Assembly (NCBI GenBank): GCA_016125275.1
Contig: WGMB01000017.1
Coordinates: forward strand, 62,001-126,000
Source: Acidobacteriota bacterium
GTDB taxonomy: Bacteria; Acidobacteriota; Terriglobia; Bryobacterales; UBA6623
DNA: 64,000 bases
Direction of reading: 5' to 3'
Shown: positions 1-64,000 of the stretch, in pieces
How positions within the stretch are numbered: the stretch's first letter is position 1
Layout of the letters: each line of letters starts with the position of its first letter
Notes under the pieces: model-generated
Database searches by the model: none
What the model saw: the letters and a program-made list of their open reading frames with translations, nothing else
What the model was told of the DNA's origin: nothing
Program-made: the position numbers and the translations under genes

Positions 1-135
1 GGGCGCGGCTTGCACGGCTTCGGGAGAGCGGTACAGGCTCCACAGCCAGATCAGGCCCGCCGTACCGGCCAGCCAGAGCAACAACAGCCCGGCCGGGGAC
101 TGCAGATCCGTCCGACGTTCGCCTGTGCCGTTCAT
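1..135 (-). CDS. N-terminal fragment of an unidentified membrane protein (cut by window edge)
   Basis: Reading the minus strand from the ATG at 133-135 gives 45 codons without a stop up to the window edge. After a short polar N-terminus (about 16 residues, several Arg/Asp) there is a strongly hydrophobic stretch rich in Leu, Trp, Gly and Ala (about residues 17-35), which looks like a signal anchor or first membrane helix. No Shine-Dalgarno sequence is obvious upstream. The family cannot be recognised from so few residues. The following gene on this strand (207-2144) ends 71 bases upstream, so the two could be co-transcribed. Confidence 0.45.
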   Translation of the reverse strand, partial: MNGTGERRTDLQSPAGLLLLWLAGTAGLIWLWSLYRSPEAVQAAP

Positions 136-206
136 CCGTGGGGACAATTTTCCGAGCCGTCCCGCCGAACCACGGTCTCACGCCTCGCCGCGGCCGGGCA
201 AGCGGC

Positions 207-2144
207 CTACCGGTAGAACGGCTTCCAGGTGATCCAGCGCGGGCCGTAGTGGGGTTCCGGGTGCCCCACTTCCAAGGCGCCGAGGTCCGGGCCCTTGCCG
301 GTGAAGCCGTCGTTGACGGTCGGCAGGACCTGCCCGGCGTCCACGGCCTTCGAGCCCGGCCTGAGTTGGAAATTGAGATCCATCGAGTGGTAGACCTTGT
401 AGCGATTGGAGGGGTCCGGTGGGGCCAGATCCTGGAAAATGTCGAAGTCGAGCTCGACGCCGTGCTCCTCCTGGCCGGTGGCCTTCCGGAACTCCGCCAG
501 CGTGGCGAAGCTCTTCCAGTCCGACCGGGCCGGTTCGTAGGCCGTCTTGCCCGGGGCCGGGGCCAGCCAGCGGTACTGGTCCTTGACTCCGGGGTTGGGG
601 CGGAAGCCGTTGTAGTCGGTGCTGTAATTCTCCGTGGCGTTGCCCCAGGTCATCACGCCGCGGCCAGGCGCGTTGCGGCTGAGGAACAGATTGTTGCGGA
701 AGTGCGCGTTGGAGTAAGGGCCGCCGGTGGTCTGCTCGCTGATCATCGTGTTGTGGTAGGCGATGATTCCCGCCGGGATCGAGCTGAACTTGAACGGGCT
801 ACCGCCGGGCACGTTGTAGAGCAGGTTGCGGTAGAAGTAGACCGGCCCGCCGAACATCGGCTGGGCGCTGTAGCCGTTCATTGCCGCGTTGACGCCGCGG
901 TTCTCGAAGATGCGGATGTTGTGCGTGCCGCCGTCGGACTCGATGAAGTCATCGTTCGACAAGTGGATGTCGTTGCCGTAGATGTCGATCGACGACGACT
1001 GGCGCTCCAGGTCGTCTTCGGGCGGGCCGTAGGTGGAGATGCAGATGGCGTCGTGGAAGTAGGCGACGGCGTTGTGGGCGATCACGTGGCCGGGGCCGTA
1101 GACCTTGACGGCAAAGAAGCTCCGCAACTGGTGCGAGGGGTAGATGCCGGCAGCGCGCGAGCCGGCCTGGTTCCAGCCGATCAGACGCATCTGGTCCTCG
1201 CGGCCCAGGAAGAGATTGTCGGAGATGAGGAAGTCGTGCGAGCCGGAGTTCTCCGTCCACACGCCGACGCCGATGTCCTCGAAGCGGCAGTTGCGGACGG
1301 TGAGGGCGACGGCTCCCATTACGTCCTTCTCACCCGCGAACAGAGCCACTTCGGTGTTGCGGAACGTCAGGCCTTCGAAGATGTGGTGCTCGGTCGCCAT
1401 GACGTCGAAGATGCGGCTGTTGCCCGCGCCGTCGAAGATGGCCTCGCCGTCTCCGGCGCCCTTGATGGTGATGGGCTTCTCGGCGGTGCCTTTGAGGGAC
1501 AAAGAGATCGTCCCGGTGAACGGGCCGCTGAGGGGATCGACGTAGTTGAGCCGATCCGGGCGGTAGAGGCCGGCGTGGACGAGGATCGTGTCACCCGGCT
1601 GCGCCTTCATGGTGCGCACGGACGTCCAGTCACCACGGCCGGGGCCGTAGTAGGCGTGCTTGAGGCCGATGAAGCTGGGCTCCTCGCGAGGCCCTTCGTG
1701 GTCGGCCGGGTAGACGTGCAGCACGCGTCCGCCGGAGTACGATTTGGGCTCGGCGCGGGTAGCGACCTTCACCCGTTGTTGGGCTTCTCCGGTGACGCCG
1801 TCAGGGTCCTCCAGCGTGAACTCGCACTCGTATTCGGTGGCCGGCTCGAGGTTCAGGATGCTGCCTGCAAAGCCGTCCGGCACGACGTAGCGCATCTCGT
1901 ATTGCTCGCGGTAGACGCGTTCGCCGCCGATGCGCAGCAGCGGGAGGGCGTCGCGCCACTGTGCCGCGCCGACCTTGCGGAAGCGGACCTTCACGGTGGC
2001 ATTGCGGTTGGCGTCGCCCTCGATGGCCCACTCGAAGCCCAGGTTCAGCAGCGTCGGATGCTCGACGTGGAAGCGGCCGGGTTTGACGGCATTTTGGGCC
2101 GAAAGCGTGGAAATGGCGAGGAAAAGCAAGGCGGCGAGGCGCAT
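207..2144 (-). CDS. Secreted right-handed parallel beta-helix protein (pectate-lyase-like fold)
   Basis: 645 residues. A Sec signal peptide (residues 1 to about 17, ending SAQ) is followed by an Fn3-like segment (about 35-110, with ATEYECEFTL) and then a long region of short beta-rich repeats containing many Asn residues and phrases such as FEGLTFRNTEVAL and LTVRNCRFEDIG, typical of right-handed beta-helix proteins. Such proteins bind, cleave or epimerise polysaccharides, or only bind them; no catalytic triad can be assigned here. Likely periplasmic or extracellular. A TAAGAT box lies 9 nt before the ATG. The sugar-acid transporter and kinase genes upstream on the same strand suggest a link to carbohydrate use, but that is inference. 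Confidence 0.75.
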   Translation of the reverse strand: MRLAALLFLAISTLSAQNAVKPGRFHVEHPTLLNLGFEWAIEGDANRNATVKVRFRKVGAAQWRDALPLLRIGGERVYREQYEMRYVVPDGFAGSILNLEPATEYECEFTLEDPDGVTGEAQQRVKVATRAEPKSYSGGRVLHVYPADHEGPREEPSFIGLKHAYYGPGRGDWTSVRTMKAQPGDTILVHAGLYRPDRLNYVDPLSGPFTGTISLSLKGTAEKPITIKGAGDGEAIFDGAGNSRIFDVMATEHHIFEGLTFRNTEVALFAGEKDVMGAVALTVRNCRFEDIGVGVWTENSGSHDFLISDNLFLGREDQMRLIGWNQAGSRAAGIYPSHQLRSFFAVKVYGPGHVIAHNAVAYFHDAICISTYGPPEDDLERQSSSIDIYGNDIHLSNDDFIESDGGTHNIRIFENRGVNAAMNGYSAQPMFGGPVYFYRNLLYNVPGGSPFKFSSIPAGIIAYHNTMISEQTTGGPYSNAHFRNNLFLSRNAPGRGVMTWGNATENYSTDYNGFRPNPGVKDQYRWLAPAPGKTAYEPARSDWKSFATLAEFRKATGQEEHGVELDFDIFQDLAPPDPSNRYKVYHSMDLNFQLRPGSKAVDAGQVLPTVNDGFTGKGPDLGALEVGHPEPHYGPRWITWKPFYR

Positions 2145-2161
2145 GGTCCTGCAATCTTACA

Positions 2162-3454
2162 TCAGCCCGCAGGATCTTGGGCCGCTGAAATGCGTCCTGG
2201 CGAGCCGCCATCGAGGGTCACAGGCTCGATTCGCCCCAGCAGCGTGGCGCCGATGACGAAGGCCGCCGGCATGAGCAGCCCCAGGCCCAGAAACACCGGC
2301 GTGTAGCTGTGCGTGAGGTCCAGCGTGCGGCCCACCAGCCAGGTGCTGATGACCGAGCCCAGCGTGGAGCCCATGCCTCCCAGCCCGTACACCGAGCCGA
2401 CCGCTTGCGAGGGGAAACAGTCCGCCGCCAGGGTGTGCACCGTGACCGACCAGCTCATCCACAGGAAGATGGCAACCGAGATGAATGTGACCGTCCAGAA
2501 CAAGGAGGTCGTATAGGCGGCGGCAACTCCGATGGGAGACCCGACCGCGCCCAGCAGCATCAGCGCCTTGCGGGTGCGGTTGACGCCCCAGCCCGCCCGC
2601 TCCAGCCGCAGCGCCAGGTAACCGGTGGTGAAGTTGGAGACGTCCGCGACCAAGAAAGGAATCCAGGCCACGGCCCCGATCGCCGTCAGGTCCAGGCCCC
2701 GCTCCCTCGCCAAGAACTCGGGAATCCAGAAGACGTAGAAGTACCAGATGGGATCGGCCAGGAACCGGCAGACGAAGATCGCCCACGTCTTGCGGTAGCG
2801 GATCAAGCGTCGCCAGCCGAGGCGATCGTCCGCGACCGTTCGAGCCGGTCCGCCGCGATCCTCCAGAGCCATCTGCGGGTGGCTCCGCCGAAACCACTGG
2901 AACAGGACCACCCAGACCAGCCCAAGGGCTCCGGTGACTACGAACGCGCCGCGCCAGCCGTAGAGCTTGCTGACGAACACGACCAGCGGCGGCGCCAACA
3001 TCGCGCCCATGCTGGAGCCGCTGTTGCAGACGCCCATCGCAAACGTCCGCCAGCGCGCCGGCGCCCAGATCGAGACGCTCTTGGCAAAGCCCGGCCAAGC
3101 CCCGGCCTCTCCGACCGCCAGCAGAGACCGGAAGAAGCCCATGCTGACCGGGCCCGCGGACAGGGCCGTCGCCATGCCGGCCAGAGACCACCAGCCCACC
3201 GCCAAGCTCAGGCCCCGGCCCACGCCCAAACGGTCGAGCAAGACGCCCATCAACGGGAACGAGACCGCGTAAGTCACCATGAAGGCGTTGAGGATCGCGG
3301 CGTACTGCGAGTTGCTGAGGCTGAACTCATCCCGCAGCGTCGGCGCCAGCACCGACAGCACCTGCCGGTCGATGTAATTGATCGTCGTAGCCCCCAGAAG
3401 CAGGGCGATCAGCATCACCACGGCGCGGTCGGAGAGCGACGATCGTTGGTCCAC
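2162..3454 (-). CDS. MFS transporter, anion:cation symporter (hexuronate/galactonate) type
   Basis: 430 residues with about 12 hydrophobic segments. The first loop carries INYIDRQVLSVLAP, a sequence typical of the ACS family (ExuT, GarP, DgoT), followed by LLDRLGVGRGLS, the MFS loop 2-3 signature. It is an inner-membrane importer, most likely of a sugar acid or related organic anion. The start is GTG (3452-3454), 6 nt after the stop of the aldolase-like gene, so transporter, aldolase-like protein and IolC form one transcription unit in the order iolC, aldolase, MFS. The substrate is not determinable from sequence; given the neighbours, an inositol-derived or uronate-type acid is likely. Confidence 0.85.
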   Translation of the reverse strand: MDQRSSLSDRAVVMLIALLLGATTINYIDRQVLSVLAPTLRDEFSLSNSQYAAILNAFMVTYAVSFPLMGVLLDRLGVGRGLSLAVGWWSLAGMATALSAGPVSMGFFRSLLAVGEAGAWPGFAKSVSIWAPARWRTFAMGVCNSGSSMGAMLAPPLVVFVSKLYGWRGAFVVTGALGLVWVVLFQWFRRSHPQMALEDRGGPARTVADDRLGWRRLIRYRKTWAIFVCRFLADPIWYFYVFWIPEFLARERGLDLTAIGAVAWIPFLVADVSNFTTGYLALRLERAGWGVNRTRKALMLLGAVGSPIGVAAAYTTSLFWTVTFISVAIFLWMSWSVTVHTLAADCFPSQAVGSVYGLGGMGSTLGSVISTWLVGRTLDLTHSYTPVFLGLGLLMPAAFVIGATLLGRIEPVTLDGGSPGRISAAQDPAG

Positions 3455-3460
3455 CGGGCT

Positions 3461-4384
3461 TCAACCTTTGGCGTGGACGATGGCGCCCACGGCTTCCGCC
3501 GCGACGAGAGGGTCCGCCGAGCCGGGATAGAGGATGTTGCGGCCGACCAGGGCCCCGCGCACGTTGGGCCCGGCGGAGAGGCCGGCGGCGACCTCTCGCA
3601 GGAACGGTTGATAATCTCCCGCGGACTCACCGCCCAGCAGCAGAATCGGCAAGGTGGTGGCCTTGGCCACTGCCTCGTAGCCCTCGCAGTAGGGCAGCTT
3701 CAGCCAGAGCCGCCGGCTGCTATCTCCCAAAGCCGAGGCGACTCCCACGAGCTTCGCCAAGGGCTCGGCGCGCTTGACGACCTGGAAGCGCCCGGCGACG
3801 CGCTCGATCACCAAGGGCTCGAGGAACATGGGAATTTCGAGCGCGTTGGTCTCGCGGATGGCTTCGGCCGAGGCGACCAGTGTACGCAGGGACCCGGGGT
3901 CCTCGTCGCAGATCCGCAGCAGGAGCTTGGCGCCGTCGAGATTCCACTGCCGACAGGTCGCCGCCGTGGCGCCGCTGATGGGGTCGTCCATCTCCCAGCT
4001 CACGCCCGCCAAGCCTCCGCGATTGAGGCTGGCGATCAACAGCTTGCGGGCCAAGGGGTCGTCGTGGCCTTGCTCCACGCGCTGGCCGGCCACGATCAGC
4101 AGCTCCTCCAGAATGTCCATCGTGGCCATCACGCCGTCGACGAGCGGAGACGACAGAGCCCGCAGGATGCGAGCCAGATAGTCGGCGCGGTCGGCCATCG
4201 CCAGAGGGTCGGAGCCCACGGCGGCCACGCGGCGCGCCGGATGGTCGGCGGCGACGATGTTGAGCCGACCGTCGTCGGTGAGGCCGACGCGCCGCTCGCG
4301 CTTGCCGGCATGCGCCAGGCCGTAGTCGGGAGAGCTGACGCGGATGTCGGTGATCCGGGCGATCTCCTCGGCGAACTGATTCAT
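3461..4384 (-). CDS. Class I aldolase-fold protein found beside IolC (DUF2090/Cgl0159-like)
   Basis: 307 residues from the ATG at 4382-4384. The N-terminal part contains NIVAADHPARRVA, placed like the catalytic-strand Asp of LacD-type class I aldolases, and LWLKLPY near residue 240 supplies a lysine that could form the Schiff base. In many bacteria a domain of this type is fused to the C-terminus of IolC; here it is separate but translationally coupled, because the iolC stop TGA and this ATG share one base. The likely role is cleavage of 2-deoxy-5-keto-D-gluconate 6-phosphate, the product of IolC, to malonate semialdehyde and dihydroxyacetone phosphate. Longer upstream readings in this frame run through iolC and were rejected. 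Function is inferred from family and context. Confidence 0.7.
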   Translation of the reverse strand: MNQFAEEIARITDIRVSSPDYGLAHAGKRERRVGLTDDGRLNIVAADHPARRVAAVGSDPLAMADRADYLARILRALSSPLVDGVMATMDILEELLIVAGQRVEQGHDDPLARKLLIASLNRGGLAGVSWEMDDPISGATAATCRQWNLDGAKLLLRICDEDPGSLRTLVASAEAIRETNALEIPMFLEPLVIERVAGRFQVVKRAEPLAKLVGVASALGDSSRRLWLKLPYCEGYEAVAKATTLPILLLGGESAGDYQPFLREVAAGLSAGPNVRGALVGRNILYPGSADPLVAAEAVGAIVHAKG

Positions 4385-5397
4385 CAAAAGCCCCCCTGCT
4401 CGGCCACAAAGGCCAGCGCTTCGTCCTCGCGCGGCATGAAGTTGGCGCAGCCGTGCCGGGTGACCACGATGGCGCCGCAGGCGTTGCCGAAGCGCGCCGA
4501 GCGGCGCCAGTCCCAGCCTTGCAAGTAACCGTAGATCAGCCCGCTGGCGAAGGCGTCGCCGGCCCCGATGGTGTTGTAGATGTCGACCGGGTACGGGCCG
4601 GCCTCGATGACTTCTCCGGAAGGCAAGTGTACCGAGGAGCCGTCGGCGCCGCGGGTGAGCGCCAAGGCTTCCACGCCGGAGCCCAGCACGGCCTGCGCCG
4701 CCGCGGCGAGATCGCCGGAGACCTGGGCGTCGGACACCTGGGAGTGCTCCACCGCCACGGTCATGCCCTCGACGAGCATGGCCGCCTTGACCTCGGCGGC
4801 GGTGCCGATCACGACGTCGGCCAGCGGGACGAGCCGACGCATGTTCACGCCGTAGGCGCGCAGGTCGTGCCACTGGTCGGCGCGCAGGTCGAGCACCAGA
4901 AAGACCTTCGCGCCGGCGGCGCGAGCCCGCTCAGCGGCGAAGATCGTCGCGCTGCGGCAGGGCTCGCGGGTCAAGTTCGTGCCGGCGATCAGCACGATCC
5001 GGGCCTGCTCGATCGGGGCGGTCAAGACGTCGTCGATCGACAGCTCCGCGTCGGCGCAGTTCTCGCGGTAGTAGACCATCGGAAAGCGGTCCGGCGGCTC
5101 GATCCCCAGGATCACGGCGCTGGTGCGGCGGCCGGGCTTCTGGGGGACGCTATCGACGCCCACGCCCTCTCGCCGAAAGAACTCCACCACGAACTCGCCC
5201 ACAGGGTCCGGCCCCACGGCGGTCAGCATCGCCGAACGGAGGCCCAGCCGGCGCGTCCCCACGGCGATGTTCGAGGGACAGCCGCCCACGTACGCCGAAA
5301 AGGTCTTGATGTCGCGAAAAGCCGCTCCGATGTCGTTGGAGTAGAGATCGATACAGTTCCTGCCAACGCAGATGATGTCCAGCGATTGCTCGCCCAT
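4384..5397 (-). CDS. iolC: 5-dehydro-2-deoxygluconokinase (PfkB family)
   Basis: 337 residues. The start is fixed by a GAGGAG Shine-Dalgarno sequence 7 nt before the ATG at 5395-5397. The protein is a ribokinase-fold sugar kinase: N-terminal CVGRNCIDLYS and YVGGCPSNIAVGTRRLGL match IolC, and the C-terminal GAGDAFASGLIYGY carries the catalytic Asp and anion hole. IolC phosphorylates 2-deoxy-5-keto-D-gluconate in myo-inositol breakdown. It is the first gene of a three-gene minus-strand unit (iolC, aldolase-like, MFS), and is divergent from the SDR at 5527. No iolB, iolD, iolE or iolG is present in the window. Alternative: a kinase for another keto-deoxy sugar acid. Confidence 0.82.
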   Translation of the reverse strand: MGEQSLDIICVGRNCIDLYSNDIGAAFRDIKTFSAYVGGCPSNIAVGTRRLGLRSAMLTAVGPDPVGEFVVEFFRREGVGVDSVPQKPGRRTSAVILGIEPPDRFPMVYYRENCADAELSIDDVLTAPIEQARIVLIAGTNLTREPCRSATIFAAERARAAGAKVFLVLDLRADQWHDLRAYGVNMRRLVPLADVVIGTAAEVKAAMLVEGMTVAVEHSQVSDAQVSGDLAAAAQAVLGSGVEALALTRGADGSSVHLPSGEVIEAGPYPVDIYNTIGAGDAFASGLIYGYLQGWDWRRSARFGNACGAIVVTRHGCANFMPREDEALAFVAEQGGF

Positions 5398-5513
5398 AAG
5401 GTCTCCTCGCCCGCCGGCCCGCCGCGCGGACCGCATCTTGGAGATTGGCGCACACTCGCGCGCCGTTTGACAACGCGGCGACCGCCCGGCCGCCCGAGCG
5501 AGGCCCAAGCGGC

Positions 5514-5519
5514 TATGCT
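5514..5519 (+). promoter_or_regulatory. -10 box (TATGCT) of a probable leaderless SDR gene
   Basis: TATGCT lies 7 nt before the ATG at 5527. With normal -10 to +1 spacing, transcription would begin at or next to the start codon. There is no Shine-Dalgarno sequence in front of that ATG. An alternative in-frame ATG (5515) lies inside this box and is therefore less likely to be the start. Confidence 0.5.
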
Positions 5520-5526
5520 GGTCCCC

Positions 5527-6360
5527 ATGGCCGAGCAACCGGGATTCAGTGATTTGCGCGACAAGGTGGTCGTGATCACCGGCGGGGGCGGCGTGCTGTG
5601 CCGCTCGTTCGCCGCGGGATTTCTGGCCGTAGGGGCAAAGGTCGCCCTGTTGGACATTCGCGCCGAGAAAGCCGACGAAGCCGCGGCCGCTCTGGGCGGA
5701 GGCGCGGTGGGCGTGCAGTGTGACGTGCTGTCAGCGGAGTCGCTGGAGGCGGCCCTGGCGCGGATTCACGAGCTGCTCGGCCCGGTCGACGTACTGCTCA
5801 ACGGCGCCGGCGGCAATGTGGCGTCCGCCACCACGGGCGTCGAGCGGCTGCGCGGGCCCGAGGATCTGCCGAGCTCGTTCTTCGCGCTGCAATCGGGCGA
5901 CTTCGGCAAGACCTTCGACCTGAACTTCATCGGGACAGTTCTGCCCTGCCAGAAGCTCGGTCAGGACATGGTCTCCCGGGGCGGAGGCGTGATCATCAAC
6001 ATCTCGTCGATGAACGCCTACCGGCCCCTCTCCAAGATCCCGGCGTATTCCGCGGCCAAGGCCGCCGTCAGCAACTTCACGCAATGGCTGGCCGTGCACT
6101 TGGCGCCGGCGGGGATCCGCGTGAACGCCATCGCGCCCGGGTTCTACCTCACCGAGCAGCTCCGCTTCTTGGCCCTGGACGAGAAGGGCGAGTGGACGCC
6201 GCGCTACCAGAAGGTGCTGGCGCAGACGCCGATGGGCCGGCTGGGCAACCCCAACGAGTTGCAGGGGACCGCCCTGTTCTTGGCCTCCAACCTGTCGAGC
6301 TTCATCACCGGCGTGGTGATTCCGGTAGACGGCGGCTTCAACGCCAACTCCGGCGTCTAG
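5527..6360 (+). CDS. SDR oxidoreductase, D-mannonate oxidoreductase (fructuronate reductase) type
   Basis: 277 residues. Classical short-chain dehydrogenase: glycine-rich VVITGGGGVLCRS, NGAGGN motif (resembling UxuB/YjmF-type SDRs), NISS plus YSAAK catalytic Ser-Tyr-Lys, and a C-terminal IPVDGGF. The second half of the nucleotide-binding motif is GVLCRS rather than GIGxG, a small departure. The long insertion after NGAGGN (VERLRGPEDLPSSFFALQ) is characteristic of the fructuronate reductase subgroup. The likely reaction is reduction of D-fructuronate or another keto acid to the hydroxy acid with NAD(P)H in the cytosol. It is divergent from iolC and meets the next SDR tail to tail with a 4-bp overlap. 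Confidence 0.72.
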   Translation: MAEQPGFSDLRDKVVVITGGGGVLCRSFAAGFLAVGAKVALLDIRAEKADEAAAALGGGAVGVQCDVLSAESLEAALARIHELLGPVDVLLNGAGGNVASATTGVERLRGPEDLPSSFFALQSGDFGKTFDLNFIGTVLPCQKLGQDMVSRGGGVIINISSMNAYRPLSKIPAYSAAKAAVSNFTQWLAVHLAPAGIRVNAIAPGFYLTEQLRFLALDEKGEWTPRYQKVLAQTPMGRLGNPNELQGTALFLASNLSSFITGVVIPVDGGFNANSGV

Positions 6361-7100
6361 GTGGCGAAACCGCCGTCGATGGTGAGGCTGGCGCCGGTCA
6401 TGTAGCCGGCCTCCGGCCCCGCCAGGTAGGCGGCCAAAGCGGCGATCTCGGAGGGTTCGGCGTAGCGTTGCAGGGCCTGGGTTTGGCGCAGGAAGTCCGC
6501 CGAGGGGCCGTCGGCCGGATTCATATCGGTGTCCACGGGCCCGGGCTGGATGTTGTTGACGGTGATGCGGCGCGGGCCCAGATCGCGGGCGAGGCCCCGG
6601 GTGAAGCCTCCGACGGCCGCCTTGGTCAGGGCGTAGACTGAGCCGCCTGCGAACGGCATGCGGTCTCCGTTGACGCTGCCGATCAGGATGATGCGTCCGC
6701 CGTCCTCCATGCGCCGGGAGGCCTCTTGCACCGCCAGGAACATGCCCCGGACGTTGACGGCGATCATCTGGTCGAAATCCTCAAGCGAGAAGTCGCCGAT
6801 CGCGCCGAGCTTGAGGATGCCGGCGCTGTTGACCAGAATGTCGAGCCGGCCGAAGACCTGCACCGTTTCGGCGACGGCGGCGCGGACGGCTTCGGGGTCG
6901 GCGCTGTCGGCCTTCAGGGCGAGGGCTTGGCCGCCGGCCGCTTCGATTGCGGCCGCCACCCCGGCGGCCTTTTGGGCGGAACCGGCGTAGGTCAGCGCGA
7001 CGGCGGCGCCGTCGGCGGCAAGCCGCTGGGCGATGGCCGCGCCGATGCCGCGCGACCCTCCCGTAACCAGGGCCGTCTTACCGGCGAGAGGCTTCGACAT
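6357..7100 (-). CDS. SDR oxidoreductase, FabG-like
   Basis: 247 residues. Complete classical SDR: TGGSRGIGAAIA, NSAG, IGSVNG (catalytic Ser), YALTKAA (Tyr and Lys) and a C-terminal SLTIDGGF. A good AGGAG Shine-Dalgarno sequence lies 8 nt before the ATG at 7098-7100. The protein resembles broad SDRs often labelled 3-oxoacyl-ACP reductase, but a lone gene with no fatty-acid synthesis neighbours more probably reduces or oxidises a small carbonyl compound or sugar. It sits downstream of the methylthioadenosine operon on the same strand with a 99-nt gap and could be read from it. Confidence 0.75.
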   Translation of the reverse strand: MSKPLAGKTALVTGGSRGIGAAIAQRLAADGAAVALTYAGSAQKAAGVAAAIEAAGGQALALKADSADPEAVRAAVAETVQVFGRLDILVNSAGILKLGAIGDFSLEDFDQMIAVNVRGMFLAVQEASRRMEDGGRIILIGSVNGDRMPFAGGSVYALTKAAVGGFTRGLARDLGPRRITVNNIQPGPVDTDMNPADGPSADFLRQTQALQRYAEPSEIAALAAYLAGPEAGYMTGASLTIDGGFAT

Positions 7101-7199
7101 GTCGGGGAACTCCTGGCGGCGGACTCGACCGGCCCGCGGCGTGATCGAACATCAACCGGAACCGACACGGCCGTCGACGCGGACGGCGCCGCGATCGGC

Positions 7200-8057
7200 T
7201 CAGCGCGGAAAGTAGAGAGCGCCCCAGGCGATCAGCTCGGCGGGGCCTTCCAGCGACACTTCTGACTGCGGCGTCTGCCAACGGACCGTCATCTCGCCGG
7301 CCGGCGTCTGGATCACCACCGGGCTCTTGGCGCGTCCGCTGAGCACCGAGGCCACCGCGGCGCCGGTGGAGCCCGTGCCGGAGCTCAGCGTCTCGCCGGC
7401 GCCGCGCTCCCAGAACCGCACGTCGATGGTTTTCTCATCCACGCGCCGGACGAACGACACGTTCGTACGCTTGGGGAAGCGCGGGTGCCGCTCGATCTCG
7501 GCGCCGAGGGTCCGCCAATCCCAGTCGAAGTGCTCGACGAACAGGGCGCATTGCGGATTGCCGACATCGACGATGGCCACCTCGCGGGGCCAGCCGCCGG
7601 CCTCCAACTCGCAGCCGATCTCCGCCGGATTCCAGGACGGGACGCCCATGCCCATCTCGAAGTCGAAGCGCACGCCGTCCCGGTTCAAGAGCCGGACCGT
7701 CTTGACGCCGGCCTTGGTACCGATCCGCAACGCGGCTCCGGGCTGGCTGTCGCGCATCAGGAATGCCGCCGCGCAGCGCGTACCGTTGCCGGAGATCTCG
7801 GCCTCGCTGCCGTCGGAGTTGAAGATCCGCAGCGAGTAGTCCTCCTCGCCGGACCGCGCGGGAAAGACCACCTCCACACCGTCGGCGCCGACGCCGAACT
7901 GCCGGTGGCAACTGCGCTTGGCCAACTCCGGCAAGTCCTGCTCCTGCAAGCCGGCGTGCGTCAAGGACTCCCATTCCGCCACGAGAAAATCGTTGCCGAC
8001 CGCCTGCGCCTTCAGGAATGGGATTTCCATGACTGTCATCCGTTGGGGGTCTGTCAT
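7200..8057 (-). CDS. DapF-fold protein lacking both catalytic cysteines
   Basis: 285 residues, normal length for diaminopimelate epimerase, with the usual landmarks: AVGNDFLV, RIFNSDGSEAE, GNPQCALFV, RTNVSFV and ERGAGETL. However, the first catalytic cysteine (DapF CGNG) is Ser89 in ISGNGTRC, and the second (ACGTG) is Ser226 in SSGTGS; both are TCC codons. Substrate-gripping residues around them are kept. It is the last gene of an operon with methylthioadenosine phosphorylase and a PfkB kinase (35-nt gap). It may be an isomerase or epimerase with a different base pair, or a non-catalytic or DAP-unrelated relative. The start may instead be at MTVMEIP or MEIPF; no ribosome site decides it. Confidence 0.7.
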   Translation of the reverse strand: MTDPQRMTVMEIPFLKAQAVGNDFLVAEWESLTHAGLQEQDLPELAKRSCHRQFGVGADGVEVVFPARSGEEDYSLRIFNSDGSEAEISGNGTRCAAAFLMRDSQPGAALRIGTKAGVKTVRLLNRDGVRFDFEMGMGVPSWNPAEIGCELEAGGWPREVAIVDVGNPQCALFVEHFDWDWRTLGAEIERHPRFPKRTNVSFVRRVDEKTIDVRFWERGAGETLSSGTGSTGAAVASVLSGRAKSPVVIQTPAGEMTVRWQTPQSEVSLEGPAELIAWGALYFPR

Positions 8058-8092
8058 CGTGCCGGGTCCGCCGTCGGTAGGGAGCGAAAACG

Positions 8093-9010
8093 CTAGAACT
8101 CCGTGAACCGGCGGAACTCTTCGAAGCGCTTCTCGATGTCGTCGCGAGTGAGCGTGCGCAGCCTGCCCACGCCGAACTGCTCGCAGCAGAAGCTGCCCAT
8201 CACCGAGCCGTAGATCATCGCCTTGCGCAGGTGCTGGTGCGAGGCGAAGCCGATGTCGTCCACGCCTTGCTCGGCAAGGTAGCCCATGAATCCGCCCGCG
8301 AACGAGTCGCCCGCCCCGGTCGGATCATACACCGTCTCGAGCAGGAAACCGGGGGCGATGAAGTACCCTTCCGGACGGAACAGGATCGCGCCGTACTCGC
8401 CGCGCTTGATCACGACCGTGTGCGGCCCCATGGCGTGGATCTTCTCGGCCGCGCGGCGCAGGTTGTACTCGCCGGAGAGCATCCGCGCCTCGCCGTCGTT
8501 GATGAGGATGAAGTCCCAGTTACGAATCGCTGCCTTCAGGTCGTCGAGGGCGCCTTCGATCCAGAAGTTCATCGTGTCGCCGCCGACGAACCGGGGATTC
8601 TTCATCTGCCCGTGCACCTGGCTCTGCAGGCTGGGGTGGATGTTGCCCAGGAACAGGTACGGAGAATCCTGGTAGGCGGCCGGCAATGACGGATTGAAGT
8701 CCGCGAAGACGTTCAGCTCGGTCTTGAGCGTCTCGCGCTCGTTCATGTCCGGCGAGTAGACGCCCTGCCAGAAGAACGTCTTGCCCCCGGGCACCTTCTC
8801 CAGCCCCTCGAGATCGATCTCGTGCTCCCGCAGCAGGGCTTCGTCCTCGCGATGAAAGTCCTCGCCAACGACGGCCACGACCTTCACGGACGTAAAGAAG
8901 CTGGCGGTCAGCGCGATGTACGTCCCCGCCCCGCCCAACATGCGATCGACTTTGCCATGCGGCGTTTCCACGCCGTCGTAGGCTACGGATCCAACGACAA
9001 CCAGTGACAT
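8093..9010 (-). CDS. PfkB-family carbohydrate or nucleoside kinase
   Basis: 305 residues. N-terminal VVVGSVAYDGVETP and LGGAGTYIALTASFF, and the C-terminal signature YDPTGAGDSFAGGFMGYL with catalytic Asp, define a ribokinase-fold kinase. An AAGGA Shine-Dalgarno sequence is 7 nt before the ATG at 9008-9010. It starts 15 nt after the methylthioadenosine phosphorylase stop, so the two are co-transcribed. The pairing suggests phosphorylation of ribose, methylthioribose or a nucleoside arising from methylthioadenosine turnover; this is inference, because PfkB substrates cannot be read from these motifs. Cytosolic. Confidence 0.78.
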   Translation of the reverse strand: MSLVVVGSVAYDGVETPHGKVDRMLGGAGTYIALTASFFTSVKVVAVVGEDFHREDEALLREHEIDLEGLEKVPGGKTFFWQGVYSPDMNERETLKTELNVFADFNPSLPAAYQDSPYLFLGNIHPSLQSQVHGQMKNPRFVGGDTMNFWIEGALDDLKAAIRNWDFILINDGEARMLSGEYNLRRAAEKIHAMGPHTVVIKRGEYGAILFRPEGYFIAPGFLLETVYDPTGAGDSFAGGFMGYLAEQGVDDIGFASHQHLRKAMIYGSVMGSFCCEQFGVGRLRTLTRDDIEKRFEEFRRFTEF

Positions 9011-9025
9011 GAATGATTCCTTTTC

Positions 9026-9877
9026 CTAGAGATATTTGCCGATCAGGCGAGCGTACTTTGCCCGTGAGGCGTCGGAGATCTTGGAGCGATCCGTGAGGAT
9101 CGAGTTGCTCAGAGCGTTGGCGAACGGGCTGGGACCGTCGGGAATGTTCTGGACGGCCTCGATAGCCACGGCCTGGGCGTTGGCGGCGTTCTTGGTCAGG
9201 TACTCGATCACCTGCTCCACCGTCACAGCGTCGTGCTCCTCGTGCCAGCAGTCGTAGTCGGTGACCATGGCGACGGTGGCGTACGACATCTCCGCCTCGC
9301 GGGCCAGCTTGGCCTCTTGCAGGTTCGTCATCCCGATGACGTCGAAGCCGCAGGCGCGGTGGAAGTTCGACTCCGCCAGCGTGGAGAACTGCGGCCCTTC
9401 CATGCAGCAGTAGGTGCCGCCGCGGCTGACCTTGACGCCGACCTTGCGGCAGGCGGCCTCGGCCACGTCGCCCAGGGTCTTGCAGACCGGGTGCGCGAAG
9501 GCCACGTGCACGACGACATCCTCGTCGAAGAAGGTCGAAGGCCGGCCCTTGGTCCGATCGAAGAACTGGTCGGGAATCACGAAGTCCAGCGGGGCCAGCT
9601 CTTCGCGCAGCGAACCGACCGCGCTAAACGACAAGAGCCACTCGACGCCCAGCTCCTTGAAGCCGTAAATGTTCGCTCGAAACGGCAAATTGGACGGATT
9701 GATGCGGTGGCCGCGGCCGTGGCGGGCCAAAAACACGACCTCGCGGCCGGCGATCGTGCCTTGGATGTAAGAATCCGAGGGCTCGCCCCAAGGGGTCTCC
9801 AGCCGCACTTCGCGCCGATTCTCGAGCGCGTCCATGTGATAGAGGCCGCTGCCTCCAATAATTCCAATCTTGGGCAT
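9026..9877 (-). CDS. mtnP: S-methyl-5'-thioadenosine phosphorylase
   Basis: 283 residues from the ATG at 9875-9877. PNP/MTAP family: IGIIGGSGLY, FLARHGRGHRINPSNLPFRAN, CMEGPQFSTLAES, GMTNLQEAKLAREAEM and TDYDCWH all match methylthioadenosine phosphorylase. It splits 5'-methylthioadenosine with phosphate to adenine and 5-methylthioribose 1-phosphate, recycling a by-product of polyamine and SAM metabolism. It leads an operon with the PfkB kinase and the DapF-fold gene. A TACCAT box 9 nt before the ATG suggests a very short leader. A longer reading in this frame runs into the divergent gene at 9933 and is not credible. Confidence 0.92.
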   Translation of the reverse strand: MPKIGIIGGSGLYHMDALENRREVRLETPWGEPSDSYIQGTIAGREVVFLARHGRGHRINPSNLPFRANIYGFKELGVEWLLSFSAVGSLREELAPLDFVIPDQFFDRTKGRPSTFFDEDVVVHVAFAHPVCKTLGDVAEAACRKVGVKVSRGGTYCCMEGPQFSTLAESNFHRACGFDVIGMTNLQEAKLAREAEMSYATVAMVTDYDCWHEEHDAVTVEQVIEYLTKNAANAQAVAIEAVQNIPDGPSPFANALSNSILTDRSKISDASRAKYARLIGKYL

Positions 9878-9916
9878 GAAGTACCCATGGTAACCCGGCG
9901 GGCCGGCCGTTCGGTG

Positions 9917-9922
9917 TATACT
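9917..9922 (+). promoter_or_regulatory. -10 box (TATACT) of the NHL-propeller gene
   Basis: TATACT lies 10 nt before the ATG at 9933, giving a predicted leader of only a few bases. No clear -35 hexamer is seen and there is no ribosome binding site. Confidence 0.5.
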
Positions 9923-9932
9923 GCCCGGCGCC

Positions 9933-10886
9933 ATGCGTCTCGCCACGCCCGCCCTGCTCCTGCTCGCCTCCGCCGGCCTGTTCGGCCAGCAACAGTCCGG
10001 CCCGCGCGCCGAAGACAACACACGCCTGCTGCTGGAACGAGTGGCCGCAGCCCCCAAGCTGCCCCTGGAGCAGGACCGCATCCGGCTGCAGCCGCCAATG
10101 GCCGGATGGAAAGTCGAGATGGTCTCGTCAGTCGCGGTCGGCCCGGACGGCGTGCACTATCTGCTGCAGAGAGGCCCGGACGCCGATCCGGTGGTCGCCG
10201 TCAACGCGCAAGGCCGCGTGTTGCGGTCGTGGGGCGCGGGGCTCTACACGATCCCCCACAGCATCCGCGTGGCGCCCAACGGGAACGTCTGGACGGTGGA
10301 CTCCGGCAGTTCCCAGGTCTACGAATTCAGCCCGCTCGGGGAGCAGTTGCTGCACATCGACGTGGGCGAGATGCCGGAGAAGGCCAGCGCCTTCCGCGGG
10401 ACCGCCGACATCGCCTTCGCGCCCGACGGCAATCTGCTCATCGCCGACGGCTACGGCAACGCCCGCATCCTGGAATACACCCCGACCGGGCAGCGCGTTC
10501 GCGAGTTCGGGCGCCCCGGCACGGGCCCGGGAGAGCTCAACCTGCCGCACGCGGTGGCGGTGGACGAGCGCGGGGTGATCTACGTCGGCGACAGGGAGAA
10601 CGGCCGGGTGCAGCGCTTCACGCGCGAGGGCCGCTACATCGACCAGTGGGACGGACTCGGCAAGACCTACTGCCTCCAGCTCGACGGCGACTCCATCTGG
10701 CTGGCGTCGCACCGCGTGGACGAGCCCAACGGCTCGCTCGGCTGGATCCTCCGGCTGGATCGCGAAACGGGAAAGGTCCTCGGTCTGGTCTCTTCGCCGG
10801 GCACCCACTCGATCACCCTGAACGCCGCCGGAGAGCCTATCACCGGTAATCGGCCGGACCAGGTGCTGTGGTTCCGCGCGAAGTAG
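9933..10886 (+). CDS. Secreted NHL-repeat six-bladed beta-propeller protein
   Basis: 317 residues with a Sec signal peptide (MRLATPALLLLASAGLFGQ). The body has NHL-type blades, each with a form of GPDGxxY or PDGNLLIADGYGNARI, followed by GRPGTGPGELNLPHAVAVD, which is typical of NHL repeats and of the lyase domain of peptidyl-glycine amidating enzymes. It is most likely a periplasmic or extracellular binding protein; an amidating-lyase activity cannot be claimed from sequence. It is divergent from mtnP with a 55-bp gap and has its own leaderless-type promoter. Confidence 0.78.
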   Translation: MRLATPALLLLASAGLFGQQQSGPRAEDNTRLLLERVAAAPKLPLEQDRIRLQPPMAGWKVEMVSSVAVGPDGVHYLLQRGPDADPVVAVNAQGRVLRSWGAGLYTIPHSIRVAPNGNVWTVDSGSSQVYEFSPLGEQLLHIDVGEMPEKASAFRGTADIAFAPDGNLLIADGYGNARILEYTPTGQRVREFGRPGTGPGELNLPHAVAVDERGVIYVGDRENGRVQRFTREGRYIDQWDGLGKTYCLQLDGDSIWLASHRVDEPNGSLGWILRLDRETGKVLGLVSSPGTHSITLNAAGEPITGNRPDQVLWFRAK

Positions 10887-10890
10887 GCGG

Positions 10891-11949
10891 TCATTCCGGC
10901 GTCGATCCGTCCCCGGCGTGGTCCGGGTGGCGACGGCGAATCTCGTCGAGATCCCAGTCAGGGATCCGCAGGAAGATGTCCACCAACTGGGGATCGAACT
11001 GTCGGTCGGACTCCTGGGCGATGAGAGCCTTGGCGGTGTGGATGCTCTGCGCCGGACGGTAGGGCCGATCCGACGTGATGGCGTCGAAGGTGTCGACGAT
11101 CGCGAACATGCGCGCGGCCAGCGGGATCTGTTCCGCGATCAGCCCCTGGGGATAACCCAAGCCGTCCCAGCGCTCGTGGTGCCCATAGACGACGGCGGCC
11201 TCCTCGTGCAGCTCCGCGAAGGGTTCCATCAGGCGACGTCCGATCGAGGGATGGCTACGCATCACGCGCCACTCGTCCTCGGTCAGCGGCCCCGGCTTGA
11301 GCAGGATGTTGCGGGGAATGCCGATCTTGCCGATATCGTGCAGCAGAGCGCCGAGCTCCACGCGGTTGAGCGTCTCCTCCGACAACCCGCAGTGCACGCC
11401 GAAGTGGCGGCACAGCGCGGCCACGCGCTTGGAGTGTTGGAACGTCTCGTAGCGGCGAAAGCCGAGGCTGCGGAAGATCGTCCGGATCGGCTCGCTCGCC
11501 AGGGGGTCGGACCGGTTAGCCAGGTACTGCTCGAGGGCGCGCTGGATGGCAGCCTCTTCCTGACGCGTATCATGTTGCAGGTACTTGCCGACCGTGGTCA
11601 GCACGTCCGCCGGACGCACCGGTTTCTTGAGATAGTCGTCGGCGCCGTACTCGAGCGCTTCGATGGCCAGCGCCAGCTCATAGAGGCCGGAGATGAGCAC
11701 GACCGGCAAGTTGGGCCGGGTCCGCTTGGCGCTGGACAGCAGCTCGAGGCCGCCCATGCCGGGCATCCGGATGTCGGTCAGCAGTAGGTCCGCCGGCTGG
11801 TCCGGCCGCCCGAGGTACTCCAAGGCTTCGGCACTGACGCCGAAGCACTCGGTCCTGTAGCCTTCGAAGCTCAGCACCGCCGACAGGTAGTCTCGAATCG
11901 GTTCGTCATCGTCGACGACCAACACCGTACTAGCGGATTCCGAAGGCAT
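10891..11949 (-). CDS. Response regulator with HD-GYP domain (c-di-GMP phosphodiesterase type)
   Basis: 352 residues. Residues about 8-125 form a receiver domain: VVDDDEP acidic pocket, phospho-acceptor Asp in LLTDIRMPG, and conserved Lys in DYLKKPVRP. Residues about 165-330 form an HD-GYP domain with LLHDIGKIGIP, HHERWDGLGYPQGL and DTFDAITSDRPYR, all metal-binding and GYP signature residues intact. RpfG-type proteins of this layout hydrolyse c-di-GMP when phosphorylated by a partner kinase. No kinase is adjacent; the nearest histidine kinase in the window is at 45220. The gene converges on the NHL-propeller gene with 4 bases between stops. Confidence 0.88.
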   Translation of the reverse strand: MPSESASTVLVVDDDEPIRDYLSAVLSFEGYRTECFGVSAEALEYLGRPDQPADLLLTDIRMPGMGGLELLSSAKRTRPNLPVVLISGLYELALAIEALEYGADDYLKKPVRPADVLTTVGKYLQHDTRQEEAAIQRALEQYLANRSDPLASEPIRTIFRSLGFRRYETFQHSKRVAALCRHFGVHCGLSEETLNRVELGALLHDIGKIGIPRNILLKPGPLTEDEWRVMRSHPSIGRRLMEPFAELHEEAAVVYGHHERWDGLGYPQGLIAEQIPLAARMFAIVDTFDAITSDRPYRPAQSIHTAKALIAQESDRQFDPQLVDIFLRIPDWDLDEIRRRHPDHAGDGSTPE

Positions 11950-11989
11950 GGCGACTCACAGCTCATATCGGCTGGGCCGCCTAGTTTTT

Positions 11990-13057
11990 TCAGGCCAGTT
12001 CCGCGAGAACCGCAGCGGCAACGGCGGCCGTTCCCGCGTTTCCGCCCAGATCGGCCGGAAGCGCTTCGCCCTTGGCGAGCACGGCGGCCACGGCCGCTTC
12101 CACGTCGCGGGCCGCCTCGGGAGCGCCCAGGAAGTCGAGCATCATCCAGACGCTCAGGATCATCGCCAGGGGATTGGCGACGCCTTGGCCTGCAATGTCG
12201 GGCGCGGAACCGTGCACGGGCTCGAACATCGACGGGCCTTTCCCGGTCGGGTCCAGGTTCGAGCTCGGCGCCAAACCCATCGAACCGGTCAGCATGGCCG
12301 ACAGGTCGCTGAGAATGTCTCCGAACAAATTCGACCCGACGACGACGTCAAAAGATTCCGGGCGGCGGACGAAGTTCATCGCTGCGGCGTCCACCAGCAA
12401 CGATTCCGTCTCGATGTCAGGAAACTCTTCGGATACGGCGGCAAAACAGCGATCCCAAAGCACCATCGAATAGCCCTGGGCGTTCGACTTGGTGATGGAC
12501 GCGACGCGCTTCTTGCCGTTGCGCCGGCGGGCCAGCTCGAAGGCGTGCCGGATGATCCGCTCGCAGCCCTTGCGGGTAAAGACCGACGTCTGGATGGCCA
12601 CCTCGTCGGGAAAGTCTCGATACAGGAAGCCGCCGATCTGCGAATACTCGCCCTCGGTGTTTTCCCGCACCACGACCATGTCGATGGAGCCGGCCGCCTT
12701 GTCAGCCAGCGGCGAACGGACCCCGGCGTAGAGCTTCGCGGGCCGCTCGCAGGCGAACTGGTCGAAGGCGCGCCGAATGGGCAACAGCAGACCGTTGAGC
12801 GTGACGTTGTCCTGCACCTTGGGATGGCCGATGGCCCCGAGCAGGATGGCGTCCAGCGGACGCAGTTGCTCGATGGCGTCCTCGGGCATCATCCGGCCGT
12901 GCTGGAAGTAGTAATCCGTGCCCCAGTCGAAAGCGACCTTCTCGAACGTGAGGTCGTACTTGGCGGAAACGACGTCGAGGACTTCGAGCGCCGGCGGCAT
13001 GACCTCACGGCCGATGCCGTCGCCCGGCAGAACAGCGATACGGAAAGCGGTAGCCAT
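11990..13057 (-). CDS. Tartrate/D-malate dehydrogenase-like beta-decarboxylating dehydrogenase
   Basis: 355 residues of the isocitrate/isopropylmalate dehydrogenase family. PGDGIGREV, VVRENTEGEYSQIGG, KSNAQGYSM, VVVGSNLFGDILSDL and FEPVHGSAPDIAGQGVANP are present. The YYFQHGRMMPED segment and VRENTEGEYS resemble TtuC/DmlA (tartrate dehydrogenase, D-malate dehydrogenase) more closely than LeuB. The likely reaction is NAD-dependent oxidation and decarboxylation of a D-malate-like 2-hydroxy diacid in the cytosol. It could still serve in leucine synthesis, but no leuCD lies nearby. A GACAAT box sits 6 nt before the ATG, so the transcript is probably leaderless. Confidence 0.78.
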   Translation of the reverse strand: MATAFRIAVLPGDGIGREVMPPALEVLDVVSAKYDLTFEKVAFDWGTDYYFQHGRMMPEDAIEQLRPLDAILLGAIGHPKVQDNVTLNGLLLPIRRAFDQFACERPAKLYAGVRSPLADKAAGSIDMVVVRENTEGEYSQIGGFLYRDFPDEVAIQTSVFTRKGCERIIRHAFELARRRNGKKRVASITKSNAQGYSMVLWDRCFAAVSEEFPDIETESLLVDAAAMNFVRRPESFDVVVGSNLFGDILSDLSAMLTGSMGLAPSSNLDPTGKGPSMFEPVHGSAPDIAGQGVANPLAMILSVWMMLDFLGAPEAARDVEAAVAAVLAKGEALPADLGGNAGTAAVAAAVLAELA

Positions 13058-13063
13058 CGGGCC

Positions 13064-13069
13064 ATTGTC
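13064..13069 (-). promoter_or_regulatory. -10 box (GACAAT) of the dehydrogenase gene
   Basis: GACAAT on the minus strand is exactly 6 nt before the ATG at 13057, placing +1 at or near the start codon. No Shine-Dalgarno sequence and no clear -35 hexamer are seen. Confidence 0.45.
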
Positions 13070-13096
13070 CCATGCCCCGGCGCGCGGCTGGGGCCC

Positions 13097-13336
13097 TCAC
13101 AGCCGGGGAAACAGGAAGCGGATCGCGCCGTAGACCATGACGCAGATCCAGAAGTCCACCGCCAGGCCCGGGTCGTACTCGAAAGGCCTGTGCTTGATCG
13201 CGCGCGGCAGGTCGTCAATGATCGCGTAGTAGATGACGTTGCCCAGCAGGACGGACAGCAGGGAGCGTTTCCAGCCCACTCCGGGAAGCTTGAAGCGTCT
13301 GCGCTCCGGTTCCGGCGGCTGGCCCGAGCTATCCAC
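13097..13336 (-). CDS. Small hypothetical membrane protein
   Basis: 79 residues with a GTG start (13334-13336). A charged Pro/Arg-rich N-terminus is followed by two hydrophobic segments (around residues 24-40 and 60-76) joined by a polar DDLPRAIKHRPFEYDPG loop, suggesting a two-helix inner-membrane protein. It lies 9 nt downstream of manC on the same strand and is probably the last gene of the lepB-manC unit. No family is recognised and no function is proposed. Confidence 0.55.
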   Translation of the reverse strand: MDSSGQPPEPERRRFKLPGVGWKRSLLSVLLGNVIYYAIIDDLPRAIKHRPFEYDPGLAVDFWICVMVYGAIRFLFPRL

Positions 13337-13345
13337 CAGGCGTCT

Positions 13346-14431
13346 CTAGAGCAGGGAGTCCCAGCCGGCCTTTTCGAGCCCCTTGACCACCGCGGAGACC
13401 TTCTGCGACTGGCTCCGCGGACAAATCAGCAGCGCGTCCTTGGTGTCGACGACGACCAAATCCTCCACACCGACCAGGGCGACCAGCTTACCGGCGGGCG
13501 CGTCGACAAAGTTGCCCCGGGCGTCGAGCAGTTCGACCGCTCCGTGGCCGGCGTTGCCGTCCTGGTCCTTGTGAGCCAGCGAATACACGGCTTCCCAACT
13601 ACCCACGTCGCTCCAACCGAAGTCCTTGCACGGGAATCCCACGATGTTGTCGGCGTGCTCCAGGATGCCGTAGTCGATCGAGAGGTTCTCGCACTGCGGA
13701 TAGAGCTGCCGGAGCGAGCGGTAGAAGCCGCGCGAGCCCAGGCGCGGCAGGCCCGACAGGGCCTCGACCGTCTTGGGCATGTACTGGTCGAAGGCAGCCT
13801 GCACGGTGGAGGCGCGCCAGAGGAACTGTCCGCTGTTCCAGCAGTAGTTGCCGGCGTCGACGAACTCGATGGCGCGCTCGGCGTTGGGCTTCTCCTCGAA
13901 CTTCAAGACCTTGACGGCCTTGTTTCCGCCGGCCTTGGTTCCCTCGGGGAACTGAATATAGCCGTAGCCCGTGTCAGGCCAGCGCGGCTCGATGCCGAGC
14001 ACGACCAAGTGCGGGTGCGCGGCCGCCTCGGCGCCGGCCTTGCGGATGATCTCCAAGTAGGCGGGCTCGTCGGCGATCAGATGGTCGGACGGGAAAACGG
14101 CCATCACCGCATCCGGGTCGCGCTCCCTCAGCAGCCGGGCGGCCAGGGCGATGCAGGGGCCGGTATTACGCTGCAGCGGCTCGGCGATGATCTGGCGGGG
14201 AGGCACTTCCGGCAATTGCCGACGGATGCGCAGCCGCAGCAGATCGTTGGTGAAGACCCAGACGCGGTCCGGCGGAATCAGCGGCCGCAGCCGGTCCACC
14301 GCCTGCTGCAACAGGGTCCTCTCGCCGACGACAGGCAGGAGCTGCTTCGGCCTGCGGGCCCGGCTCTTGGGCCAGAAGCGCGTACCGCGACCTCCGGCCA
14401 GAATCACCGCATGCAACTGGGGCGTCTTCAT
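13346..14431 (-). CDS. manC: Mannose-1-phosphate guanylyltransferase
   Basis: 361 residues. The N-terminal nucleotidyltransferase signature ILAGGRGTRFWPKSRARRPKQ, the FPSDH motif, GYGYI and KFEEKPNAERA identify GDP-mannose pyrophosphorylase. It makes GDP-mannose from mannose 1-phosphate and GTP for surface polysaccharide and glycoconjugate synthesis. The protein is shorter than bifunctional ManC/AlgA enzymes and lacks the C-terminal cupin isomerase, so only the transferase activity is expected. Its ATG (14429-14431) overlaps the lepB stop by 4 bases, indicating translational coupling. Confidence 0.88.
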   Translation of the reverse strand: MKTPQLHAVILAGGRGTRFWPKSRARRPKQLLPVVGERTLLQQAVDRLRPLIPPDRVWVFTNDLLRLRIRRQLPEVPPRQIIAEPLQRNTGPCIALAARLLRERDPDAVMAVFPSDHLIADEPAYLEIIRKAGAEAAAHPHLVVLGIEPRWPDTGYGYIQFPEGTKAGGNKAVKVLKFEEKPNAERAIEFVDAGNYCWNSGQFLWRASTVQAAFDQYMPKTVEALSGLPRLGSRGFYRSLRQLYPQCENLSIDYGILEHADNIVGFPCKDFGWSDVGSWEAVYSLAHKDQDGNAGHGAVELLDARGNFVDAPAGKLVALVGVEDLVVVDTKDALLICPRSQSQKVSAVVKGLEKAGWDSLL

Positions 14432-15249
14432 TGCCGTTCGAGCGGGAAGGGATGGATCAAGTGGAATGTCCGCGCCCAGCGCGTCTTTCCGAAGAAGTTG
14501 AACAGCACGTCCTGCAGGTGCGCCACCGAGACGCTGGAGTCTTCCAGGTGCGACGTCGGGGCGTCGTAGGACCAGTAGACGATCAACGGCTTGCCGATGA
14601 TGTTCTCGCGCGGCACGAAACCCCAGTAGCGGCTGTCGAGCGAGAGATCGCGGTTGTCTCCCAACGCAAAGAAATTGCCATCGGGCACCACGAGCTCGCC
14701 GTTTTCCACGTGCTTGCGCAGCATCTCATGTGCGGGCGGGTAGACCTGCGGATCGGGCGCTGCCGGGAAGTTGTCGCGGTAGTCGAGGGTGTAGTCCGTC
14801 TTGTGGACGACGTAAGGCTCCTCGATCTGCTTGCCGTTGAGGAAGACTTGCTTGTCCACGATGCGCAGCCGGTCGCCCGGCACGCCGATCACCCGCTTCA
14901 CGAACGTCTGCGAGAGATCGATCGGGTAGCGGAAGACGATCACGTCGCCGCGCTGCGGTTCTTCGTAAGGCAGCAGCATGCTGCCGACGGCGTCCGACGG
15001 GGCATAGGAGAGCTTGTCCACCAGCAGGTGATCGCCGATGAGCAGCGAGTCTTCCATCGATCCGGTCGGAATCACGAACGCCTGAACCAGCGTGGTGGTG
15101 CCGAACAACAACAACAAAATCGTGACAGTCCACTCGGCGACGAATCCGCGAGGACGCGCTTCATCGATGGGCTGCGCGGCAGGCGGGGCCGCGTCAGCCG
15201 GCAGCGCGACCGGCTCGGCCGTTGGGTTCTTGGTCAAGGTCTTCCCCAT
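14428..15249 (-). CDS. lepB: Signal peptidase I
   Basis: 273 residues. After a Pro/Ala-rich cytosolic N-terminus comes one membrane helix (about 38-58), then PTGSMEDSL with nucleophile Ser64, and QTFVKRVIGVPGD with general base Lys118. FFALGDNRDLSLDSRYWG is box E. It removes signal peptides from Sec and Tat substrates at the periplasmic face of the inner membrane. It is the first gene of the lepB-manC-13097 unit, with a promoter upstream (TTGGTC-N17-TAGAAT). No second lepB is in the window. Confidence 0.92.
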   Translation of the reverse strand: MGKTLTKNPTAEPVALPADAAPPAAQPIDEARPRGFVAEWTVTILLLLFGTTTLVQAFVIPTGSMEDSLLIGDHLLVDKLSYAPSDAVGSMLLPYEEPQRGDVIVFRYPIDLSQTFVKRVIGVPGDRLRIVDKQVFLNGKQIEEPYVVHKTDYTLDYRDNFPAAPDPQVYPPAHEMLRKHVENGELVVPDGNFFALGDNRDLSLDSRYWGFVPRENIIGKPLIVYWSYDAPTSHLEDSSVSVAHLQDVLFNFFGKTRWARTFHLIHPFPLERQ

Positions 15250-15279
15250 GGCAGGTGGTGATATCTCGCGAAGTCCCTC

Positions 15280-15308
15280 ATTCTACCCGAATGGATTGGA
15301 CGGACCAA
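15280..15308 (-). promoter_or_regulatory. Sigma70-type promoter of lepB
   Basis: On the minus strand TTGGTC (15303-15308), a 17-nt spacer and TAGAAT (15280-15285) precede the lepB ATG with a leader of about 24-30 nt. This is one of the more conventional promoters in the window. Confidence 0.55.
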
Positions 15309-15335
15309 CGCGCCGCCGGTGAGTCACACAGAGGA

Positions 15336-15368
15336 AACAGAAAGGCGGGCGCCGCAACGCCCGCCTGC
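15336..15368 (-). terminator. Rho-independent terminator after the PT-repeat protein gene
   Basis: A perfect 8-bp stem GGCGGGCG/CGCCCGCC (15344-15351 and 15358-15365) with a 6-nt loop is followed on the minus strand by TTTCTGTTT. It lies just downstream of the stop at 15394. Confidence 0.75.
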
Positions 15369-15393
15369 TTTCCGGTTTCGGTCGGGCGGGCGG

Positions 15394-16215
15394 TTAGACT
15401 CCCGGCGGCGTGGACGAGCCCTCGCTGGGCGTCTGGTCCGTCGGCGTTTCGTCCGTGGGCGTTTCGTCCGTCGGAGTCTCGTCCGTCGGCGGCTCCTCGG
15501 TCGGCGGTTCTTCGGTCGGCGGTTCTTCAGTCGGGGGCTCGTCGCCCTGGATCTCGTCGATGTCCGCCTGGATGGACATGAGCATCGTAATGATCTGGCT
15601 TAGTTGCCGGCGCGTGAGCCGATCGTTTGTCTCCGCCCCGTAGTGCAGTTTGCCGACGGCTTCGCCGGCCGGCACGGCCTCGGACATCAGGGCCAACGAA
15701 TAGGAGCCCGGCGAGCGGGCGATCGCCACCGCCATCTGGATCTCCATATCCGTGCTCAACTGCGTCATCCCGGTGATGCCGGAGGCTGCGGACTGCAGCA
15801 CCCGCGGCGAAATGCTCAAGTCGAGCGTCGGAGTCGTCGAATCTCCGGGCATGCGGATCTCAGCGCCAGTGAGGCTCACCACGGAACCCAGGGCCAGATC
15901 GAGGTCGGCCATCGTTCGCACCGTCACCGCGGTGATGTCCGACGCGTCGATCGTCGAGCCGCCGTCGTCCACGAATCCCAGGAAGCGGTCGAAGGCGTCC
16001 GACGCTCCCTCCGCACTGTCGTCTTCCAGGTCGGCCTGGAAGTAGAAGTCCATATCAATCGTTACCCGTCCACTCAGCGCTCCGCCGGCAGGCAAAGCCC
16101 CGTTCGCGCCGGAAACGTCGGCGACCAGCGTCACGGTCTGCCGGTTGGTCGGCTGGGCAAGAAGCGCCAAGGGCAAGGCCGCTGTCAGCAAGGACACAGC
16201 GAGTGTCTTTCTCAT
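15394..16215 (-). CDS. Secreted protein with C-terminal Pro-Thr-acidic tandem repeats
   Basis: 273 residues. The start is set by GGAGA at a suitable distance before the ATG at 16213-16215 and by a signal peptide (MRKTLAVSLLTAALPLALLAQ). Residues about 25-215 form an unrecognised beta-rich globular part with several acidic patches (FQADLEDDSAE, FVDDGGS) and a LTRRQLSQIITMLMSIQADIDEIQ helix. The tail (226-264) is a run of EEPPT then DETPT pentapeptides, a flexible spacer of the kind found in cell-envelope proteins. No enzyme motif is seen. It has its own strong terminator. Confidence 0.7.
   Translation of the reverse strand: MRKTLAVSLLTAALPLALLAQPTNRQTVTLVADVSGANGALPAGGALSGRVTIDMDFYFQADLEDDSAEGASDAFDRFLGFVDDGGSTIDASDITAVTVRTMADLDLALGSVVSLTGAEIRMPGDSTTPTLDLSISPRVLQSAASGITGMTQLSTDMEIQMAVAIARSPGSYSLALMSEAVPAGEAVGKLHYGAETNDRLTRRQLSQIITMLMSIQADIDEIQGDEPPTEEPPTEEPPTEEPPTDETPTDETPTDETPTDQTPSEGSSTPPGV
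15424..15540 (-). repeat. 15-nt in-frame tandem repeat coding for EEPPT/DETPT units
   Basis: About eight consecutive 15-nt units encode three to four EEPPT copies followed by three DETPT copies and a degenerate DQTPS. The blocks of identical units suggest recent expansion by slippage or unequal recombination. Confidence 0.8.
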
Positions 16216-16403
16216 GTGGAATCGTCTCCTGTCGAGTTGTCGGCCCGCGAACAAGAAAAGCGGGGCGCGGGCTGGGCCCACACCCGGCCGCGCTCCGGGC
16301 GCGCTGCTGTGTTGGGACGCTGGAGGGGGGAACAGGAGGCGGCTGGAAGCGTTACCCGGACCCCGGCGGGGCAGGTGAGGTTCCGTACCCGCAGCAAGGC
16401 CCC

Positions 16404-16437
16404 GAACACGGCCGACACCGCGGCCGGGGCCCCGGGG
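16404..16437. other. Strong GC hairpin between the PT-repeat gene and the ArsR-fusion gene
   Basis: GGCCCCG and CGGGGCC flank a 20-nt interior that can itself pair (CGGCC with GGCCG). It lies just downstream of the ArsR-fusion stop at 16442 but has no U-tract, so a role in termination is uncertain. The rest of 16216-16441 shows no convincing gene. Confidence 0.35.
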
Positions 16438-16441
16438 AAGC

Positions 16442-17221
16442 CTAGGCGGTTACATAGCGCAACGAGCCCGGAGTCGTGAGCTCTTCGCCGGTTTCGAGCA
16501 GGGTCTTGAGCCCGGAGAGAATCATCATCCAGCCGCCGAAGAGCTCCTCGTTGGCGCCCTCGCGGAGTTGGTCGTGAACGACGGTCAGGCGGCAGGAGTC
16601 AGCCACCTGCTGGATCTCCCAAGTGACCCGCGACGTCCCCTCGGCTTTCACGTCATCGCTCCAGAGCGCGCGGAAGGTCTGCACCAGCCGGCGGGGCGGG
16701 TCGACCTCGACATTCTCGCCCTCCAGGATCGCCATGGCCGGCGAGACCGTCTGGCCGCCGGCGAGCCCTCTGTAGGAGGAACCCGGCGTCCAGTCCGACT
16801 CGACGACGACTCCGAAGTTGTACTTGCGGCGCAAGGCCGGGTCGGTGATCGCCTGCCACAGGCGCTCCGGCGTGGTCTTAATGTAGATCTCGAATACCTT
16901 TTGCATCGTTTTCTCCAAGTCTGTCTTCAGCTCGCTGAGGCCGGCCGCCCAGGGCTCGGCGTACTTGTCGATCCAGCGGTCGTGCACCAGCCGGATCGGC
17001 ACGGGGTTGAGGTAGTGCAGCTTCCTGCGCCCGGACCGGCGAGTCACTAGCAGGCCCGCCTCTTCGAGCACACGCAGGTGCTTCATCACGCCGAAGCGCG
17101 TCATCTCGGGCTTGGCTTGCAGCTCATTGAGGCTGCGGCCGTCCCGCTCGAACAGCAAGTCGAGCAGGAGGCGCCGCGTGGGATCGGCCAAGGCTTTGAA
17201 GACGCGGTCGTCGTCGGGCAC
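16442..17221 (-). CDS. ArsR-type HTH regulator fused to an SRPBCC (AHSA1) domain
   Basis: 259 residues. Residues 1 to about 95 are a winged helix of the ArsR family (FKALADPTRRLLLDLL, RFGVMKHLRVLEEAGLLVTRRSGRRKLHYLNP) with no obvious metal-binding Cys cluster. Residues about 105-240 are an AHSA1/START-like ligand-binding domain (KVFEIYIKTTPERLWQAITDPALRRKY, TWEIQQVADSCRLTVVHDQ). Such pairs are often separate neighbouring genes; here they are one chain, implying direct small hydrophobic ligand control of DNA binding. The start is GTG (17219-17221), 6 nt after a TATAAA box, with a perfect palindrome in the promoter, consistent with autoregulation. Confidence 0.85.
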   Translation of the reverse strand: MPDDDRVFKALADPTRRLLLDLLFERDGRSLNELQAKPEMTRFGVMKHLRVLEEAGLLVTRRSGRRKLHYLNPVPIRLVHDRWIDKYAEPWAAGLSELKTDLEKTMQKVFEIYIKTTPERLWQAITDPALRRKYNFGVVVESDWTPGSSYRGLAGGQTVSPAMAILEGENVEVDPPRRLVQTFRALWSDDVKAEGTSRVTWEIQQVADSCRLTVVHDQLREGANEELFGGWMMILSGLKTLLETGEELTTPGSLRYVTA

Positions 17222-17227
17222 TCTCTT

Positions 17228-17257
17228 TTTATATGTGACTTTTTAGTCACCTTTCAA
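17228..17257 (-). promoter_or_regulatory. Promoter with embedded palindromic operator for the ArsR-SRPBCC gene
   Basis: On the minus strand: TTGAAA (17252-17257), 18-nt spacer, TATAAA (17228-17233), then 6 nt to the GTG start. The spacer holds a perfect inverted repeat GTGACT-TTTT-AGTCAC (17235-17250). A bound dimer would block RNA polymerase, fitting autorepression. The transcript would start at or next to the GTG, so it is leaderless. Confidence 0.65.
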
Positions 17258-17296
17258 CCCGGACATTGGCGAGGCATCGCACGACGGTGCGTTTTG

Positions 17297-19735
17297 CTAC
17301 TGGATGTAGCCCAGGTTGCGGAGCTGGTTGAGCTGTTCCGGCGTGGCGTTCTCGCCCGCGCCGTCCTTCGCCCGCGGCAGTTGCGATTGGGTCGCCATGC
17401 CCTTCCAGGCGTCGAGCTGGGCGGCCAACTGCTGGGCGACGTCCGGGTGCTCGGCGGCCACGTTCTTGCGGTCCAGAGGGTCTTCCTTGTGACGGTAGAG
17501 CTCGTACTCGTCGCGCTGGAGGGGCTCCCGGCCTGCGACGTTGTGGATCAGCTTCCATTCGCCGGACTCCGAGACCATGGCGTAGGATTCCAGCCCGGAG
17601 GTTTGCGAGCCCGGGTTGTCGAAGTCGTCTTCCCGGGCCTTCTCGGTGACAGCCACGCTCGGACGCCAACCGGCCGCCTCCGGGTCCGTCCCCTTGGAGG
17701 CCGCCATTATCAAAGGGAGCAGGCTCTGCCCTTGCACCTCGGCCGGGGCCTCGATCCCGCTCAGCTGGAGCAGGGTCGGCATCAGATCGATGCTGCGGAC
17801 GGTCGTGTCGATCTTTAGCCCCGCCGGAATCACGCCGGGGTAGCGCAGGAACAGCGGCACGTTCGCCAGCTCGCCATAGGCCGACTGGCCGTGGAACATG
17901 TAGCCGTGCTCCAGGAACTCCTCGCCGTGATCGGAGATGAACGCGAACAGGACGCGGTCGGCGATTCCCAACTCTTCGAGCTTTTCCTGAATGCGCCGGA
18001 TCTCGTCGTCCATGCCCAGAATCGAGCCGTCGTACCAGTCCTGCTCGTACTGCAGCCAGCGATCCTTGTCGATACCCGAAGCCTCCAGATCGGCCAGCAT
18101 CGCCACGCGCTGCCCCTTGTTGAAGTCGGACTTCACGAACGGCGTCAGCGTCTCCCAGTCGGCGTCGTGCTGCTTGCGGTCCTCACGAGACGCCCACTTG
18201 TAGCGATACGGGTCGCGAGGCTCGAAGGGGCTGTGCGGATCGACCACGTGGACGTAGGCGAAGAACGGGCCGTCGTGCTTACGATCCAGCCATTCGAGCG
18301 CTTGGTCCACCACGGCGCGGGCCGTCTTGGCGCGGTGACCGTCGTGGGGAAATGCATCCGACTCATAGGACTCCTCGAAGCCCTGGTGCAGGTTGGTCAT
18401 CATCCCCGCGAAGGAGTTGGACGGGAAGCTGGCGGTGGAATAGCCGGCCTGGCGGTAGGATTCCGCCAGCGTGTTCGCCTGCACCGAGATGCGGTCCGGA
18501 ATGATCCGCACGCGGTGCGAGGTGGGGTAGAGCGAGGTCATGATGGCCGGCACGGACACTTTGGTCCAGGTGGCCTGGGAGATGTTGTCCGAAAAGATCG
18601 CGCCGTCAGCCGCCAGCGCCGACAGTGTCGGCGCGTTGGCGCGCTCATAGCCGTTGAACGGCAGCCGATCGCGGCGCAAGGTGTCCGCCAGGAAGACGAT
18701 CACGCCCAGGGGCGCCGGGGCTTCTCCCAGCGCTCCGCCGGGCTGCTTGTCCGCCCGGGCCGCCGTCGCCGGAACGCGAACCACGGGGCTGCCCCAGAAC
18801 CCCGTGGCGAAGTCCTCGGCGTTCTCCAGCGAAAAGCGCAGCGTCGTAGCGCCGCCTAGATCGGAGAGGTCCACCCGCGCCGATTCCCACTGATGGGGAG
18901 TGGTGACGGTCCGGCGAAACAGCCGCCGCTCTTCCCCGCCCCGCACGGCGTCCACGCGGAACGTCACCGGCCGCGGCTCAACGGTCCCGACGCTGAAATC
19001 GAGGATCGCCCCCGAGGGCACCTCCACGTCCAGCCGAACGGTCTCGGGCGCACGAGACACGACGGTCTCGTGATAAACGCCTCCCAAGCCCTGCCAGCCC
19101 ACGCCGGACGGCGTGGAGGCTCGCTGCTCCCGCTGCGAGATGAGCCGCACGGACTCAATCTCGAACGTGGCGCCGGCGGCGTCGGTCGGGCTGAACGACA
19201 GGAACTTCGCTCCGCTCATCGTTACGGCGCGAGGGTCCCGAAAAGTGAGCGTCTGGGCGGTCGAGCCCGGTTGGAGATCGGCGTGGATGTTCCAGTTGGC
19301 CGGATGGATGGTCTCCTTGAACTTCGGCTCGCCGCCGGCGGCGGAGGCGTGGGCCTGCGCGCCTTGGTCCACGCGCTGGATGACCTCGATGGCGAACAGA
19401 CCGTCCTGGGGATCGAGAGTTTCCGGGGCTTGCACGAACAGGACCGGCTCGGCGGTGGTCGTGCGACCGGTCAGCTTGCCGTCCCGGACCGTGAGCCCTT
19501 CCACGCCCTGGCCCGCCTTCCATCCGTGGAGGTCGCCGCCGTCGCCGAAGGTCCAGGCGGCCAGCGGCGGCAGGCCTCCGCCCGGAGGCGTTCCTTCCAC
19601 CAACTCGGGCCCGATGACGTCAACCAGCCGAACCGGACCCAGGGGGGCGTCGCCGCCGCCACACCCGGCCGATACCCACAACACTCCCCACAACGCGACG
19701 GCGAGCGTCGGACCGGACACGAAGCGGATAGACAT
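17297..19735 (-). CDS. Sulfatase/alkaline-phosphatase superfamily lipoprotein, no formylglycine motif
   Basis: 812 residues. The ATG at 19733-19735 follows a GGGAGG ribosome site, and the N-terminus ends in the lipobox VSAGC, so it is an outer-envelope lipoprotein. Residues about 50-330 form beta-sandwich-like segments (LHGWKAG, VRLDVEVPSGAILDFSVG) that may bind glycans. The sulfatase fold starts near residue 355 (GVIVFLADTLRRDRLPFNGYERANAPTL with N-terminal metal Asp) and includes FISDHGEEFLEHG. Where arylsulfatases have C-x-P-S-R, this protein has TKVSVPAIMTS, so the nucleophile is Ser or Thr rather than formylglycine. It may be a phosphodiesterase, phosphoglycerol transferase or a non-FGly sulfatase-like hydrolase. 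Its substrate is unknown. Confidence 0.75.
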   Translation of the reverse strand: MSIRFVSGPTLAVALWGVLWVSAGCGGGDAPLGPVRLVDVIGPELVEGTPPGGGLPPLAAWTFGDGGDLHGWKAGQGVEGLTVRDGKLTGRTTTAEPVLFVQAPETLDPQDGLFAIEVIQRVDQGAQAHASAAGGEPKFKETIHPANWNIHADLQPGSTAQTLTFRDPRAVTMSGAKFLSFSPTDAAGATFEIESVRLISQREQRASTPSGVGWQGLGGVYHETVVSRAPETVRLDVEVPSGAILDFSVGTVEPRPVTFRVDAVRGGEERRLFRRTVTTPHQWESARVDLSDLGGATTLRFSLENAEDFATGFWGSPVVRVPATAARADKQPGGALGEAPAPLGVIVFLADTLRRDRLPFNGYERANAPTLSALAADGAIFSDNISQATWTKVSVPAIMTSLYPTSHRVRIIPDRISVQANTLAESYRQAGYSTASFPSNSFAGMMTNLHQGFEESYESDAFPHDGHRAKTARAVVDQALEWLDRKHDGPFFAYVHVVDPHSPFEPRDPYRYKWASREDRKQHDADWETLTPFVKSDFNKGQRVAMLADLEASGIDKDRWLQYEQDWYDGSILGMDDEIRRIQEKLEELGIADRVLFAFISDHGEEFLEHGYMFHGQSAYGELANVPLFLRYPGVIPAGLKIDTTVRSIDLMPTLLQLSGIEAPAEVQGQSLLPLIMAASKGTDPEAAGWRPSVAVTEKAREDDFDNPGSQTSGLESYAMVSESGEWKLIHNVAGREPLQRDEYELYRHKEDPLDRKNVAAEHPDVAQQLAAQLDAWKGMATQSQLPRAKDGAGENATPEQLNQLRNLGYIQ

Positions 19736-19822
19736 GGGCCTCCCTCGGAGATCAAGCGGCAACGACAGTACGTTGCGGCCAATGGTAGGGGAAACCCGTC
19801 GGGCCCGCAATGGGCGGCCGGG

Positions 19823-22522
19823 TCAATCGCAACGCAGGGCGCTGGAGGGTGAGATGCGCGTCGCCCGGCGGGCAGGCGCGTAGCCTGCCAATGCCGCCAC
19901 CGCCAGCAAGGCGCCGACGGCCGCGGCGGCCACGTTCAAATCCACCGGTGACACGCCATAGAGCTGCGACCCCACCAGCCGAGCGGCCCCGACGGCCAAC
20001 GGCGCCCCGACCAGGATGCCGATCGCGGCCAGCAGCAGCCCCTCGGACAGTACCAGCTTGAAGATGCCACCGCGCGGCTGGCCCAGAGCCATGCGAATGC
20101 CGATCTCCCGCGTTCTGCGGGCGACCGAGAAGGCGGCCACACCGTACAGCCCCACCCCCGCGATCAGCGTCGCCAGCGCGGCGAAGACGGCCGAGAGTTG
20201 CGCGAAGAGGTTCTCCATGAAGTGGGTCTCCTCCACCTGACGCCGCAGGGTCTTGACGCCGAACACCGGCAGGGACGGGTCGATCTCGTGCACGGCGTCC
20301 TGCACGGCCGGGATGAGGGCGGCCGGGTCCCCCGGCGTGGAAACGTAGAAACCCATGTAGTCGGGCTTGTTCGCCTGCAGCAAGGGCCAGTAGGTGCGAG
20401 GGAACTCCTCCTCGCGCAGGTCCACACCCTTGTGGTCGGCCACGACGCCGACGACCTCGTACGGCAGCGGCGGCTTGTCGAGGAAACTGCCCACGCGGCG
20501 GCCGACCGCCTCGGTGGGCGAGCCGAAGAAGCGCCGAGCGAAGGTTTCGTTGATGATGATGACGGCTGGAGCCCCGGCGGCGTCCCGCTCGTCGAAGTCG
20601 CGCCCGGCCAGCAGCGGCACGCCCAGGGTGGCGAAGAAGCCCGGCAGGACGTGATTGGCTCCGGCCTGCATGTCTTCGCCTTGTTCGGGCTGATAGCCTT
20701 CCACCGCCATGGTGTTCTGCCCGTTGGCGCCGGCCAGCATCGGCGTGTTGGCGGCGCTGGCGGAGGTGACTCCCGGAATGAGCTGCAGCCGGCGTTGCAG
20801 ATCGGTGGCGAGTTGCAGGGACCTTGCCGGCTCGTAGCGCTGCTCCGCGGGCACGATGGCGAAGGCCAGCAAGCGGTTGACGGCCACGCCGGGATCGGTC
20901 TGGAAGATGCGGTCCAAGCTCTTGCCGAACAGCCCCGCCACGCCGAGCAGCATCAGGGACAGCGCCACCTGGCCGATCACCAACCCCCGGCGCAGACGCG
21001 TCTGCGCCCGGCTCAGCGACGCCGACGCCGCCTCGTTCTTCAGCGCCGATGCGGCGGCGGCGCGGGTCGATTGCAGCGCCGGCGCCAGGGCGAACAGCAG
21101 GGCCGTCAGCAGCGCCACGGCCGCCGTAAAGCTCAACGCGCGCCAGTCCGGCGTCGTCTCGAACACGAGCCCCAGCCGCTCCGCCGGGATCAGCCGCACC
21201 AGCAGCGTGGACCCGAGCTGCGCGAAGACGAGCCCCAGGGCGGCGCCTCCGGCCGCGAGCAAGAGGGACTCCAGCAACACGCCGCGCATCACCGTCCAGC
21301 GCGAAGCGCCCAGCGAACAGCGCAGCGCGATCTCCTTCTCGCGCTTGGCCGCGCGAATCACCAGCAGCGTGGCCACGTTCACGCACGTGATCAGCAGCAA
21401 CAGGCCCACCATGGCGAGCAAGATGTGCAAGGGCTGGGCGACCAGCTCGCGAATGTTGCCCAGGCCTTGGGCGGCGTCCACCAGCTCGAGCCGGTTGCCC
21501 ACGTACTTCTCGGCGGTCTCGGCGTTGCGCGGGTGCTCCTCGAGGTCCCGACGCAGGACCGCCGAGTAGGCGGGAGCCAGAGTAGCCGCAGCCTGCCGCG
21601 GGTCGACGCCCGGCGCCAGGCGACCGAACACGTTGAGCCAGATGCTGTCGCGGCGCGTCCGGTGGTCGTACGTCGGCCGCACTGCGGCGTTCATTTGGAA
21701 CGAGACGAACAGGTCGGCAGGGCGAAGCCTTTCGAAGCCGACGAACCCCGGCGGAGCGACGCCGACTACGGTCATCGGGTACCCGTTGATGCGGATTGTG
21801 CGGCCGACGGCTGAAGGCTCCGCACCCAGCCGGTCACGCCAGTAGTCGTAGGCCACCACCGCCCAGGGCTCGGCGTCCGGCTCGTCATCGTCTTCGGGCA
21901 ACAGCGTGCGGCCCAAGGCGGCCTGCACGCCCAGCACGGAGAAGTACTCGCCGGAAACCAGCTCCACGTTGGCGCGCTCGACGCCTTCGCCCGCGTCGAC
22001 GGCGGCGCTGGTCTGGAAGCGGGCGGCCAGCCCGGAGAGCTCGGCGGGCTTGGCTTCCTCCATTTCGCGGAAGAACGGGTACGAGAACGATTCCGCCCAG
22101 CCGTCCGTGGCCCCGCCGATGAAGGAGCCGCGCCACGTCAGCAGCGCCAAACGGTCCGGGTCCTTCACGGGCAGCACCCGCAGCAGGGCTTGGTCGGCGA
22201 TGGTGAAGATCGCCGTCACGGCTCCGATACCCAACGCCAACGAGAGGATCGCCACGAACGCGAAACCGGGGTTGTGCGCCAGCGATCGGGCGGCATAGCG
22301 CAGGTCCTTCCACCAGCGCTCCAGGGATGCGAGAGGTCTCATGGCGTGAACCGACTCCTTGACGTGGGTGACATTGCCGAGGTCGCGCCGCGCGGCGCTG
22401 CGGGCGGCGTCGGGCTCCAGGCCGGCCTCCCGTCGCTCCTCGGCCTCCAGTTCCAAATGCGCCGCCAGCTCGCGGTCGAGCTCCTCGTCGTCGTGGCGCT
22501 TTCCCCAGGGCCAACCGCTCAT
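19823..22522 (-). CDS. ADOP-family MacB-like permease (FtsX domains)
   Basis: 899 residues. Residues 1 to about 75 form the soluble permease prefix (DDEELDRELAAHLELEAEERREAGL). One helix near 90 (FAFVAILSLALGIGAVTAIF) is followed by a MacB-type periplasmic domain, a first FtsX bundle (helices about 370-460), a second periplasmic region, and a second FtsX bundle to the C-terminus (LATLIAGVGLYGVAAF, LLAAIGILVGAPLAVGA). This duplicated architecture is the acidobacterial duplicated orphan permease family, found without an ATPase partner; none is encoded here. GGAGG precedes the ATG, and the start is 4 nt after the padR stop. Transported substrate unknown. Confidence 0.9.
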   Translation of the reverse strand: MSGWPWGKRHDDEELDRELAAHLELEAEERREAGLEPDAARSAARRDLGNVTHVKESVHAMRPLASLERWWKDLRYAARSLAHNPGFAFVAILSLALGIGAVTAIFTIADQALLRVLPVKDPDRLALLTWRGSFIGGATDGWAESFSYPFFREMEEAKPAELSGLAARFQTSAAVDAGEGVERANVELVSGEYFSVLGVQAALGRTLLPEDDDEPDAEPWAVVAYDYWRDRLGAEPSAVGRTIRINGYPMTVVGVAPPGFVGFERLRPADLFVSFQMNAAVRPTYDHRTRRDSIWLNVFGRLAPGVDPRQAAATLAPAYSAVLRRDLEEHPRNAETAEKYVGNRLELVDAAQGLGNIRELVAQPLHILLAMVGLLLLITCVNVATLLVIRAAKREKEIALRCSLGASRWTVMRGVLLESLLLAAGGAALGLVFAQLGSTLLVRLIPAERLGLVFETTPDWRALSFTAAVALLTALLFALAPALQSTRAAAASALKNEAASASLSRAQTRLRRGLVIGQVALSLMLLGVAGLFGKSLDRIFQTDPGVAVNRLLAFAIVPAEQRYEPARSLQLATDLQRRLQLIPGVTSASAANTPMLAGANGQNTMAVEGYQPEQGEDMQAGANHVLPGFFATLGVPLLAGRDFDERDAAGAPAVIIINETFARRFFGSPTEAVGRRVGSFLDKPPLPYEVVGVVADHKGVDLREEEFPRTYWPLLQANKPDYMGFYVSTPGDPAALIPAVQDAVHEIDPSLPVFGVKTLRRQVEETHFMENLFAQLSAVFAALATLIAGVGLYGVAAFSVARRTREIGIRMALGQPRGGIFKLVLSEGLLLAAIGILVGAPLAVGAARLVGSQLYGVSPVDLNVAAAAVGALLAVAALAGYAPARRATRISPSSALRCD

Positions 22523-22526
22523 GCCC

Positions 22527-22877
22527 TCAACCCTCCGCGGCGGGCCACATCACGCGCGCCACGCCTTCCAGAAGCTGCTTCCACTTCGACTCTTCGGCCG
22601 CCAAGCGCTCGCGCCCCTTCGGCGTCAGGCGGTAGTAGCGCAGCTCGCGGTTGCGCTCCTTGCTCTTCTCCCAGCGAGCCTCGATCCAGCCCTCGCCCTC
22701 GAGCCGCCGCAAGGCCGGGTAGAGAGAGCCCGTCTCCACTTGCAGAGCGTCGTCGGAAGTCCGCTGGATGTGTTTGGCGATGGCGTGCCCGTGCGACGGA
22801 CCGAAGACGAGCGTCCGGAGGATGAGCATGTCCAGAGTGCCCTGCACGAGGCGCGTCTGGCTGTTGGAGGGAGCCAC
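22527..22877 (-). CDS. PadR-family transcriptional regulator of the ADOP permease
   Basis: 116 residues from a GTG at 22875-22877. PadR winged helix: LVQGTLDMLILRTLVFGPSHG, TGSLYPALRRLEGEGWIEARW and RYYRLTPKGRERL. This short PadR type is characteristically encoded directly upstream of ADOP permeases and is expected to repress the pair. The GTG is chosen because a full promoter ends 7 nt before it; the longer ATG reading would start inside the promoter. A palindrome lies within the promoter spacer. Confidence 0.88.
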   Translation of the reverse strand: MAPSNSQTRLVQGTLDMLILRTLVFGPSHGHAIAKHIQRTSDDALQVETGSLYPALRRLEGEGWIEARWEKSKERNRELRYYRLTPKGRERLAAEESKWKQLLEGVARVMWPAAEG

Positions 22878-22884
22878 GAACGGG

Positions 22885-22913
22885 AGTGTAGTCCATCTAC
22901 AGTAGACCGTCAA
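22885..22913 (-). promoter_or_regulatory. padR promoter with palindromic operator
   Basis: On the minus strand TTGACG (22908-22913), a 17-nt spacer and TACACT (22885-22890) are followed by 7 nt and the GTG start. The spacer contains TCTAC-A-GTAGA (22896-22906), a perfect 5-bp inverted repeat around one base, a plausible PadR operator. The mRNA should be leaderless. Confidence 0.7.
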
Positions 22914-22956
22914 CACTTCTTTCGCTTTCGCGTGTGCGGCGGCGTCCTGAGCGCAC

Positions 22957-22962
22957 TACGAT
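22957..22962 (+). promoter_or_regulatory. -10 box (TACGAT) of the amidohydrolase gene
   Basis: TACGAT is followed by 5 nt and the ATG at 22968. No ribosome binding site is seen, so the start codon is expected near the 5' end of the mRNA. Confidence 0.45.
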
Positions 22963-22967
22963 GGTGC

Positions 22968-24242
22968 ATGCTTCGCACCCTCGCCCTGCTCCTCTCGTGC
23001 GCACTGGCTCCTTTGCCGGCCGCGGTGCTCCACTGCGGGAAGCTCATCGACGTCGAGAAGCTGACAGTGCTCGAAGAGGTCTCGATCGTCACCTCCGGGG
23101 ACGAGATCCTGCGCGTCGAACCCGGCTTTGCAGCTCCCGCGGCCGGCGAGGAGGCCATCGACCTACGCAGCCACACCTGCATGCCGGGCTGGATGGACAT
23201 GCACGTCCACCTGGCGTCAGAGAGCAACCCCAAGGCCTACGAGGAGCGCTTCCGCCTCAACGCCGCCGACTACGCCTTCCGGGCGGCGGTCCATGCCAAG
23301 CGTACGTTGCTGGCAGGCTTCACCACGGTGCGGGATCTGGGGACGCGCGACGGGGTGTCGATTGCGCTGGCGCGGGCGATCGAGCAGGGCCTGACCGAGG
23401 GACCGACGATCTACAACGCAGGCCGAGCGCTGGCGACCACCGGCGGGCACGCCGACCCGACCAACGGCGTCCGCGACGACCTGATGCACGATCCGGGTCC
23501 GGCCGAAGGCGTGGTCAACGGCGTGGACGACGCGCGCAAGGCCGTCCGGCAGCGCTACAAGGAAGGCTCCGACCTCATCAAGATCACCGCCACCGGAGGC
23601 GTGCTGAGCGTGGCCAAGAACGGCCAGAATCCTCAGTTCACCGAAGAGGAGATCCGCGCCATCGTCGAAACGGCCAAGGACTACGACTTCCACGTGGCGG
23701 CCCACGCACACGGAGCGGAAGGCATCCGGCGGGCCCTGCGGGCGGGCGTGCACTCGATTGAGCACGGCACTCTGATGGACGACGAGGGAATCCGGCTATT
23801 TCAGGAGACGGCGGCTTGGTGGGTGCCGACGATCTCCGCCGGCAAATTCGTGGCCGAGAAGGCGGAGGTCCAGGGATACTACCCGGCGGTGATCATCCCG
23901 AAGGCTCTCGCGATCGGACCGCAAGTCCAGGAGACCTTTCGGAAGGCCTACAAGGCCGGCGTGAAGATCGCCTTCGGCACCGACTGCGGCGTGAGCCCGC
24001 ACGGTTCCAACGCCAAGGAGTTCGTTTATATGACGGAAGCCGGGATGCCGCCGCTGGAAGCGATCCGGGCGGCCACGCTCAGCCCGGCGCAACTGCTGGG
24101 CATCGCGGACAGAGTCGGCACTGTCGCACCGGGCAAGGCCGCCGACATCGTCGCCACGCCCCGAGACCCCGCCGAAGACATTACCGCCACCTTGCAGCCT
24201 TCGTTCGTGATGAAACGGGGCCGGGTCTACCGGCGACCTTAG
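22968..24242 (+). CDS. Secreted amidohydrolase (imidazolonepropionase/Xaa-Pro dipeptidase-like)
   Basis: 424 residues with a signal peptide (MLRTLALLLSCALAPLPAA). Metal-dependent hydrolase fold: GWMDMHVHL (HxH), KITATGG with the bridging Lys position, HVAAHAHG, HSIEHGTLMD and FGTDCGVSPHGSN with the catalytic Asp. The C-terminal GTVAPGKAADIVA returns to the small beta-sandwich. Members of this group hydrolyse C-terminal dipeptides such as Xaa-Pro, Xaa-Arg or N-acyl amino acids; the substrate cannot be fixed here. Probably periplasmic. It is divergent from padR and overlaps the aroC stop region by 4 bp. Confidence 0.85.
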   Translation: MLRTLALLLSCALAPLPAAVLHCGKLIDVEKLTVLEEVSIVTSGDEILRVEPGFAAPAAGEEAIDLRSHTCMPGWMDMHVHLASESNPKAYEERFRLNAADYAFRAAVHAKRTLLAGFTTVRDLGTRDGVSIALARAIEQGLTEGPTIYNAGRALATTGGHADPTNGVRDDLMHDPGPAEGVVNGVDDARKAVRQRYKEGSDLIKITATGGVLSVAKNGQNPQFTEEEIRAIVETAKDYDFHVAAHAHGAEGIRRALRAGVHSIEHGTLMDDEGIRLFQETAAWWVPTISAGKFVAEKAEVQGYYPAVIIPKALAIGPQVQETFRKAYKAGVKIAFGTDCGVSPHGSNAKEFVYMTEAGMPPLEAIRAATLSPAQLLGIADRVGTVAPGKAADIVATPRDPAEDITATLQPSFVMKRGRVYRRP

Positions 24243-25414
24243 AAGGCCTGGACCTGCTGCTGGTAGCTATCGAAGTTGCGCTTGGTCTCGAACAGCGAGT
24301 CGCCGCCGAATTTCTCGAGGAAGGCCTGGGCCAGCACGATCGCCACCATGGCTTCGCCGATGACGCCGGCCGCCGGGGCGACCGCCACGTCGGAGCGCTC
24401 GTAGGCCGCCGCGGCGGGCTCACGGGTTGGAAGGTCCACCGACTCGAGCGGCTGCCGCAGCGTCGAGATCGGCTTCACGTAGCCGCGCACCACCAAGTCC
24501 TGCCCGTTGGTCATGCCGCCTTCCAGTCCGCCGGCCTTGTTGGAGCCGCGGAAGAACTCCCGGCCGGACTTGTCGTAGTGCACGGTGTCTTGGGAATCCT
24601 TGCCGGGCGAGACGGCCGTGACCGTCCCGGAGCCGATCTCCACCGCCTTGACGGCCTGCATGGAGAGAATCGCCTGACCCAGCCGGCCGTCCAAGCGGGT
24701 GTCCCAGGTGATGTGCGAGCCCAACCCGATCGGCAAGCCGTGGGCGACGACTTCGAAGATGCCGCCCCGGGTGTCCTTGGTGCGATAGGCCTCGTCGACC
24801 TCTTCCTTCATGGCCTGCTCGACTTCCGGGTCGACACAATTGAGCAGGATCTCGTCCTTCTGGTTGAGGGCGACGATCTCTTCCCAACTCGCCGGGCGCT
24901 CCAGTCGAGCGGCGCCCACGGCGACCACGTGGCTGAGCACCTCGATGCCGAACTGCTCCAGGAACTGCTTGCAGAATGCGCCGACGGCGACGCGGGAGGT
25001 GGTTTCGCGGGCGCTGGCGCGCTCCAGGATGTAGCGAGCCTCGGGAAAGTTGTACTTGATCGCGCCGGCCAAGTCAGCGTGGCCCGGGCGAGGCCGCAGG
25101 ACCGGTCGGTTGTTGCCTTCTTCCGGCTGCGTTGGCGCTTCGACGGGCAGAATCTCCGACCAGTTCTTCCAGTCGCGATTCTCGAGCGTGATGGCGATGG
25201 GCGAGCCGATCGTCTTGCCGTAGCGCACGCCGGAGAGCACGTGGGCCCGGTCGGTCTCGATCTTCATGCGGCCGCCGCGGCCGAAGCCTTGCTGGCGGCG
25301 CCAGAGCTCGCGGTTGACCTTCTCGAGGGAAATGGGCACGCCGGCGGGAAGACCGGTCAAAATGGTGACTAGGCTTTCGCCGTGCGATTCGCCGGCGGTT
25401 TCAAAACGTAGCAT
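24239..25414 (-). CDS. aroC: Chorismate synthase
   Basis: 391 residues. FETAGESHGESLVTILTGLPAGVP, RRQQGFGRGGRMKIE, RPGHADLAGAIKYN, RASARETTSRVAVG and FRGSNKAGGLEGGMTNG are chorismate synthase signatures. The enzyme converts 5-enolpyruvylshikimate 3-phosphate to chorismate using reduced FMN, the last common step of aromatic amino acid synthesis. It is a single gene, divergent from rlmB by 64 bp; no other aro gene is in the window. No convincing -10 or ribosome site was assigned. Confidence 0.95.
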   Translation of the reverse strand: MLRFETAGESHGESLVTILTGLPAGVPISLEKVNRELWRRQQGFGRGGRMKIETDRAHVLSGVRYGKTIGSPIAITLENRDWKNWSEILPVEAPTQPEEGNNRPVLRPRPGHADLAGAIKYNFPEARYILERASARETTSRVAVGAFCKQFLEQFGIEVLSHVVAVGAARLERPASWEEIVALNQKDEILLNCVDPEVEQAMKEEVDEAYRTKDTRGGIFEVVAHGLPIGLGSHITWDTRLDGRLGQAILSMQAVKAVEIGSGTVTAVSPGKDSQDTVHYDKSGREFFRGSNKAGGLEGGMTNGQDLVVRGYVKPISTLRQPLESVDLPTREPAAAAYERSDVAVAPAAGVIGEAMVAIVLAQAFLEKFGGDSLFETKRNFDSYQQQVQAF

Positions 25415-25478
25415 GCTGATGATTTCGGGGCGCGCCCAGGCGCTAGGCGTAAGCTCCCATGATAACGGAAGTTAGACG

Positions 25479-26198
25479 ATGGACCGACTGATAGGCATTC
25501 ATGCGGTGACGGCCGCCTTCGAAGCCGAGCGACCGATCGACCGCCTGCTGGTCGCCAAAGGGTCCGGCGGACCGCGCTTGCAGCAGTTGATCGACGCCGC
25601 CCGGCGCGGAGGCGTGCCGGTTCGCTTCGAGGCCCGCGCTCTGCTGGACAGGGAGGCCCACGGGGGCGTCCACCAGGGAGTCGTGGCCTTTGCGTCCGAG
25701 CGCGGAACCGTCGATCTGGACGCGATTCTGGCCGAAGCCGCGCCCGACGCCCTGCTGGTGGTGACCGACGGCTTGGAAGACCCGCACAACCTCGGCGCGG
25801 TGATCCGGTCGTCGCACGCCGCCGGAGCGACGGCGCTACTCATCCCGGAGAGGCGTTCCGCGGGGCTGACGGAGACGGTCGCCAAGGCCTCGGCCGGGGC
25901 GATCGAGTTTCTGCCGGTAGTGCGCGTGAAGAACGTGAATCGCGCGCTGGACGAGCTCAAGAAAGCCGGGTTCTGGATCTTCGGGCTCGACGAGCGGGGC
26001 GAGCAGACGATCTATGAAGAGGATTTCTCCGGCAAGGTGGCGCTGGTGCTGGGAGCCGAAGGCAAGGGGCTGCACCGGCTCACCTCGGAGAAGTGCGACA
26101 AGCTGGTCCGCATCCCCATGACCGGGCGCATCGCCTCGCTGAATGTGTCCGTCGCGGCGGGCGTGGCGCTGTTCGAGATCGTACGGCGACGCCGGTAA
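25479..26198 (+). CDS. rlmB: 23S rRNA 2'-O-ribose methyltransferase (SpoU family, RlmB type)
   Basis: 239 residues. An N-terminal L30e-like substrate-binding domain (IGIHAVTAAFEAERPIDRLLVAKG) is followed by the SPOUT methyltransferase domain with motifs VTDGLEDPHNLGAVIRSSHAAGA, LVLGAEGKGL and IPMTGRIASLNVSVAAGVALFE. This order and length match RlmB, which methylates a guanosine ribose in 23S rRNA with S-adenosylmethionine. TrmH-like proteins are the alternative but lack the N-terminal domain. Confidence 0.9.
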   Translation: MDRLIGIHAVTAAFEAERPIDRLLVAKGSGGPRLQQLIDAARRGGVPVRFEARALLDREAHGGVHQGVVAFASERGTVDLDAILAEAAPDALLVVTDGLEDPHNLGAVIRSSHAAGATALLIPERRSAGLTETVAKASAGAIEFLPVVRVKNVNRALDELKKAGFWIFGLDERGEQTIYEEDFSGKVALVLGAEGKGLHRLTSEKCDKLVRIPMTGRIASLNVSVAAGVALFEIVRRRR

Positions 26199-26230
26199 GA
26201 ATTCGTACCGTGAAAAATCGAGTTTGGGTG

Positions 26231-26236
26231 TATGCT
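26231..26236 (+). promoter_or_regulatory. -10 box (TATGCT) of a small secreted protein gene
   Basis: TATGCT is 6 nt before the ATG at 26243. A leaderless transcript is predicted; no ribosome site is present. Confidence 0.5.
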
Positions 26237-26242
26237 CCTGGC

Positions 26243-26605
26243 ATGACGCGTTTGGCGCTGCTGATCGGTTTGATTCTGCTGCCTACCCTCGCGTTCGGGC
26301 AGTTCGGAACGCTCGGCGGGACCGCCGGCGGTACGGGCTACGGGCCGATGGTTTCGCAGTCCGCCAGCACCCCCGGCTACAACTCCGCCGCCTCCACGCC
26401 GACTGTGATGGCCCCGGCGCGGGGCGCGGGCCTTTCGCGCGGCGGCCCATCCAACCGCCGCAATACGTCGTTCGGCGGCGTCTTGGACAACGTGATGAAC
26501 GACCCGCGGGTTCTTCGCGGCCCCAACGGGCGCGTCGACAACTGCACGCCGTCGCGACGCCGCATCAGCAACGGCGGTCCGATGATCTTCGTCGCCGGCC
26601 GCTGA
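26243..26605 (+). CDS. Small secreted hypothetical protein
   Basis: 120 residues. The ATG at 26243 gives a clean signal peptide (MTRLALLIGLILLPTLAFGQ), while longer readings in this frame run back through rlmB. The mature part is rich in Gly, Ser, Pro, Thr and Asn, with no cysteine pair except one Cys near the C-terminus (DNCTPSRRRI). It looks disordered or low-complexity and belongs to no family that I recognise. It sits between rlmB and the DUF1697 gene with its own -10 box. Confidence 0.6.
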   Translation: MTRLALLIGLILLPTLAFGQFGTLGGTAGGTGYGPMVSQSASTPGYNSAASTPTVMAPARGAGLSRGGPSNRRNTSFGGVLDNVMNDPRVLRGPNGRVDNCTPSRRRISNGGPMIFVAGR

Positions 26606-26645
26606 GCCGTTCCCATCCCCTGCCGATCTCTGGCATCCTGCGTTC

Positions 26646-27176
26646 ATGTATGTGGCGCTGTTGCGAGGGATCAACGTCGGCGGCAAGCACAAGTTGCCGA
26701 TGAAGGACTTGGTGGCGATTTTTCAAGCCGCCGGCTGTGAGTCGGTGCGCAACTACATCCAGAGCGGCAACATCGTCTTCTCCGCCGACGCAGCTTTGGC
26801 GGGACAGATCCCAGACGTGGTCGGCGCCGCCGTCGAGGAGCGCTTCGGCTTTCGGCCGCCGATGCTGGTGCGCTCGGCCGCGGAGCTCGAAGCGTTGGTG
26901 CGAGACAACCCCTTCGTGGCCGAAGGAGCCGACGAGAACTCGCTGCACGTGGTGTTTCTGGCGGACCCGCCGGACCCGGACCGCGTCGCCGCCTTGGACC
27001 CCGACCGCTCGCCGCCGGATCGTTTCGCAGTCGTCGGCAGCTCGATCTACCTGCATTGCCCCAACGGGCTGGCGAAGTCGAAGATCACCAACGCCTGGCT
27101 GGACTCCCGGCTGCGCACGATGAGCACCGGCCGCAACTGGCGGACCGTGAACACGCTGCTCGAGATGGCTCGCTGA
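26646..27176 (+). CDS. DUF1697 family protein
   Basis: 176 residues. The N-terminal MYVALLRGINVGGKHKLPM, then NYIQSGNIVF and the C-terminal KITNAWLDSRL and GRNWRTVNTLLEMA are the conserved parts of DUF1697. The family has a ferredoxin-like fold and no established biochemical role. CATCCT ends 6 nt before the ATG, fitting the short-leader pattern of this region. Confidence 0.88.
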   Translation: MYVALLRGINVGGKHKLPMKDLVAIFQAAGCESVRNYIQSGNIVFSADAALAGQIPDVVGAAVEERFGFRPPMLVRSAAELEALVRDNPFVAEGADENSLHVVFLADPPDPDRVAALDPDRSPPDRFAVVGSSIYLHCPNGLAKSKITNAWLDSRLRTMSTGRNWRTVNTLLEMAR

Positions 27177-27185
27177 GCACGATGC

Positions 27186-27191
27186 TAGACT
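27186..27191 (+). promoter_or_regulatory. -10 box (TAGACT) of the seven-haem TPR lipoprotein gene
   Basis: TAGACT is 6 nt before the ATG at 27198, predicting a leaderless mRNA; there is no Shine-Dalgarno sequence. Confidence 0.5.
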
Positions 27192-27197
27192 CGCCCC

Positions 27198-29423
27198 ATG
27201 GCGCGCGGTTGGCCATGGGCGGCGGTCTTGGGGCTGGTTTTGCTGGGGTGCGGCGAGGGCCGCGTCGCCGAGCAGGCGGCCGCCGATCCTGACAAGCCTT
27301 CCCTGCCCCCCGGCTATGTGGAAGCCGCCGTTTGCCGCGATTGCCACAGCGAAATCTGGAACAGCTTCGTGCAGACCGGCATGGGCCGCGCCTTCGAGCG
27401 GCCGAACGCCGCGAACGTGACAGCCACCGAGGCCCGCTACGACCACAAGGCCTCCGGACGCTCCTACGCCATCGTCCGGCGCGGCGACGAATTCTTCCAG
27501 CAGCGCTGGCAGCAGGGCCCCGGCGGCGAGCGGATCCACTCCATCGAACGCCGCATCGACTACGTGATGGGCTCGGGCAACCACGCGCGCACCTTCATCC
27601 ATCACAAAGGCAACGGCGAGATGGTGGAGCTGCCGTTGGGATGGTATCCGGAGAACGGCGGGACCTGGGCCATGAACCCGGGCTACGACCGCCCGGGACA
27701 TGACGGCTTTCAGCGCCTGATCGCTTACGACTGCATGTTCTGCCACAACGGCTACCCGGAGGTGCGACCCGGGGGCGACATGCGGGGCACGCAGCCGGTC
27801 TACCAGGGCAAGGTGGCGCTGGGCGTGGATTGCCAGCGTTGCCACGGGCCCGGATTGCCCCACCTGGAAGCCTTGCAGGCCGACGAGTCGCCGGAGAAGG
27901 TGCGCGCCTCGGTGGTGAACCCGGCCAAGCTGGAGCCGGACCGCCGCATGGACGTCTGCCTGCAGTGCCACCTGGAGAGCACCAGCCGCCCGCTGCCGAA
28001 CCTGCTGCACCCGTTCAACCGGGGCTTCTTTTCGTTTCGCGCCGGCGAGGCGCTGGAGGACTACGCCTACACATTCGACCATGCTCCGGGGACGGGCTGG
28101 GACGACAAGTTCGAGATCAACGGCAGCGCCTACCGGCTGATGCAGTCGGCGTGCTTTCAGAAGAGCGCGGCCGGAGCGCTCGGCTGCACGGTCTGCCACG
28201 ACGCACACGGGGCGCCGATGACGCGGGCGATGGCGCCGGTCTGCGGCTCCTGTCACGCCTCGCTGCCGGCCGCCCACCCCTCAGGCGAGGACTGCGCCGG
28301 CTGCCACATGCCGGCTCGGCGGACGGACGACGTCGTGCACGCCGTGATGACCGACCACCGCATCCAGAAGCGGCCGGCGAAGGGCCTGCTCGCCCCCAAG
28401 CGGGAGCGGACGCCCAAGGAGACCGCCTACCACGGCGAAGTAGTCCCACTCCTCCCCAAGAATCCGCCGGAAGAGTACCGAGCGCTGGCGCAAGTGGCGC
28501 AGGGGTCGAACGTGGAGGCCGGCCTTCCCGTCCTGGCCCGCGCGGCCAAGGCGCCGGAGACCTTCTATGAGCTCGGCTCGGCGCTGGAATCCGAGGGCCG
28601 CTTGGAAGACGCGATCGCCGCCTGGCGCCAAGCCGTCGAGAAGAGGCCCGACCTGATCGTCGCCCGCCGCCGGCTGGGCGCGGCGCTGAGGCGGATGGGC
28701 GACTTCACAGGCGCTGAGCGGCAGTTGCAGGAGGCCGTGGCGCTGGCTCCCGAAGACAGCCGCGTCCGCAAGGAGCTTGGCTTTCTGTACCAGGCGATGG
28801 GACGCCCCGGCCAGGCCCTCGAATCCCTCCAAGAGGCTCTGCGGCTCGATCCCGACCTGCCCGAGAATCACAACAACCTCGGCAAGGCCCTGCTGGACGC
28901 CGGACGCGGCGCCGAGGCCGAGACGGCGTTCCGCGAGGCGATCCGGCTGGAACCCGGCTTGGCGGCCGCGCACGCGAACCTGGGCAACCTGTTGGCGGCG
29001 CGCGGCGACCTGGCCGCCGCCGAGGCTTCCTGGCGCCTCGCGATCGTCGCCGCGCCGGCTTCGGAGCCCGGCATCGCGGAGACGCGCTACAACCTGGCGG
29101 CGGTCCTGGCCCAGAGGCAGGACTGGCCTCAGGCCAAGGCGCAGTTGCAGGCCGCCGTCGAGGCCGATCCGCACTTGGCGCCGGCGCAGACCCTGCTGGG
29201 CAACCTGCTGGAGATGGAAGGCCGCAGCGGGCCCGCCGTCGAGCGCTACCGTTTGGCGATCCAAGCCGATCCGCGCTACGCGGCAGCCCACTGGAGCCTG
29301 GGCGCCGCGCTGATCGCGGGCGGCCGGGCCGAAGAAGGGCGGGCTGAGCTCGAAGAGGTCCTGCGGCTGGAGCCGGGCCACGCCGAAGCCCGCAACGTAT
29401 TGCAGCAATTGGGGCAACGTTGA
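27198..29423 (+). CDS. Seven-haem cytochrome c lipoprotein with C-terminal TPR repeats
   Basis: 741 residues. A signal ending in LVLLGC (Cys18) marks a lipoprotein. Residues about 46-375 contain seven CxxCH haem sites: CRDCH, CMFCH, CQRCH, CLQCH, CTVCH, CGSCH and CAGCH, in the style of cytochrome c554/NrfB-type multihaem proteins. Residues about 420-740 are TPR units (for example FYELGSALESEGRLEDAIAAW, NHNNLGKALLDAGRGAEAE). It is probably an envelope-anchored electron carrier held in a protein complex through the TPR. Similar proteins with this combined layout are known from Acidobacteria and Planctomycetes; their redox partner is unclear. Confidence 0.85.
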   Translation: MARGWPWAAVLGLVLLGCGEGRVAEQAAADPDKPSLPPGYVEAAVCRDCHSEIWNSFVQTGMGRAFERPNAANVTATEARYDHKASGRSYAIVRRGDEFFQQRWQQGPGGERIHSIERRIDYVMGSGNHARTFIHHKGNGEMVELPLGWYPENGGTWAMNPGYDRPGHDGFQRLIAYDCMFCHNGYPEVRPGGDMRGTQPVYQGKVALGVDCQRCHGPGLPHLEALQADESPEKVRASVVNPAKLEPDRRMDVCLQCHLESTSRPLPNLLHPFNRGFFSFRAGEALEDYAYTFDHAPGTGWDDKFEINGSAYRLMQSACFQKSAAGALGCTVCHDAHGAPMTRAMAPVCGSCHASLPAAHPSGEDCAGCHMPARRTDDVVHAVMTDHRIQKRPAKGLLAPKRERTPKETAYHGEVVPLLPKNPPEEYRALAQVAQGSNVEAGLPVLARAAKAPETFYELGSALESEGRLEDAIAAWRQAVEKRPDLIVARRRLGAALRRMGDFTGAERQLQEAVALAPEDSRVRKELGFLYQAMGRPGQALESLQEALRLDPDLPENHNNLGKALLDAGRGAEAETAFREAIRLEPGLAAAHANLGNLLAARGDLAAAEASWRLAIVAAPASEPGIAETRYNLAAVLAQRQDWPQAKAQLQAAVEADPHLAPAQTLLGNLLEMEGRSGPAVERYRLAIQADPRYAAAHWSLGAALIAGGRAEEGRAELEEVLRLEPGHAEARNVLQQLGQR

Positions 29424-29536
29424 GCCGGCGCCGCCCTTCCGGGCTCGGTGGTTCGCCCCAGAAGCCAATCCGGTGCGGCGCTTATCGGGCGCATCACAAT
29501 TCCTGATTTCACTTCGATCCCAGCCACTGAGTACCG

Positions 29537-29576
29537 TAGGATCTACAGGGTGCGAGGTCCGCCTCGCCTAGCCCTG
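29537..29576 (+). promoter_or_regulatory. Possible promoter and leader hairpin of glnN
   Basis: TAGGAT (29537-29542), 18 nt after TTCGAT (29513-29518), may be the -10. Just downstream is a stem-loop, CAGGG-t-GCGAGG-tccg-CCTCGC-cta-g-CCCTG (29546-29576), before the GGAGG site at 29591-29595. It does not match the known glutamine riboswitch. Role unproven. Confidence 0.35.
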
Positions 29577-29607
29577 TTCCATTACGTTTTGGAGGCATCA
29601 GGTTCCT

Positions 29608-31848
<2,241 letters not shown>

Positions 31849-31870
31849 GAACGGCTCCAGCAACGAAATC

Positions 31871-31912
31871 GGGCCGGCGATCGCGAGAGCGGTCGCCGGC
31901 CCGACGCTTTTC
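31871..31912 (+). terminator. Terminator between glnN and the TonB-receptor gene
   Basis: A 10-bp stem GGGCCGGCGA/TCGCCGGCCC (31871-31880 and 31893-31902) with a 12-nt loop is followed by GACGCTTTT. It sits between the convergent stops at 31848 and 31923 and may serve both, though the tail on the minus strand is weak. Confidence 0.65.
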
Positions 31913-31922
31913 CGGCCTGCCC

Positions 31923-34900
31923 CTAGAACGAATAGCGCAGCCCGAGCTGCACCACGCGGCCCGACGCCCCGGGCGTGAGCGCCGAGATCTGACCGAAGTT
32001 GCCGGCCTGCACGTTCTGGTTGGGGGTGGCGAAGTTCGCCCGATTCGGGAAGTTGATCACCTCGCCGCGGAACTGCAGACTGTGTCCCTCGAAGGGCATG
32101 TAGATCTGCTTGATGATGGAGGCGTCCGCCCGCAACGCACCGGGTCCGATGAAGGCGTTGCGGCCGACGTTGCCGAAGGTGAACCGCTGCGGCTGCCGGA
32201 AGACCGACGTGTCAAAGTAGGACTGCCCCAGCACGTCGTCGCGCCAGTTGGAGTTCTCACTGTAGACGCCGTTGATGTCCGCGCGAACGCGGGCGGCGGT
32301 GGGGTAGATCTGGCTGGCGTTGCCCCAGACCGCCGAGAAGGGCGGCCCCGTACGAGCCTCGATCACCGTGCCGATCGTCCAGCCGCCGGCAATCTGGTTG
32401 ACGACGGGGTTGCTGAACATGTGGGCGCGTCCCTTGCCCCACGGGATATCCCAGACCACCGCGCTGATGAAGCGGTGCTTGATGTGGCTGCCGCCCAGGC
32501 TGAACGCGATGGTGCGGTCGTACTGGTTGGCGAAGGCCGCGTTGCCGTCCTCGCCGGCCAGCTCGTTGCGCCCCTCCACGTCGTCGAGCGTACGGGCGAA
32601 GGTGTAGTTCATGTTGAACTGCAACCCGTCGGAGTAGCGCTTTTCGAGCTTGAAGTTGACGCCGTGGTAGTCGGACCGGCCGTACGTGGCCGCCAGCAGG
32701 CTCACGTCGCTGAACTGCGGATAGGGCCGCAGCACCTGCGAGTTCACCCCTTGGTCCACCCACTGGATGGCGTTGGGATGGATCTGGTTCAACGTGACGC
32801 TGCCGGACTGGGTCAGTTTGCGGCCCAGCGTCGAGAGGTAGCCGACCTCGAACAGCATGTCCCCGGGCAACTGGTGCTGGATGTTGAAGTTGTAGTTCAG
32901 CAGGTAGGGCGTCGGCCGATCCTCCGGCTGAAAGTATTCCGCCGCGAAGACCGGCGCGTCGCCGATCGCCACTGCGCCGAAGCTCGGCACGAGATCCGCC
33001 TCGGTGGGAGGGTTCAGCGCCGGGAGACCATCGGAGAGCAGGAACGCCGCGGCGTTGGGGTTGACCCCGGCGAAGCTGCCGCGTACGGAGAAGCCGGCGT
33101 TCACGTTGATCGGCGTCGCCTGGTCATACTCGCCCATGTAGAGCACCGACGCGCCCGCCCGGATCACCCACTTGTTGCCCGGGCGGTAGGCCAGCCCCAG
33201 TCGCGGACCAAAGTTGTTGCGGTCGAAGTTGTGAGCGTACTTGGAGCCGCCGCGGGCGCCGCGACCGGACCAGGTGATTACGCCGGGACAGCCGCAGGCG
33301 GGGTTGATGGCCGTCTCGTCGAACGAGTTCTGGCGGTTGTCGATCTTCTCCCAGCGCGGCGTGTCCATGTCATAGCGCAGGCCCAGGTTCAGGGTCAGCT
33401 TGGAGGAGACCTTCCAGTCGTCCTGGATGTAGGAGCCGACCGTGTTGGCGCGGCTGCGCAGCAGGAAGGTCTCGGCTCGCGCGGCGTTGGCGACGTAGCC
33501 GTAGAGCAGGGCGGCGATCGAATCGCCGGCGGCGTTGTTGGTGAAGTTGAACGAGCCGCCGGCCGAGTCGAGCTGGACGTCGTCGTTCTGCGAGGCCCTC
33601 ATCTCAAAGCCCCACTTGATGGTGTGCACGCCGGCCACATACGTCCAGTTGGTGATGAAGTGGTTGTCGCGGATGGGGAACTGGCGACGCTCCTGCCCGC
33701 CGGCGCGGCCGATGCGCTGGATGCCGCCCGCGAAGCCGAAGCCCGGGAAGTAGTCCGGGTTGGTGCCTTGCAGCCCCAGCCGCTCCGCCCAGCCCTGGCC
33801 CTGCGCGGGCATCACGGGGTGATTGCGGCGCTTGTTCCATGTGAAGCGGTACTCGGCGACGATCTTGCTGGAGACGTTGGTGATGCCCGTCACCGACCAG
33901 TTGTAGTAGGAGTTGTCGAAGATGCGGGTGTCGTTGTGGACATCCAGCGGCCAGATCCCTGCGCCCTCGGTGCGGTTGTTGAGGTTGTGCACGTAGCGGC
34001 CGTACATGCGGTTGCGCTCGTTGAAGGTGTGATCGAAACGGGCCGAAAGCGCCTGGCTCGGGTTGGTGGTGGTGCTGAACGCCTGGTAGTTGAGCGAACG
34101 CGTCGGCCGGCCGGCGATGTTAGGGGTCGGCCAGAACTGCGTGACCGCCATGCCGATCGGGTCCATCCGGCTGACGGGGACTTGCTTGTTCGGCAGCACG
34201 GCCCGGGTGAACGGGTCTCGAATGGTGGCGCTCAAGCCAGAGAAATCGCCACGCAGCTCGGCAGGATCGGGAATGTTCTCGATCTTGGGAGCCGCCGTGA
34301 TGTCTCGGATGAACTCCTGGCTGGCGAAGAAGAACGTGCGGTCCTTGCGAATCGGGCCGCCGAAGGCCCAGCCGAACTGGTTGCGGCGCAGCTTCTGCTT
34401 CTCATCGGCGAAGAACTGGCGGCTGTCCATGGCGTTGTTGCGCAGGAACTCATAGAGCGCACCGTGGTACTGGTTCGTGCCCGAGCGGGTCGTCATCTGG
34501 ATGAAGCCGCCGCCGGAGCGTCCCATTTCCGCCTTGTAGTTGGCGACCTCGACGTTCATCTCCTCCAGCGCCTCGATCGGAGGGTCGAAGTCCAAACCGG
34601 GCGTCCCGAGGATCTGGTTTTGGGTGGAGCCGCCGTCGAGGGTCCACATGGCGTTGTTGGAGCGTCCCCCGGCGATCTGGAACTGGGAGCCTGTGCCGCG
34701 CTGGACCACGAAGCCCGACAGGCGCACGAGTTGTGCGGCGCGCCGGTCGATCAGCGGCATGTTCGCGATCGTCTTGTTCTTGATGATGTGCCCGACCGAC
34801 GAGTTCTCGGTCTTGAGCAAAGGCACGTCCGCCTCAACCGTCACGATCTCGGTGACGTCGCCGAGCGAGAGTTGCACGTCCGCACGGACGGCCGCGGCCG

Positions 34901-35183
34901 TGTCGAGCTGCAGTCCGGTGCGAGTGAACGTCTTGAATCCGTCGGACTCCGCCGTCAGGTTGTAGACGCCGGGTTTGACGAAGGCGATGGTGTAGGCGCC
35001 GGACTCGTTGGTCGTCGCGTTGTAAGTTTCGCCGGTCGTGGGATTGACCAGCACGATGGCCGCGCCGGGGATCACCGCGGCGCTGGAGTCACTGACGATG
35101 CCGCTGATGTTGGCGGCTTGCTGAGCGAACAACGGCGCGAAAACGATCGCGGCCAGCACGCAAAGCTTCCTGGCTGTTTGCAT
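31923..35183 (-). CDS. TonB-dependent receptor, Oar-like, with carboxypeptidase-regulatory N-terminus
   Basis: 1086 residues from the ATG at 35181-35183, giving a signal peptide ([21 protein letters not shown]). Residues about 25-110 form a carboxypeptidase-regulatory-like beta-sandwich ([38 protein letters not shown]). A plug domain follows ([39 protein letters not shown]) and then the long beta-barrel, ending in RYSF as an outer-membrane protein should. This Oar/TonB group is greatly expanded in Acidobacteria and imports or binds oligosaccharides or other large nutrients with TonB energy. No SusD-like partner is adjacent. Substrate unknown. Confidence 0.9.
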
Positions 35184-35364
35184 GTGCACTTCACCCCCAT
35201 CTGGATGGAAGACGAGACAATCGGACCCCTCCGACACACGGCCTCGTCACTCCCGACTCAAGCGGAAGCGTCGGCAGGATAGCGCCGGGGTCATGCGGGG
35301 GGCGACCCCGAATCCGACCTGATCGACAGCACGAATGTTGGAGTCAAACCGGAGGCAAATTGCG

Positions 35365-36009
35365 TTATCGGGAGCGCCGCTCAGCGCAGAATCGGCGCAA
35401 CTCGGGCCCCAGCGAGGGCTCTCCGCAGAGCCGGTCGACGTCTTCGGGCTCATCGACGTCCCACCACAGGGCCGTCCGTCGCACGCGGTAGCCGGCGGTC
35501 GCCAGCGCCGCCTCGGTCTCGGCGCGGGTGGAAGCCGTCGACCACGTCACGCCCTCGAACATGGCGGGCGACGAGCGGCGACAGGCGATCAGACAGTAGC
35601 CGCCGTCCTCGGTAGGCGCTAGTGAGGCGTCGCGGTCTTCCTCCAGAGCTTCCAGCGCCTGCGCCACGAGCTCCAGCGGCAGCGTCGGGCTGTCGCTGCC
35701 CAAGATCGCCATGCGCTCGGCGCCCGCGCGTTGCAGCCCCTCGAAACAGCTCCGCATCCGCTCGCCGAGGTCGCCGCCGCTCTGCAGCCGAAACCGGGCA
35801 TTGCCGGCCAAGCGTCGCCACTCGTCCCACTCAGCGTCGCAAAACAGCCACACGCGGCCGGCGTAGCGGGAGCTCAATCGAGCCCAGAGGTCGAGCACAC
35901 AGGCGCGGTGCAGGGCTGCGGCCTCTTCGGCCGAATAGCGCTTCAAGAGCCTCGTCTTGACGCGCCCCGGCACGGCAGCCTTCGCGAACACCGCCAACGC
36001 ATCCGTCAT
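35365..36009 (-). CDS. TIGR04282/DUF2064 family nucleotidyltransferase-like glycosyltransferase
   Basis: 214 residues. N-terminal LAVFAKAAVPGRVKTRLL, then AILGSDSPTLP and DGGYCLIACRRSSPAMF and GVTWST are the conserved parts of the TIGR04282 family, a GT-A-like fold sometimes labelled arsenosugar biosynthesis transferase or cofactor guanylyltransferase-like. The activity is not proven for this group. The start is divergent from a sulfatase gene, with only 24 bp between the two ATGs and overlapping -10 elements. Confidence 0.78.
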   Translation of the reverse strand: MTDALAVFAKAAVPGRVKTRLLKRYSAEEAAALHRACVLDLWARLSSRYAGRVWLFCDAEWDEWRRLAGNARFRLQSGGDLGERMRSCFEGLQRAGAERMAILGSDSPTLPLELVAQALEALEEDRDASLAPTEDGGYCLIACRRSSPAMFEGVTWSTASTRAETEAALATAGYRVRRTALWWDVDEPEDVDRLCGEPSLGPELRRFCAERRSR

Positions 36010-36033
36010 AGCCCTCTATAATCCTGTAGATCC
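36010..36033. promoter_or_regulatory. 24-bp divergent intergenic region with overlapping -10 boxes
   Basis: On the plus strand TATAAT (36017-36022) is 11 nt before the ATG at 36034. On the minus strand the same bases read GATTAT (36018-36023), 8 nt before the ATG at 36009, or TATAGA at 36015-36020, 5 nt before it. The whole intergenic region holds no room for separate promoters or leaders with ribosome sites. Confidence 0.55.
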
Positions 36034-37437
36034 ATGTATTTTCGCGTCCTGTGGGCCTGCCTGGCCCTGGCCGGCGCCTTGTCGGCCGCCCCCAACTTCC
36101 TCATCTTCATCGCCGATGACCTGGGCGAGGGCGACCTGTCCATTTACGGACATCCCGTCCTCGAGACCCCGAACATCGACCGCATCGGACGGGAGGGCAT
36201 GGTCTTCGACCGAGCCTTCCTGACGATCTCCTCCTGCAGCCCGTCGCGCACGAGCATTTTGACCGGCCGCTACCCGCACAACACCCACGCCGAAGACCTG
36301 CACCTGCCGCTGCCGGCGGATCAGGTGACGTTCGCCCGAGCGCTCCATGCCAAGGGCTATCACTCCGCCGCCATCGGCAAGTGGCACCTCGGCGAGGCCG
36401 AGCGCGCCCACTGGGACGCCATTGCGGAATGTTCCGGCGCCGAGACGGCCAACAAAGCGGTCGCTCAGCTCCGCAGCCGCCCTAAGGACAAGCCCTTCTT
36501 CTTCTGGGTCGCTTCCAAGGACCCTCACCGGCCGTTCGACAAAGATGCCATCGCCCAGCCGCACCGGCCCGAGGACGTCCATCTGCCGCCGTATCTGCCC
36601 GATCATCCCCTGATCCGGGAAGATATCGCGCGCTACTACGATGAGGCCACGCGTTTCGACAATCACGTCGGCGAGATTCTGGCCGAGCTCGAAGCCCAGG
36701 GCGCGCTCGACGACACCGTGATCGTCTTCCTCTCCGACAACGGCATGCCGTTCCCGCGCGCCAAGACGACGCTGTATGACGCGGGCATCCACACGCCGTT
36801 TCTGGTGCGGTATCCACCGCTGGTTCCCAAAGGCAAGCTCCAGGGCAACCTGTTCAGCGTGGTGGATCTGATCCCGACATTGCTCGAAATCGCGGGTGTT
36901 GCGTCCAAGACCATCGGGGGCTCGTCGCAGTTGGAGATGTTCCGCAATCCCGAGGCGGCCGGGCGCGAAGCCGTCTACGCCGAGGCCAACTGGCACGACT
37001 TCGAACAATTCACGAGGGCCGTCCGGACGGAGCGCTACCTGCTGGTCCGCAACTACTACTGGCAGAAGCCGCTGTGGGCGAGCGTGGACGCTGTGAACTC
37101 CATCACATGGCGGGGCTTCATGGCCGCGCTACGGGCGGGCGACACCACTCCGGCCCAGCGCTTTCTGTTGCAGGAGCCGCGGCCGTTCGAGGAATTCTAC
37201 GACCTCCAAGTCGACCCCTCGTCGCTCGAGAACGTTGCCGGACGGCCTCGCTATGAGGCTGAATACAACCGGCACCGCATTTTGCTCGACAACTGGCGGG
37301 TCGAGACTGCCGATAAGATGCCGCAGGAGCCTCGTCCGGATGGCTGGACTCGCGACGGGCGTCCGCTGCCCCACAACCAGCCTTGGTACGACAATTTCAT
37401 CAAGGCCGGAGGACGAAACAACTTCGAGACGTTCTAA
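36034..37437 (+). CDS. Secreted sulfatase, heparan N-sulfatase-like
   Basis: 467 residues, signal peptide (MYFRVLWACLALAGALSAAP). FIADDLGEGDLSIYGHP gives the metal-binding Asp pair; SSCSPSRTSILTGRYP carries the CxPSR formylglycine motif with Cys as the modified residue; IGKWHLGE is the second sulfatase signature. SDNGMPFPRAKTTLYDAGIHTP completes the site. Arrangement and length resemble SGSH-type N-sulfoglucosamine sulfohydrolases. Likely periplasmic hydrolysis of sulfate esters or sulfamates from glycans. No maturase (anSME) gene is seen in the window. Confidence 0.88.
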   Translation: MYFRVLWACLALAGALSAAPNFLIFIADDLGEGDLSIYGHPVLETPNIDRIGREGMVFDRAFLTISSCSPSRTSILTGRYPHNTHAEDLHLPLPADQVTFARALHAKGYHSAAIGKWHLGEAERAHWDAIAECSGAETANKAVAQLRSRPKDKPFFFWVASKDPHRPFDKDAIAQPHRPEDVHLPPYLPDHPLIREDIARYYDEATRFDNHVGEILAELEAQGALDDTVIVFLSDNGMPFPRAKTTLYDAGIHTPFLVRYPPLVPKGKLQGNLFSVVDLIPTLLEIAGVASKTIGGSSQLEMFRNPEAAGREAVYAEANWHDFEQFTRAVRTERYLLVRNYYWQKPLWASVDAVNSITWRGFMAALRAGDTTPAQRFLLQEPRPFEEFYDLQVDPSSLENVAGRPRYEAEYNRHRILLDNWRVETADKMPQEPRPDGWTRDGRPLPHNQPWYDNFIKAGGRNNFETF

Positions 37438-37501
37438 ACCCCGCAGCGCCAACGGCACCGCTTTTTCTACAATGGAAGGTCTCCTCGAGGATGGAACTTC
37501 G

Positions 37502-37915
37502 ATGCGCTTTCTCACGCTGACACTGCTTGCCGTGCTCTGTGCGGCCATTGCCCCGGCGGAGGTGTTTGAAACCACTCCGACCGACCAGATCGAGCGGGGC
37601 CGCTATTTGGCCAACTACGCCTCCATGTGCGTGCAGTGCCACTCGCCGCACGACCGCACCGGCGACCTCATCGAGGGCCAGCACTTTACGGGCAACGCCA
37701 TCCCGTTCGCGTCGCCGTTCCCGGACGGGCCGGTCAAGTGGGCTCCTCGGGCTCCGGCGCTCATCCGTCTGCCCGGCTGGAGCGAGGAGGACTTCGTCTA
37801 CCTGCTCATGAACGGCAAGCGCCCCAACGGCAGCCGTCCGATGGGACCGATGCCGCAGTTCCGCCTGTCGCGCGCCGACGCCTCCGCGATCGCCGCCTAC
37901 CTCAAGTCGCTGTAG
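37502..37915 (+). CDS. Secreted monohaem c-type cytochrome
   Basis: 137 residues. Signal peptide (MRFLTLTLLAVLCAAIAPAE), one haem site CVQCH near residue 45, and Met residues in RPNGSRPMGPMPQF near residue 110 as possible axial ligand. C-terminal helix ADASAIAAYLKSL is typical of class I cytochrome c. A GAGG ribosome site precedes the ATG and a TACAAT box lies at 37468-37473. Probably a periplasmic electron carrier or the cytochrome partner of an unlinked dehydrogenase. Confidence 0.85.
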   Translation: MRFLTLTLLAVLCAAIAPAEVFETTPTDQIERGRYLANYASMCVQCHSPHDRTGDLIEGQHFTGNAIPFASPFPDGPVKWAPRAPALIRLPGWSEEDFVYLLMNGKRPNGSRPMGPMPQFRLSRADASAIAAYLKSL

Positions 37916-37940
37916 GCCAGGAACGACCAATTCAAACCGA

Positions 37941-37976
37941 AGAGGCCGGGCTCTGGCGAGTCCGGCCTCTTTCTAT
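37941..37976 (+). terminator. Terminator after the cytochrome gene
   Basis: AGAGGCCGG/CCGGCCTCT stem (37941-37949 and 37962-37970), 12-nt loop, followed by TTCTATT. It may also act on the minus strand for the gene ending at 38001, whose downstream tail there is TCGGTTTGAATT. Confidence 0.7.
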
Positions 37977-38000
37977 TCAGTTGTGTTGGGACGTTTCCGG

Positions 38001-38555
38001 TCAGTCGCCCAGCTCGTGGCCGCCGTTCGGAGTCTCCGCGGCGCGCTTCAGCTCACGCGCTTGGCTGTAGATCTCGTGGACCAGCCTGGCGTAGCTCGGA
38101 CGAAGCGTCTCCCGCTGCGGCCAATCGTTGAACTGCGCGATCGCCTTCTTGGTCAGAGCGCTGAGCGCCTCGGCGCGCGCCTCGACGCGATTCATCTGGG
38201 CGTGCTCTTCGGGATCAACGACGCGACCAATCCGGGACATCCGGCAGGCGTCCGCGCCCAAAGCATTCACTTCGAGGCGAATCAGCTCGAGATTGGTGGC
38301 ATGGGACTCCCAACTGGGCTCTTCGGGAACGCGGCTGAAGGCTTCCAAGTCCGCCGCATAGCGCTTGATGCGCCGTGCGTGCGTCTCGGCGTCAGCCAGC
38401 AACTGCGCCCCTTCGGCCTTGAAGTCCCAGGTGTACGATTCCGGGCTCACTGGGCCCACAACGCACATCGCGGGGGTCTTGGCGACGCCGAGCGTCGTCA
38501 GCCCCAAAGCCAGAGCGGCTAACAGGAACGTCTTGTGGAAGGTTTGCTTGCTCAT
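38001..38555 (-). CDS. Secreted hypothetical protein, helical
   Basis: 184 residues with a signal peptide (MSKQTFHKTFLLAALALGLTTLGVAK). The mature protein is mostly helical (AEGAQLLADAETHARRIKRY, NRVEARAEALSALTKKAIAQF) with two Cys residues (AMCVVG, DACRMS) that could form a disulfide. No family is recognised. It is divergent from the RlmI-like gene at 38613 across a 57-bp region that contains a GGACT-CTC-AGTCC inverted repeat. Confidence 0.65.
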   Translation of the reverse strand: MSKQTFHKTFLLAALALGLTTLGVAKTPAMCVVGPVSPESYTWDFKAEGAQLLADAETHARRIKRYAADLEAFSRVPEEPSWESHATNLELIRLEVNALGADACRMSRIGRVVDPEEHAQMNRVEARAEALSALTKKAIAQFNDWPQRETLRPSYARLVHEIYSQARELKRAAETPNGGHELGD

Positions 38556-38612
38556 ACTCGTTGGACTCTCAGTCCCCGGTGACTGTTAGTCTGGGATTGT
38601 TCGCTGCCTCAC

Positions 38613-39773
38613 ATGAAAGACGTTCGTATCCAGCGCCACGGCGCAGACCGCATTCTCGCCGGCCACCCTTGGGTGTACCGCAGCGACCTGCTCGGCTCTC
38701 CCGAGATCGTGGGCGGGGAGGTGGTGCGTGTGCTCGACGGCCGAAACGTTCGGCTGGGCTGGGCGCACGCCAGCGCCACCTCCACCATCGCGCTGCGGAT
38801 GTTGCCTTTCGAGACCCGCCTGACCGACCAGGGCTACTTCCGCCGATTGATCCGTCGGGCCCAGGAGTACCGCGACGTGGTCGTCTCCGACACGGACGCC
38901 TATCGCCTGGTGCACGCCGAGGCGGATCTGCTGCCGGGGCTCGTCATCGACCGCTACCGCGACTATTTTTCGATCCAGACCCAGACGCAAGGCATGGAGC
39001 TGTCGAAAGCCGCGATCGTCGCGGCGCTCGAAGAGCTCTACCAGCCGGCCGGAATCGTCGAGCGCAACGATACGGCTTCGCGCGCTCACGAGGGTCTGGA
39101 ACAGCAGACGGGCTTGCTGGCCGGCCGGGAGCCCGACGCGCCCGAGATCACGTTCAACGGCCTGCACTTCCTGGTCGACATTCTGGGCGGCCAGAAGACC
39201 GGCTTCTTTCTCGACCAGCGCGAGAACTACCAGGCCGCCGCCCGCTACGCCCACGGCCGCGCCTTGGACGCCTTCACCTACCAAGGCGGGTTTGCGCTGC
39301 ATCTGGCGGCCCGCTGTGAGAAGGTCGAAGCCGTCGACAGCTCCGAGGCGGCCTTGGCCGCGGTGCGCTCCAACGCCCGCCGCAACGGCATCGAGAACGT
39401 CGACACGCGGCAGGCCAAGGTCTTCGATCTGCTGAGCGACTACGAGCGCGGTAAGCGGACCTTCCAAACGATCGTGCTCGACCCACCAGCCTTCGCCAAG
39501 TCACGGCGTCACGTGGAATCGGCGGCCCGCGCCTACAAGGAGATCAACCTGAAGGCCCTGCGGCTGCTCGAGCGGGACGGCGTGCTCGTCACGTCGAGCT
39601 GCTCGCATCACTTCTCCGAGGCCGACTTGCTGAATGTGGTCGCCGAGGCCTCTCTGGACGCCGGCAAGCGCCTGAGGGTAATCGAGCGGCGGACGCAGGC
39701 CCGCGACCACCCGATCGCGCTCACCATCCCGGAGACGCACTACCTCAAGTGCTTGATCTTGCAGATCTACTAG
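38613..39773 (+). CDS. Class I rRNA large-subunit methyltransferase, RlmI-like
   Basis: 386 residues. Residues 1-75 form a PUA domain (HGADRILAGHPWVYRSDL, GEVVRVLDGRNVRLGWA). The C-terminal Rossmann domain has GGQKTGFFLDQRENY, ALDAFTYQGGFALHLAARC (SAM binding), LDPPAFAKSRRHVESAA and VTSSCSHHF. This combination matches RlmI, which makes 5-methylcytidine in 23S rRNA. The nearest alternatives in the group are other RlmI/K paralogues, so the exact position of modification is not certain. Confidence 0.85.
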   Translation: MKDVRIQRHGADRILAGHPWVYRSDLLGSPEIVGGEVVRVLDGRNVRLGWAHASATSTIALRMLPFETRLTDQGYFRRLIRRAQEYRDVVVSDTDAYRLVHAEADLLPGLVIDRYRDYFSIQTQTQGMELSKAAIVAALEELYQPAGIVERNDTASRAHEGLEQQTGLLAGREPDAPEITFNGLHFLVDILGGQKTGFFLDQRENYQAAARYAHGRALDAFTYQGGFALHLAARCEKVEAVDSSEAALAAVRSNARRNGIENVDTRQAKVFDLLSDYERGKRTFQTIVLDPPAFAKSRRHVESAARAYKEINLKALRLLERDGVLVTSSCSHHFSEADLLNVVAEASLDAGKRLRVIERRTQARDHPIALTIPETHYLKCLILQIY

Positions 39774-39783
39774 CAGCCGCCGG

Positions 39784-40431
39784 CTAAGGGATCGGGAGGA
39801 ACTCGGAGGGCTTCAACGCTTTCCGGGTGAAGCGCGCCTGGCGGAAGGCGCCCTTGAAGTAGTCCACACGGTTGATGCGCACGCCCACCGACGTTTTGCC
39901 TGGGCCTTGCGGTGCGAACTTGACCTCGCCGCTGAGCTGAACCTCGCGATTCACGTAGCTGGTGAAGGTCTTGCCGTCGTAGACCATGGCCACGTGGTAC
40001 CACTTGTCCGTAGGATGGGTGACGTCCCAGTTCATCAGCGCCAGGTTCTTGTGGGTGACGTCGGAGTTGACGAAGGCGTCGAGCAGCCAGCGGCCCTTCA
40101 CCAGCCGCGTCTCGAACAGGAAACGGCTCTGCGCGCCGTCCTGCTGCAGGTGAAAGATGCGCTGTTCGGCTCCGCCGTCGGAGTCGGGGCGGAAGATCAG
40201 CTCCCAAGTGAAGACCTCCGCGCCGGCCAAGGGATGCACGTCGAGAAACAGGGCGTCGCCCTCGCCGTCGAACTCCACGGCCTTGCCGAGCGGCGTGTCG
40301 ATCACTTGCGGGTCGCCCTCGACCTTGACGGCGTGCCCGCCGAGCTTCTGCAGGTTGTCAAAGACCCAAGTCTCCGATTGAGCCAAGGCGGCGACGGCCG
40401 AAAGGGCGAAGACGAGCAGGAGGCGGAACAT
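39784..40431 (-). CDS. Secreted LamG/concanavalin-A-like jelly-roll protein
   Basis: 215 residues with a signal peptide (MFRLLLVFALSAVAALAQ). The beta-sandwich segments GKAVEFDGEGDALFLD, FTWELIFRPDSDGG, DKWYHVAMVYDGKTFTSYVNREVQL are typical of LamG-type lectin-like domains, which bind glycans or proteins. There is no catalytic module, so binding is the most likely role. It starts 15 nt after the sulfatase stop, and has its own TATCCT box 7 nt before the ATG. Confidence 0.8.
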   Translation of the reverse strand: MFRLLLVFALSAVAALAQSETWVFDNLQKLGGHAVKVEGDPQVIDTPLGKAVEFDGEGDALFLDVHPLAGAEVFTWELIFRPDSDGGAEQRIFHLQQDGAQSRFLFETRLVKGRWLLDAFVNSDVTHKNLALMNWDVTHPTDKWYHVAMVYDGKTFTSYVNREVQLSGEVKFAPQGPGKTSVGVRINRVDYFKGAFRQARFTRKALKPSEFLPIP

Positions 40432-40438
40432 TCCGTCC

Positions 40439-40444
40439 AGGATA
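40439..40444 (-). promoter_or_regulatory. -10 box (TATCCT) of the LamG-like gene
   Basis: TATCCT lies 7 nt before the ATG at 40431. Leaderless transcription is possible even though the upstream gene is close. Confidence 0.4.
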
Positions 40445-40446
40445 GC

Positions 40447-41634
40447 TCAGGGCCAGCCCGGTTCGACGAGCTGCGGCGGATCCACATGCTGCGCATTGAG
40501 GATCTTCTCGGCTCCGGCGACCAAGTCCGCGTGCTGCGCCGCCACGTCCGTCGTCTCGCCGGGGTCGTGGGCCAGATCGTAGAGCTCGATGGGCGCGTCG
40601 GGGCCCGGACGGATCGCCTTCCAGTCCCCCAGGCGAACGGCCCGCGCCGGTCCGGCCTCCCAATAGAGCAAGGCCGGCGGCTCCTGCCCTTGCCCCAGCA
40701 GGGTCGGCAGGATCGACTGGCCGTCCAGACCCGGCGGCGGCTCGGCTCCGGCGATCTCAGCGGCCGTGGGCAGAAAGTCGTAAAAAGCCCAAGGATAGTC
40801 GGAGACGCCCGGCGTGACCTTGCCCGGCCAACGCACCAGCATCGGGACGCGGATGCCGCCTTCGTACAGGTCGGTTTTGAAGCCGCGAAACACGCCGGTA
40901 CCGTGGAAGGCGTTGGCGATCGGAGGGAACTCCACCGAGCCGTTGTCACTGGTGAAGAAGACCACCGTGTTCTCGGCCAAACCCAGCGCCTCGAGCTTGT
41001 CCAGCAGGGCGCCGACTTGGCGGTCCAGGCGCGTCACCATGCCGGCGAAGGCGGCGGCGGGCTGCGGTTGGACCACGAAGCCTCGATCCTCGCGGATGAA
41101 CGGCTGCTCCTGATATTTGCCCGCATAGGCGTCGAAATCCTCGGCCGGAACCGTGAACTCGTGGTGCGGGATCTGGTGCAGCGGCCCGAGGAACTCGTCG
41201 AAGCCCTGGCGGTTCGGCACGCCTTCTGTGCCCTCTCCGCCCAAGCCCCACTTGCCGAAGCATCCGGTGGCATAGCCGGCCTGCCGGAGCGTCTCAGCCA
41301 CCGTCACGGCGCCGGCGGGCAAAGGCAGGCCGCCGGAGTTACCGCGCACGGGTGTGTGCCCGGTGTGCAGCCCGGTCATCAGAGAGCTGCGCGATGGCGC
41401 GCACACGGTGCAGCCGGCGTAGGCGTTGGTGAAGCGCAGGCTCTGCTGGGCCAATGCGTCCAGCCGGGGCGTGCGGATCTCCGTCTGCCCGTAGGAGCCG
41501 AGGTGCGCCCAGCCGAGGTCGTCGGCCATGATCCAGATGATGTTCGGCGGGCGCGGCGCCTCCGGAGCGGGAGACTGCGAGCAGGCGGCCAGCGTTGCTC
41601 CGGCCGAAACGGACAAGAAGGTGCGTCGATTCAC
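40447..41634 (-). CDS. Tat-exported sulfatase lipoprotein
   Basis: 395 residues. NRRTFLSVSAGATLAAC is a twin-arginine signal ending in a lipobox Cys. IIWIMADDLGWAHLGSYGQ binds metal; CTVCAPSRSSLMTG contains the formylglycine site (C-A-P-S-R); FGKWGLGGE is the second signature. It is an arylsulfatase A-type enzyme with a compact C-terminus. Its ATG overlaps the stop of the upstream sulfatase by 4 bases, so the two are translated together. Substrate unknown, but a sulfated glycan is likely. Confidence 0.87.
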   Translation of the reverse strand: MNRRTFLSVSAGATLAACSQSPAPEAPRPPNIIWIMADDLGWAHLGSYGQTEIRTPRLDALAQQSLRFTNAYAGCTVCAPSRSSLMTGLHTGHTPVRGNSGGLPLPAGAVTVAETLRQAGYATGCFGKWGLGGEGTEGVPNRQGFDEFLGPLHQIPHHEFTVPAEDFDAYAGKYQEQPFIREDRGFVVQPQPAAAFAGMVTRLDRQVGALLDKLEALGLAENTVVFFTSDNGSVEFPPIANAFHGTGVFRGFKTDLYEGGIRVPMLVRWPGKVTPGVSDYPWAFYDFLPTAAEIAGAEPPPGLDGQSILPTLLGQGQEPPALLYWEAGPARAVRLGDWKAIRPGPDAPIELYDLAHDPGETTDVAAQHADLVAGAEKILNAQHVDPPQLVEPGWP

Positions 41635-43064
41635 AGGGGCTCCGGCGCGGACTCGATGCGATCGAAGTAGCCCAGCCAGGGGTCGCCGGTGCGCTTCCGA
41701 AAGTCGCGCACCTTCGCCCGCAACTCGGCGAGCACGGCTTGGTGGGAGGCCGAACCGGCGAGGTTCTTGGTCTCCATCGGGTCGGCGTCCATGTCGTAGA
41801 GCTCTTCGGGCGCGTGGCGAAGGATGCCCGCCACCGGCCGCTCCCCCGACGTAGTCATGTGGCGCGCGCGGACGCCGTTCCAGGTGGGCGAGCGCCAGAG
41901 GTCGCTCGGCAAGGGCATCTCGAGCTCAGGAAACAGGATCTTCGTGTACTTGTACTTGCGCGTCCGCACCCCGCGCCACGGGAAGAAGTTCACGATCTCG
42001 TGGAAGGTGTGCGAGTAGTAGTGCTCATCCCGCGGCCCAGAGGAACGCCCGTGCAACTCGGGCACGAACGAGCTGCCGTGAAACTCGTAGTTCTCCGGCA
42101 GCTTGGCGCCGCACCAGTCGAGGACGGTCGGCGTGATGTCCGTGGTGCTGACGAAGGCGTCCGATACGGCGCCCTTCTCGACGCCCGGGCCCATCGCCAG
42201 CAAGGGTATGCGCAGGCCTGTCTCGTAGGGAGAGCCCTTGGCGCCCGGAAACGGCATGCCATGGTCGGAGAAGCAGAGCACCAGGGTGTCGTCCATTCGG
42301 CCGGCCTCCCGCAAGGCGTCCAGGCAGAAGCCGTAGCCTTGGTCGAGACGGTCGATCGCCTGGTAGTACTGCGCCAGCTCTGCGCGAGCCTCCGGCGTGT
42401 CCGGCAAGAAGCCCGGAACCGTCACCTGCGCCGGGGAATACTCCCGCGCCTTGACGTTCTGGTAGTCGCGATGATTCGCGAAACCGCCGGGTCCGCCGGC
42501 CCGGTGCGGGTCCGAAAAGCCGACGTGCAGGTAGAACGGCTTACCCTCGGACTGCTTCAGAAACTCGCGCACCTTCTGCGCCATGTCCCAGACGTCTCGA
42601 TTACCGGCGCCTCCGGGAACCTCGTAGTCCCAGGGATAGACGCTCGCGGGCTGCACGTGCAGCTTACCGACCACGCCGGTTCGAAAACCCTGGGCCTTCA
42701 GGATGCGCGGCAGGGACTGCACCTGGTCGTAGGTGTGGAAGTTCGCGGGCAGATGCTGGTGGCCGAACTGCCCGTTCCTATGATTCTGCAGGCCGGTCAG
42801 GATCACCGAGCGGCTGGCGCTGCATGACGGCGTGGTGGCGCGCGCGTTGGTGAAGCGCGTCCCCTCCCGGGCCATGCGGTCCATGTTCGGCGTGTGGATG
42901 ACGGAGTTGCCGTAGCAGCCCGCGACGGCGGACTGGTCATCCGCGATCAGACACATCACCGAGCGATAGGGCTTGCCCGTCTGCGGATTCATCAGCAGGG
43001 GCGCAATGGACGTTCCGGCGGAGGCGGCAAGGAATTGGCGACGATTGACGGCGTCGTTCGGCAT
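41631..43064 (-). CDS. Tat-exported sulfatase with CSASR formylglycine motif
   Basis: 477 residues. NRRQFLAASAGTSIA is a twin-arginine signal. LIADDQSAVAGCYGN gives the metal site; TTPSCSASRSVILTGL holds the modified Cys in the CxAxR form that anSME-type maturases accept. VVGKLHVQP and FSDPHRAG follow, as in heparan N-sulfatases. A TACAAT box lies 9 nt before the ATG at 43064. It leads the two-sulfatase unit. No maturase gene is visible in the window, so modification must come from elsewhere in the genome. Confidence 0.87.
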   Translation of the reverse strand: MPNDAVNRRQFLAASAGTSIAPLLMNPQTGKPYRSVMCLIADDQSAVAGCYGNSVIHTPNMDRMAREGTRFTNARATTPSCSASRSVILTGLQNHRNGQFGHQHLPANFHTYDQVQSLPRILKAQGFRTGVVGKLHVQPASVYPWDYEVPGGAGNRDVWDMAQKVREFLKQSEGKPFYLHVGFSDPHRAGGPGGFANHRDYQNVKAREYSPAQVTVPGFLPDTPEARAELAQYYQAIDRLDQGYGFCLDALREAGRMDDTLVLCFSDHGMPFPGAKGSPYETGLRIPLLAMGPGVEKGAVSDAFVSTTDITPTVLDWCGAKLPENYEFHGSSFVPELHGRSSGPRDEHYYSHTFHEIVNFFPWRGVRTRKYKYTKILFPELEMPLPSDLWRSPTWNGVRARHMTTSGERPVAGILRHAPEELYDMDADPMETKNLAGSASHQAVLAELRAKVRDFRKRTGDPWLGYFDRIESAPEPL

Positions 43065-43073
43065 CGGCCCGCG

Positions 43074-43079
43074 ATTGTA
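43074..43079 (-). promoter_or_regulatory. -10 box (TACAAT) of the sulfatase operon
   Basis: TACAAT is 9 nt before the ATG at 43064, predicting a leader of only a few nucleotides. No -35 hexamer could be assigned. Confidence 0.4.
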
Positions 43080-43135
43080 CCGTATCGAGGCGAACGCTTT
43101 GTGGACGGGGCGTCAGGAAGCGCCCCGCGGCGCGG

Positions 43136-44584
43136 CTAGGCCCGGCGTGGGAAGACCCGGCGATAGACCACCGCGCCGTCCACGTCGCAGTGCTCCACGA
43201 CCAAGGATTCGTCCTTGTCGCCTGGATTGACCGCCACGTTCATGAAGCCGCCCTTGACGCGCAGGAAGCGGTGGTAGCGCTTGTCCTCGCCGCGGCTCGG
43301 GGAGACCGAATGCGAATCGCTGGCGGCCCCGCAGCCGAACTCCTCGACGCCGGTTTCCGGGTCGATCGAGTGGTACTGCCAGTGCCGATCGCCGTTCATC
43401 AGGATCACCGAGCCCTCGACGTTCTGCTTGAGCCACAGCCGAAACTCGTGGCCTTCGGTGGCGAAGGCCGGGTTGGCGTGATTGTCGTTCTTGCGGGCGT
43501 GGTCGGGCCCCACGATCGGGTTCGGGTTGATCAGGAACTTCCAGCGAGCGGTCGAGGACTGCAGGGCGTTCTCGAGCCAGCGCTTCTGCTCCTCGCCCCA
43601 CAGCGTCTTCTCGGGGCCGTCGGGCGCGTCGTTGCGGGTGCGATAGTCGCGGGCGTCCGGCAGGAAGACCTCGAGGTCCGAACCCCAGCGGAAGCGTCGG
43701 TACCAGGGCCCGCCGTCCGCCGGCGACGGCACCTGTTCCCGGAAAATCTTCTGCCCCGCCTGGAAGTTGAACGGCAGCATCTTCGGGTTCTCCATGCCCG
43801 GCCAGCAGTCGTCGCTGTACAGGTCATGGTCGTCCTTCTGCCAGTAGGCGGGCGTCGTACGCAGGCAGGAATGCAGCGTCGGCAGACTGTACATCCGCTG
43901 CCAGTGGTAGCGGGCGGCGTCCACAGAGTTCGCGACCGGATCGTCGGAGTCGTAGTAGACGTTGTCGCCGCAAGAGAGCAGGAACGCCGGCTTGCGCTTC
44001 TCGATGGCGCGGTAGATCGCGAAGCCATCCGGACGGTCGGTGCGGGCGTAGCACTGGCAACTGCTCAGAGCAAAGTGCAGCGGAGCCGCGTCCGTTTCCT
44101 TGGGCGCGGTGCGAAAACTCCCACTCAGGGAGTCGTCGGCGCGCTTGCCCGCCGCGCCGCGGGTCTCCACCGCGAACTCGTACTCCACGCCCGGCTCCAG
44201 CCCGTCCAGGCGGAACTGGTGGGAATAATCGCTGTCAGCCCGCAGTTCCACCCAGTCGAGCGTGCGGCGCCCGCCGCGGCCGCCCTTCGGCTCCAGAATG
44301 AGCCGAACGGAGCCTTCCGCGCCCGGGCAGGCGCCCTCGAAGGCGCTGATGTCCTCGTCCGGCTTGACCGGCTGGGCTTGCTTGCCGTGTCCCTTGCGCG
44401 GGATGCCATCCACGAGCCGCGAGGAGGCGGTGGTGCGCCGCGTCCAGACGACGGCGCTGCTCGGCGTAATCTCTCCGATCCGCACGCCGGTGGCCTGCCG
44501 AGTGTTCGGCGGCGGCGCGCCGCGCAAGGCGGCTCCGGCGATCAGGGTTCCGAGGGCTTGGCGTCGCGTGATTCCCCAGCTCAT
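43136..44584 (-). CDS. PhoD-type metallophosphatase, Tat-exported
   Basis: 482 residues from the ATG at 44582-44584. Residues 1-25 hold a twin-arginine signal (GITRRQALGTLIAGAAL). An N-terminal Fn3-like region (about 95-150) precedes the phosphatase: SSCQCY, LLSCGDNVYYD (metal-binding Asp/Asn), WQKDDHDLYSDDCWPG, and NGDRHWQYH. These are PhoD/alkaline phosphatase D features with a Fe-Ca site. It probably acts on phosphodiesters or phosphomonoesters in the periplasm. A TAGACT box is 10 nt before the ATG. Confidence 0.85.
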   Translation of the reverse strand: MSWGITRRQALGTLIAGAALRGAPPPNTRQATGVRIGEITPSSAVVWTRRTTASSRLVDGIPRKGHGKQAQPVKPDEDISAFEGACPGAEGSVRLILEPKGGRGGRRTLDWVELRADSDYSHQFRLDGLEPGVEYEFAVETRGAAGKRADDSLSGSFRTAPKETDAAPLHFALSSCQCYARTDRPDGFAIYRAIEKRKPAFLLSCGDNVYYDSDDPVANSVDAARYHWQRMYSLPTLHSCLRTTPAYWQKDDHDLYSDDCWPGMENPKMLPFNFQAGQKIFREQVPSPADGGPWYRRFRWGSDLEVFLPDARDYRTRNDAPDGPEKTLWGEEQKRWLENALQSSTARWKFLINPNPIVGPDHARKNDNHANPAFATEGHEFRLWLKQNVEGSVILMNGDRHWQYHSIDPETGVEEFGCGAASDSHSVSPSRGEDKRYHRFLRVKGGFMNVAVNPGDKDESLVVEHCDVDGAVVYRRVFPRRA

Positions 44585-44594
44585 TCCACGAGAC

Positions 44595-44600
44595 AGTCTA
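44595..44600 (-). promoter_or_regulatory. -10 box (TAGACT) of the PhoD-type phosphatase gene
   Basis: TAGACT is 10 nt before the ATG at 44584. No -35 hexamer or ribosome site is obvious. Confidence 0.4.
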
Positions 44601-44654
44601 TACCACTGCCCCGCTCCGAGGCGGGCTCGTCCCGTGGGCTCCCGGCCGACGGGG

Positions 44655-45329
44655 CTAGATGTCGGCCGGAGAGTGCTCCAGCGCCGCACGCACGAGCTGG
44701 CCGCGGGTGCGCACGCCGGTCTTCTGGAAAAGGCGCTGGAGGGCCGCCTTGACCGCAGCTTCGGAGATGTCGAGCTCGGCGGCGATCTCCTTGTTCGCCA
44801 GGCCTTGCAGCACGCCCCGCAGGACGTGGGATTCGCGGTCGGAGAACGATGGCGCACCGCCGTCGCTCTCCGCGGGGACCTCGGCGTAATGCCGCGCCTG
44901 GGCGTAGCGAGGGTCCAGCCACTCGCCGCCGCCGATGATCCGGCGAATGGCGCCGGTCAGCGCCTGCGGGGAGTCGTGCTTGACGAAGACGCCGCGCGCG
45001 CCCAACTGCAGGGCCCGGCCGGCGTCCATCTGGCTCAATCCGGCGGTCACGATCAGCACGGGGCGATCCAGCCCCTCTTTGGTCGCGCGCTGCTGGTACT
45101 CGAACGAGCGCTGCAACCCGAGGTCGAAGTCCAGCAGCACGATGTCGACCTGCTGCGACCGGACGATCTCCAGCCCCTGCTCCACGCTGCCGCAGGCGCC
45201 ACGGACGATGAAGTCCGGCTCAGCCTCCAGCAGACGAGTCAGTCCCTGCCGAAACAGGCTGTGGTCGTCGATGATCAGCACGCTGATCGGCGGCGTCTTG
45301 GGCGGTTGCGTTGGGTTCGATGGGTTCAT
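44655..45329 (-). CDS. NarL/FixJ-type response regulator
   Basis: 224 residues from an ATG at 45327-45329, preferred because GAGGTG lies about 7-10 nt before it; a GTG at 45341 is the other option. Receiver domain residues about 15-135: IIDDHSLFRQ, phosphorylated Asp67 in IVLLDFDLG, and Lys in GVFVKHDSP. LuxR-type helix-turn-helix in residues about 155-215: FSDRESHVLRGVLQGLANKEIA with IAAELDISEAAVKAAL and RTRGQLVRAAL. It begins inside the 3' end of its partner kinase, overlapping by 110 bp in another frame. Target genes are not visible from sequence. Confidence 0.87.
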   Translation of the reverse strand: MNPSNPTQPPKTPPISVLIIDDHSLFRQGLTRLLEAEPDFIVRGACGSVEQGLEIVRSQQVDIVLLDFDLGLQRSFEYQQRATKEGLDRPVLIVTAGLSQMDAGRALQLGARGVFVKHDSPQALTGAIRRIIGGGEWLDPRYAQARHYAEVPAESDGGAPSFSDRESHVLRGVLQGLANKEIAAELDISEAAVKAALQRLFQKTGVRTRGQLVRAALEHSPADI

Positions 45330-46794
45330 GGTTGGCGACACCTCGCGTCGCTACGTTGTTTCTCGATGGCTGGGCCCGCCGCAGACGGATCACGAACAGG
45401 GCCCCCGACGAAGTGGGTTGATGAAAGAGCTCGCCGCCGAACGACCGCACAATGGCGCGCGAGACGTACAAGCCAAGGCCGGTAGCCTGCGAGGCGCTGC
45501 GGAACGGCTGGAAGAGTTGATCGGGTTCGCGCACGCCGGCCCCGGTGTCTTGGAATCGCACAAGCACCGTATCGTCTTCGGTCGTGCAGTCCACGCGGAT
45601 CTCTCGGCGCAACGAGGTCTCGACGGCGCGCAGGCTGTTGCGCCAGAGGTTCAGCAATACCTGCAAGAGGCTGTGATGGTCGATCCGCGCCAGCACGCCG
45701 GCGGGAATGCGCACGTCCAGGGTGGCGTCGGCTTCCTCGAGCGCCGGTTCCACGATCAAGTGCAGCTCGTTGACCACCGCGGCGATGTCGGTGGCGGCGC
45801 TCTCTCGATGGGACAACTCGGCCAGCTCGGCCGAAGCCGTGCGCTCCAGGCCTTCCACCAACGCCCCCAGCACCCGGAAATCCTCACTGTCGGAGACGCC
45901 CGGGCTGCGCCCTAGGTTGGAGTGGGCCACCGACGCCGCCGCGCTCAGATTGCGCACCTCATGCAGCACCGCGCCCACCAGCACCCGCGACGTGGCCAGC
46001 AGCGAATCCAGACCTACGCCTTCGCGTTCGCGGCGCTCTTCCGTCAAGTCCAGGACGATCGCCGCCAGTCTCTGACCGCCGGCGGTGCCGTAGGTGGAAA
46101 ACCAGACGTCGGCTGCCCACAGCGAGCCGTCCGCCCTCCGGCCGGTGCACTCCATGTTGGTGCGAAAGAAGCGCTTTCCGGAATCCAGCGGCACACGCCG
46201 CAGATCAGGCAGAAACTCCGCCAGATTGCGCTTGGCGAGCTCGTCCACCGGGCATCCCAGCAGACGCCCCGCGGCGCCGTTGGCGAGCAGGATGTTGAGC
46301 TTCGAGTCGACCGTGAAGATCGCCGCCGGGTTGCTCTCCACCAGGATGCGAAGCTGCTCCTCGGCGTCACGGCGCAGCTTGATCTCGGCTTCCAGCCTGG
46401 CCGAATACTCATCGGAGCGGCGCCGGCGCTCGATGAGCTCCTTGGTCAGCAGCCCCGAACAGGCGAAGGCGACGAACACCAGCACCTCCCGGGTCCAGAA
46501 GAAGTCGTCGTCGTCAAACGGGCCCAGCCGCTCCCGCAACACCGCGCACACCGCGGCAAGCAGCACCAACTGCCAACGACGCAGCGCCCCGGCGGAGACC
46601 AGGACCGGCAACATGTAGAGATAGCCCAGTGAGACGTTGGGCTTGACCTCATAGTCCGCGAAGGCGATCAGCGAAACCAGCGAAGCCGCCACCACCACAA
46701 CCGGGAGTCTGCGTTCGTCAGAGAACGAGGCGATACGGCGGAGAAAGAGCAGAGGTTTGGGGGCGCCGCCGGAAACAGCGTGCGTCTCGCTCAT
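45220..46794 (-). CDS. Membrane-bound PAS histidine kinase
   Basis: 524 residues. Three to four membrane helices in residues about 30-115 (PVVVVAASLVSLIAFA, SLGYLYMLPVLVSAG), a coiled linker, a PAS domain about 145-250 (LVESNPAAIFTVDSKLNILLAN), a HisKA-like helix with His278 in LHEVRNL, and a GHKL ATPase domain (VLLNLWRNSLRAV N-box, FQDTGAG, ATGLGLYVSRAIV). The signal is unknown. After FVIRLRRA the protein runs about 40 extra codons with an unusual charged tail lying across the start of the response regulator gene. The pair should be co-translated. Confidence 0.86.
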   Translation of the reverse strand: MSETHAVSGGAPKPLLFLRRIASFSDERRLPVVVVAASLVSLIAFADYEVKPNVSLGYLYMLPVLVSAGALRRWQLVLLAAVCAVLRERLGPFDDDDFFWTREVLVFVAFACSGLLTKELIERRRRSDEYSARLEAEIKLRRDAEEQLRILVESNPAAIFTVDSKLNILLANGAAGRLLGCPVDELAKRNLAEFLPDLRRVPLDSGKRFFRTNMECTGRRADGSLWAADVWFSTYGTAGGQRLAAIVLDLTEERREREGVGLDSLLATSRVLVGAVLHEVRNLSAAASVAHSNLGRSPGVSDSEDFRVLGALVEGLERTASAELAELSHRESAATDIAAVVNELHLIVEPALEEADATLDVRIPAGVLARIDHHSLLQVLLNLWRNSLRAVETSLRREIRVDCTTEDDTVLVRFQDTGAGVREPDQLFQPFRSASQATGLGLYVSRAIVRSFGGELFHQPTSSGALFVIRLRRAQPSRNNVATRGVANHEPIEPNATAQDAADQRADHRRPQPVSAGTDSSAGG

Positions 46795-46928
46795 TACGGC
46801 GCCTCGCAGGGTTGGGACATCAATGCCGGAACGCCTCTCGGCTCCGGAGGGCTCTTTGATTCCAACAACATCCCGGCCACAAGTCAGCCTATCTTTCGAT
46901 CATAGACCCGGCCGCAGCCGGGCGCAGG

Positions 46929-47348
46929 CTATTTGGCCAGATCGAGCACCAAGTGGAACTCGTCTTCGGTGACCGGCATCACGGACAAGCGGCTTTGCCG
47001 CACCAAGGCCATCTCGCGCAGCCGGTCGTCCTGCTTGATCTGTTCGAGCGTCACCGGCTTCTTGAGCTTCTTCACCGGTGCCAGGTCCACCACCACCCAG
47101 CGCTCGTCGTCGGTGGTGGGGTCCTGGTAGGACTCCTTCACGACCTTGGCGACGCCCACGATTTCCTTGCCCTCGTTGGAGTGGTAGTAGAGCACCTGGT
47201 CGCCCTTCTTCATCGCCTGCAGGTTGTTGCGGGCTTGGTAATTCCGTACGCCGTCCCAGAAGGTTTGGCCGTCCCGGACCAACGCGTCCCAGGCGTACTT
47301 GTGGGGTTCGGACTTCACCAGCCAGTACTGCTTCGTCTTCGTCGCCAT
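46929..47348 (-). CDS. EVE-domain protein
   Basis: 139 residues. KQYWLVKSEPHKYAWDAL, WDGVRNYQARNNLQAMKKGDQVLYYHS and GVAKVVKESYQDPT are conserved EVE (thymocyte nuclear protein 1-like) motifs. EVE domains bind modified bases in DNA or RNA; bacterial stand-alone members have no clear role. A TATCCT box 9 nt before the ATG suggests a minimal leader. It is close to, but separated by 28 nt from, the HOT gene stop side and reads in the same direction. Confidence 0.9.
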   Translation of the reverse strand: MATKTKQYWLVKSEPHKYAWDALVRDGQTFWDGVRNYQARNNLQAMKKGDQVLYYHSNEGKEIVGVAKVVKESYQDPTTDDERWVVVDLAPVKKLKKPVTLEQIKQDDRLREMALVRQSRLSVMPVTEDEFHLVLDLAK

Positions 47349-47357
47349 GAGTCTTTC

Positions 47358-47363
47358 AGGATA
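47358..47363 (-). promoter_or_regulatory. -10 box (TATCCT) of the EVE gene
   Basis: TATCCT ends 9 nt before the ATG at 47348. A leader of about 2-3 nt would result. Confidence 0.4.
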
Positions 47364-47376
47364 ACCGGCGCACGGC

Positions 47377-48654
47377 CTACCAGGCCGTCATCGCGTCCTC
47401 GAACATCTTCGCCAGATCGTCTTCGGTGAAGGGGCGCGGACACAGCTTGGTGACGCGGTGCTGCGGCAGCGCACCTTGCACCAGCTTGGGAATGTCGGCG
47501 CTGCTGTAGCCCACTCCCGAGAGCCCGTTGGGCACGTCCAGCCGCTGCATGAAGGCGGTGATGACGTCGGCCAGGATCTTGCCGGCGTCGGCGGGGTTGG
47601 CGCGGCTCACGTCCGCCCCCAGCGCCTCGGCCGCGGCCAGATGGCGCTCCGGGTTCGCCGAGGCAGTAAACCGAAATACCGCCGGGGCGTTCAGGATCAC
47701 GGAGACCCCGTGCGGCACCATCGGATGGTCCACTGAGTAGCCCGGCGGCATGTAGTCCCGCACCATGCCCGAAACCGGGTACGACATCCCGTGCGGCAAG
47801 TGGCAGCCGGCGTTGCCGAAGCCGATTCCTGCATAGGACGACGCCAACAGCATGTTGCCGCGCGCCTCATCGTCGCCGGGATCGGCCACGGCCCGCGGCA
47901 GATACTCCCGCACCATCCGCAGCGACTGCAGCGACCAGACGTCGCTGATCGGGTTGGAGCCCTGGTACGCCGGCCGCAACAGCGGCTTGTCCGGCGCTTG
48001 GCGGGACGTGTAAGGGATCGCCGTGTAGGACTCAATGGCGTGCGACAAGACGTCCAGACCGGCCGAAGCAGCGACCTGCGGCGGAAGCGTCAGCGTGTTT
48101 TGCGGGTCCAGATAGCCCAGCGTGGGCTTCAGGCGCCGGTGCGCGATGCCCGTCTTCACATGCATGTCCGAGAGGTCGAAGATCGAGACACCGGTGGTCT
48201 CCGAGCCCGTGCCGGCCGTCGTGGGGATCGCGTAGAGCGGCTTCAAAGGGCCCGGCACCGGCTTGCCCAGCCCGATGGGAGGGTTCACGTAGTCCAGAAA
48301 GTCCGCTGGATAAGTCGAGTAGAGGTTCGCCGCCTTGGCGGTGTCGATCGTCGAGCCGCCGCCCACCGCGACGAAAGCGTCAAAGCGGAACGATTCGGCA
48401 AAGGCGATCGCCTCGCGAAACGTCCGGTCGGTCGGCTCCACCCGGACCCGGTCGAACAGCTTCCAGGCGACGCCGTTGTCTTCCAGCGACTCCAGGGTCC
48501 TTTCCAGGGGCGGCAGTTGGGCGATATGCGGATCGGTGAGCACCATCACCAGGCGGGCGCCCGCTTCGGCGAGATCCATGCCGAGCTCGCGGGTCACGCC
48601 GAAGCCGTAGCGGATGCTCGAGGTCGCCAGCTCGACAGCGTATTCGTTGGCCAT
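47377..48654 (-). CDS. Hydroxyacid-oxoacid transhydrogenase, ADHFE1/HOT-like iron alcohol dehydrogenase
   Basis: 425 residues. Resembles the ADHFE1 subgroup of iron-containing alcohol dehydrogenases closely: GVTRELGMDL, VRVEPTDRTFREAIAFA, VAVGGGSTIDTAKAANLYS, IPTTAGTGSETTGVSIFD, HAIESYTAIPYTSR, PAYQGSNPISD and GNAGCHLPHGMSYPVSGM. HOT enzymes couple oxidation of 4-hydroxybutyrate (or similar) to semialdehyde with reduction of 2-oxoglutarate to 2-hydroxyglutarate, without free NAD. The metal ligands Asp and His are retained. It lies 26 nt after mmsA on the same strand, suggesting delivery of a semialdehyde. Bacterial substrate is inferred, not proven. Confidence 0.8.
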   Translation of the reverse strand: MANEYAVELATSSIRYGFGVTRELGMDLAEAGARLVMVLTDPHIAQLPPLERTLESLEDNGVAWKLFDRVRVEPTDRTFREAIAFAESFRFDAFVAVGGGSTIDTAKAANLYSTYPADFLDYVNPPIGLGKPVPGPLKPLYAIPTTAGTGSETTGVSIFDLSDMHVKTGIAHRRLKPTLGYLDPQNTLTLPPQVAASAGLDVLSHAIESYTAIPYTSRQAPDKPLLRPAYQGSNPISDVWSLQSLRMVREYLPRAVADPGDDEARGNMLLASSYAGIGFGNAGCHLPHGMSYPVSGMVRDYMPPGYSVDHPMVPHGVSVILNAPAVFRFTASANPERHLAAAEALGADVSRANPADAGKILADVITAFMQRLDVPNGLSGVGYSSADIPKLVQGALPQHRVTKLCPRPFTEDDLAKMFEDAMTAW

Positions 48655-48664
48655 ACGGTGTGTG

Positions 48665-48670
48665 AGTGTA
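48665..48670 (-). promoter_or_regulatory. -10-like box (TACACT) before the HOT gene
   Basis: TACACT is 10 nt before the ATG at 48654, within the 26-nt gap after mmsA. It could give a second, short-leader transcript of the HOT gene. Confidence 0.35.
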
Positions 48671-48680
48671 GCAATCCCTC

Positions 48681-50153
48681 TCAGAACTTCCGCGACCACT
48701 CCTCGGGCCAGCGCTCCACGACGACCTTCTCCTGGGTGAAGAACTGGATGCCGTCGCGGCCTTGGGCGTGCAGGTCGCCGAAGAAGCTGTCCTTCCAGCC
48801 GCTGAACGGGAAGAACGCCATCGGCGCGGCCACGCCGACGTTGATACCCACGTTGCCTACCTCGGCCTCATAGCGAAACTTCCGCGCCGCCCGGCCGGAC
48901 GACGTGAACAGGCAGGCCATGTTGCCGTAGGCCCCGGAATTGATGCGCTCCAGAGCCTCTTCCACCGTGGCGGCGGACATCATGCCCAGCACAGGGCCGA
49001 AGATCTCGGTGCGGGCGACCTCGCCTTCCGGCGGCAGTCCTTCGAGCAGCGTGGGCCGCACGAAGGAGCCGCGCTCCATGCCGGCAATGCGGGCCTGGCG
49101 GCCGTCCACGCGCACCCTGGCGCCTTCCGCGGCTGCCTTCCCGATGAGCGCCTCGATGCGCTCTTGACTCTGATGGTTGATCACCGGCCCCATCTCCACA
49201 CCTTGGTCGAGGCCGAAGCCGACTCGGCGAGAGGCGGTGATGTCCGCCATGGCCTCGCCGAACGGGCCGGCGGCGTCACCCACGGTGATGGCTAGCGAGG
49301 AGGCCAGGCAGCGCTGGCCGGCGCAGCCGAAGGCGCTGTCGGCGGCGATCTTCGCGGTCATTTCGAAGTCGGCGTCCGGCAACACCACAATCGGATTCTT
49401 GGCGCCGCCCTGGCATTGCACGCGCTTGCCGCTGGCGGCGGCGCGGGCGTAGACGTGCTTGGCGACGGCGGTGGAGCCTACGAAGCTGACGGCGCGGATC
49501 GTGGGGTGATCGAGCAGCGCGTTGACGGTCTCCCCCGCCCCATGCACCAAATTAATCACGCCCGCCGGAAAGCCCGCCTCGGCGCACAGTTGCACCAGCT
49601 TCTGCATCGTCAAGGGCACCTTTTCCGAGGGCTTGACGATCACGGAGTTGCCGCAGGCCACCGCGTACGGCAGGAACCACATTGGGATCATGCCGGGAAA
49701 GTTGAACGGCGCGATGATGGCGCAAACCCCCACCGGCTGCCGGATCATGAGCTCGTCGATGCCGCGGGCGATGTCCTCGGAGAATTGGCCTTGCAGCAGC
49801 GTCGGGACGCCGCAAGCGACCTCCACGTTTTCTACGGCCCGTTGCAGCTCGCCCTTGGATTCCGCCAGCGTCTTGCCGCACTCCAGCGTGATGGTTTTCG
49901 CGATCTCGTCGAAGTCCCGCTCGAGCAGGGCCTTGAGGCGGTAGAGGCTCTGGGCTCTCTCGAGAGCCGGTGTGCGCCGCCATTCGCGCTGGGCCTTGGC
50001 GGCGGCCTGTACGGCGACGTCCACGACGGCCGACGACGACAAGGGGGCCCGCGCGAGGATTTCGCCGGTGGCGGGATTGACGACGTCGATGGCGTCGCCG
50101 TCGACGGCGGAGTCGTGGCCGGCGACGAAGTTGGTCAACAGGGGTGCGCTCAT
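48681..50153 (-). CDS. mmsA: CoA-acylating (methyl)malonate-semialdehyde dehydrogenase
   Basis: 490 residues. Aldehyde dehydrogenase fold with the MmsA/IolA signatures: [53 protein letters not shown] and [13 protein letters not shown] with the catalytic Cys. It lacks the classic Glu general base, as in CoA-dependent members. It converts methylmalonate semialdehyde or malonate semialdehyde to propionyl-CoA or acetyl-CoA, in valine and inositol breakdown. It is followed at 26 nt by the HOT gene. Since IolC is also present, it could finish inositol catabolism, though it is 43 kb away. Confidence 0.88.
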
Positions 50154-50183
50154 GAGACGTTCCCGATTATGCCAAAGCCTTGA

Positions 50184-50189
50184 TAGAGT
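50184..50189 (+). promoter_or_regulatory. -10 box (TAGAGT) of the YceH-like gene
   Basis: TAGAGT is 10 nt before the ATG at 50200, with no ribosome site between. On the opposite strand CATAAT (50166-50171) is 12 nt before the mmsA start, so the 46-bp gap appears to hold two divergent short-leader promoters. Confidence 0.45.
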
Positions 50190-50199
50190 CAGGGATTGT

Positions 50200-50916
50200 A
50201 TGGACTATCGGACGATCCGTTCGGCGCCTCTGGCGCCCGGACAGCGCCAGAATCCCGTGCTCGATGAAGGCGTGGAGCTCTCCGCCGAAGAAGTCCGCGT
50301 GCTGGGCTGCCTGGTGGAGAAGGCGATCACGACGCCGGACTACTATCCCCTCACGCTGAACTCCCTGCTGGCCGCCTGCAATCAGAAGACGAGCCGCGAC
50401 CCGGTGGTGGAGTATGGCGAGAGCGAGGTTCTCGACGCCATCGACACGCTCAAGCAGAAGGGTTTGGCTTACCGCATCACCAGCTCGGACGGCGGCCGCG
50501 TCCCGCGCTACGAGCACAATTTCTTTGACGGTCTGCGGTTGGACAAGGCGCAGGGCGGAGCGCTGTGCGTGCTGCTGCTGCGCGGCCCGCAGACGGTGGG
50601 CGAGATTCGGCAGCGCACCGGCAGGATCTACCCCTTCGAGTCGCTGCAAGAGGTGGAACAGGCTCTGGAAGACCTGGCGACGAAGACGCCGCGGCCCTTG
50701 ACGGTGAAGCTCGAACGGCGGCCGGGCGAGAAGGAGGCGAGGTACGCGCACCTGCTGAGCGGAGAGCCCGCGGAGCCGCCGGCCTCGGCCGAATCGGTCG
50801 CGCCCTCGCGAGCGGCCGCCCGGGACGAACGGATCGAAGAGCTGGAAGCGCGAGTGGAGAAGCTCGAAGGGGACCTGGAGCGGCTTCGCGAGCAGTTGCA
50901 GGACCTGTTGGGCTGA
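50200..50916 (+). CDS. YceH/DUF480 family protein
   Basis: 238 residues from the ATG at 50200. [72 protein letters not shown] and [21 protein letters not shown] are YceH signatures, giving two winged-helix repeats. The C-terminal [22 protein letters not shown] is a coiled coil, suggesting dimerisation. Function in bacteria is unclear; a role in DNA binding is possible. It is divergent from mmsA. Confidence 0.9.
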
Positions 50917-50924
50917 GGACTTCC

Positions 50925-51797
50925 CTACCGAGCCAGCACGGAGAACCCTTCCGGACCGACGCCGAACCGTCGGCCCGCCCGTAAGGCCACAGCCTCGATG
51001 CGAGCGACGATCTCCTGCTGATAGCCCGGGTCGAGCCAGCGCTCTTCGCCCCGCACACCGGCCAGTCGCACCGCGGCCTCGCGCGTCGTCGCGCCGGCCC
51101 GCTTCACCGCCCGGACGTGCAAGGGGTCTCCGATGAGATCGAGGTCCGTCACTTCGAGCGCCAGCTCGGCCAAGCGCTCCGGGTTGCAGGGCAGCAACGG
51201 CGCAAGGGTGGCATGGACGGCGACGCCGGCCGCTCGCAACGCACGGATCGCGTCGAGCCGCTCCGCGGTGGTCTCGCAATGGGGCTCGTAGCGGCGCCGC
51301 ACGTCCTCATTGTCGGTAGTGAGGGAGAAGCTGACCCGCAGTCGCGTCCGCGCCGCCAAGCGTTCGAGCCTGTGCAAATCCCGCAAGACGAGCGGCGATC
51401 TGGTTTGGATGGCGACGACGGCCGGGGGGCGCTCGATCCAGGCGTCCAACACCCCAGGCATCAAGCGGTACTCGGCCTCAGCAGGCTGGTAGGGGTCGGT
51501 CAACGGCGAGCAGTAGATCCGGTGCTCGGGTCGCGTTTGCGTGGCCGCCAGGGCGGCGGCGTTGGCTTTGAAGGTGGTGTGCTGACCCCAACGCTCCCAG
51601 TCCTCGCGCCGCAGGCCGCCGTGGAGGCGCATCGTCGGGACGTAACAGTACAAGCAGCCGTAGGTGCAGTTGCGCGACGGGGTGACGGAGTGACTGAACC
51701 CGGCAGCCGCGATGAAACCGGAGGTGGGGCTCAAAATGGAACGGGCGGACGCCGTTCGAATGCGCCCGCCCGCCTCTGCAATCCCTTCCGGGCTCAC
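50925..51797 (-). CDS. Radical SAM protein, spore-photoproduct-lyase-like
   Basis: 290 residues with a GTG start (51795-51797). PSRNCTYGCLYCYVPTM carries the CxxxCxxC motif for the [4Fe-4S] cluster. YCSPLTDPYQPAE and IQTRSPLVLRDL and VSFSLTTDNEDVRRRYEPH are typical of the SPL-like (Rv2578c) group. Substrate unknown; DNA or other repair has been suggested for the group, not shown. It is not of the anSME sulfatase-maturase type and should not be counted as the sulfatase-activating enzyme. The next gene on the strand ends 4 nt upstream. Confidence 0.85.
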   Translation of the reverse strand: MSPEGIAEAGGRIRTASARSILSPTSGFIAAAGFSHSVTPSRNCTYGCLYCYVPTMRLHGGLRREDWERWGQHTTFKANAAALAATQTRPEHRIYCSPLTDPYQPAEAEYRLMPGVLDAWIERPPAVVAIQTRSPLVLRDLHRLERLAARTRLRVSFSLTTDNEDVRRRYEPHCETTAERLDAIRALRAAGVAVHATLAPLLPCNPERLAELALEVTDLDLIGDPLHVRAVKRAGATTREAAVRLAGVRGEERWLDPGYQQEIVARIEAVALRAGRRFGVGPEGFSVLAR

Positions 51798-51801
51798 CGC
51801 T

Positions 51802-52638
51802 TCATCGTAGGTTGACGGCGGCCGGCATGGACAGGAACCGCTTGAGAGCCGCCTGCGCTTCCTCGGAGCGGCCTTGCTGCAACAGGGCCTCCGCCAGGAT
51901 CAGCGTCGCCTTGGGATACGACCGTTCCGCGACGGACAGGTGCGTGACGGCTTCGTCCAGGCGCCGTCCCTGCTGCGAAAGCAGCGTGCCCAGGTTGTAG
52001 TGCGCGCCCGGCAGGGTCGGCGCCAGCTCCAGGGCCTTTTCGGCGTTGCGGATCGCAGCGTCCGGCTCGCCGATCTCCTGCAAGGCCACGGCGAGGTTGA
52101 TGTGCGGCAGCGGGGCGTTGGGGTCGAGATCCAGCGCGTGCTCGAACTGCTTGGCGGCGTCTTCCACCCGGCCCTGCTTGTAGTACTGAACGCCCAGGTT
52201 GTTCCGGGCCTCGATGAAGCTGGGGTGGATTTCGATGGCCTTCTCCAAGCGCTTGATGCCCTCCACGTCATCGCCCTCCTGGAAGGCGACCTGCGCCTTC
52301 TCCATCTCCCGGACGGCCTTGGCCGGCGGCGCATTCTTGAGCTGCGCCAGCGTCACGGTGCTGCCGGTGAACGACGGCGCCTTGGGCTGCTCGAGCAGAG
52401 GGTCGGTCTGGATCGGGTCGATCGGGTCACGCCAGGGATGGTCCTGCTGCGAGGGCGCGACCGGCGCGCCTCCCCAGAACGAACCGTTTCCGCGGTGCGA
52501 GGCATCGGTAATCTGTTCGTACGACGGCAGGGGACCGTATCCCTGGTTCTGCGCAGGCGCTACGCCTACCAGCGAGGTAATGACAACTGCAACGAAGAGC
52601 GCTTCCCGAGCGAAACGGGCGGTTAGAGTTGACGACAT
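51802..52638 (-). CDS. Secreted TPR protein
   Basis: 278 residues. Signal peptide (MSSTLTARFAREALFVAVVITSLVGVAPAQ). Residues about 30-95 form a linker rich in Pro, Gln and Asp; about 105-275 contain four to five TPR units (EARNNLGVQYYKQGRVEDAAKQF, PHINLAVALQEIGEPDAAI). A strong AGGAGG Shine-Dalgarno site is 11 nt before the ATG. Probably a periplasmic scaffold. The 384-nt region upstream is rich in inverted repeats and may control it. Confidence 0.82.
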   Translation of the reverse strand: MSSTLTARFAREALFVAVVITSLVGVAPAQNQGYGPLPSYEQITDASHRGNGSFWGGAPVAPSQQDHPWRDPIDPIQTDPLLEQPKAPSFTGSTVTLAQLKNAPPAKAVREMEKAQVAFQEGDDVEGIKRLEKAIEIHPSFIEARNNLGVQYYKQGRVEDAAKQFEHALDLDPNAPLPHINLAVALQEIGEPDAAIRNAEKALELAPTLPGAHYNLGTLLSQQGRRLDEAVTHLSVAERSYPKATLILAEALLQQGRSEEAQAALKRFLSMPAAVNLR

Positions 52639-52833
52639 TGGAATACAGTCCTCCTGTGTGGTCCCGTTAGGGACCGATTTTGGATGCGATACACCCCGAC
52701 CCAGTGCCCGCCGTGAGAGGCGCGCAGGTCGACTTCCAGAAAATGAACCGGGAATGATGAGGCTTCCCTCGCGGGAAACCGAGGCGGGCGATCAGCGAGG
52801 AGCCCGCCTGTCAGCGCTTTCAGAAAAGCGCCG

Positions 52834-52850
52834 AGTCGATGCCATCGACT
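52834..52850. promoter_or_regulatory. 17-nt perfect palindrome, possible operator
   Basis: AGTCGATG-C-CATCGACT has 8-bp arms around a single central base. It is about 200 nt upstream of the TPR gene start on the minus strand and suits a dimeric regulator. No regulator gene is adjacent. Confidence 0.45.
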
Positions 52851-52939
52851 ACACCCCCACTCTAGCGTGGGTGGAGCTCATGGGTCCAATACAAATTGCC
52901 TATTGAGGCTATTACTTCGGCGTTCGAAATTGGCGCCGA

Positions 52940-52979
52940 AATGAAACGGGGGAGCCCGGACTGCGGTCCGGCTCCCCGA
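52940..52979 (-). terminator. Terminator after the alpha/beta-hydrolase gene
   Basis: On the minus strand GGGGAGCC-GGAC-CGCA-GTCC-GGGCTCCCC forms a 12-bp stem with one bulge, followed by CGTTTCATTT. It lies 44 nt after the hydrolase stop. Confidence 0.65.
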
Positions 52980-53022
52980 TTTCAGAATACCGCGGGCTGT
53001 CAAGCGCCGCCGTCTCAAGGCC

Positions 53023-53817
53023 TTAGCGAGAGGGCGGCAAGCCCTCCAGGAACTCGCGCACGATGGAGTTGAAACGATCCGGCGTCTCAATATTCGCCAG
53101 ATGTCCCGCGTCGGGAATCTCCACAATCTTGGCGTGCCGGATCTTTCCGCCCCACTCGCGCGCTTCCGAGGCCGGCGTCAAAGCGTCCTCTTCGCCGGTG
53201 ACCACCAGCGTCGGCACGCGGATGTCCGACAGCAGCGCCGTGGAATCGCAACGCCCGCCGAGAGCCAGTGACAGGGCTGCGATCGCCTCCGGCGGCGTCG
53301 ATTCGATCATGCCGCGCACACGGTCCACGATCTTGCGGCGCCGCTTCAGCGTGGTAGCTCCCAGCACGCGGGGGATCATTCGCTCGGCGATCGCGGCCGA
53401 ACCCTCGTTCAGGGCCACATCGGCCATCTCCTGGCGCCCTTTTCGGCCTTCCGGGGAATCCGCCGCGGCGCGCGTATCGGCCAGGATCAGCCCCCGCAGG
53501 CGATCCGGGTAGAGCCGGGCAAAGGCCAGCGCGGCATAACCGCCCATGGAGACGCCGCCGACCACGGCGGTCTGGATGTGCAGGGCGTCCATCAGGCCGA
53601 CGGCCAAGTCCGCCAAGCCGTCGATAGACACTTCCGCCGACTCCGAATTCCCCACTCCCGGAGCGTCGAACGACACGACCCGAGCCCCTTTGGCAAGCTC
53701 CTTGTTCTGCTCCGCGTACATCGTACGGTTGAGCGGGAACGCGTGAATCAACAACAGCGGAATCCCGCTGCCGAAAGAGTCGTAGCCGACCCGCCGATCG
53801 CCGATAGTGGCTTGCAT
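53023..53817 (-). CDS. Alpha/beta-hydrolase
   Basis: 264 residues. LLLIHAFPLNRTMY gives the oxyanion region, VGGVSMGGYAAL the nucleophile elbow (GxSxG) and HLANIETPDRF the catalytic His; TGEEDALTP contains the acid. It resembles 3-oxoadipate enol-lactonase and related esterases, but substrate cannot be fixed. It is followed by a strong terminator and is divergent from nagA across 50 bp. Confidence 0.8.
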   Translation of the reverse strand: MQATIGDRRVGYDSFGSGIPLLLIHAFPLNRTMYAEQNKELAKGARVVSFDAPGVGNSESAEVSIDGLADLAVGLMDALHIQTAVVGGVSMGGYAALAFARLYPDRLRGLILADTRAAADSPEGRKGRQEMADVALNEGSAAIAERMIPRVLGATTLKRRRKIVDRVRGMIESTPPEAIAALSLALGGRCDSTALLSDIRVPTLVVTGEEDALTPASEAREWGGKIRHAKIVEIPDAGHLANIETPDRFNSIVREFLEGLPPSR

Positions 53818-53854
53818 GCGTCGTGTTGTTGCCGAGAAAACCGCTGTGCCAAAC

Positions 53855-53860
53855 TACGGT
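53855..53860 (+). promoter_or_regulatory. -10-like box (TACGGT) before nagA
   Basis: TACGGT ends 7 nt before the ATG at 53868. No ribosome site is seen, so a leaderless start is plausible. Confidence 0.35.
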
Positions 53861-53867
53861 CCGAACG

Positions 53868-55013
53868 ATGCAATCTACCACGAAGCGACAAGGTCTGTCC
53901 CCCATCGACGGACGCCCGATCGAAATTCACGTCGAATCCGGACGGATCGCGGCCATCGAACCCTTGGCAGGTCCGGCCCCGGCGCACTGGATCGCGCCGG
54001 CCATGATCGACATTCAGGTCAACGGTTTCGCCGGCGTCGACTACAACTCGCCCGACACGCCGCAGGAAGACCTGGCCCGGTCCATTGACGTCCAGATCGC
54101 CACCGGCGTGGCCCGGCTCCTGCCCACCGTCATCACGGGCTCGCATGAGAATATCTGCGGCTCTTTGAGCAATCTGGCTCGGGCGCGCAGGGATCTCCCC
54201 AACGGCGAAGCTTTCGTCGGATTTCACGTGGAAGGTCCCTGGATTTCTCCGCTCGACGGGCCCCGCGGCGCCCACCCCGTACAGCACTGCCGCGCCGCCA
54301 CGCCGGAGGAGTTCGACCGATTTCAGGAAGCGGCCGAGGGCGGCATCCGCCTCGTCACTCTGGCGCCCGAGGTGGCGGGAGCGATTCCCACCATCGAGCA
54401 CATGGCAAAGGCGGGCGTAGTGGTGGCGATCGGCCATTCCAACGCCTCCGAGGCCGACATTCACAACGCCATCGCGGCGGGCGCCACCATGAGCACACAC
54501 CTGGGTAACGGCGCTCACCAGATCATCCCCCGGCACGCGAACTACATCACCTGGCAGATGGCCGCGGACGAGCTTTCGGCCGGCTTGATCGTGGACGGGA
54601 TTCACCTCCCGCCGGCCTTCGTGAAGGTCGCCGTCCGCGCCAAGGGCGCTAACCACGTGATCCTGGTCACGGACGCCGCGCCGCCCGCCAGCTGCGCCCC
54701 GGGCATCTATCACTTCGGCCATTTGGAAGTGGCTCTCACCGAGGACCAGTGCATCCGGCTGACCGATTCCGGGCGTTTGGCGGGCTCGGCGCTGAGCATG
54801 GACCGTGGCCTGGAGAACCTGATCCGCTTTTCGGATTTGGACCTGCTCGGGGCCCTCCGCGCCGGAACGGTCAACGCGGCTCGCGAGATTCATCTGAAGG
54901 CTCGCGAAGGCTTCCTCCAGGTGGGAGATCCGGCCGATCTGATGCTGTTCGACTACGACCAGGCGTCCGGCGGAGTCACGATTCGCGAGACCCTGCTGGG
55001 AGATCTGAACTAG
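53868..55013 (+). CDS. nagA: N-acetylglucosamine-6-phosphate deacetylase
   Basis: 381 residues. FVGFHVEGPWISP, VVAIGHSNASEADI, STHLGNGAHQI, ADELSAGLIVDGIHLPPAFVKVA and ILVTDAAPP are the conserved NagA motifs, with the Asp in VTDAA as catalytic base. A final GDPADLMLFDYD returns to the small sandwich. It removes acetate from GlcNAc-6-phosphate, feeding amino sugars to glycolysis and wall synthesis. nagB is not in the window. It is followed, 2 nt after its stop, by an SDR gene, so the two are coupled. Confidence 0.88.
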   Translation: MQSTTKRQGLSPIDGRPIEIHVESGRIAAIEPLAGPAPAHWIAPAMIDIQVNGFAGVDYNSPDTPQEDLARSIDVQIATGVARLLPTVITGSHENICGSLSNLARARRDLPNGEAFVGFHVEGPWISPLDGPRGAHPVQHCRAATPEEFDRFQEAAEGGIRLVTLAPEVAGAIPTIEHMAKAGVVVAIGHSNASEADIHNAIAAGATMSTHLGNGAHQIIPRHANYITWQMAADELSAGLIVDGIHLPPAFVKVAVRAKGANHVILVTDAAPPASCAPGIYHFGHLEVALTEDQCIRLTDSGRLAGSALSMDRGLENLIRFSDLDLLGALRAGTVNAAREIHLKAREGFLQVGDPADLMLFDYDQASGGVTIRETLLGDLN

Positions 55014-55015
55014 CG

Positions 55016-55765
55016 ATGGCGTACGACTTGAACGGACGCGTCATTGCGGTGACGGGAGGCGCCGGTGACATCGGAGGCGCCATCTGCGAGCGCTTGGACG
55101 CCGACGGCGCCAGCGTTGTGATCCTCGACATGGACGAGACAGGCGGGGCCGCTTGGCTGGCGAGGATGCAGCAGCCGACGGCGCGCTTCTTCCGGCTGAA
55201 TGTGGCGGATTCCGGCGATGTCGCCCGCGTGTTCGCTGACATCGACGCCGCCTACGGACGGCTCGACGGCTTGGTCAACTGCGCAGGCATCGCCCCGCTG
55301 GCCGACTCGTGGGCGACCGACGACGCCACTTGGCGCAAGGTCATCGACATCAACCTCTCCGGCGTGCACTACTGCAGCCGCGAGGCCTCTCATCGGATGA
55401 TGGCCGCCCGCCGCGGAGCCATCGTCAATATTTCCTCGACCAACGGGCTCGTGGGCGAGGAACAATTGGTCGCCTACAACGCATCGAAATTCGGAGTCAT
55501 GGGCATCACCAAGACGCTCGCTCTCGAGCTCGGCGACTACGGCATCCGGGTGAACTCCGTGAACCCGGGGTTCATCGAGACCAAGCTGACCGCGACGCCT
55601 CGCCAAGACCCGGAGTTCTGCAAGGGCTATTGGGCGAAAATTCCGCTCCGACGATTCGGCAAAACGCCGGAAGTCGCCAATTGCGTGGCGTTCCTGCTAT
55701 CCGACGAGTCCAGCTTCGTCACCGGGACGTCATTGGTCGTGGACGGCGGCCAAATCTGCCACTGA
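55016..55765 (+). CDS. SDR oxidoreductase coupled to nagA
   Basis: 249 residues. VTGGAGDIGGAICERL, NCAGIAPL, NISSTNG, YNASKFGVMG and SLVVDGGQ are all present, so the catalytic tetrad is intact. The start is 2 nt after the nagA stop, implying a joint role in a sugar or amino-sugar route. It resembles glucose 1-dehydrogenase-like and FabG-like SDRs; the exact substrate is unknown. Confidence 0.78.
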   Translation: MAYDLNGRVIAVTGGAGDIGGAICERLDADGASVVILDMDETGGAAWLARMQQPTARFFRLNVADSGDVARVFADIDAAYGRLDGLVNCAGIAPLADSWATDDATWRKVIDINLSGVHYCSREASHRMMAARRGAIVNISSTNGLVGEEQLVAYNASKFGVMGITKTLALELGDYGIRVNSVNPGFIETKLTATPRQDPEFCKGYWAKIPLRRFGKTPEVANCVAFLLSDESSFVTGTSLVVDGGQICH

Positions 55766-55778
55766 GGCGCCGTCGCTA

Positions 55779-57194
55779 CTACGCAAACAGGCCTTCGATC
55801 AGGTTGCCGCCGTTCACCGTCGGCCGTTCGGAGCGCCCGTTGTGCAGGTAGGTCAGCGAGAGGTGGTTCAGCCCCAGGGCGTCGAGCACCGTGGCATGGA
55901 TGTCATGCACGTGATAGGGCTTGTCGATCGCCCGCAGCCCGATCTCGTCGGTCGAGCCGATCGTTTGGCCGCCCTGCACGCCGCCGCCGGCCATCCAGAT
56001 GGTGAAGCCCCAGGGGTTGTGGTCGCGGCCGTCGCCCTTTTCGTTGAAAGGCGTCCGGCCGAACTCGCCGGCCCACACCACCAGCGTCTCGTCCAACAGG
56101 CCGCGGCTCTTTAGGTCGGCCAGCAAGCCGGCGATCGGCTGATCGGTGTAGCGGCACCACTTGGAATGGTTGCCCTCGATGTTCGAGTGCGCGTCCCAGG
56201 AGCCGGCGTAGACCTCCACGAAGCGAACGCCCCGCTCGACGAGCCGTCGCGCCAACAGCAGCTTTTCCGCGCAGGGCCGCAGAAAGTCGTCGTCGAGCCC
56301 GTAGAGCCGCCGCGTCGCCTCCGATTCGCTGGCGATGTCCACCGCCTCCGGGGCGTTTGCCTGCATCCGCCACGCCAGCTCGTAGCTCTCCAGCCGCGCG
56401 TCCAACTCGCTCTCGCCCGGGTGGCGCTCGGCATGGTGCCGATTGATGCGCCCCAGAAAGTCCAGCTTGCCCCGCTGCTGCGCATCGCCGACGGTTTCCG
56501 GGTTGGCCAGGTTCAGGATCGGCGGTCCGTCCTTCTGAAAACGCGTGCCCTGGTAAACGGCCGGCAGGAAGCCCGCCGACCAGTTCTTGGCCCCTCCGTT
56601 GAGGGGCGCTTCGGTGTCGAGCACCACGAACGTTGGCAGGTTGTTGTTCGCCGCGCCGAGCCCGTAGGTGACCCAGGCGCCCAGCGACGGCCGCCCGGCC
56701 AGGATGGAGCCCGTATTCATTTGGCAGACCGAGCCCACGTGGTTGAGGCCGTCCGCCCAGCAGGAGCGAATCACCGCCAAGTCGTCGACGTGGTGGGCCA
56801 CGTGGCTGTACCAGTTCGACACCCACAAGCCGCTCTGACCGTGCTGCGCCCATTCGCGCTGGTCAGTCATGATCGTGTTGCCGGCCGTGCCCATCGCCGT
56901 AATCTTCGGCGGGTCGAACGAATCGGGTACGGGCTGACCGTCGAGCCGCCGCAGCGCGGGCTTGGGGTCGAAGGTGTCCACGTGGCTGGCGCCGCCCTCC
57001 ATGAACAACCAGATGACGCTCTTGGCCTTCGGGGCCAAGTGCGGCGTGCGAGGCGCCAGCGGATTCTCCGCCGCCCGTCCGGACCCTTCCATCAGCGAGC
57101 CGAACGCCAGCGCACCCAGTCCGCTGCCGGCCACGGAGAGGAAGCGCCGCCGGGTGGAAGCCGTCAATCGTTCGCTCGGAATCTTGATGGGCAT
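55779..57194 (-). CDS. DUF1501 family protein, Tat-exported
   Basis: 471 residues with a twin-arginine signal (STRRRFLSVAGSGLGALAFG). The body is a sulfatase/phosphatase-fold protein of the DUF1501 family: SVIWLFMEGGASHVDTFDPKP, SGLWVSNWYSHVAHHVDDLAVIRS, WAGEFGRTPFNEKGDGRDHNPWGFTIW. Family members pair with DUF1549/DUF1553 cytochromes, and this gene starts 4 nt after that gene's stop. The biochemical role is unknown; they are abundant in Planctomycetes and Acidobacteria. Confidence 0.9.
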   Translation of the reverse strand: MPIKIPSERLTASTRRRFLSVAGSGLGALAFGSLMEGSGRAAENPLAPRTPHLAPKAKSVIWLFMEGGASHVDTFDPKPALRRLDGQPVPDSFDPPKITAMGTAGNTIMTDQREWAQHGQSGLWVSNWYSHVAHHVDDLAVIRSCWADGLNHVGSVCQMNTGSILAGRPSLGAWVTYGLGAANNNLPTFVVLDTEAPLNGGAKNWSAGFLPAVYQGTRFQKDGPPILNLANPETVGDAQQRGKLDFLGRINRHHAERHPGESELDARLESYELAWRMQANAPEAVDIASESEATRRLYGLDDDFLRPCAEKLLLARRLVERGVRFVEVYAGSWDAHSNIEGNHSKWCRYTDQPIAGLLADLKSRGLLDETLVVWAGEFGRTPFNEKGDGRDHNPWGFTIWMAGGGVQGGQTIGSTDEIGLRAIDKPYHVHDIHATVLDALGLNHLSLTYLHNGRSERPTVNGGNLIEGLFA

Positions 57195-57198
57195 GGCG

Positions 57199-59451
57199 CT
57201 AGTTCGTGTACACGAATTCGTTGGAGTTGAGCAGCGCGTGGCAGAAGTCCACCAGCGCCGCGGCCGCCGCCGGGTCGACGCCGTCCAGGGCCGCTTCGGG
57301 CAGAGCCAGCGGCTCGCTGGCGGCGATGCGATCGGCGATCACGTCCTGCTGCTTGTCAAAGAAGGTCAGGGCGGCGTCCTTCTCAAAGCCGTCCGGCCGG
57401 CGGTTGTAGGCCAGCAGATAGGCCGCATCCACCTGTCGGGCGCGGTCGGCGCCGGCTTCCGCCAGCACGCGGCCGGCGAAGCCCCGGGCCCAGTCGATCG
57501 TTTCCTGATCGTTCAGCAGCGCCAGAGCTTGCGGAGCCGTGGTGGTCGTGTTGCGGCGCGAACAGGACTCGTGCGTGTCCGGCATGTCGAAGGCCTCCAT
57601 CATCGGGAAGCGCGCGTTGCGCCGAACGAAGATGTAGAGGCTCCGGCGGGACTGCTCCTGCGGGTCGAGCGTCGCACGCCAGCCGCCCCGAGGCTCCGGC
57701 ATGCCGATCGGCAGCGGAGGCATTACGCTCGGCCCGCCCATCTCCGGGTTCAGCTTGCCGGCCACGGCCAGCATCGAGTCCCGAATCACCTCGCCTTCCA
57801 GCCGTTGTGGCGGAAAGCGCCACAGTAGCCGGTTGAAGGGGTCCTTGGACGCCGCAGCTTCCTGTCGGCTGGAAGCCTGCTGGTAGGTCTTCGACGTCAT
57901 GATCAGCCGGTGCATGCTCTTGAGCGACCAGCCGTCGTCGATGAACCGCGCCGTCAGCCAGTCCAGCAATTCCGGGTGCGTCGGGCGCTCGCCCATGCGG
58001 CCGAAATCGCTCGGCGTGCCGACGATGCCCTGCCCGAAGTGGTAGTGCCAGATGCGGTTGGCCATCACGCGGGCGGGCAGCGGATTCGACGGGTCCGTCA
58101 ACCACTGCGCCAGAGCCGTGCGCCGGCCCGTGGAGCCCAAATCCTGCCGGGCAGCGACCTCCGCCGGTCCGGGGGCAAGAATCGTCAGGAAACCCGGCTG
58201 CACCTCTTCCTCCGGGGCCGCGTAGTTGGACAAACGCAGGACGTGGGTCTCGGGCGAATCCACGCCCAAGTCCCTCACGCCCATGCCCAGCGGCGGCTCG
58301 CCCGGATCGAGGTCGGCGAACTTTGCCAACTCCACCTCGAGCTCCGCATAGCGCTCCTTCTTGTCGCCCTTGAGCTTCTTGGCCAGCGAAGCCTCCTCAT
58401 AGAGGAACTGCCACTGGTGCTTGGCCATCATCTGGCGCTCGAAGGGCGTCCGCTCCGAGGGGGCCTTGGCCGCCGCGGCCTTGGTCTCGTCGGTGCGCTT
58501 GGACATCAGGTGGCTCTGACGGTCCTGGCGAACCTCTTCGAGCAACCCGTTCATCTCCGCGCGGATCGACGCGGTGGCCTGGTCCCACTCCGCCCTGCGG
58601 CGCAAGTAGTCGGCACGTTCGGCCCCGCTCAGCATCAAGATCTCGTCATCCTCGGCCGTGTTGGCGAAGAACGACTGCAAGCGGTAGTAGTCCTTCTGAA
58701 GGATCGGATCGAACTTGTGGTTGTGGCACTTCGCGCAGCCGACCGTCAGGCCCAAGAAAGTGGAAGCGAAAGCGTCTGTGATGTCGAGGAGTTGCTCCGA
58801 CCGGCGCTGTTGCAGGTTCGCCGCGTTCGACTCGTCCGGGTAGTGCCGGTTGAAGCCGGTTGCCACTCTCGCCCAGGGATCGTCGGGATAGAGCTCGTCG
58901 CCGGCCACCTGCTCCTTCACGAAGCGGTCGTAGGGCTTGTCGTCGTTCAGGCTGCGGACCACATAGTCCCGGTAGCGCCAAGCGTTGGGGCGCGTCTCGT
59001 CGGACTTGAACCCATTGGAGTCGGCGTAGCGCGCCAAGTCGAGCCAGTGCCTTGCCCAGCGCTCGCCGTAGTGCGGCGAAGCCAAGAGCCGGTCGATGAC
59101 CTTTTCGAACGCGTCAGGCGATTCGTCAGCCAGAAACGCCTCGACCTCAGCCACGGTCGGGGGCAGGCCGATCAGATCGAACGTCGCGCGCCGCAGCAGC
59201 GTCACCTTGTCCGCCGGAGCGTTCAGCGAGAGCCCCTTGGCGGCCAAACGGGCGCTCACGAACGCGTCGATGGGATGCTCTTCGGTGGCCACTGGGACGG
59301 CCGGCCGGCCGATCGGCTGGAAGGCCCACCAGGCGCGATCTTTGTCGGTGAACGGGTCTTCCCCTTTCGGCGTCTCGGCGGCCAAAGGAACGGCGGCGGC
59401 CAAAATTCCAACTAGTGCGGCGAGGACTCGCAAGTCGTTGAGAAGACGCAT
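57199..59451 (-). CDS. DUF1549/DUF1553 (PSCyt2-PSD1) protein
   Basis: 750 residues from the ATG at 59449-59451 with a signal peptide (MRLLNDLRVLAALVGILAAAVPLAA). DUF1549 (about 45-260) includes LLRRATFDLIGLPPT, FEKVIDRLLASPHYGERWARHWLDLARYADSNGF and GLTVGCAKCHNHKFDPI, with the single CxxCH. DUF1553 (about 480-740) includes MANRIWHYHFGQGIVGTPSDFG, ERPTHPELLDWL and FDMPDTHESCSRRNTTTTAPQ. It is usually encoded just before a DUF1501 gene, as here. Function unknown; a redox role with an external cytochrome is suspected. A longer frame upstream of this start was rejected. Confidence 0.9.
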   Translation of the reverse strand: MRLLNDLRVLAALVGILAAAVPLAAETPKGEDPFTDKDRAWWAFQPIGRPAVPVATEEHPIDAFVSARLAAKGLSLNAPADKVTLLRRATFDLIGLPPTVAEVEAFLADESPDAFEKVIDRLLASPHYGERWARHWLDLARYADSNGFKSDETRPNAWRYRDYVVRSLNDDKPYDRFVKEQVAGDELYPDDPWARVATGFNRHYPDESNAANLQQRRSEQLLDITDAFASTFLGLTVGCAKCHNHKFDPILQKDYYRLQSFFANTAEDDEILMLSGAERADYLRRRAEWDQATASIRAEMNGLLEEVRQDRQSHLMSKRTDETKAAAAKAPSERTPFERQMMAKHQWQFLYEEASLAKKLKGDKKERYAELEVELAKFADLDPGEPPLGMGVRDLGVDSPETHVLRLSNYAAPEEEVQPGFLTILAPGPAEVAARQDLGSTGRRTALAQWLTDPSNPLPARVMANRIWHYHFGQGIVGTPSDFGRMGERPTHPELLDWLTARFIDDGWSLKSMHRLIMTSKTYQQASSRQEAAASKDPFNRLLWRFPPQRLEGEVIRDSMLAVAGKLNPEMGGPSVMPPLPIGMPEPRGGWRATLDPQEQSRRSLYIFVRRNARFPMMEAFDMPDTHESCSRRNTTTTAPQALALLNDQETIDWARGFAGRVLAEAGADRARQVDAAYLLAYNRRPDGFEKDAALTFFDKQQDVIADRIAASEPLALPEAALDGVDPAAAAALVDFCHALLNSNEFVYTN

Positions 59452-59532
59452 GGATGTGGTAGGACGGTCCCGGTCCGTTAACACTATCGGACAGCCGCCG
59501 CCCACAGTCAACAGTACGAGCCCTTCGATGGA

Positions 59533-59572
59533 CGAAAAAGGCCCGCGCGGAGGCGCAAACGCGCGGGCCTTC
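59533..59572 (-). terminator. Terminator after the His/Tyr-rich secreted protein gene
   Basis: A perfect 12-bp stem AAGGCCCGCGCG/CGCGCGGGCCTT (59538-59549 and 59560-59571) with a 10-nt loop is followed on the minus strand by TTTCGTC. It is the strongest terminator in the window. Confidence 0.8.
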
Positions 59573-59587
59573 TCCGAGAATGGGCGC

Positions 59588-59935
59588 CTACCAGCCGTAC
59601 GGGCTGTGACCGCGGCCGTGATAGCTCGGGTGGTAGTAGACGTGCCGATGATGGTGCCGGCAGGAACGGTGGCAGTAGGACCGCGACCGGCGGCCGTCGT
59701 AGTAGCCATCCTGGTAGTAGCGATACGGGTTCGGCCCATAGCCGGGGCCGTAACCGTAAGGGCTCGGGCCCTGGCGGTAGGCAAAGCCGCCGTTTCGGCC
59801 GAACACCTCAATCGACAGCCAGCCCCGTTGGGGCTGATAGTAGTGCCCGCACCCGCGGCCGTGCTTGTGCTTGGCGGCCAGCGGCGAAACGGCCAAAAAT
59901 CCGGCCAACAAGAGTAGGGAAAGATTCTTGCGCAT
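59588..59935 (-). CDS. Small secreted His/Tyr/Gly-rich protein
   Basis: 115 residues. Signal peptide (MRKNLSLLLLAGFLAVSPLAA) and a GGAGGTG ribosome site 6-7 nt before the ATG at 59935. The mature part is strikingly rich in Tyr, His, Gly and Arg, with HKHGRGCGHYY, YGYGPGYGPNPYRYY and YCHRSCRHHHRHVYYH. Three cysteines and clusters of His could bind metal. No family is recognised. Similar low-complexity secreted proteins occur in many genomes. A very strong terminator closes the gene, so it is a monocistronic unit. Confidence 0.7.
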   Translation of the reverse strand: MRKNLSLLLLAGFLAVSPLAAKHKHGRGCGHYYQPQRGWLSIEVFGRNGGFAYRQGPSPYGYGPGYGPNPYRYYQDGYYDGRRSRSYCHRSCRHHHRHVYYHPSYHGRGHSPYGW

Positions 59936-60072
59936 GGTTCGCACCTCCAATGCCCCAAAGACAAAGCAAGGCGGAAGCCATTTCGCGAATTGTTTGTTTT
60001 CAGGATGTTAAGACAACGTAAAGCCAACGGTGGCGGTGGCTTTGCACCGCCGTGGTGGTAGGCGGGCGCTGA

Positions 60073-63000
60073 TCAGTGGGCTGTGGCGGCTCCGCGGATC
60101 AAGGCCAGCAGCTTGTCGCCGTACTGTTTGGCCAAGCGCGGCCCCACGCCGCTGACCTCCATCAGCTCTTCTTCCGACGAGGGCTTATGCGCCGCCAACC
60201 CGACCAGCGTGCGGTTGGGGAAGATCGTGAAGGCCGGCTTGCGGATGCGCTTGGCCTCGGCCATGCGCCACGCCTTCAGAGCGGCCAGCAGCACCGGATC
60301 GGCGTCGGACTCGGTCACGGCCTTGGCCGCCTTGCCCTTGCCCACTTTGCCGGCCTTGAGCGCCTTGGGCTTCTTCTTCGGCGCAGGCCCTTCCTCGGGG
60401 ATCTCCACGTCATCGGCGGGTGAGCCCTGCAGGCTGCGGCCCTCGTGCGTCAGCGAAGCCCTGCGGAACTCGATCACACGCCCGTCCTTCTCGAACGAAT
60501 CCTCGAACAGGCCTACATACCCCGCGCGACCTAGCGAGTTGAGCAGTTGCTCGAACTTCTTGCGGTCGATGTCGGTCCCCTCGAACAGCTCTCGGTACAA
60601 CCGGCCGACCGCCTGGGAGTCCTGCGTCCGCAACGCGTCGAGGATCGCCTCCAACGCATTCTTCTCCTGCTTGGTCGGCGCTCGCCGGCTCTGGCCCACG
60701 CAGTCCGCCGGCGAACAGACGTCACAGTGGCCGCAAGGTCGCCGCGAGTCTTCCTGGTCGCCAAAGTGCGCCACCAAGTCCAACATGCGGCACTGGTGCG
60801 ATTCGGCGAAGCGCGTCATCGCCTCCAGTTGCGCCAGCTTGTGGTCCCGTTGGCGTAAGTAGGGGCCGCGCCAGCCGTGCGCTCCCCGCAGCAGATTCTG
60901 CTCGGGGTCCAACTCCAGTCCGCCGTGGATCCAGAGCTTCTCCAGAGCCTTCTCCACGATCTGCGGATCCAGATCCAAGCGGTTGTCCAGATCCTCGCGC
61001 GTGGCAGGATGATCGTCGAGCGCGTCGAACACCTTTTCCAGCGTCTCCGCCTCGGGATAGTCCCTCTCGATGAAGAACTCGTGCGTTCGGCGATCGGCCC
61101 AGGAGTGCATCAGGATCGCCCGGGAGGGCAACCCATCGCGGCCGGCGCGCCCAATCTCCTGGTAGTAGCCCTCCACCGAACCCGGCAGCCCGGTGTGGAT
61201 GACGGTGCGCACGTTCGCCTTGTCGATCCCCATGCCGAAGGCGATGGTCGCGACAATGATCTCGGTCTCGCCTTCGAGGAAGCCCGCCTGCACGCGATCC
61301 CGCTGGGCGGCGCTCATGCCGGCGTGATAGGCCTCCGCCGGCAGCTCGACCTGCAACTCCGCCGCCTGCTGCTCGGCTGCCTTGCGGGTCGGTGCGTAGA
61401 CGATGGCCGGACGCCGCTCGGCGTCCCGCAGGATCTTGAGCATCGCCGGGATGCGCTGCGCCGGCGTCAACTCCACCACCTCCACGGCAATGTTGGTGCG
61501 CCGGAAGCCATGGATCGAGCGTCGGGGAGCCTCCAGCCCCAACTGCTCGCAGATGTCGTCCTGCACGATCGGCGTGGCCGTGGCCGTCAGCCCGATCACC
61601 GGCGCGGGACGCAGCATCGGCAAGCGCTGCCCCAGCATGCGGTACTCCGGCCGGAAGTCATGGCCCCACTGCGAAATGCAGTGCGCCTCATCCACCGCCA
61701 CCAGCGCCGGCGTACGCTTCGCCAACATCTCCGGGAACCCCGGCACAGCCAGCCGCTCCGGCGCGATGAACAGGAAGTCCAGCTTTCCGTCGAGGTAGTC
61801 GTAGCAGCACTGCCGTGAGGCGGCCCGGTCGCGGCCCGAGTGGATCCGCTCGGCGCGCAGCCCCCTCTGCTGCAACTTGCTCACCTGGTCTTCCATCAGC
61901 GCGATCAAGGGGCTGATGACCAGCGTCGTGCCGCCGCGGGCGATGCCGGGTAGCTGATAGCACAGCGACTTCCCCGCCCCGGTGGGCATCACGAGCAGCA
62001 CATCGGAGCCTTCCACCACCATGCGGCAGACGTCCTGCTGGTGCGGCCGAAACTCGTCGAACCCGAACACCTGCTTGAGCAGCACGGGCAGCCCGTCTGG
62101 CGGCGTCTGGCGGCGTTCGGCCGGCAGCGGCGACGGGACGGGCGCAGGGCCCGGCTCCGCCTCCACCGACCGGGGCTTGCCAAACAGCCCCTCGGCGCGC
62201 CGTACGTCGGCGACCGTGGCATGTCGTTGCATGCGCTTGGCCGACTCCGCCAAGCCCGCGCCCAGCAGCGTCGGCTGGCGCGGAGCCACAGCGGCCGGCG
62301 GCTCGCCCACGACCTCGCGGACATACGCTTCGATGCCCGTCATGAAGCTCTCGAGCGTATCGTCGCCGCGCTCGATCGCCTTGAGCCGGGCCTCCCACTC
62401 GCCGGTCATCTCCGGGCTCTTGACCTTCTCGTGGACGACCTCGATCAGCCGCACTCCCTTGTCGGTGGCCGCCAGCGAGCGTTTCTGGCGCTCCACATAG
62501 CCTCTGTCGATGAGCGTCTCCAGGATCGAGGCGCGAGTGGCCGGCGTCCCCAAGCCGCGCTCGCGCATCGCCTCGGAGAGCTCCTTGTCATCCAGGGCCT
62601 TGCCCGCGGACTCCATCGCGGTCAGCAGCGTGGCGTCAGTAAGGCGCTTTGGCGGACGGGTCTTCTTCTTGTCGAGCGAGACGTCCACGACCTTCGCGGC
62701 GAGCCCTTCGGCGAGGCCCGCCGGCAACTGCGGCTCCTCGTCCTCGTCGCGCCGACTCTGCCGAGGCGGCTCGTCGACGGCCTTCCAGCCCTGCTGCTCC
62801 ACCACCGTTCCGGAGCTGTGAAAGCGGTCCACGACCTCGCTCCCCTCGCCGACCGCCGTGATGACCGTCGTCGTCGATCGGATGTGCACGGGCTGCCAAG
62901 CCGTCAGCAGACGTCGGCAAATCAGGTCGTAGATCTTGCCTTCGGGCGAGTCTCGGTCGAGGCCGTGGGAGGACCGGCCGGTGGGAATGATGGCGTGGTG

Positions 63001-64000
63001 ATCGGTGACCTTGGCGTCGTCCACGAAGCGCTTGCCGAGCGGCTTCGCGCCGGTCTCCGGGACCAGGTCCGCACGGTACGGCTCGGCGATCGCCTCCACG
63101 ACCTGCGGCAGGCGCTTGGCGATCTCCTTGGACAGGTGACGGCTGTCCGTGCGCGGGTAGGTGATCAGCTTCTCGCGCTCATACAGCCGCTGCGCGATCT
63201 CCAGCGTCTTGCCGGCTCGAAAGCCGTACAGGCGGTTTGCCCGCCGCTGCAGCTCGGTCAGGTCGAACAGCGGCGGCGCCGGCCAGCGCTGCGTCTCGCG
63301 CTCGGCGGACTCCACTCGCGCAGGCTGGTTGCGCACGCGAGCCGCGATCGCCTCGGCCTCTTCGCCGTCGATCGGCAACCGCGACTGGCGCTTGCCGCCT
63401 TCTTCGCGGAACCAGACGCCCTTCCAACGCTTGTCGGCCTCGGCCAGAAACTCCGCCGAGACCTCGAAGTACTCCTCGGGACGGAAGTTCCGGATATCGA
63501 GCTCGCGCCCCACCAGCATCGCCAGAGTCGGCGTCTGCACCCTGCCCACGGAAAGCGAATCATCGTAATCGAGGCTGTAAGCGCGCGAGAGATTCATGCC
63601 CACCAGCCAGTCGGCCCGGCTGCGGGCGCGCGCGGCGGCTCCCAGTCGATCGAAGTCGGTCCCTGGGCGCAAGCGCTCGAAACCCTCGCGAATCGCGTCG
63701 GCGGTCAGGGACGAGATCCACAACCGATCGAAGGGCCTTTCGCACCCGGCGGCTTCGCGAATCAGACGGAAAATGAGCTCGCCCTCGCGGCCGGCGTCCG
63801 TGGCGCAGACGATGCGGCCAATCTTCGGGCTGTTGAGAATCTTGCGGACGACCTCGAACTGGTCGAGCGTCTGCTCGGACGCCACCAGCGGCCAGGAATC
63901 CGGGAACATCGGCAGGGCGTTGCGCCGCCAACGTTTCCACTCCGGATTGATCTGGTGCGGCTCGGCCAGCCCCACCAAGTGGCCCACCGCCCAGGTGACC
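60073..64000 (-). CDS. Topoisomerase III-RecQ-HRDC fusion protein (N-terminus beyond the window)
   Basis: One uninterrupted frame of at least 1304 codons from 63987 to the stop at 60073; four further codons (VTWA) precede the GTG at 63987 and continue off the edge, so the start and first TOPRIM residues are missing. Numbering from 63987: topoisomerase III, residues 1 to about 565, with CATDAGREGEL (TOPRIM acidic site), GRVQTPTLAMLV and the active-site Tyr277 in LITYPRTDSRHLS; linker about 566-630; RecQ helicase about 631-960 with Walker A MPTGAGKSLCYQLP, VDEAHCISQWGHDFRPEY and QEIGRAGRDG; four-Cys zinc site about 1066-1091 (CRMLD to CGHCDVC); HRDC domain about 1226-1298. All key residues are intact. 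Expected role: unwinding and decatenating double Holliday junctions and late replication intermediates. Confidence 0.9.
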   Translation of the reverse strand, partial: VTWAVGHLVGLAEPHQINPEWKRWRRNALPMFPDSWPLVASEQTLDQFEVVRKILNSPKIGRIVCATDAGREGELIFRLIREAAGCERPFDRLWISSLTADAIREGFERLRPGTDFDRLGAAARARSRADWLVGMNLSRAYSLDYDDSLSVGRVQTPTLAMLVGRELDIRNFRPEEYFEVSAEFLAEADKRWKGVWFREEGGKRQSRLPIDGEEAEAIAARVRNQPARVESAERETQRWPAPPLFDLTELQRRANRLYGFRAGKTLEIAQRLYEREKLITYPRTDSRHLSKEIAKRLPQVVEAIAEPYRADLVPETGAKPLGKRFVDDAKVTDHHAIIPTGRSSHGLDRDSPEGKIYDLICRRLLTAWQPVHIRSTTTVITAVGEGSEVVDRFHSSGTVVEQQGWKAVDEPPRQSRRDEDEEPQLPAGLAEGLAAKVVDVSLDKKKTRPPKRLTDATLLTAMESAGKALDDKELSEAMRERGLGTPATRASILETLIDRGYVERQKRSLAATDKGVRLIEVVHEKVKSPEMTGEWEARLKAIERGDDTLESFMTGIEAYVREVVGEPPAAVAPRQPTLLGAGLAESAKRMQRHATVADVRRAEGLFGKPRSVEAEPGPAPVPSPLPAERRQTPPDGLPVLLKQVFGFDEFRPHQQDVCRMVVEGSDVLLVMPTGAGKSLCYQLPGIARGGTTLVISPLIALMEDQVSKLQQRGLRAERIHSGRDRAASRQCCYDYLDGKLDFLFIAPERLAVPGFPEMLAKRTPALVAVDEAHCISQWGHDFRPEYRMLGQRLPMLRPAPVIGLTATATPIVQDDICEQLGLEAPRRSIHGFRRTNIAVEVVELTPAQRIPAMLKILRDAERRPAIVYAPTRKAAEQQAAELQVELPAEAYHAGMSAAQRDRVQAGFLEGETEIIVATIAFGMGIDKANVRTVIHTGLPGSVEGYYQEIGRAGRDGLPSRAILMHSWADRRTHEFFIERDYPEAETLEKVFDALDDHPATREDLDNRLDLDPQIVEKALEKLWIHGGLELDPEQNLLRGAHGWRGPYLRQRDHKLAQLEAMTRFAESHQCRMLDLVAHFGDQEDSRRPCGHCDVCSPADCVGQSRRAPTKQEKNALEAILDALRTQDSQAVGRLYRELFEGTDIDRKKFEQLLNSLGRAGYVGLFEDSFEKDGRVIEFRRASLTHEGRSLQGSPADDVEIPEEGPAPKKKPKALKAGKVGKGKAAKAVTESDADPVLLAALKAWRMAEAKRIRKPAFTIFPNRTLVGLAAHKPSSEEELMEVSGVGPRLAKQYGDKLLALIRGAATAH

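Follow-up and report, generated by a model that had tools for sequence, protein, structure and literature searches.

The only homologue of diaminopimelate (DAP) epimerase, DapF, found in the genome of this soil acidobacterium carries serines at both positions where DapF has its catalytic cysteines. We give a probability of roughly 0.7 to the reading that this protein is the DAP epimerase of the organism, converting LL-DAP to meso-DAP with Ser89 and Ser226 as its acid/base pair. The substrate, the activity and the roles of both serines are what we infer here; the observations from which we start are the sequence, a fold model, residue conservation, distribution, pathway genes and gene contexts. 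In a wider form, to which we give slightly better than even odds, the proposal is that of a thiol-free and cofactor-free two-serine epimerase. It would be the sole enzyme for this step in the greater part of a large phylum and would have evolved separately in several phyla, the second cysteine having been exchanged before the first. The accepted mechanism of DapF requires a thiol/thiolate pair and holds serine to be a poor substitute for it.

In the following, the window is the whole stretch of 64,000 nucleotides that was analysed, and residue types are written in the order of the two catalytic positions (for example, Cys/Ser).

The serine pair in a DapF fold

The gene lies at positions 7200..8057 on the minus strand of the window, a strand that the first-pass annotation left unstated, and encodes, from an ATG start, a protein of 285 amino acids (P0001). 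The protein scores 211.4 bits against TIGR00652, the curated DapF model of NCBI (cut-off 114.65). A Pfam search at an E-value of 0.01 returned DAP_epimerase (PF01678), a sub-threshold match to PhzC-PhzF (PF02567; 19.5 bits against a cut-off of 27, which falls short of PhzF membership) and nothing else; no match to the proline racemase family was listed in this search. The first-pass annotation had claimed that both catalytic cysteines are replaced by serine, and this is correct. Ser89, in the motif AEISGNGTRCA, is encoded by TCC at 7791..7793 (minus strand, read 7793-7791) and aligns with the first catalytic cysteine, Cys75 of Anabaena DapF; Ser226, in GETLSSGTGSTG, is encoded by TCC at 7380..7382 (minus strand, read 7382-7380) and aligns with the second one in the alignment with the same enzyme. 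The first of these cysteines belongs to the PROSITE signature of DapF, as quoted in PMC8225329. Since the two catalytic cysteines that mark a DapF are replaced, the protein is filed not as an ordinary member but as a serine-type variant which probably works as DapF.

The AlphaFold2 model of the protein (pLDDT 96.9, pTM 0.92) places Ser89 directly before helix 90-100 and Ser226 directly before helix 227-239. In a structure comparison, the nearest structures were DapFs, namely those of Anabaena (9mro_A; Z 36.5, 261 aligned residues, rmsd 1.9) and Arabidopsis (3ejx; Z 36.4, 266 aligned residues, rmsd 1.9). The window protein is thus like DapF (TIGR00652, PF01678; 9mro, 3ejx and the Haemophilus influenzae structure 1gqz) in fold, length, helix positions of the pair, DAP ligands and pathway company, but differs from it in having two serines in place of the catalytic cysteines. 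Two other DapF motifs are also altered in the window's order, where GNPH is usually GNPQ and GLGND is usually changed. O-ureidoserine racemase (7vdy; Z 34.1, 265 aligned residues, rmsd 2.0) has the DapF fold too, but acts on another substrate, and its pair is presumably Cys/Cys. The proline racemase superfamily structures listed are 11-16% identical to the window protein.

Anabaena DapF grips the distal end of DAP via Asn66, Asn164, Asn197, Glu215 and Arg216 (PMC12039745), and all five have identical counterparts in the window protein by alignment: Asn80, Asn167, Asn199, Glu217 and Arg218. Among 216 distinct Ser/Ser proteins, Asn22, Asn199, Glu217 and Arg218 are each conserved in every one, Asn80 in 215 and Asn167 in 212. 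The Asn at position 167, which binds the distal carboxylate, is replaced in all 19 Cys/Cys proteins typed from the window's phylum, by Val in 17 and by Asp in 2; on this point the Ser/Ser proteins resemble DapF more closely. Many of these Cys/Cys DapFs with Val or Asp (L138, L142, L154 and others) have one neighbour gene in common. Besides the catalytic pair, just four columns (98, 100, 197 and 225) separate the residue-type groups by the threshold used; to work with a natural Ser/Ser pair, an enzyme would have to be adapted at other sites as well.

Pathway genes and neighbouring genes

A second, Cys/Cys dapF in the genome, a possibility considered in the first-pass annotation, was not found: a PF01678 search returned the two halves of the window gene alone. 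The genome contains LysA (486.1 bits, cut-off 297.9), DapA (335.2, cut-off 206.15), DapB (124.9, cut-off 122) and DapD (NF008808, 299, cut-off 204; 183.6 against TIGR00965, below its cut-off of 375.4). A bypass to meso-DAP via Ddh was rejected, as no Ddh was found in 200 genomes of the class. For DapL, TIGR03540 gave nothing above the cut-off in 199 genomes, and the best hit of our genome to this model has its top score as an alanine transaminase; TIGR03542 found DapL in four of 149 genomes, ours not among them. The genome therefore has the DAP pathway, with DapA, DapB, DapD and LysA over cut-off, and no known bypass, with neither Ddh nor DapL over cut-off. The idea of a new isomerase or lyase, put forward in the first-pass annotation, loses ground here by a refuting condition set in that annotation itself: a sole DapF-like gene found, accompanied by these four enzymes and no Ddh, points to the usual DAP-epimerase role carried out with unusual residues. 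One DapF gene and no Ddh were likewise found in eight Ser/Ser genomes of unstated completeness, six of Zixibacteria type and two of Actinomycetota. LysA was found with Ser/Ser in 31 of 47 genomes and with Cys types in 7 of 17, a difference that is not significant (p 0.09; 64 typed of the 119 genomes searched).

Some genomes of the class fit less well. A search with P0001 gave no match in 44 of 200 class genomes, and 15 of the 20 listed belong to one family (f7). All but one of the 20 have LysA, 17 of them over the cut-off. One no-match genome, G173, does contain a Ser/Ser homologue, which is diverged and was missed. In G153, dapB, dapA and dapD lie together (L391) and lysA is on L370; no dapF was found in the approximately 0.84 of 3.7 Mb that was scanned. 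It is possible that the f7 genomes have a very diverged DapF that was missed, or that another route to meso-DAP exists in the class. Confidence in the epimerase reading is set no higher than stated above mainly because of class genomes with LysA and no detected DapF.

In the window, dapF is the last of three minus-strand genes in the order mtnP, pfkB, dapF, with gaps of 15 bases between mtnP and pfkB and 35 bases between pfkB and dapF. The methylthioadenosine phosphorylase gene mtnP (9026..9877, minus strand) scores 316.4 bits against TIGR01694 (cut-off 274.85), and its start is placed near 9877 because the family match begins at residue 71 of an open reading frame listed to 10081. The pfkB-family kinase gene (8093..9010, minus strand), directly upstream of dapF in the same operon, matches PF00294 with 82.8 bits (cut-off 25.8), and no NCBIfam model exceeds its cut-off for this kinase. 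No lysine or cell-wall gene adjoins dapF in the three-gene operon, which bears out the first-pass description of it. The kinase recurs near Ser/Ser dapF across the class.

The link of dapF to mtnP and pfkB is real and recurrent in Acidobacteriota. Both genes are near dapF in several families and many loci of the window's class, and besides pfkB (10 of 14) the dapF neighbourhoods fetched for the order encode a PMT_2 protein and a member of the UDP-glucose dehydrogenase family. Among the matches listed for 116 loci selected by a DNA pattern (see below), mtnP is near dapF in five, all named Acidobacteria or Blastocatellia, and pfkB in eleven, all Acidobacteriota or its groups; the flanks are short in many of the loci used for the mtnP counts. 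These neighbours, found in more Acidobacteriota than the class alone, are one reason to consider that a DapF-fold protein has moved to another reaction while an unrecognised enzyme supplies meso-DAP. Such a protein might isomerise or cleave a DAP-like amino acid, or serve as an isomerase or lyase in the salvage of methylthioadenosine or nucleosides. The class genomes with LysA but no detected DapF are a further point in its favour. We judge this explanation unlikely. The distal DAP ligands are conserved almost without exception, and neither mtnP nor pfkB was found near the listed pattern-selected loci named outside Acidobacteriota, with flanks of up to 8 kb.

Other neighbours of dapF also speak against a different reaction. 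In the window's class, ldcA and mpl often follow Ser/Ser dapF: counted on distinct contigs, ldcA lies close to 16 loci of known residue type, each of them Ser/Ser, and to two unread ones, and mpl to 14 read and two unread loci. The named substrates of LdcA and Mpl are peptidoglycan peptides, in the case of Mpl with meso-DAP. Mpl exceeds its cut-off of 388.7 at three loci (452.9, 405.1 and 402.9), and LdcA matches PRK11253 below the cut-off. At three loci (L090, L254 and L259), ldcA and mpl occur together with mtnP. An mpl relative is also near a Cys/Cys dapF (L156). In three Actinomycetota metagenome-assembled genomes (MAGs), Ser/Ser dapF is followed by a gene for LL-DAP aminotransferase (NF006756; 549.1, 539.1 and 556.3 against a cut-off of 507), and the one read at length has the order miaB-miaA-dapF-dapL-hflX. 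The diverged Ser/Ser dapF of G173 (TIGR00652, 73.7 bits, below the cut-off) is directly followed by dapL (613.8, cut-off 364.7), with dapA, dapB and lysA (293.6, just below the cut-off) close by. The dapF-dapL pair occurs with Cys/Ser dapF in a Bacillota MAG (L303) and with Cys/Cys dapF in Parabacteroides; Ser/Ser dapF has the same operon partners as the Cys enzymes.

The clustering of Ser/Ser genes with mtnP, which the first-pass annotation had suggested looking for, is seen repeatedly within the class and also in part of the remaining Acidobacteriota, but Ser/Ser dapF of other lineages has dapL or ldcA-mpl beside it. Of the two possibilities raised there, we favour serine chemistry, and a salvage enzyme is unsupported in view of the DAP ligands and these neighbours.

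Genomes with more than one DapF gene bring the other-reaction explanation back at a different point. Two DapF genes and Ddh occur together in each of nine Blautia-type genomes (L192 and eight similar ones from Blautia/Eubacteriales, six of the nine named Blautia; L307-L314 and L316). One DapF is Cys/Cys throughout, and the second is Ser/Ser in the eight genomes that allowed both residues to be read. Two Nitrospirota genomes (L201, L226, L322 and L323) have a Ser/Ser DapF as well as a Cys/Cys DapF of the GVPH type, and relatives of lysA, dapA and dapB are near the Cys/Cys copy. In these genomes, where it is an extra copy, the Ser/Ser protein may have another function. A Streptomyces plasmid gene annotated as dapF (L340:304-1248) is also Ser/Ser, is adjoined by genes for a 2OG-Fe dioxygenase and a molybdopterin oxidoreductase, and perhaps belongs to secondary metabolism. 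A change of reaction by such a replacement has a parallel in a relative of proline racemase that became a dehydratase through Cys-to-Thr (PMC8142540). In the tree described below, however, the Ser/Ser group of Blautia, Nitrospirota and Streptomyces stands apart from the main group of Acidobacteriota. Another genome, G513, has two DapF genes, and residues were read in one of them.

Spread and history of the pair

The Ser/Ser observation reaches far beyond one gene. A protein search across the order with the window protein found a match in 144 of 150 genomes, nearly always one each (two matches were listed in three genomes). Every typed locus of the order (50) and of the remaining class (27, of which two come from one genome) carries Ser/Ser. 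For the rest of the phylum, the 85 typed loci comprise 63 Ser/Ser, 19 Cys/Cys and 3 Cys/Ser; these proportions are rough, as the loci were found with a Ser/Ser query and 80 were chosen to span many families and scores. Taken together, the 162 loci picked by similarity to the window protein, and not by residues, are Ser/Ser (140), Cys/Cys (19) or Cys/Ser (3), with no other type. In one class genome (G212; 95% complete, 5% contaminated), two different Ser/Ser dapF genes lie on separate short contigs (L103 and L104), either as a second copy or as contamination.

In addition, genome contigs of GTDB were scanned for a TCN serine codon at position 226 in a Trp-Glu-Arg-Gly context, a protocol that shows where such genes occur and not how frequent they are. 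At least 120 loci were found. Among the matches listed, 98 of 120 could be typed (76 Ser/Ser and 22 Cys/Ser), and the remaining 22 were duplicates, gave no hit or were short. Again among the matches listed, serine at the second position occurs outside the phylum in Zixibacteria, Actinomycetota, Nitrospirota, Bacillota (Blautia and relatives), Pseudomonadota and Poribacteria, and the full Ser/Ser pair in Zixibacteria, Actinomycetota, Nitrospirota and Blautia. A Cys/Ser DapF is the sole DapF found in six MAGs, of Alphaproteobacteria (L227), Rubrobacteraceae (L240), Rubrobacter (L222), Fermentithermobacillaceae (L231), Poribacteria (L206) and Nitriliruptorales (L234); the L231 MAG also has Ddh. 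In the open-access literature, to which our search was confined (subscription papers lay outside its scope), we found no report of a natural Ser/Ser DapF and no answer as to the diamino acid of acidobacterial peptidoglycan or the lysine genes of Koribacter.

All searches together gave 271 distinct typed proteins (275 rows minus four repeats, the window gene among them): 216 Ser/Ser, 30 Cys/Cys and 25 Cys/Ser. Both catalytic positions hold Ser or Cys exclusively, and there is no Ser/Cys protein in this set, where the second position was fixed by the pattern in the genome-contig part. Codons were read in 142 Ser/Ser genes, of which 140 had not been picked by the DNA pattern and two were pattern-picked genes found a second time. 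Serine is encoded there by each of the four TCN codons and by AGC, the latter at position 89 in eight genes and at position 226 in six. Both serine codon families are thus used, as selection for serine itself would give.

The Ser/Ser pair of the window gene is neither chance nor decay. An error of sequencing, assembly or annotation, or a gene in decay, has a negligible probability; we found no point in its favour, and the open frame, the high-confidence predicted fold and the agreement of all typed loci in the order and the rest of the class are against it, in line with the first-pass view that the gene is intact. A DapF that has lost catalysis but is retained for a different role, such as binding to another protein, is very improbable too, but has some points in its favour. 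Cys-to-Ser mutants of related enzymes are nearly inactive: single changes leave PddB with under 0.1% of its activity (PMC8225329) and greatly reduce that of HisR (PMC11602996). The C73S and C217S forms of H. influenzae DapF (2q9h and 2q9j), which like the window protein have serine at one or other catalytic position but are single engineered mutants and not a natural pair, are slow (PMC12039745). A role in binding also has a precedent in E. coli DapF, which interacts with RppH (PMC4227774). A dead enzyme, however, should drift to Ala, Gly and other residues, and so the restriction to Ser and Cys, with the above reservation on the second position, counts against this explanation, as do the use of both codon families and the intact substrate pocket.

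The history of the pair was examined in a tree of 59 rows from which the two catalytic columns were excluded and whose root is not fixed. One starred group consists of 25 Ser/Ser rows, which are Acidobacteriota wherever named or of the window's phylum. The Ser/Ser rows of Zixibacteria are inside a starred Zixibacteria group, the deeper rows of which are Cys/Ser. A further Ser/Ser group (support 93, not starred) contains Blautia, Nitrospirota, the Streptomyces plasmid gene and two rows of the window's phylum, and one more Ser/Ser row is placed among the Cys/Cys genes of the phylum. This tree requires six changes, three of them forced by starred branches; a FastTree tree of 161 rows also requires six, four of them forced in this way. 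A single origin of Ser/Ser was rejected on these grounds. The trees fit a repeated origin, with Cys/Ser as a plausible step, and the direction from Cys/Cys through Cys/Ser to Ser/Ser is the one that we would propose for a tree with no fixed root.

A proposed two-serine mechanism and its possible consequences

If the window protein is the DAP epimerase of the organism, it would bind its substrate in the manner of known DapF, with the distal end gripped by Asn80, Asn167, Asn199, Glu217 and Arg218. The proximal carboxylate would be seated against the N-termini of the helices that follow Ser89 and Ser226, inside a cleft that is closed and dry. Helix dipole and desolvation would activate one serine to take the alpha proton, and the other serine would return a proton from the opposite face. 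The product, meso-DAP, would serve both lysine and peptidoglycan. Cysteine is favoured in such pairs for its lower pKa and easier desolvation, according to a review (PMC8142540). There is nevertheless a precedent in the proline racemase superfamily, a 4-hydroxyproline epimerase with a natural Ser/Cys pair (PMC4113996), which has a related fold and a natural serine in the acid/base pair of a working epimerase, but differs in having one serine and another substrate.

Should an entire phylum prove to produce meso-DAP by means of serines, the case for cysteine on grounds of pKa would need revision, and DapF inhibitors that attack the cysteines would fail on Ser/Ser bacteria. Annotation by name without a check of the residues would then hide a mechanistic class. 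The Cys/Cys, Cys/Ser and Ser/Ser relatives, some of which share an operon partner, form a natural series on the exchange of an acid/base pair.
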